NCBI GenBank assembly: GCA_902761755.1
Contig: CACWLP010000019.1
Location: forward strand, 1-33,134
Reading direction: 5' to 3'
Source: an uncultured Eubacteriales bacterium
GTDB lineage: Bacteria; Bacillota; Clostridia; Christensenellales; Aristaeellaceae
DNA: 33,134 nt
In this document: positions 1 to 33,134 of the stretch, piece by piece
How positions within the stretch are numbered: position 1 is the first letter of the stretch
Layout: each line of letters opens with the position of its first letter
Program-made: the position numbers and the translations under genes
The notes under the pieces: generated by a model
The model's database searches: none
Seen by the model: the letters and a program-made list of their open reading frames with translations, nothing else
Told to the model about the DNA's origin: nothing

Positions 1-316
1 GCACAGCCCCTTCGATCAAATGGATCCTCCATTTGATCGACTTAAAGCGCCTTTTCCTCTCGTCCCTGCGGGACTCCCGGGCGGAAAAGGCGCAAGGAAG
101 GCATTTTTGCTCTCGCAGGGCATGCTCTGCTTCGCAAAAATGCTCCTCGCAGCGCACAGGTCGCTGCTGCGGATTCCGCTTGGAGGGGCTTCGGGCCCCT
201 CCAAACCACCCCGGGGTTCTTCGATTTTCCTGTATTCACTGCTGCTCATTCTTTTATGAAAACCAATATCCCTGTAAACAAAGGGGATGTTGCGGATTGG
301 TTTTACGCAACATCCC
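1..316 (-). repeat. Composite palindromic repeat element, copy A (cut by window edge)
   Basis: Non-coding stretch downstream of the CBS-protein gene, read best on the minus strand. It starts with an 11-bp perfect hairpin (306-316 with 284-294), then CTTTGTTTACAGG (about 269-281), then about 220 bases with three more hairpins, then a 27-base palindrome at 13-39 (12-bp arms CGATCAAATGGA, loop GGA) and the start of a GGGGCTGTGC stem that runs off the window. The three inner hairpins are 10-11 bp perfect stems: TTGGAGGGGC near 179-203, GCATTTTTGC near 100-142 and GCGCCTTTTCC near 48-92. The first hairpin, the TTTACAGG word and the palindrome all recur at 11107-11187 in the opposite orientation without the 220-base inner part. 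Open frames cross this DNA but have no ribosome site. It may also end transcription of the CBS gene. Confidence 0.75.
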
Positions 317-338
317 ACATCGGCCCCGCAGCCTGCCG

Positions 339-1676
339 TTATCCCTCCGGCCCGGTTTCTCCGCTTTCTTCCGGCGGGATCACGCGGATCCGGGCCCATT
401 CGATGCGCCGGTCCTCGATGGATTCTACCTGGATGTGCAGCCGGGGGGCCTCCCCCTCCTCGGGCTTTTTCCCGTCCGGGGTGAGATACAAGGTCAGCTC
501 CGGCTTGGTGCCGTCCTGGGGAATGGCGGAAAACCGGCTGAAAATCAGGCCGCCCAGGGTGTCGTAATCCTCGTCATGGGGCAGCTCCGCCCCGATGGCC
601 TCGGATACGCTCTCCAGATCCGCCGTGCCGCTGACCCGGAAAGAGCCGTCCGGCAGGGGCTGGATCTCGTTTTCCGCGGCGGGATCGAATTCGTCGTAGA
701 TATTGCCCACGATCTCCTCCAGCAGGTCTTCCATGGTGACGATGCCGCTCATGCCGCCGTATTCGTCCACCACGATGGCGATGTGGGTCTTGGCGTGCTG
801 CATATTGCGCAGCAGCACGTCCGTGGGCACGGTTTCCGGCACGAAATAGGCCTCCCGCAGCAGGGCCTTCAAAGGCTTGGGGCTCTTTTCCCCTGCGTTC
901 AGCAGGTATTCCCGGGTGGACAGGATGCCCACGATGTCGTCGATGTCCTCATCGTACACCGGGAAGCGGGACAGCCCGCTTTCCTTGATGACCTTTCGGA
1001 TGGTCTCCTCGTCGTCCCGGATCCACAGGGCGGTCACGTCGGTGCGGTGGGTCATGCAGTCGGCGGCGGTAAGATCCCCAAACTCGAACACGTTGTTGAT
1101 CATTTCCTTTTCGTCGCTCTCAATGACGCCCTTTTCCCCGCCCATGTCCACCAGGGCGCGGATCTCCTCCTCCGTCACCTGCTCGTCCCCCGCCGCCGGA
1201 TCCACCCCGAACAGGCGCACGAGCCCCCGGGCCAGCCCGGTTTCCAGCACGGTGAAGGGGGTCATGGCCGCGGTGACGAAGCGCAGCATGCCCGCCAGGG
1301 GGCAGACCCATTGATCCGCGTTTTTCCGGCCGATCTTTTCCGGCGCCAGCTTGCACAGCGCCATCACCGCCGGCGCCGCCGCCAGGCAGAAGACCGCCGC
1401 CGCGGCCGGGAAGCCCATGCCCGTTGATTCCAGCATCCGGGCGCCCAGCACCGCAAAGCCCATCAGGAACAGCGTCCTCAGCCCCCGCAGGGCTGTCAGC
1501 GTATCCCTGCGCCCCAGCAGGGGCATGAGCCTTTTCGCCCGCCTGTCCCCCGCGTCCGCCGCGGCGCGGATGCGGCCTTCATTTGCATTTGTCCATACCG
1601 ATTGGGCCAGACACAACAGTGCCAGGCCTACCAACAAAAGTATTGCAGCCAACCATCGGCCGATCGGGTCGTCCAA
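339..1676 (-). CDS. CorC/HlyC-type CBS-domain membrane protein
   Basis: Member of the hemolysin-C/CorC (CNNM-like) family, linked to Mg2+/Co2+ transport or efflux. The N-terminal ~140 residues are hydrophobic and stand where DUF21 normally lies, but are rather divergent. A tandem CBS pair follows, with [11 protein letters not shown] in the first and [20 protein letters not shown] with [20 protein letters not shown] in the second. The C-terminal CorC_HlyC domain contains [20 protein letters not shown] and [13 protein letters not shown] chose the TTG at 1676 because GGGAGG lies seven bases upstream (1684-1689); the frame stays open to a TTG at 1700, which has no such site. That gives 445 residues. 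A near-consensus promoter (1709-1737) lies just ahead, inside the end of the upstream gene. The family is clear; the transported ion is not. Confidence 0.9.
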
Positions 1677-1708
1677 GGAATGTCCCTCCCATAAAATCAA
1701 GTGGAGGT

Positions 1709-1737
1709 ATTATAGCATATTCCGGTCGGAATTACAA
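1709..1737 (-). promoter_or_regulatory. Sigma-70 type promoter for the CBS-domain gene
   Basis: On the minus strand TTGTAA (1732-1737) is separated by exactly 17 bases from a perfect TATAAT (1709-1714), and the ribosome site of the CBS gene follows about 20 bases on. The -35 box overlaps the last codons of the DUF3795-type gene, so the CBS gene can be expressed independently of dnaA. Confidence 0.75.
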
Positions 1738-2175
1738 CTGTTTTCCCCCGCCGGGCATCTTTTGCAGGTTTTCTTCCTTTTCGTAGAAGGCGCGGCAGAG
1801 CATTTCAAACTCCGCCGCAGTCCCGCAGGCGGCCCGGCACTGGCGCTTTTTCTCCTCCGACCGGCGCAGCATGTCCGCGATTTTTCCGCAGGGATATTCC
1901 CCGCATTCCCGGCACGCCGCCACCCCGTGCGCCTGCACGCAGGGCAGCAGCTGAAAGGCGCACGTGCTCCGGGTGCCGCAGCCCCGGCAGCGGATTTCCT
2001 CATTGCTCACCACCCGGTCCCGCCAGCCGGCGTCCCGCCAGAATACCGCCGTTTCGTGAAGCTCCTCCTCCGTTCGGGCCAGATACCGGGGGCACACCGC
2101 GCAGTCGTCGCCGCAGACGGAATAAACGGGCGCGTACCCCTTCATTTCCCCGATCCTGTCCTTATACCACCGCAT
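1732..2175 (-). CDS. DUF3795-type cysteine-rich protein
   Basis: A 147-residue soluble protein rich in cysteine. The N-terminal CGDDCAVCPRY, the central CRGCGTRSTC and the later CRECGEYPC are the Cys clusters of the DUF3795 family, a putative metal-binding (zinc or iron-sulphur) family without an assigned reaction. The charged C-terminal part looks helical. The ATG at 2175 follows GGAGGCGGAGAGCC. It lies downstream of dnaA on the same strand with a hairpin terminator between, so it may depend on read-through or a weak own promoter. The metal is inferred from the cysteines only. Confidence 0.75.
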   Translation of the reverse strand: MRWYKDRIGEMKGYAPVYSVCGDDCAVCPRYLARTEEELHETAVFWRDAGWRDRVVSNEEIRCRGCGTRSTCAFQLLPCVQAHGVAACRECGEYPCGKIADMLRRSEEKKRQCRAACGTAAEFEMLCRAFYEKEENLQKMPGGGKQL

Positions 2176-2204
2176 GGCTCTCCGCCTCCTTCCGCGTCTG
2201 ATAA

Positions 2205-2240
2205 CGAAAACCCGGAAAGCGCTTTCTGCGCGTTTCCGGG
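2205..2240 (-). terminator. Intrinsic terminator after dnaA
   Basis: On the minus strand CCCGGAAA and TTTCCGGG (2233-2240 with 2211-2218) close a stem extended by GCGC pairs, with the loop at 2223-2227, followed by TTTTCGTTAT. It lies 20 bases after the dnaA stop. Confidence 0.75.
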
Positions 2241-2259
2241 CTGATCCCGCCTGCAGCCG

Positions 2260-3585
2260 TCACTGCTTTTCCTGCAGCTGCTGCATCAGGTCGCTGACCA
2301 GGTTGTTCAGCGACGGGGCGGTTTTGATTTCCGCGGCCACCTTCTGGCAGGCGTGGTTGACGGTGGAATGATCCCGGCCGCCGAAGGCGTCGCCGATCAT
2401 GGTCAACGGCGCGCCCACCAGCTCCCGGGCAATGTACATGGCGATCTGCCGGGGCACCGCCACGTCGCGGCTGCGGCGGGGGCTTTTGAGATCGTCCACG
2501 GTGACGCTGTAATAAGCGGCCACGGCGTCCATCACGTCCTCGCAGGTGACGTGCCGGGGCTCGGACCGGGCGAAGATCTCCTTGAGGGCGTCCTCGGCCA
2601 ACTGCCGGTCCACCGGCCGGCCCGTCAGGGAGGAATAGGCCACCAGGCGGGTCAGGCATCCTTCCAGCTCCCGGATGTTGCTGGATACGCGCTCGGCGAT
2701 CATGGTGAGCACGTCGGTATCCACCCGCAGCAATTCTTCCTCGGCCTTGCGCTGCAATATGGCCACCCGGGTTTCCAGATCGGGCTTGGAAATGTCCGCG
2801 ATGAGCCCCCATTCGAACCGGCTGCGCAGCCTTTCCTCCAGCTTGGCGATCTCCCGGGGCGGCTTGTCCGAGGACAGGATGATCTGCTTCCCGGCGGTGT
2901 GCAGGGCGTTGAAGGTGTGGAAAAACTCCTCCTGGGTGCCCGTTTTGCCGGTGAGAAACTGGATATCGTCCACCATCAGCACGTCGATGTTGCGGTAGCG
3001 TTCCCGGAACTCGGCCTGATTGCGCTTGTTCAGGGAATTGACCATCTCGTTCATGAACGCTTCGGAGGTGACGTACTTTACCCGCAGCGTAGGCTTCTGC
3101 GCCAGCATATAATGGCCGATGGCGTGCATCAGGTGGGTCTTCCCCAGGCCCACGCCGCCATAGATGAACAGGGGATTATAGGCGTCCGCCGGGGCTTCCG
3201 CCACCGCCAGGGCTGCCGCGTGGGCGAAGCGGTTGTTGCTGCCTACCACGAAGGTATCGAAGGTATATTTGGGGTTCAGGCTGCTCTCGTCCGCCGGCTT
3301 CTCATCCGGCGTGATGCCCGCGCGGTATTCGTCCGCCTGGGCGGGGGTGAGGATCTGGGCCTTGATGGGCTTCCCCACCGCCTGGGACAGGGAATTGCTG
3401 ATCAGAACGGAATAGCGGGGCGTGACGAACTGATGATAAAAATCCGTCACCGCCTCGATAAAAAACTGGTCGCCGGAATAGCCCAGCGGGCGCAGGGCCG
3501 CCTTGATCCAGGTGTTATAGGTCAAATCCGTCATTTCGGTGTGCATGATGGCGCACGCCTGATCCCACAGCACTTGCTTATCCAA
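2260..3585 (-). CDS. dnaA: Chromosomal replication initiator DnaA
   Basis: DnaA binds DnaA boxes at oriC and opens the origin. The 441-residue protein has the normal domain order: DnaB/protein-contact domain I (about 1-83), a short linker, AAA+ domain III with Walker A GGVGLGKT (143-150) and Walker B VDDIQF (205-210), and DNA-binding domain IV with the DnaA signature GGRDHSTVNHACQKV (402-416). The linker (about 84-105) is short for the family. The start is a TTG at 3585 with GGAG nine bases upstream. Candidate DnaA boxes sit in the 500 bases upstream. Unusually, no dnaN follows: the next genes are a DUF3795-type protein and a CBS-domain protein. The identification is secure. Confidence 0.98.
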   Translation of the reverse strand: MDKQVLWDQACAIMHTEMTDLTYNTWIKAALRPLGYSGDQFFIEAVTDFYHQFVTPRYSVLISNSLSQAVGKPIKAQILTPAQADEYRAGITPDEKPADESSLNPKYTFDTFVVGSNNRFAHAAALAVAEAPADAYNPLFIYGGVGLGKTHLMHAIGHYMLAQKPTLRVKYVTSEAFMNEMVNSLNKRNQAEFRERYRNIDVLMVDDIQFLTGKTGTQEEFFHTFNALHTAGKQIILSSDKPPREIAKLEERLRSRFEWGLIADISKPDLETRVAILQRKAEEELLRVDTDVLTMIAERVSSNIRELEGCLTRLVAYSSLTGRPVDRQLAEDALKEIFARSEPRHVTCEDVMDAVAAYYSVTVDDLKSPRRSRDVAVPRQIAMYIARELVGAPLTMIGDAFGGRDHSTVNHACQKVAAEIKTAPSLNNLVSDLMQQLQEKQ

Positions 3586-4085
3586 TGTGCTCGTCTCCGC
3601 TTCTATGCCGTATCTGCATGATTATTTGAAATCGCTTTCGCACCGTAAGCCGAAAAAAGAATACCCGTCAGCGGTGAAAAACGCCGCGGGCTGTGGATAA
3701 CTTTTTGTGGAAAACCCATTTCCCCGTCAACCACGCCCCTATCATAGCAGATTTCCCCCGTGTTTTCAAGGGCATTTCCAGGAATCTTCCATTTTCTGTA
3801 TTCTTGCATGCCTTCTTTTTGTTGATAAGTTCAACCGCCATCCCTTGTGTTGCCGCCGCAATTTCACCACAAGCCATGGCGCCATGCAAACGTTTATTCT
3901 GTATATTCTTACATATTCTGTATATTTATTACACTTCGGACAGGTTGTTTCGCGCGGTGCAACAAAAATTTAAGAATTTGGAAATGACCGTGCAAAATGA
4001 AATGCCATTGTGCATAACCCGGACAACTGGACAAACCGGCCGGAGTGTGGTATCTTTGGAGAAGCAAGGAAGGGAGGCGGCGGCC
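3586..4085. other. Probable origin of replication (oriC) between dnaA and the parAB operon
   Basis: A 500-base gene-free region between divergent genes. Words matching the DnaA box TTATNCACA are TGTGGATAA at 3692-3700 and TGTGCATAA at 4009-4017 (both exact on the minus strand). Weaker ones are TGTGGAAAA at 3706-3714 and TGTTGATAA at 3820-3828. An A+T-rich stretch at about 3890-3935 carries a direct repeat ATTCTGTATATT (3896-3907 and 3915-3926, 19 bases apart) and would suit a DNA-unwinding element. I saw no exact parS palindrome here. Origin activity is inferred from boxes, A+T content and gene context. Confidence 0.7.
4028..4056 (+). promoter_or_regulatory. Candidate promoter of the parAB operon
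   Basis: TGGACA (4028-4033) and TATCTT (4051-4056) are 17 bases apart and lie 30 bases ahead of the first gene of the rightward operon. The match is fair, not perfect. A DnaA-box word at 4009-4017 lies immediately upstream and could link expression to DnaA. Confidence 0.45.
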
Positions 4086-4568
4086 ATGATCGCGCTCACA
4101 CAGGTCACGCAGATCCTGGAGCCCTGGCTGGGGCCGGGCCTGACCGGCGAAACGCTGCCCGCGGCGGAGGAGATCCGCCGCCTGCTCAACGCCTACACCA
4201 TCCGCCGGGACATCGAGAGCCTGTACCGGGAAATCGACAGCCGGCTGTTCCTGGCCGTGCATCACGGCACCCGGGGCAGCATGCTGGTGACGCTGGCGGA
4301 CGGCGGCCGCGTGCGCATGCGGCTGGAGGACGTGGCGGTGCTCTCGGACGAGCTGCTCTTCCTGGCCCTTTCGGAGCTGCCCGTGGATCAAAAGCACCTC
4401 CAGGCCGTGCAGCAGTACGCCCTGCACCGGGACAGCCTGGCGGCCCTGAAAGCCCTGTACACGCATTTTTCCTCCCTGCAGACCCAGGAGGAACTGAAGG
4501 CCATCGCCGGCCTGGTGCGGAGCTGCTATCCCCCGTTCCGCTGGCGCATGTGGCTGGACGAAGCCTGA
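4086..4568 (+). CDS. Unknown 160-residue protein, first gene of the par operon
   Basis: I do not recognise the family. The ATG at 4086 has GGGAGG eight bases upstream (4072-4077); the frame is open further left but runs through the probable origin, so this start is preferred. The protein is soluble, without signal peptide or membrane segment. It has a helical, acidic N-terminal part, a short beta-like middle (SMLVTLADGGRVRMRLEDV) and a helical C-terminal part ending in CYPPFRWRMWLDEA. It ends 28 bases before parA on the same strand, so a role in origin, segregation or nucleoid function is suggested by position only. Confidence 0.8.
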   Translation: MIALTQVTQILEPWLGPGLTGETLPAAEEIRRLLNAYTIRRDIESLYREIDSRLFLAVHHGTRGSMLVTLADGGRVRMRLEDVAVLSDELLFLALSELPVDQKHLQAVQQYALHRDSLAALKALYTHFSSLQTQEELKAIAGLVRSCYPPFRWRMWLDEA

Positions 4569-4596
4569 TTATTCAGCACCCAAGAGAGGCATTTTT

Positions 4597-5355
4597 ATGG
4601 GAAAGATCATCTGCATCGCCAACCAGAAGGGCGGCGTGGGCAAAACCACCACGGCGGTGAACCTGGCCGCCTGCCTGGCGGAAAAAGGAAAACGCACGCT
4701 GCTGGCGGATCTGGATCCCCAGGGGAACGCCACCAGCGGCCTGGGCATCCGGGCCGGAAAGCGCACCGTATACGAGGCGCTGCTGGGAGAATGCACCCTG
4801 GAAAGCACCCTGGAAAAGACCCGGCAACCAGGCCTCACCCTCTGCCCCGGGGATATCCGCCTGGCGGGGGCGGAACTGGAATTGGCGAACCTGAGCCGCC
4901 GGGAATACCGGCTGCGGGCCGCGCTGGAGAGCGTGCGGTCCCAATACGATTTCATCCTGATCGACTGCCCGCCCTCCCTGGGCCTGCTCACCGTCAACGC
5001 CCTCACCGCCGCCCAGACCATCCTGATCCCCATTCAGTGCGAGTATTACGCCCTGGAGGGCGTGACGGCGCTTTTGAACACCGTGCAGCGGGTGCGCCAC
5101 GGGCTGAACCCCGCCCTGGAGATCGAAGGCGTGCTGCTCACCATGCTGGACGGGCGCACCAATCTGGGGCTGCAGGTAGTGGCGGAAGTGAAGAAGCATT
5201 TCAAGCGCCAGGTGTTCAAAACCACCGTGCCGCGCAACGTGCGCCTGGGCGAAGCCCCCAGCCACGGATTGCCCATCCATCTGTACGACAGCCGCAGCAC
5301 CGGGGCGGAGGCTTACCGCGCCCTGGCCGCCGAGGTCATCGCCAACAATCGCTGA
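4597..5355 (+). CDS. parA: Chromosome-partitioning ATPase ParA/Soj
   Basis: ParA/Soj binds DNA as an ATP dimer and works with ParB to segregate the origin; in Bacilli, Soj also controls DnaA. The 252 residues contain the deviant Walker A KGGVGKTT (11-18), a switch/Walker A' motif DLDPQGNAT, Walker B FILIDCPPSLG, and the family block CEYYALEGVTALLNT. A short N-terminus without an extra HTH marks the chromosomal rather than the large plasmid type. The ATG follows AAGAGAGGC. parB follows after 17 bases, so both are probably co-transcribed. Confidence 0.96.
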   Translation: MGKIICIANQKGGVGKTTTAVNLAACLAEKGKRTLLADLDPQGNATSGLGIRAGKRTVYEALLGECTLESTLEKTRQPGLTLCPGDIRLAGAELELANLSRREYRLRAALESVRSQYDFILIDCPPSLGLLTVNALTAAQTILIPIQCEYYALEGVTALLNTVQRVRHGLNPALEIEGVLLTMLDGRTNLGLQVVAEVKKHFKRQVFKTTVPRNVRLGEAPSHGLPIHLYDSRSTGAEAYRALAAEVIANNR

Positions 5356-5372
5356 CGCCGAGGTGAATACCA

Positions 5373-6212
5373 ATGAAAAAGACCGGCCTGGGCCGGGGGC
5401 TGGACGCCCTGCTGCCCGACAGCACCGAATCGGAAAACAATATCAGCCTGATCCCCCTCACGGAGCTGGACCCCAATCCCGGCCAGCCCCGCCGCGGCTT
5501 TGACGATGAATCCCTGCGCGCCCTGGCGGATTCCATCCGGGAAGCGGGGGTATTGCAGCCGCTGCTGGCCGTGCGCATGGGCGGGCGCTACCGCATCGTG
5601 GCCGGGGAGCGCCGGTTCCGGGCCGCGCATCTGGCGGGGCTTGCGGAGGTGCCCTGCATCGTACGGGATATGACCGAACAGGAGCAGATGGCCGCCGCCC
5701 TGATCGAAAACATCCAGCGGGAAGACCTGAACCCCCTGGAGGAAGCCGCCGCCATCCGTCAGCTCATGGACGAGTGCGGCTACACCCAGGAGCAGGCTGC
5801 CCAGCGGCTGGGCAAATCCCGCCCGGCGGTGGCGAACCTGCTGCGGCTGCTGACGCTGCCGCTGCCCGTGCGCAAGGACGTGCTGGCGGGGAAGCTGTCC
5901 GCGGGCCACGCCCGGGTGCTGGCGGGCATACAGGATGAAAAAAAGCTGCTGCTGCTTGCGGAGCGCGCCGTTCGGGAAAGCCTGAGCGTCCGCGCCCTGG
6001 AAAGGCTGGCCGCCGCGCCGGAAGCCCCCGCAAAGCCCGCCCCCAAGCCATTGCCCCTGGAGCTTAAGGACATGGAAACCCGCCTGCAGCGGACTTTCGG
6101 GCTGCGCACCCAGCTCAAGGGCAGCCGGAAAAAGGGCAGGATCATCCTGCAGTATTACAGCGAGGACGAGCTGGAGCAGCTGTACCAATGCCTGGAGCGG
6201 CTGGAAGGATGA
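5373..6212 (+). CDS. parB: Chromosome-partitioning protein ParB/Spo0J
   Basis: ParB binds parS near the origin and spreads as a CTP-dependent clamp. The N-terminus MKKTGLGRGLDALLP is the ParA-interacting tail typical of chromosomal ParBs. The CTP-binding motif GERRFRA is at 78-84, the ENIQREDLNP motif at about 112-121, and the HTH that reads parS at about 135-160 (YTQEQAAQRLGKSRPAVANL). The last ~60 residues form the dimerisation domain. The 279-residue length is normal. GAGGTGA precedes the ATG. The stop overlaps the start of the next gene (ATGA at 6209-6212), implying coupling. I found no exact parS in the window by eye. Confidence 0.96.
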   Translation: MKKTGLGRGLDALLPDSTESENNISLIPLTELDPNPGQPRRGFDDESLRALADSIREAGVLQPLLAVRMGGRYRIVAGERRFRAAHLAGLAEVPCIVRDMTEQEQMAAALIENIQREDLNPLEEAAAIRQLMDECGYTQEQAAQRLGKSRPAVANLLRLLTLPLPVRKDVLAGKLSAGHARVLAGIQDEKKLLLLAERAVRESLSVRALERLAAAPEAPAKPAPKPLPLELKDMETRLQRTFGLRTQLKGSRKKGRIILQYYSEDELEQLYQCLERLEG

Positions 6213-7411
6213 AGAGGCGCATCGCGGCGGCGCTTGCAGCCCTGATCCTTCTTTTTCAGGGCGTACAGGCCCTGGCCCTGACGGCGGAGGACACCGCCCC
6301 GGCGGACCGCTACTTTGCCGGCATGTTCGACCGGGCCCAGGTGGTGGGCGGCGCGGTGCTGGTGAGCCAGCGGGGCGAAAGGATCTATTCCTTTTTCTGG
6401 GGCGGCCGGGACAAAACGGGCCGCCATCCGGTGACGGAGGACGCCGTATTCAAGGTAGCGTCCGTCACGAAAATGATCGCCGCAGTGGGCGTGATGCAGC
6501 TGGCGGAGGAAGGAAAGCTGGATCTGGACGCGCCGCTGTGCAGCGCGGAGGGCCTGCCCATCCGCAATCCCCGGTGGCCGGACAGGGACGTGACGCTGCG
6601 CCAGGCCCTCAGCCACACCACTTCCTTCCTGCCCTCCGCCCCCTACGCGGGCGCATTGCGGTGGGACCGGATCGACGAAACCGACAGCACCTTCTTTTCC
6701 GACGACGCCCCCGGCACGCGCTATGCCTACGCCAACCTGAACGGCGGCATCCTCTGCAGCGAGATCGAACGGGCGTCCGGCCAAAATTTCAACGATTACA
6801 TGGCAGCGCACGTGTTTGCTCCCCTGGGGATCAACGCCTCCTTCGCCGCCCATCTCCTGCCGGATCCCGATTTCCTGGCCAACACCTATACCCCCCAAGG
6901 GCTGGTGTACCAGTCGGCGGAGCGGTACATCGAAACGGACGCCGCGGAATACGACGGCGCCTGCGACCCCGCCGGCCACTACCGCGCGTCGGTGGGCGGG
7001 CTGTATATCAGCCTTTCCGGGCTGGAAAAAATCGGCGTCGCCCTGGCCGGGGACGGCAGCGTGGACGGGGTGCGGCTGCTGACCCCCGGCTCCGTGCGGC
7101 TGATGCGCCGCGACCAGCGCCAGGTGCCCGGCAGCACCGTTTCCGCATCCAGCCCCTACGGGCTGGGGGTATGCCGCGTGGAGATCGGCGGGCGGACGTG
7201 GTACGGCCATCAGGGGCGCTGGGAAGGCTTGCTGGCCGATTTGTTCTGGGAGCCGGAAAGCGAAACCGTGGTGGTGTTCGTGATGAACGGGCTGGCCGTC
7301 AGCTTCAGCGGCAAAGAGATCGCCACCCGGCCGGAGAGGGCCATCAACTATATTTCCCGCTGGATCCGGGATGCGGAATCCAGCTTCATCGTGGTGGACG
7401 AAAAATGGTGA
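6209..7411 (+). CDS. Secreted serine hydrolase of the beta-lactamase / class C fold
   Basis: A 400-residue protein with a clear signal peptide (MKRRIAAALAALILLFQG, probably cut near ALA). It has the class-C / DD-peptidase-type active site: SVTK (85-88) with the nucleophile serine, YAN (174-176), and HQG (334-336) in the place of KTG. Family members include penicillin-binding esterases, D-aminopeptidases and cell-wall DD-carboxypeptidases, so a true antibiotic-destroying enzyme is unlikely. The ATG at 6209 overlaps the parB stop, and no separate promoter is visible, so it is probably translated from the par operon transcript. A strong terminator follows at 7473. The substrate is unknown. Confidence 0.9.
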   Translation: MKRRIAAALAALILLFQGVQALALTAEDTAPADRYFAGMFDRAQVVGGAVLVSQRGERIYSFFWGGRDKTGRHPVTEDAVFKVASVTKMIAAVGVMQLAEEGKLDLDAPLCSAEGLPIRNPRWPDRDVTLRQALSHTTSFLPSAPYAGALRWDRIDETDSTFFSDDAPGTRYAYANLNGGILCSEIERASGQNFNDYMAAHVFAPLGINASFAAHLLPDPDFLANTYTPQGLVYQSAERYIETDAAEYDGACDPAGHYRASVGGLYISLSGLEKIGVALAGDGSVDGVRLLTPGSVRLMRRDQRQVPGSTVSASSPYGLGVCRVEIGGRTWYGHQGRWEGLLADLFWEPESETVVVFVMNGLAVSFSGKEIATRPERAINYISRWIRDAESSFIVVDEKW

Positions 7412-7472
7412 TCCAAGCGTTCCGGAACGCTTCGACCCCTGCCCGCCAAAAAAGCCGTGGATAAGCGCAAAC

Positions 7473-7505
7473 AAAAAGCAGGCCCGTCCGGCCTGCTTTT
7501 TCATT
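7473..7505 (+). terminator. Intrinsic terminator of the par operon
   Basis: AAAAAGCAGGCC (7473-7484) pairs perfectly with GGCCTGCTTTTT (7490-7501) around a five-base loop and ends in a T-run. The A-run on the other arm lets it also work leftwards for the remnant gene at 7514. Confidence 0.9.
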
Positions 7506-7513
7506 TTCGTTGT

Positions 7514-7672
7514 TTACCTGATCGCTTGCTCCGTTTCCCCGGCGAACAGATACGCGCTGCCGTAGGGGATGGCGAAGGTCAGCTCCGCGTCGGTTTCCGG
7601 GGTATCGTGGGAATCAACTTTCAGGATGGCCGGATCCTCCCCGGCCCTGATATACGCATAGGTGCTGTCTGA
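7514..7672 (-). pseudogene. C-terminal remnant of a MalK/UgpC-type sugar ABC transporter ATPase
   Basis: On the minus strand about 51 codons read STYAYIRAGEDPAILKVDS, then a middle part, then FAIPYGSAYLFAGETEQAIR and a TAA stop at 7514. Composition and the closing pattern (IPYG-AYLF--ETE-AI) look like the end of the TOBE domain of a carbohydrate ABC ATPase. Upstream of about 7670 the frame runs into stops and no start, Walker motifs or ribosome site exist, so the rest of the gene is gone. The family call rests on the look of a short C-terminus and is tentative; that it is a decayed coding remnant is more secure. Confidence 0.5.
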
Positions 7673-7899
7673 TCGCGCCGCACGGTTATTCGTTCAGCTG
7701 GTTTTTTACACAATGCGTTTTTGCTTTTTCAACGCGCATTTTTCCCCGCTTTCTGCAGTTTTTCCACAAAAAGAGGCCCCTTCGCCATGTTTCTCATATT
7801 CCGATCCCCCGCGTCCTTCATGCTCTCATCCTTGCATGATTCAGGATCCACGCCCGCCGCCTTTTCAGCGCTTCAGCTTTCAGCAGAGCTTTGGGGCGG

Positions 7900-7928
7900 T
7901 TGACTTTTCGCACCGCAGCTTTTATAAT
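7900..7928 (+). promoter_or_regulatory. Strong sigma-70 promoter for the leucine-rich-repeat gene
   Basis: TTGACT (7900-7905), a 17-base spacer and TATAAT (7923-7928) lie 33 bases upstream of the start codon. The 7673-7899 stretch before it holds no gene that I can support. Confidence 0.8.
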
Positions 7929-7961
7929 TTTCGAGGAAACGCTTGACGGGAGGCGCTGAAG

Positions 7962-8867
7962 ATGAAGAAGTATTTATTTCTTCTGTTTGCACTGTTTCTC
8001 ATGTCCCTGGCTTCCTTCGCCCCGGCGGAAACAGCCACGGTGCGGTTCAAGGGGCTGACCGTACCGGTGGACGCGGAGGAGATCGACCTGGGCGGAGTGG
8101 TTGTGGAGGTTGGCGAGGATCAGAAGTTTTTCCGTTTTCTGGAGTCTCTGCCCAACCTGAAAAAAGTGAATATGTTTCATACCACCCTGATCCGGCGGCG
8201 CATCACCCAGTATGCGACGAATTTTCCCAATATTGAATTCGGCTGGACCATGACCTTCAACTATCATGTGGTGCGCACCGATGCCACCGCCTTTTCCACC
8301 CGCCACGGCTCCAATTCCGAGCGGCATACGGAGGAGGATTTTTCCATCCTGAAATACTGCAAAAACCTTCAGGCGCTGGACATTGGCCATAACGCGGTGA
8401 AGGATCTTTCCTTCCTCAAAGACCTTCCCCATTTAAAAGTATTGATCCTGGTAGACAATCAATTCACGGACATTACCCCTTTGGCAGAGCTGAAAGAACT
8501 GCAGTACCTGGAGCTGTTTTACAATCATGTGGAGGATGTTTCCGCCCTGGCCGGCTTGAACAGCCTTGTCGATCTGAACATCTGCTATAACCGCATTCCG
8601 GACTTGCACCCGCTGCTGGGGCTGACCAACCTCAGGCGGCTGTGGATTTACAACAGCAACGATTACAATCCCGAACATAAACTGGACGAAACCATGCTGG
8701 CCCAGCTGAGTCAAGCTCTGCCGGATACCTATATCGACTCGGTTTCTTCCTCCGTGGAAGGCGGCTGGCGAGAGCATCCCCACTTTTATACCATCCAGCG
8801 GATATTCGCAAAAGACGGCCAGTACGAACCCTTTGAGGATGTTGCGCCCTCCGGCCCGGAGCAATAA
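7962..8867 (+). CDS. Secreted leucine-rich-repeat protein (internalin/SDS22-like repeats)
   Basis: 301 residues starting with a signal peptide (MKKYLFLLFALFLMSLASFAPAE). Residues about 135-240 hold at least four 22-residue repeats of the LxxLxLxxNxIxDLxxLxxL type (for example LQALDIGHNAVKDLSFL, LQYLELFYNHVEDVSAL, LVDLNICYNRIPDLHPL), the SDS22/internalin repeat. A preceding beta-rich cap (residues 25-130) is unassigned. There is no LPXTG or membrane anchor, so it is probably released or loosely held. GGGAGG lies eight bases before the ATG. It is monocistronic, between its own promoter and a terminator. LRR proteins of this kind bind protein or glycan partners; none can be named here. Confidence 0.85.
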   Translation: MKKYLFLLFALFLMSLASFAPAETATVRFKGLTVPVDAEEIDLGGVVVEVGEDQKFFRFLESLPNLKKVNMFHTTLIRRRITQYATNFPNIEFGWTMTFNYHVVRTDATAFSTRHGSNSERHTEEDFSILKYCKNLQALDIGHNAVKDLSFLKDLPHLKVLILVDNQFTDITPLAELKELQYLELFYNHVEDVSALAGLNSLVDLNICYNRIPDLHPLLGLTNLRRLWIYNSNDYNPEHKLDETMLAQLSQALPDTYIDSVSSSVEGGWREHPHFYTIQRIFAKDGQYEPFEDVAPSGPEQ

Positions 8868-8946
8868 CGCCGTCTGATGCTCAGGATTTCGTCGGGGATC
8901 TGTCGGCTTGATCGGCATTTCGTTCCAGGCAATGCGGAAAACCACC

Positions 8947-8973
8947 GGGCGGCGAAGACCGCCCTTTTTGTTT
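8947..8973 (+). terminator. Intrinsic terminator after the leucine-rich-repeat gene
   Basis: GGGCGG (8947-8952) pairs with CCGCCC (8959-8964) around CGAAGA, followed by TTTTTGTTT. Confidence 0.8.
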
Positions 8974-9025
8974 GGCGTGAACGGCGTTTTCGCCCGGCAC
9001 GCCGCCGCCTTTTTTCAAAAACAGC

Positions 9026-9055
9026 TTGTTTCGCGCGTGCATCTTATGGTATACT
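9026..9055 (+). promoter_or_regulatory. Probable promoter of the phosphodiester glycosidase / Lgt-like pair
   Basis: TTGTTT (9026-9031), an 18-base spacer and TATACT (9050-9055) lie 65 bases ahead of the start codon at 9121. Confidence 0.6.
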
Positions 9056-9120
9056 TTTTTTGTTCGCATGCCGGGCTCGCGCCCGGAGATCATTTTGCCA
9101 AAGAAAGGTGCGTTCCTCCG

Positions 9121-10062
9121 ATGAAAGGCAATATCCTGCGCTGGTGCCTGGCCGTGCTGATGCTGCTGGCCATGGCCCTGTTCCTCTCTTCCCCCGCCGT
9201 GGCGGAGGTCACGCCCCTGGGCATGGATCTCAAGGTGCACGGCGTGCCGCCCCGGGAAAGCGGCTGGCTGTCCGATACGGAGTATCAGGATGAATCCATC
9301 CATATCGTGATGGATTCCGAAAAGCGCAAGCCCCCATCCAGCGAATCCCAGGTGATGTGCCGCTGGGTGGTGATCGACATTGCCGATCCGTCCCAGCTGC
9401 GCACCACCTTGAGCAACGAAAGCTACGACGACGTGACCCTGGAGCGTCCCTGGGAAATGGCCCAGCGGGTCAACGCCGTGGTGGCGTGCAACAGCGATTT
9501 CATCAAGTTTTCCTACAACGTGGGGTTCGTGGTGCGCCAGGGCGTGTTTTACCGGGACGCCCTGGACGGGAACCGGGACGTGCTGATCATCGACAATAAC
9601 GGCGATTTTGAAGCCGTGCAAAAGGCCACCAGCGAGGACATGGCCGCCAAGCGGCAGGAGATCGAAAACGACGGGCGGCAGATCGTGAACGCGTTCTGCT
9701 TCGGCCCGGTGCTGGTGCGGAACGGCGAGGCCCAGGAGCTGGCGCTGAATAAATTTGAAAAGGACCAGGTGGAAGGCCACCTGCCCACCCAGCGCATCGC
9801 CATCTGCCAGCTGGATACCCTCAAATACGCCATCGTGGAAGTCGACGGCGGCGTGGTGGACGGCAGCGGCATGAACGGCATGAACCTCAAGGAGCTGACC
9901 AAGCTTATCCTGCTCCTGTTCCCCGACTGCAAGCTGGCCTATAACCTGGACGGCGGCGGCAGCGCCCACCTGATGCTGCGGGGCAAGCCCGTGCACCGCA
10001 CCCCCGGCAGCCGGCATATTTCCGATCTGATCTATTTCGCTTCCGCGGTTTCGGAGGAGTGA
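9121..10062 (+). CDS. Exported phosphodiester glycosidase-like protein (NAGPA / DUF2233 domain)
   Basis: 313 residues with an N-terminal signal peptide or anchor (MKGNILRWCLAVLMLLAMAL, then FLSSPAVAEV). The rest matches the NAGPA (N-acetylglucosamine-1-phosphodiester alpha-N-acetylglucosaminidase) family: VVACNSDFI early, NAFCFGPVLVRNGE in the middle, and the hallmark YNLDGGGSAHLMLRGKPVH near the end. Bacterial members act outside the membrane, some on teichoic acid or capsule phosphodiesters. The ATG at 9121 was chosen because the signal peptide begins there; AGAAAGGTG lies ten bases upstream. The Lgt-like gene starts four bases after the stop, so the two are co-expressed. The substrate is not known. 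Confidence 0.88.
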   Translation: MKGNILRWCLAVLMLLAMALFLSSPAVAEVTPLGMDLKVHGVPPRESGWLSDTEYQDESIHIVMDSEKRKPPSSESQVMCRWVVIDIADPSQLRTTLSNESYDDVTLERPWEMAQRVNAVVACNSDFIKFSYNVGFVVRQGVFYRDALDGNRDVLIIDNNGDFEAVQKATSEDMAAKRQEIENDGRQIVNAFCFGPVLVRNGEAQELALNKFEKDQVEGHLPTQRIAICQLDTLKYAIVEVDGGVVDGSGMNGMNLKELTKLILLLFPDCKLAYNLDGGGSAHLMLRGKPVHRTPGSRHISDLIYFASAVSEE

Positions 10063-10066
10063 CGCC

Positions 10067-11074
10067 ATGGCAGGGCCTTTCCATCTTTACGGTCTGTGCA
10101 CGGCGGCCGCCGCGCTGCTGGCGCTGGGGCTGATGCAGTTCACGCGGAAAAAGCATGATCTGTCCAATGAAGCCGTCAGCTGGTTCGCGGTGCTGTGCGT
10201 GCCCCTGGGGGTGTTCTTCGCCCGGCTGGGGTATTTCCTGGCGCGGCTCAATTATTTCCGGGAAAAGGGGCTGGCGTATTTCTTCCGGTTCGATCTGGGC
10301 GGGTATGTGCTCTACGGCGCGCTGCTGGGCGTGCTGCTGGCTGCATGCCTCTCCGCCCGGATCACCCGCACGCCCGTCAGCCGCGTGCTGGACGGCGCGG
10401 CGGGGCCGGGAATGATCGCAGTGTGCTGCTGCCGGATGGCCGAAAGCCTGGTGCGGCTGGGCTACGGCATGAGCATTTCCGAATGGTTCGGCGATCCCAT
10501 CCTTCTGGAATTGGACCCCTCCACCCGCCTTCCCAGCTCCTTCGCCTGGGCCGATCCCTCCCCTCTGTTCCGTTTCCCCCTGGCCTGCCAGCCCAAGGGC
10601 AGCGAATGGTATTTCGCCGTTTTCTTCTGGGAGGCCCTGGCCGCGCTGATCATCGCTCTGATCGTGCTGCTGATGAAGCGCCGGGCCGAAGGCGGGCACG
10701 CCGCCCTGGCGGTGCTGCTGTACGCCGCCTGCCAGATCCTGATGGAGAGCATGCGCAAGGACGCCGTGCTCACCTGGGGGTTCGTGAAGGTCAGCCAGCT
10801 GCTCAGCGCCGTCGCCATCGGCGCGGTGATGCTGATCTGCTGCATCCGCCTGCCGCGGGCGGAGAGAAAGCGCGGCCGCATCGCCGCGGTCTGGGCGTCG
10901 GTGCTCCTGCTGCTGGGCGTGGTGATCGCCCTGGAATTCGCGCTGGACGAAAAGATTGCCTTCCTCGCCTGGATGCACATGGACGTATGCTACCTGGGCA
11001 TCGGCCTTTGCTGCCTGGGTATCATCCTCACCGTGCGCCCCCTCTGGAAGCGGGCGTTTCCGAAAAAACAGTAA
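10067..11074 (+). CDS. Divergent Lgt-like polytopic membrane protein
   Basis: 335 residues with about seven or more hydrophobic segments. The order of motifs follows prolipoprotein diacylglyceryl transferase: FARLGYFL, then FDLGGYVLYGALLG, then CCCRMAESLVRLGYG, then ILMESMRKD. Compared with E. coli Lgt as I remember it, the arginine of the GRLGN-type motif and the arginine of the FFRQPD-type motif remain, but the FHGG histidine is a tyrosine (LYGA) and the asparagine after GRLG is replaced. It is therefore probably not the housekeeping Lgt, but a paralogue moving a lipid or glycerol-phosphate group onto another acceptor (inference). GGAGGAG precedes the ATG. It is in tandem with the NAGPA-type gene. 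Confidence 0.75.
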   Translation: MAGPFHLYGLCTAAAALLALGLMQFTRKKHDLSNEAVSWFAVLCVPLGVFFARLGYFLARLNYFREKGLAYFFRFDLGGYVLYGALLGVLLAACLSARITRTPVSRVLDGAAGPGMIAVCCCRMAESLVRLGYGMSISEWFGDPILLELDPSTRLPSSFAWADPSPLFRFPLACQPKGSEWYFAVFFWEALAALIIALIVLLMKRRAEGGHAALAVLLYAACQILMESMRKDAVLTWGFVKVSQLLSAVAIGAVMLICCIRLPRAERKRGRIAAVWASVLLLLGVVIALEFALDEKIAFLAWMHMDVCYLGIGLCCLGIILTVRPLWKRAFPKKQ

Positions 11075-11106
11075 AAAACGAGGCGCCGTTTTGGCAGCGC
11101 CTCCGG

Positions 11107-11212
11107 GGATGTTGCAGAAGCCAATCTGCAATATCCTCTTTGTTTACAGGTAGTTTCTGTCGATCAAATGGAGGATCCATTTGATCGATGGGGCTGTGCA
11201 ACAGCCCCTTTT
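11107..11212 (+). repeat. Composite palindromic repeat element, copy B
   Basis: The short form of the element seen at 1-316, here on the plus strand. It consists of a hairpin (11107-11117 with 11127-11137, one G-T pair), CTTTGTTTACAGG (about 11138-11150), ten bases, the 27-base palindrome (11161-11187, identical to 13-39 in inverse orientation), and the hairpin 11190-11208 with a T-run. It lies between the convergent Lgt-like and araM-type genes. Relative to copy A it lacks about 220 bases. Confidence 0.75.
11190..11212 (+). terminator. Intrinsic terminator at the end of repeat copy B
   Basis: GGGGCTGT (11190-11197) and ACAGCCCC (11201-11208) form a perfect 8-bp stem with loop GCA, then TTTT. 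It ends the Lgt-like transcript; the T-run overlaps the araM-type stop codon on the other strand. Confidence 0.85.
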
Positions 11213-12578
11213 ATGTTTCCGCCACGTCCCGCAGGTATGCGGCAAACTCGTCCGTGAGCCCCAGATCCCACAGCAGGGAGCAGGACATATACTTGTCCCG
11301 CGCGTCCCGGGCGCCGACGAAGGCGTTTACCGTATCCTCCAGGGAAACGCCGATCTGGGAGGGCTTCACGGGCATGCCCGCCCCCTCCATCAGCCCCCGC
11401 AGCGCCCGATAGTCCGGCAGCTCCTCCCGGATGGCCCGCTGGATCCCGTCCCAGTTCGCGATGATCCTGTCCAGCCTCTCCGCATGGGCAGCCGGATCGT
11501 TTTTCCGGGCAGTCCTTTCCATCGCGATGATCTCCGGCGCGGTTTTGCCGAAGATGCGGCGGATCTGCGACTGCCATTTTTCTTCGGTCATTTCCCGCCA
11601 ATAGCGGTCCGCCTGCGCCCGATCCGGCATGACGGTGCGTAATTTTTCATACAGTTTCAGCGTCAGCACCGTGCCGATGCCTACCTGGATGCCGTGGAGA
11701 TCGTAGGGCAGCCCCCTTTCCAGCGCCATCATTTCCCACATGTGGGAAAAATAGTGCTCCAGGCCGGAGGCGGGGCGGGAAATCTCCGCGTAGGCCATGG
11801 CGATGCCGCTGATCACCAGCCCCTCGGCGATGGCCTGGACCGCCTTGGGGTCCCGGCCCGGCACCCCCTCCGCCGCGTCCATCACCTTTTTCAGCGCGGT
11901 GCGCATCAGCCTCGCCACATCTTCGCAGTAGTACTCCCCCGTCACCAGATGGCTCATGCGCCATTCGCACAGGGCGATGTATTTGGCCGCCATGTCCCCC
12001 AGCCCGGCCTGCAGCATCCGCATGGGCGCCCGGGCCAGCACGTCCGTATCCAGCAGTATTCCCTGGGGAGCGCGGCTGAACAGGGTCATTTTCACATGAT
12101 TGATCTCCATGGCGGAGGCGTTGGAGGCGTAGCCATCCATGGACGGGGCGGTGCCGATGACGGCGTTCTTTTTGCTCAGCGCGTTGGCCAGCACCTTGCA
12201 GATATCGTTGACCACCCCGCTGCCCACCCCCAGGATCAGATCGCAGGCGGGATCGAAGTGCATCAGCGCGCTGCCCACCTCCCATTCCGCCGGGGCGATC
12301 TTCTGCCCCGCGCAGGGGATGATATACGCCTGATGCCCGATCCCGGCCTCCTTGAGCAGCGCGCTCACCCGCTGCCCGGCGGCCTCCCAGGTATTCCCGT
12401 CGCACACCAGGAAGGGCTTTTCGCACCGAAGGGCGCGCACCATGTCCGGCGCGGCGGACAAAGCGCCCGGGCCGATTTTCAGATAATCCAGCGCGCAGAC
12501 GTGGCGCTTCCCGCATTCGCAGGCAAAGCCCTCCCGGCGCGTCAGCGTTTCCAGGGACATCCTATCAAAAGCCGGCAT
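11211..12578 (-). CDS. sn-Glycerol-1-phosphate dehydrogenase family protein (AraM/EgsA-like)
   Basis: Members reduce dihydroxyacetone phosphate to sn-glycerol-1-phosphate with NAD(P)H, using a metal in the iron-containing dehydrogenase fold. The 455 residues show the nucleotide loop GVGSGVVNDICK, the block TAPSMDGYASNASA, the metal-site region GLEHYFSHMWEM and a second histidine in LHGIQVGIGT. The N-terminus contains CECGKRHVC, a cysteine cluster. The ATG at 12578 follows GGGGAGGAAAGGGAG. In Bacilli the araM gene sits in arabinose operons; here it is divergent from a xylulokinase operon, with its own promoter at 12610-12639. Whether it makes archaeal-type glycerol phosphate here is not shown. 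Confidence 0.88.
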   Translation of the reverse strand: MPAFDRMSLETLTRREGFACECGKRHVCALDYLKIGPGALSAAPDMVRALRCEKPFLVCDGNTWEAAGQRVSALLKEAGIGHQAYIIPCAGQKIAPAEWEVGSALMHFDPACDLILGVGSGVVNDICKVLANALSKKNAVIGTAPSMDGYASNASAMEINHVKMTLFSRAPQGILLDTDVLARAPMRMLQAGLGDMAAKYIALCEWRMSHLVTGEYYCEDVARLMRTALKKVMDAAEGVPGRDPKAVQAIAEGLVISGIAMAYAEISRPASGLEHYFSHMWEMMALERGLPYDLHGIQVGIGTVLTLKLYEKLRTVMPDRAQADRYWREMTEEKWQSQIRRIFGKTAPEIIAMERTARKNDPAAHAERLDRIIANWDGIQRAIREELPDYRALRGLMEGAGMPVKPSQIGVSLEDTVNAFVGARDARDKYMSCSLLWDLGLTDEFAAYLRDVAET

Positions 12579-12609
12579 CTCCCTTTCCTCCCCATCTCTT
12601 GCTGAAGAA

Positions 12610-12639
12610 ATTTTACCGTACTTTCCCCGCCCGCGTCAA
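12610..12639 (-). promoter_or_regulatory. Promoter of the araM-type gene
   Basis: On the minus strand TTGACG (12634-12639), an 18-base spacer and TAAAAT (12610-12615) lie about 30 bases ahead of the start codon. It is back to back with the xylulokinase promoter. Confidence 0.65.
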
Positions 12640-12708
12640 GAAAAACCGGATCCCGCACGTTTTGCGGCAATAATTGTGGAAAAATTGCGGAAATTGTTCC
12701 CCCATTTC

Positions 12709-12747
12709 CTTGCATTTTTTGGCGTTTTCAGCTACAATAAATGCAAG
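12709..12747 (+). promoter_or_regulatory. Promoter and candidate operator of the xylulokinase operon
   Basis: TTGCAT (12710-12715), a 17-base spacer and TACAAT (12733-12738). An 8-bp inverted repeat, CTTGCATT (12709-12716) and AATGCAAG (12740-12747), overlaps the -35 box and flanks the -10 box with half-sites 31 bases apart. This could be a sugar-responsive operator. The promoter is fairly secure, the operator tentative. Confidence 0.6.
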
Positions 12748-12784
12748 TACGCATACCCCACAAATCCAAGAAGGAGATATCGCT

Positions 12785-14314
12785 ATGAAATACCTGCTTG
12801 GCGTAGATCTTGGCACCTCCGGCACCAAAACGGTCCTGTTCGACCTGCGGGGCAATTCCGTCGCCTCCGCCTCCGTGGAATACCCGCTGTATCAGCCCAA
12901 AAACGGCTGGGCGGAGCAGGAGCCGGAGGATTGGTGGCAGGCCGCGGTGACCACCATCCGCACGGTGATCGAAAAAAGCGGCGTGGACGCCGGGGACATC
13001 GCCGGCCTCTCCCTGTCCGGCCAGATGCACGGCCTGGTGCTCACGGACGACCGGGGCGAAGCCCTGGGCCGGTCCATCATCTGGTGCGATAACCGCACCA
13101 TCGAAGAATGCGACGAATTCACCCGCCTGGTGGGCGGCCGGGAGCATCTGATCCAGATCGCCGCCAACCCCGCCCTCACGGGCTTCACCGCCGGCAAGGT
13201 GCTTTGGGTGCGCCGCCATCAGCCGGAGATCTGGGCCAAGGCCCGGCACATCCAGCTGCCCAAGGATTACGTGCGGCTCAAGCTCACCGGCGAATACTTC
13301 ATGGAAATGAGCGACGCCTCCGGCACCAACCTGCTGGACGTGCCCAACCGCTGCTGGAGCCGGGAAATCTGCGAAAAAACCGGCATTGACATGAACATGC
13401 TGCCCCCGCTGGTGGAAAGCTGCGACGTGGCGGGCCATATCACCGAGGAAGCGGCGCGGCTCACCGGCCTCAAGGCCGGGATGCCCGTGGCCGCCGGCGC
13501 GGGGGACAACATGGCCGCCGCCATCGGCACCGGCGTGGTGCGGGAAGGCAAGGCTTTCACCACCATCGGCACCTCCGGCGTCATCTTCGCCCATTCCGAC
13601 ACCGTCCAGATCGACCCCGCCGGCCGGGTGCACACCTTCTGCGCCGCGGTGCCGGGCGGCTACGTGGTCATGGGCGTGGGCCTTGCCGCGGGCCTGAGCC
13701 TCAAATGGTGCCGGGATACCTTCTTCCAGGCGGAGATCCAGGTGGCCCGGGATATGGGCACCGATTCCTACGTGCTGATGAACCAGGAGGCCGACAAGAG
13801 CCCCATCGGCGCCAACCGGCTGATCTACCTGCCCTACCTCATGGGCGAGCGCAGCCCCATCCTGGATCCGGAATCCCGGGGCGCGTTCATCGGGCTTTCC
13901 GCCATGCACACCCGGCAGGACATCGTCCGCAGCGTGATGGAGGGCGTGATGTACTCCCAGTGGCATAACCTGAACGTGCTGCGCGGCATGCACGTGGCCC
14001 CGGAGGCCATGCTGGCCTGCGGCGGCGGCGCCAAATCCCCCTTCTGGCGGCAGATGATGGCGGATATGTACGATATGCCCGTTTCCATCCTACAGAACAC
14101 CGAGGGCCCCGCCCTGGGCGCCGCCATCCTGGCGGGCGTGGGCGCGGGCGTGTACAAGGACGTGCCCTCCGCCTGCGACGAGATCCTCAAGGAATCGGAT
14201 CAGCTACTGCCCGATAAAGAGCGCCACGCGGCCTACGAGCCGTACTTCGATCTGTACCAGAAGCTGTACCCCGCGCTGAAGGAATCCTTCCACACGCTGG
14301 CGAAGCTCTCATAA
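12785..14314 (+). CDS. xylB: Xylulokinase-type FGGY carbohydrate kinase
   Basis: Phosphorylates D-xylulose (or a near ketopentose) at the 5-position, feeding the pentose phosphate pathway. The 509 residues open with the ATP-site motif LLGVDLGTSGTKTVLFD, followed by SGQMHGLVL (78-86), the QMHG pattern of xylulokinases. The catalytic aspartate is in AGAGDN (D241), with GTSGVIF and the C-terminal ACGGGAKSPFWRQMMADM block. Length is typical. The start at ATG 12785 follows AAGGAGATATCGCT. It leads an operon with a DUF4867-like gene and an L-fucose-isomerase-family gene. No classical XylA is in the window, so the true substrate may be another ketose made by the isomerase. Confidence 0.88.
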   Translation: MKYLLGVDLGTSGTKTVLFDLRGNSVASASVEYPLYQPKNGWAEQEPEDWWQAAVTTIRTVIEKSGVDAGDIAGLSLSGQMHGLVLTDDRGEALGRSIIWCDNRTIEECDEFTRLVGGREHLIQIAANPALTGFTAGKVLWVRRHQPEIWAKARHIQLPKDYVRLKLTGEYFMEMSDASGTNLLDVPNRCWSREICEKTGIDMNMLPPLVESCDVAGHITEEAARLTGLKAGMPVAAGAGDNMAAAIGTGVVREGKAFTTIGTSGVIFAHSDTVQIDPAGRVHTFCAAVPGGYVVMGVGLAAGLSLKWCRDTFFQAEIQVARDMGTDSYVLMNQEADKSPIGANRLIYLPYLMGERSPILDPESRGAFIGLSAMHTRQDIVRSVMEGVMYSQWHNLNVLRGMHVAPEAMLACGGGAKSPFWRQMMADMYDMPVSILQNTEGPALGAAILAGVGAGVYKDVPSACDEILKESDQLLPDKERHAAYEPYFDLYQKLYPALKESFHTLAKLS

Positions 14315-14345
14315 ACCGAACGCAAAAGGGAAAGGAGAAAACCAT

Positions 14346-14993
14346 ATGCAGATCATCCCCGTCACCGACAAATCCTTCGCTCCCTACGGCCGCATCGTGG
14401 AGGGCTACGCCGTGGAGGGCGTGCTCAAGGCCCTGGAGGAGACCACTCCCTGCCCCGAAGGCGTGGTGTATTTCCCCAAGGTGGATACCCTTCACGCCGC
14501 GGAAGGGGCGGAAGCCCTGGGCGAAGCCCTTTTCGGCGGCATGCCCTTCCAGCTGGGCTGCTGCAACGGCCATAATACGAAGCTGAACTGCCTGGAATAC
14601 CACCGGGACAGCGAATTCAACCTGGGCACGCAGGATTTCATCCTCCTGCTGGCGAAAATGGACGATATCGTGGACGACGTGCTGGACACCGCGAAGGTGA
14701 AGGCGTTCTTCGTGCCCAAGGGCGTGCTGGTGGAGGTGTACGCCACCACGCTGCACTACGCCCCCTGCCACAATGAAGCAGACAAGGGCTTCCGGGTGCT
14801 GGTGGGGCTGCCCCTGAATACCAATACCGATTACCGCCCCGGCACGGGCAAAAACGTGCTGGATCAATCCCTGTGGGCCCGGAATAAGTGGCTGCTGGCC
14901 CATCCGGAATCCTCCGAGGCCAAGGACGGCGCGTATGTGGGACTCAAAGGCGTGAACATCGACATCCGGAACGATGTGCCTTTTCGTCAATAA
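14346..14993 (+). CDS. DUF4867-like protein of the ketose operon
   Basis: 215-residue soluble protein. The look (CNGHNTKLNCLEYHRDSEFN, KAFFVPKGVLVEVYATTLHY, FRVLVGLPLNTNT) fits the DUF4867 family, a cupin-like fold that often sits with fucose-isomerase-type and kinase genes in Clostridia. Histidines in NGHNTKLN, LEYHRD and TLHYAPCHNE could bind a metal or sugar. A mutarotase or epimerase-like helper for the operon's sugar is possible. It starts at ATG 14346 after AAAGGAG and lies 31 bases after the kinase stop. The family assignment is from memory and moderate; the function is unknown. Confidence 0.75.
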   Translation: MQIIPVTDKSFAPYGRIVEGYAVEGVLKALEETTPCPEGVVYFPKVDTLHAAEGAEALGEALFGGMPFQLGCCNGHNTKLNCLEYHRDSEFNLGTQDFILLLAKMDDIVDDVLDTAKVKAFFVPKGVLVEVYATTLHYAPCHNEADKGFRVLVGLPLNTNTDYRPGTGKNVLDQSLWARNKWLLAHPESSEAKDGAYVGLKGVNIDIRNDVPFRQ

Positions 14994-15030
14994 AAGCAAC
15001 CAAGGAACAGATTAAGGGAGGAGAAAGACT

Positions 15031-16506
15031 ATGCAGAACATTCCCCAGGTCAAGCTCGGTATCATCGCCGTATCCCGCGACTGTTTCCCCATCGGGCTGT
15101 CCATCGCCCGCCGGGAAGCCATCAAAAAGGCCTACAAGGGCGAAATGTATGAATGCCCCGTCACCGTGGAAAACGAACTGGACATGCTCAAGGCCGTGGC
15201 GGACGTGAAGGCCGCCGAGTGCAACGCGCTGGTGGTGTTCCTGGGCAACTTCGGCCCCGAGACCCCCGAAACCCTCATCGCCAAGAACTTTGACGGTCCC
15301 TGCATGTTCGTGGCGGCTGCCGAAGGCGACGGCGACCTGATCAACGGCCGCGGCGACGCCTACTGCGGCATGCTGAACTGCTCCTACAATCTGGGCATGC
15401 GGCACCTGCAGGGCTACATTCCCGAATACCCCGTGGGCACCGCGGAAGACATCGCCAAAATGATCGGTGATTTCGTGCCCGTGGCCCGGGCCGTCATCGG
15501 CTTGAAGAACCTCAAGATCATCACCTTCGGGCCCCGTCCCCAGGATTTCTTCGCCTGCAACGCCCCCATCAAGGGCCTGTACGAGCTGGGCATCGAGATC
15601 GAAGAAAACAGCGAGCTGGACCTGCTGGTGTCCTACAAGGCCCACGCCGGCGACAAGCGCATCCCCGACGTGTGCAAGGATATGGCCGCGGAAATGGGCG
15701 AAGGCAAGTACTTCCCCGACATGCTGGAGCGGATGGCCCAGTTCGAATTGACGCTGCTGGATTGGGCGGAAGCCCACAAGGGCGCCCGGAAATACGTGGC
15801 CTTCGCCGACAAGTGCTGGCCCGCGTTCCCGGAACAGTTCGGCTTTGAGCCCTGCTATGTGAACAGCCGCCTGGCCTCCCGGGGCATCCCGGTTTCCTGC
15901 GAGGTGGATATCTACGGCGCGCTCTCCGAATACATCGGCTCCTGCATCAGCCAGGACGCCGTCACCATCCTGGACATCAACAACTCCGTGCCCGCCTCCA
16001 TGTGGGAAAGCCAGATCAAGGGCAAGTTCGATTACGCCCTCACCGACACCTTCATGGGCTTCCATTGCGGCAACACCCCCAGCTGCAAGATGTGCGCGGA
16101 CCGCGCGGTGAAATATCAGCTGATCCAGCATCGTCTGCTGGAGCCCGCCGGTTCTGATCCGGACTTCACCCGCGGCACCCTGGAAGGCGATATCGCCCCC
16201 GGCGAAATCACCTTCTACCGCCTCCAGTGCGACAGCAACGGCGACCTGCGCGCCTACATCGCCGAGGGCGAAGTGCTGCCTGTGGCCACCACCTCCTTCG
16301 GCGGCATCGGCGTGTTCGCCATCAAGGAAATGGGCCGCTTCTACCGCCACGTGCTGATCCAGAAGCGCTATCCGCATCACGGCGCCGTGGCTTTCGGCCA
16401 TCACGGCAAGGCCCTGTTCGAAGTGTTCAAGTTCCTGGGCGTCAAGGACATCGGCTACAACCAGCCCAAGACCCTGCCCTATCCCACCGAGAATCCCTGG
16501 GCGTAA
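15031..16506 (+). CDS. L-fucose / D-arabinose isomerase family protein
   Basis: Aldose-ketose isomerase of the FucI family, Mn2+-dependent. The 491 residues are shorter than E. coli FucI (about 590). Recognisable parts are the N-terminal Rossmann-like half (NALVVFLGNFGPETPET), the metal-site segment SCEVDIYGALSEYIGS with Glu and Asp ligands, LDINNSVPASMW, FHCGNTPSCKMC, and the C-terminal histidine segment KRYPHHGAVAFGHHGKALFE. It starts at ATG 15031 with GGGAGGAGAAAGACT ahead and is the last gene of the operon. Together with the FGGY kinase it forms an aldose to ketose to ketose-phosphate route; which sugar is used cannot be told from sequence alone. Confidence 0.85.
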   Translation: MQNIPQVKLGIIAVSRDCFPIGLSIARREAIKKAYKGEMYECPVTVENELDMLKAVADVKAAECNALVVFLGNFGPETPETLIAKNFDGPCMFVAAAEGDGDLINGRGDAYCGMLNCSYNLGMRHLQGYIPEYPVGTAEDIAKMIGDFVPVARAVIGLKNLKIITFGPRPQDFFACNAPIKGLYELGIEIEENSELDLLVSYKAHAGDKRIPDVCKDMAAEMGEGKYFPDMLERMAQFELTLLDWAEAHKGARKYVAFADKCWPAFPEQFGFEPCYVNSRLASRGIPVSCEVDIYGALSEYIGSCISQDAVTILDINNSVPASMWESQIKGKFDYALTDTFMGFHCGNTPSCKMCADRAVKYQLIQHRLLEPAGSDPDFTRGTLEGDIAPGEITFYRLQCDSNGDLRAYIAEGEVLPVATTSFGGIGVFAIKEMGRFYRHVLIQKRYPHHGAVAFGHHGKALFEVFKFLGVKDIGYNQPKTLPYPTENPWA

Positions 16507-16524
16507 TGAGAGTTATATAAATTT

Positions 16525-16569
16525 GCGGGGGAGGCCACTCTTTGCAGGCCAAAGAGTGGCCTCCCCCGC
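16525..16569. repeat. 20-bp perfect hairpin (G-rich repeat, copy 1)
   Basis: GCGGGGGAGGCCACTCTTTG (16525-16544) pairs perfectly with 16550-16569 around CAGGC. It lies just after the isomerase stop and resembles the hairpin at 17713-17752 when one of the two is inverted. No T-run follows directly, so it is a weak intrinsic terminator but could protect mRNA ends or be a mobile-type repeat. Confidence 0.8.
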
Positions 16570-16614
16570 GCCCCCTTCCGAGAAAGCCGTATTGAGAACA
16601 GTATATAAAGTACA

Positions 16615-16651
16615 ATCCCACTCGCTGTTAGGCGAGCGGGATCTTTTGTTG
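16615..16651 (+). terminator. Intrinsic terminator of the kinase/isomerase operon
   Basis: ATCCCACTCGC (16615-16625) pairs with GCGAGCGGGAT (16632-16642), with one A-C mismatch and loop TGTTAG, followed by CTTTTGTTG. It lies just inside the A+T-rich islet. Confidence 0.75.
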
Positions 16652-16683
16652 CTGTTAAAATAATGCGTTATTTCAGCATTATG

Positions 16684-17247
16684 TCACTTCCTAATATGAT
16701 ATGTAATCTCCTCACCGAACAATTTGATTACCATACGCAAAGGAGCATCGCTGTGCACTGCAAAGTTTGGTAAGGGGCAGACAAAACCAAAGTGTCCAAC
16801 ATAAAGTGGTGCTATTTCAAACTGCTCATTCTTGTCATCACGTAATTGATCACTGTAAGGATGATCTAGGTCGAATTGGCCTGCCCACCCACCAAATTGA
16901 TATTCATCATTGTACCATACAGAAACTTCAACATCTTTCAAAAAGCTTACAGGGGATTTGTCAAGATTAGTAGCGTCCATGTAAAAAACTGCATAGTCCA
17001 TTTCTAATCCAGAATCAACTCCGCCACGTCCATATATTTTTATTTTATCTTCTATAGAAAAATCTCCAAATAGCAAAATGGCGTTTTTCAATTCTATCTT
17101 ATCACCAGGTTTTATATCATCTAAGCTGACTGAATTAGTTTCATCAGAGGTTTTAGGTGCAGATAGAATAACGACACCTTCTGTTAAACATTGAATAGAG
17201 GTGAAGAGAAGCAGAATAGCTGAGATGAGGACAACAACACGTTTCAT
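16684..17247 (-). CDS. Small exported protein of unknown function in an A+T-rich islet
   Basis: 187 residues with a signal peptide (MKRVVVLISAILLLFTSIQC). The cysteine lacks a standard lipobox before it, so it is probably a Sec substrate rather than a lipoprotein. The mature part looks beta-rich with an Ig-like feel (IELKNAILLFGDFSIEDKIK, YAVFYMDATNLDKSPVSFL, VEVSVWYNDEYQFGGWAGQF) and resembles small extracellular DUF-type proteins of Clostridia. I cannot name a family. The ATG at 17247 has AAGGAGG nine bases upstream. It is driven by a consensus promoter whose spacer holds a perfect palindrome and is divergent from an XRE repressor gene. Base composition is clearly more A+T-rich than the flanks, suggesting transfer. 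Confidence 0.85.
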   Translation of the reverse strand: MKRVVVLISAILLLFTSIQCLTEGVVILSAPKTSDETNSVSLDDIKPGDKIELKNAILLFGDFSIEDKIKIYGRGGVDSGLEMDYAVFYMDATNLDKSPVSFLKDVEVSVWYNDEYQFGGWAGQFDLDHPYSDQLRDDKNEQFEIAPLYVGHFGFVCPLPNFAVHSDAPLRMVIKLFGEEITYHIRK

Positions 17248-17372
17248 TATCAAGTGCCTCCTTTTTTGTTTTTTATCTTAATTATCTGCTGATTGTATAT
17301 AATTGCTATATGTTTTTCCTATTTTTATCAATTCCCCCCTTTTTTATTTTGTATCATATTTCTTGTTGTACA

Positions 17373-17418
17373 ATTATAACCTGTTTCAGGTTATATGTCA
17401 ATACTCTAAATCAGGTTA
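17373..17418 (-). promoter_or_regulatory. Consensus promoter with palindromic operator between the islet genes
   Basis: On the minus strand TTGACA (17396-17401), exactly 17 bases and TATAAT (17373-17378) form a perfect sigma-70 promoter for the exported protein. The spacer and the edge of the -10 box hold the palindrome ATAACCTG TTT CAGGTTAT (17376-17394), and a further half-site CAGGTTA lies at 17412-17418, towards the XRE gene. A repressor bound here would block RNA polymerase. The neighbouring XRE protein is the obvious candidate (inference). Confidence 0.8.
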
Positions 17419-17445
17419 AAACATAATAGTCCCGAGGTGATTACA

Positions 17446-17661
17446 TTGACGTATCAGCGCATTCGGGACTTACGGGAAGATCATGACTGGAAACAAATCA
17501 CAGTAGCGAAAATGCTAAATATGTCTCAAACGGGCTATTCCAAATACGAAACGGGCGAGAACGATATTCCCACCCGTATCCTGATCGATTTGGCAAATAT
17601 CTATGAAACCAGCATTGATTATTTGCTGGGGCAAACCAAAAACCCGAAAAGAAATTATTAA
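17446..17661 (+). CDS. XRE/Cro-family repressor
   Basis: 71 residues, nearly all helix-turn-helix of the HTH_3/XRE type: IRDLREDHDWKQITVAKML, then MSQTGYSKYETGENDIPTRI as turn and recognition helix, then IDLANIYETSIDYLLGQT, the usual closing helices. The TTG at 17446 is chosen because GAGGTGA lies five bases upstream; a GTG nine bases earlier lacks such spacing. There is no extra sensing domain. It is divergent from the exported-protein gene, whose promoter carries a palindrome with a half-site repeated towards this gene. This fits autoregulation and repression of the neighbour. The same A+T-rich base composition as its partner suggests they arrived together. Confidence 0.88.
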   Translation: MTYQRIRDLREDHDWKQITVAKMLNMSQTGYSKYETGENDIPTRILIDLANIYETSIDYLLGQTKNPKRNY

Positions 17662-17712
17662 TTGGGAGATCAATCACCTTTCTTTCCAGCCGCTTTCTTG
17701 GAAGGGGGTACA

Positions 17713-17752
17713 GGGGGAAACCGTTCTTTGGCCACAAAGAGCAGGTTCCCCC
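17713..17752. repeat. Imperfect hairpin (G-rich repeat, copy 2), likely terminator
   Basis: 17713-17730 pairs with 17735-17752 around GCCA, with one bulged base and one G-T pair. The order GGGGGA, CTTTG, CAAAGAG, CCCCC matches the hairpin at 16525-16569. CTTTT follows shortly after on the plus strand, so it can end the XRE transcript. Confidence 0.65.
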
Positions 17753-17778
17753 CGCCTTTTATTCTCTCCCCGTTTCCG

Positions 17779-19602
17779 TCATTCGTAAATCTTCCGTCCT
17801 TTTTCGTCGGCAGCGCCGCTGAGACGGTGGAAGAAGGTGTTCGTGATGTCGCGCCATTCCCGGGCGTTTTTGATCTGTCCGTCGATGCGCTCCAGGATCT
17901 CCCGCTTGTCCGCGTCGGGCAGGGGCAGGCTTTCCAGCACGCCCTTCATGCTCTCGGCCCGGGCGCAGCCCTGGAAATGATCGTCGTACAGCCGCTGGAT
18001 CAGGGTGCGCCCGTCCTTCATGCGGAAATCGTAGGGCAGGCGGTGGAAGAACAGCAGCAGCTTGTCCGGGCAGGTTTCGGGGTTTTCATACAGTTTCTTC
18101 AGCGCTTCCGGATATTGGGAAACATAGCCCGTGCCCGCGTCGGTGCGGTCGATGCCCACACCGTTGCGGTCCGCCCGGTTATAGGTGCCCCAGCGGTCAA
18201 ATTCATACCCGTAGGGGCTGGGCCCGTAATGTGATTCTGGGCGCACCATCCAGCACAGGCCCAGATTGGCGGTATACTGCTCGTAGGCGTCCCGGCTGGA
18301 GAGCAGCAGCTCCGTCAGCGCGTCCTCCTGGGCCGGGGCCAAATCATAGCTCAGGCGCACCCATTCCCGGATCACGGTTTCCGGCGCGATATCCGGCTCC
18401 CAGCCGAAACGGCCGAAAGCGTACAGGTTCAGCGCGGCGAAGGGATGGCCCGTCCAGTTTTCGTCCCGGCCCAGATTGCTCACCGCGGCGACGGCCTTCG
18501 CCCGTTCCTTGCCCATGCCGTCGAAGATCTCCCGCCACAGGGGCGGCATGGCGAACAAATCGATCTGGTGGCCGGTATATTCCTGGGCCAGCTGCAGTTC
18601 CAGGGCCAGATTCGTTTTTTCCATGCCCAGCAGCAGGGGGGATACCGGCTCCCGCACCTGAAAATCGAAGGGGCCGTATTTCACCTGAACGATCACGTTC
18701 CCGTCAAACTGCCCGTCCAGGGGCTTGTACAGATCGTAAGCCGCCCGGGGCCGGTCGGTCTTGGTGTCCCGCCAGTCCTGCATGCAGTTGTACACGAATG
18801 CCCGCCAGATGAGCACCCCTCCGAAGGGCGCGACGGCCCGGGCCAGCATGTTGGCGCCCTCGGCGTGGGTGCGGCCGTAGGTGTTGGGGCCGGGACGGTG
18901 CTCGCTGTCCGCCTTCACCAGGAAGCCCGCCAGATCCGGCACCGCGGCCCAGATTTTCTTCGCCCTCTCCTTCCACCAGGCCTGCACCTGCTCATCCAGC
19001 GGATCGGCGGTGGGCAGGCCCTCCTGCATAGGCAGGGAAAAATCAATGCAGATCATGAGCCGCACGCCGAAAGGCCGGAGCAGGGCGGCAAACCGCGCCA
19101 GATCGGGAAGCAGGGTATCGGTCAGGTGCTGGGCGGGCTGATGCACGTTCACGTTGTTGACGCACAGCACGTTGACCCCGCAGCTGGCCAGCATCCGCCC
19201 CAACTGGCGAACCCGGGCTGGCTCGTAATCAAACCGGCCCCCCTCAAACCACATGCTGCGCCCGGCGTAGCCGCGTTCCACGGTGCCGTCCATATTGTCC
19301 CAGCCGTTCAGCATCCGCAGGGGATAAAAAGGCTTCTGCCGCCCCGCGGGCACACAGCCCGTGGTCAGGCCGCGGATCAGGGCGTAGGCGCCGAAGAGGA
19401 TGCCCGTTTCGCCGCCCGTGATGCGGTATCCGCCGTCCACGGGCAGGATCTCATAGCTTTCTCCACCGTCCTTTTCCACCGTAAAGGCCGCCCGTACGCC
19501 CGCCTGGCCGATCTCAAATTCCGCCGCTTCCAGGGGCGTTTTCAGTGTTTCCGGCACGGGCAGGGGCAGCCGCGTCAGCCACGTCTTTCTCTCTTGCCAC
19601 AT
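17779..19602 (-). CDS. GH67 alpha-glucuronidase
   Basis: Removes (4-O-methyl-)glucuronic acid from the end of aldouronic acids released from glucuronoxylan. The 607 residues are somewhat short for GH67 (usually near 680). Family blocks are plain: RMLNGWDNMDGTVERGYAG, GVNVLCVNNVNV, GFLVKADSEHRPGPNTYGR with E234 as probable acid, QVKYGPFDFQ with D313, and ELQLAQEYTGHQ with E341. The 28-residue gap from D313 to E341 agrees with the family's carboxylate pair. There is no signal peptide, so it acts in the cytoplasm on imported oligosaccharides. The ATG at 19602 follows GAGAAAGGAACA. It is last in the GH2-MBL-GH39-GH67 operon. Confidence 0.95.
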   Translation of the reverse strand: MWQERKTWLTRLPLPVPETLKTPLEAAEFEIGQAGVRAAFTVEKDGGESYEILPVDGGYRITGGETGILFGAYALIRGLTTGCVPAGRQKPFYPLRMLNGWDNMDGTVERGYAGRSMWFEGGRFDYEPARVRQLGRMLASCGVNVLCVNNVNVHQPAQHLTDTLLPDLARFAALLRPFGVRLMICIDFSLPMQEGLPTADPLDEQVQAWWKERAKKIWAAVPDLAGFLVKADSEHRPGPNTYGRTHAEGANMLARAVAPFGGVLIWRAFVYNCMQDWRDTKTDRPRAAYDLYKPLDGQFDGNVIVQVKYGPFDFQVREPVSPLLLGMEKTNLALELQLAQEYTGHQIDLFAMPPLWREIFDGMGKERAKAVAAVSNLGRDENWTGHPFAALNLYAFGRFGWEPDIAPETVIREWVRLSYDLAPAQEDALTELLLSSRDAYEQYTANLGLCWMVRPESHYGPSPYGYEFDRWGTYNRADRNGVGIDRTDAGTGYVSQYPEALKKLYENPETCPDKLLLFFHRLPYDFRMKDGRTLIQRLYDDHFQGCARAESMKGVLESLPLPDADKREILERIDGQIKNAREWRDITNTFFHRLSGAADEKGRKIYE

Positions 19603-19617
19603 TGTTCCTTTCTCCCC

Positions 19618-21117
19618 TCATTCCTGGCAGTAATAGCCGTAATCGTATCCCGGATCTTCCTGCTTCGGGGCGGGCAGCACCCGCAGCCGCGCCACCGCGT
19701 TCTTTTTCAATGTGATCTTGACCCGGACCTCCGCTTCCGTTTTTTCCGCCGGCAGGGAGGTGAGCAGCGGCTGCCCCGCGGCGCGCAGGATGCGCGTCTG
19801 CTCCGCGGTCAGGTGCGCCGGTTCGCCCATGCGGTGCCAGCAGCGCAGAGGATTGCAGGTTTCCTCATCCACCGTTTCCAGGATCGCCGCGGCATCGCCG
19901 GAAAAAGGCAGGGTGATCTCCCGCTCCGCTTCCTCCTCCCGGTTCCACAGCACCGCCTCGTACCCGCCGTCCTGCCGGCGGACGATCACGGCGCCCTCGT
20001 CCCGGTACACACATTCGCCCCGGAGATTGGCGAAAAAGGCAAACGTCCACAGCGTCGGCTTGGGGATCAGGCCGTTGGCCATCATGCCGAAGCCCCCGTG
20101 GAAAGGCCGGGTGGGGATGCCCTGCTCCTCGAACACGTCCCCGAATGTCCAGTAGCTGTAGCCGTCCGCCACGTCCCCCAGCCGGGCGAGGAGCGACGCG
20201 CAGACGGCGGCGTTCAGATTGGTATCGTGAATGGGGCAGAAGGGATTGTAGCTGGTGTTGAATTCGGTAATGTACAGGGGGATGCCCCGGTATTCCGGGA
20301 AGGAATCGATGATATCCCGGCTTTCCTGCATTTCGTCGATCAGCACCTGGGTGTCGTTCATCCGGTGGTACAGGTAGCGACCCTTATGCTCCGGGGTCTG
20401 GCCCATGTAGGCGTGGCGGGTGACGAAATCCACCGGCAGCCCTTCCGTCCGGCAGAAGGCGAGGAAATCCCGGATCCAATCCTGGCTGCCCGCGCCGCCG
20501 CAGATGGCCGGGCCGCCCACCCGCATCCGGGGCAGCACTTCCTTCACCGCCGTGGCCGTGGCGCGGTAAAGCGCCAGGTATCCGGGCTTGTCCGCGTTCT
20601 CCCAGAAGCCGGGCAGGTTCGGCTCGTTCCAGATCTCGCAGGGCCAGCCTTCCACCTCTTCCCTGCCGTACCTTTCCATCAGATGGCGCAGCGTCGCCTG
20701 CACCAACGCGGTCCATTTTTCCATTTCCTTAGGCGGCACGGTATGGGCCTTCCAGTAAAACAGCGTTTGTTCGCTGCCCGCCAGCTTTTCCGGCATGAAG
20801 CCCAATTCCAGGAACGGCCTAAGACCGTTCTCCAGGTAAGCGTCCATCACCCGGTCCAGGTAGGTAAAGCAATACCACTGCCGGCTTTCCCCGCCGATGA
20901 ACGCGGGCGGCGTGAACTCCTGGTAAATGCCCATCTGATCGGAAAAAAGGCCGTGGCCGCGGATGAAGCGGAAATGGCACTCCTCCTGCACGGCGCGCAG
21001 CTGATCCTGATATTCCTTATGCAGCGCCAGATCCAGCCGGCCCGTGCCCACGCAGTAATCCGTCAGGTTCCGGAATTCGGCCCGGTCCCCCGGCCGTACG
21101 ATGATCCGCTTCTCCAT
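19618..21117 (-). CDS. GH39 beta-xylosidase-like glycoside hydrolase
   Basis: Retaining glycosidase that probably releases xylose from xylo-oligosaccharides. The 499 residues contain the clan-A acid/base motif EIWNEPNLPGFW (E165) and the nucleophile segment LYITEFNTSY (E285), about the spacing known for GH39 xylosidases, followed by SYWTFGDVFEEQG and HGGFGMMAN. The C-terminal ~130 residues form the beta-sandwich. The start is the ATG at 21117 (MEKRIIVRPG), preceded by GAGAGGG; the frame is open further upstream but inside the neighbour. The upstream gene's stop lies two bases before it, so translation is coupled. It has no signal peptide. GH39 also includes iduronidases, less likely beside a GH67. 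Confidence 0.93.
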   Translation of the reverse strand: MEKRIIVRPGDRAEFRNLTDYCVGTGRLDLALHKEYQDQLRAVQEECHFRFIRGHGLFSDQMGIYQEFTPPAFIGGESRQWYCFTYLDRVMDAYLENGLRPFLELGFMPEKLAGSEQTLFYWKAHTVPPKEMEKWTALVQATLRHLMERYGREEVEGWPCEIWNEPNLPGFWENADKPGYLALYRATATAVKEVLPRMRVGGPAICGGAGSQDWIRDFLAFCRTEGLPVDFVTRHAYMGQTPEHKGRYLYHRMNDTQVLIDEMQESRDIIDSFPEYRGIPLYITEFNTSYNPFCPIHDTNLNAAVCASLLARLGDVADGYSYWTFGDVFEEQGIPTRPFHGGFGMMANGLIPKPTLWTFAFFANLRGECVYRDEGAVIVRRQDGGYEAVLWNREEEAEREITLPFSGDAAAILETVDEETCNPLRCWHRMGEPAHLTAEQTRILRAAGQPLLTSLPAEKTEAEVRVKITLKKNAVARLRVLPAPKQEDPGYDYGYYCQE

Positions 21118-21118
21118 G

Positions 21119-21910
21119 TCAAGCCCTCTCTTTCCGGTATTTTTCCACATCGAATACGAAGATCTGCCCCTCCGGGAGCGCCGCCTGGACGGTGGGGCGG
21201 TCCACCCGCTTTCCCGCGTCCGAAGGCTCCGCCGTATCCAGCGCTTCGTCCGTGAGCCCCCGCCAGAATTTTTCCGGCATGCCGCGATCGAACAGACCGA
21301 ACTGATGCGCGCACAAGGCCCAATCAAAGGGCAATTCCAGCAGTTTCATCACGTTCCGCCGGTATCCCTGGGCGCTGAGCGCCTCCGGGAAAAACAGCCA
21401 GGTGCAGGGGTTCCAGTTGTCCCCGGTGAGCAGCAGCCGCCTTTCCGGCACGTACACCGCCGCCGAGCCCGGCGTATGCCCCGGGCAGGGAACGATCCGG
21501 GCGGTGAGGCCGCCCAGAGCAATGTCCCCCGGCGCCAGGGCCGTGGGAACGGGCATGGGATCGCTGAGGAAGGCCGCTTCCCCCGTGAATCCCTTCGCCG
21601 CCGCCCCGGCCCATACGTCCCGCCGCCAGAAAGGAGCGGTGTAGGTTTCGTACACCGGAAAATCCTCCGGCAGCAGATGCACTTCCCCGAACCACCGGCT
21701 GCCCAGGGCGTGGTCGTGGTGGCCGTGGGTCAGCACCACGGTGAGGGGCAGGTCCGTCAGCGTGCGCACGAACGCGGCCACGTCCTCCGCGCCGTATCCC
21801 GTATCCACCAGCAGGGCGCGCTTCTCCCCCCGAAGCAGCGTCATGCACACGCCCATGCCGTCCCGGATGTGAAAGACGCCGGGCAGCGCTTCCTTCCATT
21901 CAAAGGCCAT
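21119..21910 (-). CDS. Metallo-beta-lactamase-fold hydrolase in the xylan operon
   Basis: 263-residue MBL-superfamily protein. The metal-binding signature THGHHDHALG (61-70, H62/H64/D66/H67), PCPGHTPGSAAVYV with the third-site histidine, and LLTGDNW with the bridging aspartate are all intact, so a two-metal hydrolase is expected. The late histidine (ALCAHQFG) completes the site. It is cytoplasmic. The ATG overlaps the GH2 stop by one base (TAATG) and its own stop nearly touches the GH39 start, so it is an integral operon member. MBL-fold enzymes near sugar genes can be lactonases or esterases; hydrolysis of an aldono- or glucuronolactone is possible, but unproven. Confidence 0.88.
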   Translation of the reverse strand: MAFEWKEALPGVFHIRDGMGVCMTLLRGEKRALLVDTGYGAEDVAAFVRTLTDLPLTVVLTHGHHDHALGSRWFGEVHLLPEDFPVYETYTAPFWRRDVWAGAAAKGFTGEAAFLSDPMPVPTALAPGDIALGGLTARIVPCPGHTPGSAAVYVPERRLLLTGDNWNPCTWLFFPEALSAQGYRRNVMKLLELPFDWALCAHQFGLFDRGMPEKFWRGLTDEALDTAEPSDAGKRVDRPTVQAALPEGQIFVFDVEKYRKERA

Positions 21911-24900
21911 TACGCTTCCTCCATGGAAAAGCCGTAAAAATCAAATTGCGTCCCCGGCAGGAATACGAAGTCCACCCGGCACGTCCCCGCCGGCACCTCC
22001 ACCGGGAAGGCCTGCACGCCCCGGTCCGTGCCCGCGAACAGGCACATGGACGTCCTGGTTTCCCCGTCCGCTCCGGTGATCTTCACGTGCACCGGGGTTT
22101 CCGAAAGGGGCGTGCGGCCTTCGATGCGCAGCGTCCGCGTTCCCGCCGTTTCAAACGCCATCTGCTCGAAAACCAGCGTCACGTTGTTGCCAATATCCAG
22201 CACGGCGTTCCCTTCCCGCCGGAAGCTGTCGCCATAGACCTGATCCGCCTCTCCCGCGGCGTTCCACCTTTGGGCCCGGGACTGGCGGGTGAAGGAAAAG
22301 CCCTTCAGATGCACTTTCCGGTCCAGGGTGAAGCACAGCGTATGCGTCCCCCGCAGCGCCCGGGGCAGGCGGTAGGTTTCACTCTGATAGGTGTTCCAGA
22401 TGCTGGGCTTCTGATAGGGCAGATCGCAGATTTTTTCCCCGCCGTCCCCCGGCACGCCGTCCCACAGCCCCAGCACGTATTTTTCTCCGTTCAGGGCGAA
22501 GATGGGCAGCGTGATTTCATCCGAGCCCGCCGGCCCGAAATCCACGTTGGAAAAGCCCGCCATGCTGCGCCCTTCCCGGGCGAAGGAGATCCCCCGCTCG
22601 TTTCCCGCGCCGATCTCTCCCTGCCGGATGTCCGCAAGGGCCCCGGCAATGAAGCCGTAAGGGTCCAGCCCCACGGGGCCGAAGCCCTCCGCCGCAATCT
22701 CCAGCGCGGACAGCACCCGGGGATGGGGATAGCCGCTGTTCACGGAGGCGCGCAGGTACATTTTCCCGTCCCCCACCGCCGTCACCGCCGCGATGTCCCC
22801 GTCCCTTTCGATCCGGGCGCAGGGCATATCCACCCCCTCGGCGTTGACGATCCGCAGGGCGATTTCCTGCCCGTCCGCCTCCGGCGGCAGCAAACGCAGC
22901 CGCACGCGCACCGACGGATGCGCCGGGGTCAGGCGGGTATCCGCCAAAGCCTCCAGGTCGATCCTGCGGGGCAGGATGGCGTCTTCCCCGCGATACTCCC
23001 CGCACAGCGCCGGAAAGCCGGGCCGCGTCCGTTCGCCCGCTCCCACCGTGAGCACCGCTTCCGCCGCCTGCAATCCCCGGCTTTCGGCCCGCACCCGGAT
23101 CTCTCCCGGCCCCGCCTGCACCCCCGCCAGGATCAGCAGCCTGCCGGAGAACAGGCGGCGGCTGGTCTGCCTGTAGCCGTCCCGGTCCGCGCTGTCGCCG
23201 TTATCCAGCCCCAGCAGCACGCCCGGGCCCTCCACCGTCACATGCACCCGGTTCACCGCGTTTTCCACCTCGCGGCCCTGTTCGTCCAGGGCGGTCACGG
23301 TGAGGAAGGCGATCTCCCCGCAGCCGCCGGCAAAATCCGTTTTTTCCGGGCTGAGGGCCAGCTTCACCGGCTCCCCGGGGGTCTGCCGGACAGCCTGGCA
23401 CAGCTGCCTTCCGTTTTCATCGTAGCCCCGGGCGGCCAGGACGCCCTTTTCAAAGGGCACCCGCCACACCGGCAGGCATTTTTCCGCGTCCCGCCGGTCC
23501 ACTTTCCGAACGCCCAGGGACCGCCCGTTCAAAAACAGCTCGGCCCGGGCCGCGTTGGTCATCACCGGCACGTCGATCATCTGCCCCCGGTTCCAGTCCC
23601 AGCTGACGCCGATATGGATCATGGGCCGGTCCGTCCACATGGCCTGATAGAAGAAATAGCTGTCCTTGGGGAAGCAAGCGGTGTCCGTCTGGCCGAAATA
23701 GCAGTTCCGGGTGTGGTAGGGCGTGGGCTCGCCCAGGTAGTCGATGCCCGCCCAGATGAACTGGCCCAGGGTATAGGGGGTATTCAGATCGTCGGTCAAA
23801 AGCGGCCGGATATCCCGGGCGCCCCAGGAGGTATTGGAATTGAGCAGCGCCGAGCACTGCAGGTCCTCGTCGGACAAAATATCCGCCGCCATGGGGAAAT
23901 GATAGACCCCCCGGCTGGCCAGGATGGAGCCGGTTTCGCTGCCGAAGATCACCCAGTCCGGATGGGCGGCGTGATGGGCGGCATAGAGCTTTTCCGCATA
24001 GTTATACCCCGGGAGCTTCACGATCCCGGCGCATTTCTGCGCCCCTTCCCAGGGCATGTAATTGCTGCCGAAGGTGACGGGGGCGTGGACGGCGTCGTGC
24101 CGGCGCACCTCGTCCGTGAGCCGCCGCGTCCACATCTGCCCCCGGTCGGAGGCCTGCATATCATAGATCTCGTTGCCGATGGACCAGAGGATCACGCAGG
24201 GATGGCACCGGTCCCGCCGCACCCATTCGGCCACGGACTGCCTGTAGGTTTCCGGAAAGAACCGGGCGTTGTCGTAAGGGGTCTTGGGCAGTTCCCACAT
24301 GTCGTACAGCTCGTCCATCACCAAAAGGCCCATCCGGTCGCACAGATCCAGCAGCCGCCGGGCCGGGGGGTTGTGGGCCGTGCGAACGGCGTTGACCCCC
24401 ATTTCCCGCATCACCCGGAGCTGCCTTTCCGCTGCCTTCTCATAAAACGCCGCGCCCAGGGCGCCCAGATCGTGGTGCAGGCACACGCCGTGGAGCTTGA
24501 TATTTTCCCCGTTGAGGAAAAAGCCCTTCTCCGGGTCGAACCGCGTTTCCCGGAAGCCCACGTCCATTTCTTCCGTCTGGGCTCCCAGGGTGATCCGCAG
24601 CCGGTACAGCGCGGGGTTTGCAATACTCCAGGGCGTTACGCCGGCAGCGTGCAGCCGGATTTCCGCCGCCGCGCCGTCCGCATCCATTTTCCCCTCCGCG
24701 ATCGCCGCGCCGTCCGTATCCAGCAGCGAAACGCAGGGCGCCTCCCCCGCTTCGCTCATTTCCGCGCCTACGGACAGCGTCCAGCCGTCCCCCTCCCGGG
24801 CGGTGTTCACCGAAAAACCGAAGGGCAGCAGATGCCGCCGGGGCAGCGTCCACAGCTGCACGTCCCGGAAGATCCCCGCGCCGGAATACCAGCGGGAATT

Positions 24901-25266
24901 GGGGCTTTGATGCCGCACATGCACGGCGATTTCGTTGTCTCCGGGCTGCAGAAGGCCCGTCAGGTTCACCAGGAACGCGGTGTAGCCGTAGCGGTGGGTG
25001 CAGATCACCCGGCCGCGGACCAGCACGTCCGCGTCCATGTACACGCCGTCAAAATCCAGATACACCGCGCCGTCCAGCATCTTCTGGTCCGCATGCAGAA
25101 CGGCCCCGTACCATCCGTCCCCGGAGGCGTACAGGTCCTCCGTATTGCCGATCAGCCAGTCGTGGGGCAGCGTTACGCTCCGCTTCTCCGCCCGGGCAAA
25201 ATCCGTATAGGTGCTTTCCAGGGGCAGCAGACAAAACTGCCAGCCCTCGTTCCACTGTGTTTTCAC
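21910..25266 (-). CDS. GH2 beta-galactosidase-like enzyme with C-terminal sugar-binding domains
   Basis: 1118-residue cytoplasmic glycosidase of family GH2. Domains in order: jelly-roll sugar-binding domain (about 1-145, WYSGAGIFRDVQLW), Ig-like domain (150-245), TIM barrel (245-560) with HGVCLHHDLGALG, NAVRTAHNPP, acid/base ILWSIGNE (E366) and probable nucleophile FGSE (E444). Further Ig-like domains (about 590-770) follow, then a long C-terminal part with two blocks resembling carbohydrate-binding modules (about 890-1010 and 1015-1118). The start is a GTG at 25266 with AAGGAG ahead. It heads the operon. GH2 includes beta-galactosidases, glucuronidases and others; the exact specificity cannot be read. 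With GH39 and GH67 it may clip a side chain of heteroxylan. Confidence 0.93.
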   Translation of the reverse strand: MKTQWNEGWQFCLLPLESTYTDFARAEKRSVTLPHDWLIGNTEDLYASGDGWYGAVLHADQKMLDGAVYLDFDGVYMDADVLVRGRVICTHRYGYTAFLVNLTGLLQPGDNEIAVHVRHQSPNSRWYSGAGIFRDVQLWTLPRRHLLPFGFSVNTAREGDGWTLSVGAEMSEAGEAPCVSLLDTDGAAIAEGKMDADGAAAEIRLHAAGVTPWSIANPALYRLRITLGAQTEEMDVGFRETRFDPEKGFFLNGENIKLHGVCLHHDLGALGAAFYEKAAERQLRVMREMGVNAVRTAHNPPARRLLDLCDRMGLLVMDELYDMWELPKTPYDNARFFPETYRQSVAEWVRRDRCHPCVILWSIGNEIYDMQASDRGQMWTRRLTDEVRRHDAVHAPVTFGSNYMPWEGAQKCAGIVKLPGYNYAEKLYAAHHAAHPDWVIFGSETGSILASRGVYHFPMAADILSDEDLQCSALLNSNTSWGARDIRPLLTDDLNTPYTLGQFIWAGIDYLGEPTPYHTRNCYFGQTDTACFPKDSYFFYQAMWTDRPMIHIGVSWDWNRGQMIDVPVMTNAARAELFLNGRSLGVRKVDRRDAEKCLPVWRVPFEKGVLAARGYDENGRQLCQAVRQTPGEPVKLALSPEKTDFAGGCGEIAFLTVTALDEQGREVENAVNRVHVTVEGPGVLLGLDNGDSADRDGYRQTSRRLFSGRLLILAGVQAGPGEIRVRAESRGLQAAEAVLTVGAGERTRPGFPALCGEYRGEDAILPRRIDLEALADTRLTPAHPSVRVRLRLLPPEADGQEIALRIVNAEGVDMPCARIERDGDIAAVTAVGDGKMYLRASVNSGYPHPRVLSALEIAAEGFGPVGLDPYGFIAGALADIRQGEIGAGNERGISFAREGRSMAGFSNVDFGPAGSDEITLPIFALNGEKYVLGLWDGVPGDGGEKICDLPYQKPSIWNTYQSETYRLPRALRGTHTLCFTLDRKVHLKGFSFTRQSRAQRWNAAGEADQVYGDSFRREGNAVLDIGNNVTLVFEQMAFETAGTRTLRIEGRTPLSETPVHVKITGADGETRTSMCLFAGTDRGVQAFPVEVPAGTCRVDFVFLPGTQFDFYGFSMEEA

Positions 25267-25381
25267 GGCGCCGCTCCTTCCAAAGTGGTACGCAGTTTCT
25301 TCCGTTTTTTCTATTTCGCCTTTCCCTGTTCATTTCCTGCCGGTTGCGGGATTTACATAAATTTTTGCCGTATCTGCCGTC

Positions 25382-25410
25382 TTTTCGGGATTTTTTCCTC
25401 ATGTTACAAT
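25382..25410 (+). promoter_or_regulatory. Possible promoter of the sigma-factor operon
   Basis: TACAAT (25405-25410) with a 17-base spacer to TTTTCG (25382-25387). The -10 box is good, the -35 box poor; an autoregulated ECF promoter in this stretch is an alternative. The divergent GH2 promoter must also lie in 25267-25469, but I could not place it. Confidence 0.35.
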
Positions 25411-25469
25411 AGAAATGGAAAAAAGATCCCTTGCCCATCGTGTATACAGGTGAAGGAGGTGAGGCTGCC

Positions 25470-25991
25470 ATGGAACGTGCTGCGGTACCCAGCATGGTCC
25501 GGGAAGAAAGGCTGCGGCAGTGGATCGCGCAGTACGCCGAAGCGATCACCAAGGTCTGCTGGGCGTCCCTGCGGGACCGGGCCCTGGCCGAGGACGCCTG
25601 CCAGGACACCTTTCTCAAGGCCTGGAAGCACATGGATTCCTATGAACGCAAAAACATTCAGAACGACAAGGCGTGGCTCATGCGCATCGCCGTCAACACC
25701 TGCCGGGATTACCGGCGCTCAGCCTGGCAGCGCCACGTAGACGGGCACGCCAGCCTGGACCGGCTGCCGGAAATCCCCGCCGACGACAGGGAGGACCGGG
25801 CGCTGGCCCTGGATGTGATGCGGCTGCCGGACAGGCTGAAGGAGCCCGTGCTGCTTTACTATTACCAGGGCCTCACCATCCAGGAAACAGCCCGGGCATT
25901 GGCCGTTCCCCAAACCACGGTGCACCGGCGGCTGAAGAAAGCCCGGGAGCTGCTGAAAGAAAGCCTGCGGGGAGGTGACGCAGATGAATGA
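25470..25991 (+). CDS. ECF-type RNA polymerase sigma factor
   Basis: 173-residue extracytoplasmic-function sigma factor. Region 2 is at about 15-85 (LAEDACQDTFLKAWKHMDSY, then KAWLMRIAVNTCRDYRR), contacting core polymerase and the -10 box. Region 4 is at about 115-170 (LLYYYQGLTIQETARALAVP, TTVHRRLKKARELLKE), an HTH for the -35 box. The ATG at 25470 follows GGAGGTGA; an upstream in-frame TTG lacks a site. The stop overlaps the start of the next gene by eight bases, the usual layout of a sigma factor with its anti-sigma factor. It is divergent from the glycosidase operon, so control of that operon is possible but unproven. Confidence 0.92.
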   Translation: MERAAVPSMVREERLRQWIAQYAEAITKVCWASLRDRALAEDACQDTFLKAWKHMDSYERKNIQNDKAWLMRIAVNTCRDYRRSAWQRHVDGHASLDRLPEIPADDREDRALALDVMRLPDRLKEPVLLYYYQGLTIQETARALAVPQTTVHRRLKKARELLKESLRGGDADE

Positions 25992-28158
25992 CCGGATGAT
26001 CCGCGAACAGGTCGCGCGCGCGCTGGACGCTCAATTCGCCTTCGCCGCGCCCTCTCCCCAGCGGCGTGAAGAAATCTTCGGCTACGCCACAGGAGGAAAG
26101 CAAATGAAAAAAGCCTATAAATTTTCCCTGAGCCTGGCGCTGATCCTGGCGCTGGCCCTGCTCACCGTCACGGGCGCCATCGCCGCGGCGCTGCTCTCCG
26201 CCCAGGAGGTAGTGGAGCAGACCGCCGTTCCCCTGGCGAAGGAAAACGACACCGACGCCCTGGTGATCGACACCTACACCCCGGACCAGGTGGCCGCCCT
26301 GATCCGCGCCGCCAATGAAAACGGCATCACCCTGGATGAAACCACCGGCATCATGCAGGCCCTGCGCAACGGCGAAGGGTACTGGGAGGACGAGGCCGTC
26401 ATGGAGATCTGCCGGGCGGCCTTCGGCGGCCTGTTCCCGGAATGGACCATCGAGGAAAAGCACTGGTATCAGGAGATCTTCTCCCAGATGAGCGGCTATC
26501 CCCCGGAGGAGCAGGACCCCTATCCCCTGCCCGGAGAGGGCGATATGCCCATCCCGGAGGCCCGGGAAACGGCAGCGCGGCTCATTAAGGAAAAATACCC
26601 CGAAGCCGCGGCCATCGATGATCCCGCCCTCTACCGCCGCAACGAATGGTTTACGCCCGAATACGACGACGACGGAAACATGACCGGCGCTTCCTATACC
26701 TTCGATTTCATCCCCAATGTGCTGACGCTGCGGCGATACTCCGTCTACCTGGACCGCGACGGCACCTATCTGGACGACGACGTCGCCGACGCCCTGACGG
26801 AAGGCCCCTATACCGCCCCGGAACTGGTATCGGCCGTCAGCGAAACCTACCGCGCCCGCACCGGCACCCAGAGCAGCTGGAGCCAGGAGGCTTGGCACAT
26901 TTTCGGGGAATACCTGCCGGGCGCCAACCGGGAAAGCGGCTGGAGCCGCAAATACGACGCCTTCCTGCAAAGCGCCTATCCCCTGCCCGCGGAGGACGAT
27001 CTTCCGTTTGACCAGGCCCTGGAAATCGCCAGGCGGGACGCCGGATGCGAGGAGACCGGGAATGTGGAAAAGGTGCTGCTGGCAGAGGGCGAACGGCACG
27101 TCTGGAAAATCAGCTTCCAGCCCAAAGCAGACGGCGGCTGGGGCGAATGGACCACCCGGGAGATCGACGCGCAAACCGGCGAAATCCTGTACGCCGGCCC
27201 CGCCGATACCGCGCTGAACTGGAGCCTGTACGTGCCGGACGCCGTGCTGAAACAGGTGACGGAGGGCATGCTCACCCAGAAAGAAGCCGTCGCGCTGGCC
27301 GCGGACGCCCTGCGCAAAGCCCTCGGGGACGATTCGATCCCCTTTGAAGACCCGGCCTGCTTTGACCTGCTCATCCACTACAACGAAATGCGCGATAACT
27401 GGTCCGTCCGCTTCCGCACCAAGGACCTGCGCTACGGCTCCTGCATGGCCACCGTAAACGGCGCGGACCGCTCCGTCCTCCCGGGAGACGCGGAGCCCAT
27501 GGAGGCCGACGGCGACAGCCTCTACCGCCGCTGGCAGGACGTGTACGGCTACGGCGGCTGGGATCAGGATATCTGGGTGGCGTTTTCCGAAGCCCTGCAG
27601 GCGCTGGAGCCCACCGAATGGCAAAGCGTCCTGCTCAAACAAACGGTATACCTGCCCCTGACTGCGGCGAAGCTCACCCGGGACCAGGCGGTGGACATCG
27701 CGGCGAAGGCCAACGAATGGCCTGTCAGCGAGGCCACCCGGGCCACGCTCTTGGGCATGGACGGAAAACCCGTATGGAAGATCCGCCTGTCCGGCGCCGC
27801 GGAGGACTGGCTGTACGAATTGGACGGCGACACGGGCGAGATCCTCAGCAAAACCGCCTACAAGCCGGATAATTACGTTTTCGACGATCCCGTGGAAATG
27901 TACACCCTGCGCCGGGATTACGCCCCCGCGTTCCTGCAGGCGTCCGGCCCCGAATGGGCGGCCAACGTGGAGATCTGCAAGGCCTTCGCCGATATGGAAG
28001 CCGACGAGCCGGACCTGGGATTGCTGGACGAAAGCCTGTACCGCGCTGAAACGGACGGCCGCACCGTCACCTTCACCGCCCTGCAGGAAGGCCAGCCCTC
28101 CTTCCGGGTGGCATTCGGCCCGGACGGGCTGCCCGAGAAGGTGGAAAAGCTGCCCTGA
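25984..28158 (+). CDS. Membrane-anchored PepSY-like repeat protein, probable anti-sigma factor
   Basis: 724 residues: a ~40-residue cytoplasmic N-terminus (MNDRMIREQVARALDAQFAF), one membrane segment (about 45-68, SLALILALALLTVTGAIAAA) and a ~650-residue external part. The outer part repeats a PepSY-like unit: an [ALI]-A-rich helix after a DQA motif (DQALEIARRDAG, DQAVDIAAKANEW), then WKI and EIDAQTGEILY or ELDGDTGEILS. Between these lie W-rich segments (WTIEEKHWYQEIF, WSQEAWHIFGEYL). The ATG at 25984 has GGAGGTGA upstream and overlaps the sigma gene. An internal in-frame ATG at 26104 also has AGGAGG ahead and would start right at the membrane segment. The anti-sigma role is inferred from gene order and topology; the signal is unknown. 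Confidence 0.85.
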   Translation: MNDRMIREQVARALDAQFAFAAPSPQRREEIFGYATGGKQMKKAYKFSLSLALILALALLTVTGAIAAALLSAQEVVEQTAVPLAKENDTDALVIDTYTPDQVAALIRAANENGITLDETTGIMQALRNGEGYWEDEAVMEICRAAFGGLFPEWTIEEKHWYQEIFSQMSGYPPEEQDPYPLPGEGDMPIPEARETAARLIKEKYPEAAAIDDPALYRRNEWFTPEYDDDGNMTGASYTFDFIPNVLTLRRYSVYLDRDGTYLDDDVADALTEGPYTAPELVSAVSETYRARTGTQSSWSQEAWHIFGEYLPGANRESGWSRKYDAFLQSAYPLPAEDDLPFDQALEIARRDAGCEETGNVEKVLLAEGERHVWKISFQPKADGGWGEWTTREIDAQTGEILYAGPADTALNWSLYVPDAVLKQVTEGMLTQKEAVALAADALRKALGDDSIPFEDPACFDLLIHYNEMRDNWSVRFRTKDLRYGSCMATVNGADRSVLPGDAEPMEADGDSLYRRWQDVYGYGGWDQDIWVAFSEALQALEPTEWQSVLLKQTVYLPLTAAKLTRDQAVDIAAKANEWPVSEATRATLLGMDGKPVWKIRLSGAAEDWLYELDGDTGEILSKTAYKPDNYVFDDPVEMYTLRRDYAPAFLQASGPEWAANVEICKAFADMEADEPDLGLLDESLYRAETDGRTVTFTALQEGQPSFRVAFGPDGLPEKVEKLP

Positions 28159-28177
28159 CCCCTCCCAAACACTGCGA

Positions 28178-28213
28178 AGCCGCCGCGCCTCTCCCCGGCA
28201 CGGCGGCTTTTTT
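28178..28213 (+). terminator. Intrinsic terminator of the sigma/anti-sigma operon
   Basis: AGCCGCCG (28178-28185) pairs with CGGCGGCT (28201-28208) and runs into TTTTTT. Confidence 0.88.
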
Positions 28214-28265
28214 CCTGCGATTCCAGTTTCGTTTTGCGTGCTGATCCCGTCCCGTTTTCCGGGGC

Positions 28266-28294
28266 TTGACTTTTTTCCCCGCCTTGGCTATACT
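28266..28294 (+). promoter_or_regulatory. Strong promoter ahead of the split tRNA-Ser
   Basis: TTGACT (28266-28271), 17 bases and TATACT (28289-28294). The next feature, 18 bases on, is the 5' half of a tRNA-Ser, so this is best read as the original tRNA promoter; it can also serve the intact tRNA 200 bases on by read-through. Confidence 0.75.
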
Positions 28295-28312
28295 GGTTCC
28301 GTCCCTGTCCGT

Positions 28313-28354
28313 GGAGGTGTATCGAAGTGGTCACAACGGCCCTGACTCGAAATC
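28313..28354 (+). pseudogene. 5' half of a tRNA-Ser gene, interrupted at the anticodon arm (probable attL)
   Basis: GGAGGTG (28313-28319) stands where the acceptor strand would be. The D arm and anticodon loop (CTCGAAATC) then follow, identical over 36 bases (28319-28354) to 28502-28537 of the intact tRNA-Ser. After 28354 the homology stops: there is no variable arm, T arm or matching CACCTCC strand. The intact copy has GGAGCGG/CCGCTCC instead, so this is not just a second copy of the same gene. I read it as the host tRNA cut by integration, with the 36 bases as the att core. Confidence 0.65.
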
Positions 28355-28495
28355 GTCCCGGCGATTTGGAACACCCCCTGGCGGAAATCCTTATTTTTCA
28401 AGGCTTCCAGGGCCTTGAAAAGGTTAGAACCTCTTGCTTTCTCTCCTGGTTTTCTCTCCAATTTACAGGGTGAAAATCAGGGTGGAAAAATCTTT

Positions 28496-28584
28496 GGAGC
28501 GGTATCGAAGTGGTCACAACGGCCCTGACTCGAAATCAGGTGACGGGCAACCGTCCGTGGGTTCGAATCCCACCCGCTCCGCCA
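28496..28584 (+). tRNA. tRNA-Ser (anticodon CGA)
   Basis: Acceptor GGAGCGG (28496-28502) pairs with CCGCTCC (28574-28580). The D arm is normal, and the anticodon stem CCTGA/TCAGG encloses loop CTCGAAA, anticodon CGA (28533-28535), reading UCG. A long variable arm (GACGGGCAACCGTC) as in all tRNA-Ser, the T arm GTGGGTTCGAATCCCAC, discriminator G and an encoded CCA complete the gene. No own promoter is obvious; TTGGAG directly precedes it. Its 5' half repeats the 36 bases at 28319-28354. Confidence 0.96.
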
Positions 28585-28587
28585 TTG

Positions 28588-28621
28588 ACCCGTCTGAAGC
28601 GTAGGTTTCAGGCGGGTTTTC
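28588..28621 (+). terminator. Terminator after tRNA-Ser
   Basis: ACCCGTCTGAA (28588-28598) pairs with TTCAGGCGGGT (28607-28617), one T-G pair, then TTTT. It lies four bases after the CCA end. Confidence 0.8.
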
Positions 28622-28851
28622 GCATGTTAGGAGCCATCAGAAATCGACGAGGTTCCAAATTGAGGGGATGATTTTTGGTCATGTCCTCAATCCTACGAGG
28701 GTCCTTGAGACATAAGGATTTTCTCGGTGTTATGAGCGTTTTTTGCTCTCCAAATTATTTCACCATTTTGATGCCTCTCTGAATTTTGGAGAGAAAACGC
28801 ATCCCCTGCAAACCCTTGCGTGATAAGGCTTCGCAGCACTTCATTGATTCG

Positions 28852-28889
28852 CAGGAGAGAAAAAAGCGCTCTTGATTTTTTCTCTCCTG
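28852..28889. repeat. 14-bp perfect inverted repeat downstream of the integrase gene
   Basis: CAGGAGAGAAAAAA (28852-28865) and TTTTTTCTCTCCTG (28876-28889) flank GCGCTCTTGA. It contains two of the 9-mers. It could be a terminator for the integrase gene (minus strand) or a paired integrase site. The remaining 28622-28851 stretch has no gene I can support. Confidence 0.6.
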
Positions 28890-28908
28890 GTACCTCTGGA
28901 CATTCCGG

Positions 28909-30105
28909 TTACTCCGAAAGAGGCTCAATTCCCGTTGCTTTCAGCCCCAGACCAGCCAGCATTGCTTCCGCCGAAGTGACCTTCGACTGGTAATCCAGGT
29001 GGGCGTAGATGTTAGCCGTTGTGGAGAAGTCACTGTGCCCCATCCAGTCCTGAATCTGTTTCATGGGAACGCCGTTGGCCAGCAGCATCGACGCGCAGCT
29101 ATGTCTCAAATCGTGGAATCTGATGACGCGCAGCCCGTTTTTCTTCAGGAATTTCGGAAAATATTCCGTGATGTAATCCGGGCTTGTCCGTTTCCCAAGC
29201 TGATCAACACAGATGTAATCCAGGTAGTCGGTGCAGTACGCTTTTCCACAAAGGCGGCGAAATTCTTTCTGCTCTGCCTGCTTTTTCAAAAGCAGCTCCT
29301 TGAAAACCGGCACCAGCGGCAGCGTCCGCAAGCTGGATTTTGTTTTCGCGGTGTCAGAAGCCAACTCCACCTCTTTTCCATCCACTTCCACGGTCGTGAC
29401 GGTATGGTTGACGGTAAGCGTGTTATTGTTGAAGTCAATCGCGCTCCAACGCAGCCCGATGCACTCGCTTCTTCGGAGCCCGTAAAAGGCAGCCAGCTTC
29501 ACCGGCAGCTCCAGTTCCGTTCCATCCACCAGATCGAAGAGCTTGTTAATCTCTTCCTTGTCATAGAAGGATGGCGTAAATGCGTTCTTCTTGGGGCGAT
29601 CCACCTTATCAACCGGATTCACCGGAATCAGATCTGTCTTCACAGCATATTTGAGCGCTTTGTGAAGGAGAGCGTGATAGTGTATCACGGTATTGGCTGA
29701 TACGCGATCCAGCTGCTGCAAATAGAACTCCTGGATGTCACTTGCCTGAACGCCGATCAGGGTAAGTCCTTTTTCCTCGAAGTAAGGCCGGATGGGAGAC
29801 CGAATCATCTGGCTGTAAGAAGTATACGTTGCCGGCTTAATCGTCGTTTTCGCAATTTTGAGCCACCTGTCAAGGTAGTGAACAAAGGAAATATTCACAT
29901 CCAATGGAATCTCATCGTCATCCTCTTGTTCGGGAGGAACAAACTTGCGGCGAATCTCACTCAGCATGGCTTCGGCACGCTTTTTGTTCCCGCGCACCAT
30001 CAAGCCTGTTGGAACCCATTTTGTCCTTCGCTTGCCTTTCGTGTCCTTGTAACTGAGGACAGCATAGAACTGTCCGCTTTTTTCCTGCAAATGGCCTGCT
30101 ACCAT
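28909..30105 (-). CDS. int: Tyrosine recombinase / integrase of the element
   Basis: 398-residue site-specific recombinase of the phage/Tn916 integrase type. An N-terminal arm-binding domain (about 1-60, GQFYAVLSYKDTKGKRRTKW) precedes a core-binding SAM-like domain (70-170) and the catalytic domain with R211 (FYGLRRSECIGLRW), HDLRHSCAS (H331, R334), WMGHSD (H357) and the nucleophile Y367 (TANIYAHL). All catalytic residues are present. The ATG at 30105 follows AAAGGAGG; the frame is open upstream without a better site. It is transcribed towards the tRNA-Ser, and an excisionase-like gene lies 90 bases upstream on the same strand. Confidence 0.95.
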   Translation of the reverse strand: MVAGHLQEKSGQFYAVLSYKDTKGKRRTKWVPTGLMVRGNKKRAEAMLSEIRRKFVPPEQEDDDEIPLDVNISFVHYLDRWLKIAKTTIKPATYTSYSQMIRSPIRPYFEEKGLTLIGVQASDIQEFYLQQLDRVSANTVIHYHALLHKALKYAVKTDLIPVNPVDKVDRPKKNAFTPSFYDKEEINKLFDLVDGTELELPVKLAAFYGLRRSECIGLRWSAIDFNNNTLTVNHTVTTVEVDGKEVELASDTAKTKSSLRTLPLVPVFKELLLKKQAEQKEFRRLCGKAYCTDYLDYICVDQLGKRTSPDYITEYFPKFLKKNGLRVIRFHDLRHSCASMLLANGVPMKQIQDWMGHSDFSTTANIYAHLDYQSKVTSAEAMLAGLGLKATGIEPLSE

Positions 30106-30195
30106 AATCAATGTCCTCCTTTCGGTGTAGCAGCCACCTCTGCTGATTGGCAGTGATAGCTTACACGATAATCGAACCTGGCGCAAGGCTGTCGA

Positions 30196-30423
30196 TTAGA
30201 CTTTTGATGCGGTGTTCAGAATACGCAGGTAGGTTAGAACATGAACCTTCGGGATTCTGTACATCCGTCCCACCTTCAGCGCAGCAATCGTGCCATTGCT
30301 CAAGAGCTTGTAACCCGTTTTTGTGCTGATGCCAAGCACCTCGCACAATTGATCTACGTTCAGGATGTCAGGAAAGTCCTTCAGCCTGACGTTATATTGT
30401 TTGAAATAAGCGTTGTCACTCAT
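30196..30423 (-). CDS. Excisionase-like HTH protein (MerR-type HTH_17)
   Basis: 75 residues. The core NVDQLCEVLGISTKTGYKLL followed by GTIAALKVGRMYRIPKVHV is the helix-turn-helix plus wing of the excisionase-family / HTH_17 domain, used to bend DNA and steer integrases towards excision. The ATG at 30423 (MSDNAYF) has AAGGAGG eight bases upstream. It is the gene before the integrase on the same strand, the normal place for xis. It could also be a regulator only. Confidence 0.85.
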   Translation of the reverse strand: MSDNAYFKQYNVRLKDFPDILNVDQLCEVLGISTKTGYKLLSNGTIAALKVGRMYRIPKVHVLTYLRILNTASKV

Positions 30424-30869
30424 CAGAATGTCCTCCTTCCTGACAAGCACCGGCACCAATGGTGCCTTGTACCCCCTGATACCGGTGTGTAATTAGTTTT
30501 GTTTTTTTCCGTATTTATCCCATGCCCCCGGCGGGTTTCCTCGAAAGAGGAAGCCGGGCGGTTTACAGGCTGCGGTTTGCTCACCGCATCATAGCCCCAG
30601 GATGCCGATGCTGACCGAAGCTGTCGTGCATCCCAGAGCTCCATCTCAAGTCTGGTGGATGGCCGTGAGGAAGTATCATGATCGTCCATAAAGGTCTTGG
30701 CGGGCCTGCTTCGCTTCGCAGGATCTATGCGCTGCGTGGATCGCTCTGGCTGCTGCCATCTTCGCGCCGCCGCATATTTCGCTCGCCTTATAGATCAACG
30801 TACCTGTAAACCGGCTATTCCGTTGTCAAGGTTCATAAGCGTAGTCGCTGAAACTACGGCTTCTTTTTC
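30424..30869. other. Gene-free stretch upstream of the excisionase-like gene
   Basis: 446 bases without a supported gene. It is G+C-richer than the rest of the element. It holds a GGCACC/GGTGCC hairpin (30452-30466) just upstream of the excisionase ribosome site, and a GAAA-capped hairpin with TTCCTC/GAGGAA inner and CCCGGC/GCCGGG outer pairs (about 30527-30558). An open minus-strand frame from about 30689 ends in a TGATG overlap with the excisionase start but has no ribosome site. Confidence 0.5.
30837..30866. terminator. Hairpin terminator next to the XRE gene
   Basis: CGTAGT (30840-30845) pairs with ACTACG (30853-30858), followed on the plus strand by GCTTCTTTTTCTT. It is only a few bases past the stop of the XRE gene on the minus strand, so it could end transcripts from either side. 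Confidence 0.5.
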
Positions 30870-31178
30870 TTATCTGCCTATTGGCTTTTTTTCTTCTTCC
30901 ATAACCCGTACAAGATTAGTAAGCACATCTACATAACGGTCTGAAAGAAAACTGATTTGGATGCTTCTGCGTTCATCCAAGCCCAGCAGATAATCAGATG
31001 TGACGCGGAAATACATGGCCATATCGACCAGTACATCCAAGGGTGGGGTGGCTACTGCCAATTCCCAGTTTTTTAAGCTGGTACGGCTGACACCCAAAGC
31101 GTCAGCCAAGGCATACTGGGAGATGCCTTGCAATGAACGCAGCTGTTTCAGCCTTTGGCTGAACACGCTCCGATCCAT
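30870..31178 (-). CDS. XRE-family regulator of the element
   Basis: 102 residues. An N-terminal helix-turn-helix of the Cro/CI type (FSQRLKQLRSLQGISQYALA, then LGVSRTSLKNWELAVATPPL, then LVDMAMYFRVTSDYLLG) is followed by a helical tail of about 35 residues with a charged end (VRVMEEEKKPIGR). The ATG at 31178 overlaps the stop of a 42-codon ORF by one base (TGATG), with GGGGGATG upstream. It is divergent from a second XRE gene at 31578 across a stretch with repeated words, a phage-like regulatory layout. It probably controls integration or transfer genes. Confidence 0.88.
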   Translation of the reverse strand: MDRSVFSQRLKQLRSLQGISQYALADALGVSRTSLKNWELAVATPPLDVLVDMAMYFRVTSDYLLGLDERRSIQISFLSDRYVDVLTNLVRVMEEEKKPIGR

Positions 31179-31306
31179 CAACTTGCATCCCCCCTTGCGT
31201 TACCATCGTCATTGTACTGCAAAGGATTCCTTTGTGGTATGACCAAACCAGGCCAAGTTTTGGCCCATGACATCTTCTTTTTCTCTGTAATCTTCTTTTT
31301 CTCCAT
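31178..31306 (-). CDS. Small ORF (42 residues) translationally coupled to the XRE gene
   Basis: MEKKKITEKKKMSW, then a middle part, then NDDGNARGDAS. It starts at ATG 31306 with GGAGGAG (31315-31321) eight bases upstream, and its TGA overlaps the XRE start (TGATG). The Lys-rich N-terminus and lack of known motif give no function. It could be a leader whose translation sets XRE expression, or a small partner protein. The ribosome site lies in one arm of a hairpin. Support is from the ribosome site and the coupling only. Confidence 0.55.
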   Translation of the reverse strand: MEKKKITEKKKMSWAKTWPGLVIPQRNPLQYNDDGNARGDAS

Positions 31307-31314
31307 AAAGAAAA

Positions 31315-31358
31315 CTCCTCCGAACACTTCTGTAGTCGCAAAAGTGAAATCGGAGGAG
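31315..31358 (-). promoter_or_regulatory. Hairpin enclosing the ribosome site of the small ORF
   Basis: On the minus strand CTCCTCCGA (31358-31350) pairs perfectly with TCGGAGGAG (31323-31315), with inner CACTT/AAGTG pairs. TTTTCTTT follows, so it may act as a terminator or attenuator and as a switch hiding GGAGGAG. Confidence 0.6.
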
Positions 31359-31577
31359 CGCGTGGAAATATGGAAATAATTACATAAGAGTAAACTGAAC
31401 CTATGGAATATATTGCACATTGATAAATGCGTTGACCTAATGTTTGTGCTGAAAATGGTCATACCATCGAGGCGTTATTTTCGTTCGCAATTTATGGAAT
31501 ATATTACATACCCCCATCCTTCGAGATCCATTCATAGTTTCAGTTATGTAATATAAACTACATAGGGGTGAAATATA
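31359..31577. promoter_or_regulatory. Divergent regulatory region with repeated operator-like words
   Basis: A+T-rich stretch between two XRE genes. TATGGAATATATT occurs exactly at 31402-31414 and 31493-31505, and a close form TATGGAAATAATT at 31369-31381; each is followed by a RCAYA-like end. A related TATGTAATATAAACTACATA lies near 31555, just before the second XRE gene. I could not place -10 and -35 boxes with confidence. Confidence 0.55.
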
Positions 31578-31922
31578 ATGGATGAATCCTTTGTTATATT
31601 GGGTGATGCTGTCAGGCGGGCAAGAAAACAGATGAAGATTTCACAGGAAAAGCTGGCAGAAATGATTGGTGTGGATTACAAGACCATCAATAGCATAGAA
31701 AACCATAAAGGAAACCCAACTTTTGAAGTAATATATAAACTGATCCAAACTCTCAAGCTGGATGCTCGAGAGATATTTCACCATGACCAAATATGCAACG
31801 CCCCCACCGCTTTCCATTTACAGCAGCTTTTGAGCGATTGCACAGAATACGAAGCGAAGGTATTAATGGATGTAGATCAATCCATCCTCTGCGGTTTGCG
31901 AAATCAGCAAGCGAAATCATGA
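31578..31922 (+). CDS. XRE-family regulator, divergent from the first
   Basis: 114 residues. The helix-turn-helix ILGDAVRRARKQMKISQEKL, AEMIGVDYKTINSIENHKGN, PTFEVIYKLIQTLKLDAREI covers the first ~65 residues. The ISQEKLAEMIGVDYKTINSIE pattern is typical of regulators in Firmicutes integrative elements. The C-terminal ~45 residues (FHLQQLLSDCTEYEAKVLMD) are helical and may dimerise. GGGGTGA precedes the ATG. Transcribed away from the other XRE gene, it forms with it a possible two-repressor switch. Confidence 0.9.
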   Translation: MDESFVILGDAVRRARKQMKISQEKLAEMIGVDYKTINSIENHKGNPTFEVIYKLIQTLKLDAREIFHHDQICNAPTAFHLQQLLSDCTEYEAKVLMDVDQSILCGLRNQQAKS

Positions 31923-31935
31923 TGAATATGTTGCG

Positions 31936-31977
31936 AGCCTGTATCTCAGTTTAGATAAGACACAGGCTTGTTCTTTA
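31936..31977 (+). terminator. Terminator after the second XRE gene
   Basis: AGCCTGT (31936-31942) pairs with ACAGGCT (31962-31968), with further pairs inside, then TGTTCTTTAAT. Confidence 0.65.
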
Positions 31978-31980
31978 ATC

Positions 31981-32163
31981 TTATTCATTACGATCTGTTT
32001 CTCTCTCTACAGTTACTTTTCCTGCTACATAGACGATGATAAATTCTGTTTTACACCAATGACAATAGAGCGGAAAATGAACCATTACAGTGTTTTCATA
32101 CACCTTAGCCCGCGTTCTTTTATGACATTTTGGGCAAAATAGCCATTCACCGCTTCTTCCCAT
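31981..32163 (-). CDS. Cys-rich KTR-type small protein
   Basis: 60 residues. FCPKCHKRTRAKVYENTVM followed by YCHWCKTEFII gives two CxxC pairs, a zinc-ribbon-like knuckle, with the K(R)TR word that names the Cys_rich_KTR family, common in conjugative elements and prophages of Clostridia. The start at ATG 32163 (MGRSGEWLFC) follows GGAGGAAACAACA; a longer open frame upstream lacks a site. The function of the family is not known. It is the second of two small genes on this strand. Confidence 0.8.
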   Translation of the reverse strand: MGRSGEWLFCPKCHKRTRAKVYENTVMVHFPLYCHWCKTEFIIVYVAGKVTVERETDRNE

Positions 32164-32210
32164 TGTTGTTTCCTCCTGTCCGGCACAGTGCTGCGTCGTG
32201 CGTCTAACTG

Positions 32211-32357
32211 TCAATTATTCTTCCAACAGTACCGGGCAGCGTATTCCCGCAGACGCCTGCGCAGCCCAGGATCGTAGGTGCTGATGGTGATGGGGTCGCG
32301 ACTCTGGTTGTAGAGCAGTACGGTTTCTTTTTCATACTTGGTAAGAGTATAGGACAT
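32211..32357 (-). CDS. Small mobile-element protein (48 residues)
   Basis: MSYTLTKYEKETVLLYNQSR is followed by DPITISTYDPGLRRRLREYA and ARYCWKNN. The pattern L-T-x-Y-E-K-E-T-x-x-L-Y-N followed by TYDxxLxRRL is one I know from short proteins of Firmicutes mobile elements (usually 65-70 residues). This copy stops about 20 residues early. AAAAGGAGG lies five bases before the ATG at 32357, so translation is likely. It overlaps the end of the hsdS remnant. No function is known. Confidence 0.65.
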   Translation of the reverse strand: MSYTLTKYEKETVLLYNQSRDPITISTYDPGLRRRLREYAARYCWKNN

Positions 32358-32907
32358 GAGAGCCTCCTTTTCGTGATTTTGGCTTACACTGATGAAGGGT
32401 GATAAGGGTGTCGATATTGATCAAGGCACCTGCAATTTTGCGTTGTTCTGCCACACAAGGAATCTGGATTTCATATTGCAACATCTGATTGAGATTAAGC
32501 ACTCTGTTACGACCTGCACCGCCTGGTGAGGCAAGCCATAAATGATGCCTAAACCTCTCGTCCAAAATGATGAATTTCAGGAATTGCGGATCTAATTCAT
32601 CGGACAGTGAAAACTGCGGAAAACGGTGGGAAACCAGCTTTCCAGCGTCATTTTCGTCAGTTACAGCTACAGCGTGCTCCCATCCGAAAGTAATGTTTAC
32701 GATGAACTTGTTTGCAGCCACTCTGTGCATCTGTGCGGTCTGTAATTCGTGACCCGCTGGCACATAGCTGTGAAATGTTCCTTTGGCATGGCTGCGAATA
32801 CCAAGTCGCTCATATCCTTCATGTGGAATATCAACCGGATCAGTGTAGCTGGAGAACACTTCGGATAACTTACGCTGTTCCCAAGCACATGTGTTTCCGG
32901 TTGATTT
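32332..32907 (-). pseudogene. hsdS: Truncated type I restriction specificity subunit (HsdS half)
   Basis: About 190 codons that match one half of an HsdS. They begin at AWEQRKLSEVFSSY, a very common opening of a target-recognition half in Firmicutes. The variable recognition domain follows (KFIVNITFGWEHAVAV, FPQFSLSDELDPQFLKFIIL), then the conserved LNLNQMLQYEIQIPCVAEQR and IAGALINIDTLITLHQ. After LHQ the normal coiled tail is lost and the frame runs into the small gene downstream. No start codon with a ribosome site precedes it; the other half, hsdM and hsdR are absent. It could be a silent specificity cassette or a relic. Confidence 0.75.
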
Positions 32908-32990
32908 TCTCAATATGATCTTGATAAAACATTGACAACATGATATGATGTTCTTGTCGCTGTAACAGAACGTAAGCAGGAGGAGGATCC

Positions 32991-33134
32991 ATGTCCCGCT
33001 CATACAATAAACTCTGGCATATTTTGATTGATAGAAACATGACGAAGACGCAGCTCAGAGAGGCTGCCAATATCACAACAAACGCCATGGCCAATCTCGG
33101 CAAGAATGAATCAGTTCCAGTAGAGACGCTCGAA
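32991..33134 (+). CDS. Cro/CI-type HTH regulator, cut by the window end
   Basis: First 48 codons of a short regulator: SYNKLWHILIDRNMTKTQLR, then EAANITTNAMANLGKNESVP, then VETLE. This is the HTH_26 / YozG-like Cro/CI family (usually about 70 residues), frequent in Firmicutes mobile elements. AGGAGGAGG lies five to six bases before the ATG. Upstream, TTGACA at 32932-32937 and arms GACAA and TTGTC (about 32934-32958) form a possible operator, but I see no clear -10 box. Confidence 0.85.
   Translation, partial: MSRSYNKLWHILIDRNMTKTQLREAANITTNAMANLGKNESVPVETLE

Follow-up and report, generated by a model that had tools for sequence, protein, structure and literature searches.

Clostridial integrative elements that probably split a host tRNA-Ser at its anticodon loop and carry a complete replacement

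The window, i.e., the whole stretch of 33134 bases that was analysed (the entire contig C19 of a 2.2-Mb assembly that is 73% complete), contains the left end of what is very probably an integrative element that splits a host tRNA-Ser at the anticodon loop and, in its place, brings a complete tRNA-Ser of the same anticodon; we put the probability of this reading at about 0.92. The left junction, the borne tRNA, and the integrase are seen in the window itself, and the general layout, the junctions, the empty sites, the pairing of orphan halves, and the match of anticodons were established in related loci.

In the mechanism that we propose, an integrative and probably conjugative element would recombine with the host tRNA-Ser(CGA) at its 7-bp anticodon loop, with the anticodon stem forming the inverted repeat that flanks the 7-base crossover loop. 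As the element shares only ~7-13 bp with its target, integration would break the host gene, leaving the promoter and the 5' half at the left end and moving the 3' half to the far end. Lying ~140 bp inside the left end, just before the integrase, would be a complete tRNA-Ser that shares the anticodon but has an acceptor stem of its own, and by carrying it the element would supply the tRNA that it destroys. Transcription would run from the host promoter through the half and the leader, and the borne tRNA would presumably be excised by RNase P. A later element may split the tRNA of the resident in turn, giving rise to stacked 5' halves.

Results

A Split and a Complete tRNA-Ser in the Window

The features of the window are as follows.
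28266-28294, plus strand: host tRNA promoter TTGACT-17-TATACT (10/12 consensus matches), now 5' of the orphan half
28313-28354, plus strand: orphan 5' half with acceptor GGAGGTG, from the host tRNA-Ser; the left attachment junction
28346-28352, plus strand: anticodon loop CTCGAAA of the orphan 5' half
28353-28495, plus strand: leader of 143 bp, the left arm of the element; leaders of 128-174 bp stand at the same place in 63/86 loci
28439-28446, plus strand: arm-like repeat TTCTCTCC, copy 1; related elements have the same variant at their far end too
28452-28459, plus strand: arm-like repeat TTCTCTCC, copy 2; again the variant that related elements have at their far end
28496-28584, plus strand: complete element-borne tRNA-Ser(CGA), acceptor GGAGCGG/CCGCTCC, CCA encoded (ARAGORN, Rfam)
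28587-28621, plus strand: terminator-like hairpin and T-run 3' of the borne tRNA (custom scan; omitted by the scan of a stricter tool)
28909-30186, minus strand: tyrosine integrase, likely ATG start near 30105 (PF00589 Phage_integrase, E 1.8e-26)
30196-30459, minus strand: small HTH_17 protein (PF12728, E 6.2e-11), xis-like by position
30870-33003, no strand assigned: further region with two HTH_3 proteins, a Cys_rich_KTR protein, and a protein with a partial type I S-subunit domain, the whole of which probably belongs to the element

A strong promoter followed by only the first half of a tRNA-Ser had been predicted from the window, and both are in place at 28266-28294 and 28313-28354. The half is 42 nt long, reads GGAGGTG...CTCGAAATC, and ends 2 bases past the anticodon loop. 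Also borne out were the exact recurrence of bases 28319-28354 (36 nt) at 28502-28537 and the presence there of an intact tRNA-Ser(CGA), which is the sole tRNA called by ARAGORN in the window and, at 52.5 bits, the only match to the Rfam tRNA model at the gathering threshold. Its 3' strand CCGCTCC pairs at 7/7 positions with its own GGAGCGG and, on inspection, at 5/7 with the GGAGGTG of the left half, in agreement with the predicted fit to its own acceptor.

The integrase has SAM-like N-terminal domains besides PF00589. Its residues R238, H358-R361, H384, and Y394, which we take to be the catalytic R, HxxR, H, and Y of tyrosine integrases, are invariant in an alignment of 7 sequences (the window and 6 relatives). 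Between the borne tRNA and the integrase, at 28740-28890, there are further TTTTCTCTCC-like repeats, as if a second set of arm sites were present. To the left of the site, 25431-28158 holds the genes of an ECF-type sigma factor and of a 727-aa PepSY-domain protein, the latter with a match in 26/29 genomes of the genus.

The contig stops at 33134, before any right end of the element, and no right end was found in its own 73%-complete assembly or in the genome of L081, a locus from another assembly whose integrase is 100% identical to that of the window. L081 and the window share 98.3% DNA identity over 28302-30481 and have no match to the left of 28302, i.e., outward from the half; at the other end of the L081 copy, 147 nt beside its contig end are also unmatched to the window. 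As regards the empty site of the window, homologues of the PepSY gene in L024-L029 had no tRNA within the stretch examined (L024 is the remainder of the contig of G009, the half of which lies just outside the L024 stretch). An intact GGAGGTG...CGCCTCC gene is present in G024, and its 3' half equals the G026 orphan over 56 nt, with no wider match in the flanks.

A Family of Related Loci with the Same Layout

A profile scan of genome contigs with the 7-integrase alignment gave 316 relatives, the best 80 of which were taken; these, the window itself, and 5 regions picked up through DNA similarity, G007 and G057 among them, make up 86 loci. The best 80 of 316 include members of Oscillospiraceae, Lachnospiraceae, and Christensenellaceae, many of them from rumen or gut, and a scan of viral contigs gave 7 loci. 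By script, a half, a leader of 128-174 nt, and a complete tRNA-Ser were found in 63/86 loci, all of which adjoin an integrase except G007 and G057, where there was no integrase match (the contig of G057 ends at the tRNA and that of G007 1.8 kb past it). A complete tRNA and no half were returned by script in 13/86 loci, and no complete adjacent tRNA-Ser in 10/86. Six of these 13 (L093, L095, L112, L135, L145, L156) have a half that is visible by eye or by another search, that of L112, which stays outside the 63, coming from a looser pattern; L100 and L157 were left unjudged. No half was found upstream of the tRNA by the integrase in L086, L090, L094, L113, and L155. At these five loci a complete tRNA-Ser stands behind a normal promoter with no leader either, which could reflect a deletion between two 5' halves or true elements of the kind that rebuild the 3' end.

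The acceptor stems of the half and the complete tRNA differ in 49 of the 63 loci, and L111 and L115 have a TATCGAAG-type half beside a TGTCCGAG-type complete tRNA. The borne acceptor itself pairs at 7/7 positions in 62/63 loci (G-U allowed). Half and borne tRNA agree in anticodon class in 63/63 loci, 60 with CGA and 3 with UGA, these being the only two kinds of half that the script could detect. After the acceptor, the 5' body differs between half and complete tRNA at at least 10 of ~33 positions in 12/63 loci, with the layout kept; this is a gapped count, and an ungapped count of the same difference gave 18 loci. Altered loops are seen in some borne tRNAs (TTCGAAA in 3/63, CCCGAAA in 1/63, CCTGAAA in 2/63; L084, L141, L142, L144, and others). 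Such loops would mismatch the overlap and might protect the borne gene against splitting by a later element.

Both Ends and the Empty Site in Lachnoanaerobaculum

Both ends are seen most clearly in the isolate Lachnoanaerobaculum sp. OBRC5-5, which has those of a 40-kb element on a single 2.9-Mb scaffold. The left end consists, in this order, of the half GGAGGTG...CTCGAAATC, the leader, and a GGAGCGG...CCGCTCC tRNA; at the right end, 40 kb on, the far end joins CTCGAAATCAGG...CGCCTCC. The host GGAGGTG...CGCCTCC gene is split at the anticodon loop. In 5/5 other genomes of the genus GGAGGTG...CTCGAAATCAGG...CGCCTCC is unbroken. The left flank matches that of OBRC5-5 at 98, 96, 78, and 75% over ~620 nt in four congeners and at 79% over 104 nt in L273. 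On the right, past the 3' half, the closest match is that of L269 (93% over 785 nt); L270 matches over 93 nt, L273 over 343 nt in a displaced position, and L271 and L272 in the 3' half only. A search by pattern gave one tRNA-Ser(CGA) in each of the 5 congeners, and in OBRC5-5 the borne tRNA together with the orphan 3' half. The original prediction had expected the whole host tRNA and no second gene in relatives that lack the element, and this is the situation here, in another genus; its broader proposal, that an element splits a host tRNA-Ser and carries a full replacement with its own acceptor stem, is likewise supported in relatives.

The two near-identical 5' halves in the window lie only 183 bp apart, which would also suit a decayed duplicate, the half being the relic of a host tRNA, the intact gene the host's own, and the integrase a neighbor by chance or through ordinary 3' targeting. 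We regard this explanation as scarcely credible, given that the same layout recurs in 63/86 loci, that the two acceptors differ in most of them (49/63), and that all five Lachnoanaerobaculum empty sites are without a second tRNA-Ser(CGA) by pattern.

Junctions and Pairing of Orphan Halves

In the related genomes, right ends were found as 3' halves that start at the anticodon loop, with unrelated DNA before them. What stands after the host half is the leader and not a 3' half, unlike the junction of an element that rebuilds the 3' end. The overlap of left and right junctions measures 13 bp in OBRC5-5, 9 bp in G006, and 7 bp in G018, in each case around the CTCGAAA loop. When the right ends of the 20 genomes considered below are compared with their own host halves, 8-16 of the 22 nt that precede the loop are different (13/22 in L229, 8/22 in L197). 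As foreseen, relatives have orphan 3' halves, with CGCCTCC that pairs with GGAGGTG; the 36-base segment that had been proposed as the recombination core is not found beside them, and right ends hold just the CTCGAAA loop and a few bases. We thus rejected this segment as the core and ascribe it to the likeness of two tRNA-Ser genes. A right end without the 36 bases had been named in advance as refuting the original prediction; the proposed core does fall with it, while the remainder of the reading stands.

Across 20 genomes with a readable orphan 3' half, 233/240 acceptor and anticodon stem positions are paired between that half and the host 5' half (G-U allowed), compared with 183/240 between the host half and the borne 3' half. 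When the 3' halves were shuffled among the genomes, the mean was 190.3 and the highest value 216, and 0/20000 trials reached 233. Pairing is perfect in 17/20 host-orphan pairs, the misfits being L107 (6/7), L115 (5/7), and the nested L140 (6/7 and 2/5). L084, L118, and L152, all of them among the 17, do not discriminate, because orphan and borne 3' half pair equally well there. The pairs comprise 7 from the first 16 genomes (L109 by a looser local search), 10 from 40 further genomes, 1 from 3 further genomes, and L083 and L084. Left out were G006 (half GGAGGTG, orphan CGCCTCC, contig stopping before the borne tRNA), G015 (no half), the orphan-like 3' halves in G036, G040, and G049, and L245, in which the orphan flagged by script lies beside an N run. 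Where there were multiple copies (G106, G089) the copy without a 5' half was chosen, and in G067 the farther of two identical orphans. These identical orphans, on the Faecalibacterium hattorii contig G067:C36, lie at 126045 and 144573, 18.5 kb apart on one strand, and the borne tRNA lies 3.4 kb from the nearer one; this is perhaps a short element beside a longer one.

Leader and Far End Carry the Same Repeat Variant

The leader contains the repeat TTCTCTCC or its variant TTCTCCCC, in most cases as two copies, and the repeat recurs 144-277 nt short of the far junction. The four TTCTCCCC leaders (L107, L096, L118, L109) have TTCTCCCC at the far end in 4/4 cases, and TTCTCTCC leaders with a readable far end have TTCTCTCC there in 11/11, such that leader and far end share the variant in 15/15 readable pairs; the other 5/20 far ends (L092, L101, L150, L133, L140) are without a readable repeat and are uninformative. 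We infer that the TTCTCTCC repeats are arm sites of the integrase. Over 58 loci, the Mantel correlation with integrase distance is 0.67 for the leader and -0.01 for the host half. For the borne tRNA it is weak over the same 58 loci (0.23 for the whole gene, 0.16 for its 5' 40 nt), and the bootstrap interval of the borne 5' half minus host half correlation runs from -0.006 to 0.357, zero included.

Leaders of similar length with conserved blocks could also point to a half and leader that are kept as a working RNA, be it a processed leader, a decoy, or a regulator. This we consider very unlikely: the strongest blocks are repeated DNA words common to the far end, and a conserved RNA fold was rejected, RNAalifold predicting 0 pairs on 44 aligned leader sequences. 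In a few loci (L101, L110, G007 (L060)), the acceptor strand of the host half has an apparent complement in the leader, ~25-35 nt past the loop.

Stacked Elements and Assembly Breaks

The half is preceded by the end of another leader in L099, L104, L128, L147, and G021, and the integrase by a far end joined to a 3' half in L108, L123, and L143. We read these stacks as cases in which a later element split the tRNA of an earlier one. Tandem units such as those in G021, L104, and L147, as well as integrase loci without a leader (L086, L090), would also be expected if half and leader were a separate mini-element, with att ends only, that had accreted upstream of an ordinary element that rebuilds the 3' half. 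As the whole story we rejected such accretion and hold it to be highly improbable, since in OBRC5-5 a single 40-kb element lies between the half plus leader on one side and the orphan 3' half on the other, opposite an unbroken empty site. Moreover, the clearly different bodies of 12/63 borne tRNAs are impossible to obtain from 3'-half rebuilding, and the repeat variant common to leader and far end argues for a single unit.

Contigs end within the half-leader-tRNA repeat in G004, G005, G006, G009, G019, and G027, and L114 has an N run there; counts of this locus in draft genomes are therefore probably low.

Conjugation Genes in the OBRC5-5 Element

The presence of conjugation genes was read in the OBRC5-5 element alone, which is the sole one read end to end. 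The 9 proteins tested include a relaxase (PF03432), a type IV coupling protein (PF02534), and a TraG-type P-loop ATPase (PF19044) that we read as VirB4-like; the rest are NlpC/P60, topoisomerase, ArdC-like, MutS domain I, integrase, and HTH_17 proteins. With an integrase, a relaxase, and type IV secretion genes together, it is by its predicted genes a conjugative element in its parts, and the relaxase, coupling protein, and TraG-type ATPase among the 9 proteins do not fit the identity of a temperate phage. The copy in the window, which is too short to class as conjugative, shows integrase, HTH, KTR, and S-subunit-like genes before 33134.

Proposed Expression and Use of the Borne tRNA

Promoter-like sequences that score above 95% of shuffles were found, with a wide search range, in 31/57 non-nested regions upstream of halves as opposed to 2/63 leaders. 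With a narrow range, in which the -10 had to lie within 12 nt of the start, the counts were 10/57 upstream regions and 10/63 leaders, i.e., no separation, and a first scan with other limits gave 13/57 and 4/63, respectively. Excluded from the 57 were 6 loci flagged as nested by an upstream repeat (the flag of G017 may be wrong). On the wide-range counts a promoter conserved in the leader was rejected; an outward promoter in the far end is not general either, because just 4/20 far ends exceed 95% of shuffles. As promoter-like sequences precede the half and none is conserved in the leader, reading from the host promoter would be the likeliest route for the borne tRNA. A terminator-like hairpin lies within 75 nt 3' of the borne tRNA in 59/63 loci (14/63 when shuffled), and 30/63 leaders have one, compared with 25.6 when shuffled.

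A complete tRNA-Ser(UGA), which could read UCG too, is present in 6/6 genomes examined, including those of the window and OBRC5-5, and loss of tRNA-Ser(CGA) may thus be tolerated. The layout could then be as described with the borne tRNA an inconsequential passenger, and 3/63 borne tRNAs do have a C at loop position 33, which is unusual for a tRNA. We consider this rather unlikely in view of the fully paired acceptor in all but one of the 63 borne tRNAs and of their anticodon class, which follows that of the half without exception; since the borne tRNA lies outside the modelled crossover, this match speaks for use. The borne tRNA is, we infer, used by the host cell.

Discussion

The reading of a split host tRNA-Ser with an element-borne replacement provides a route for horizontal turnover of a core translation gene, in a compact design in which the tRNA is set right behind the host's own promoter. 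It also accounts for lone half tRNA genes and for the assembly breaks at this locus. With repeated replacement, each newcomer would take over the resident promoter, break the tRNA in use, be it that of the host or of a resident element, and supply its own. We lean slightly toward the view that a widespread conjugative family keeps replacing the tRNA-Ser of its hosts in this manner, in which case the only tRNA-Ser(CGA) of many Clostridia would be horizontally acquired and repeatedly swapped. In addition, the family puts integrases with a short, defined target on offer for genetics in hard-to-handle Clostridia.

The closest known system appears to be tRNA-dependent lysogeny in temperate phages of Actinobacteria (Guerrero-Bustamante and Hatfull, 2024, PMC10865867), which, in the portion of that paper available to us, follows the same logic in phages. 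The present family differs from those phages as portrayed there in its clostridial hosts, in the conjugation genes of the one element read end to end, in the position of its tRNA, which follows the host promoter a short way inward of the left end, and in its stacking. Phage-related sequences of Sinorhizobium meliloti likewise replace a tRNA (PMC11476347), and a similar replacement is attributed to prophage Lj965 of Lactobacillus johnsonii (cited in PMC10865867); as far as the available text goes, integrated phage DNA inactivates a tRNA gene and supplies an isoacceptor in both. We liken them to the clostridial element without a comparison of att sites, and both are phages of other hosts.

Classical islands, as described in the accessible part of the Islander paper (PMC4383910), also have a tyrosine integrase at a tRNA gene and a displaced fragment that marks the end; they restore the target from island sequence, whereas the clostridial element leaves the target broken and carries a whole gene. 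Involvement of the 5' side of the tRNA is shared with elements for which the 5' portion of a tRNA gene is the recombination partner (Zhao and Williams, 2002, as cited in PMC6563490).

In the literature searched, which mostly lacked subscription papers, no report was found of tRNA replacement by conjugative elements or in Clostridia, and as far as we could find such replacement has previously been described for phages only. The elements that recombine with the 5' part of a tRNA gene reportedly restore its 5' side, whereas the clostridial element restores nothing. Tn1549/Tn916-like conjugative elements of Bacillota have the same style of integrase, a small HTH protein, and conjugation genes, and they insert at AT-rich sites and are not known to do so in a tRNA. 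With the family presented here, the replacement of a tRNA by mobile DNA would reach beyond phages to clostridial elements that have conjugation genes.
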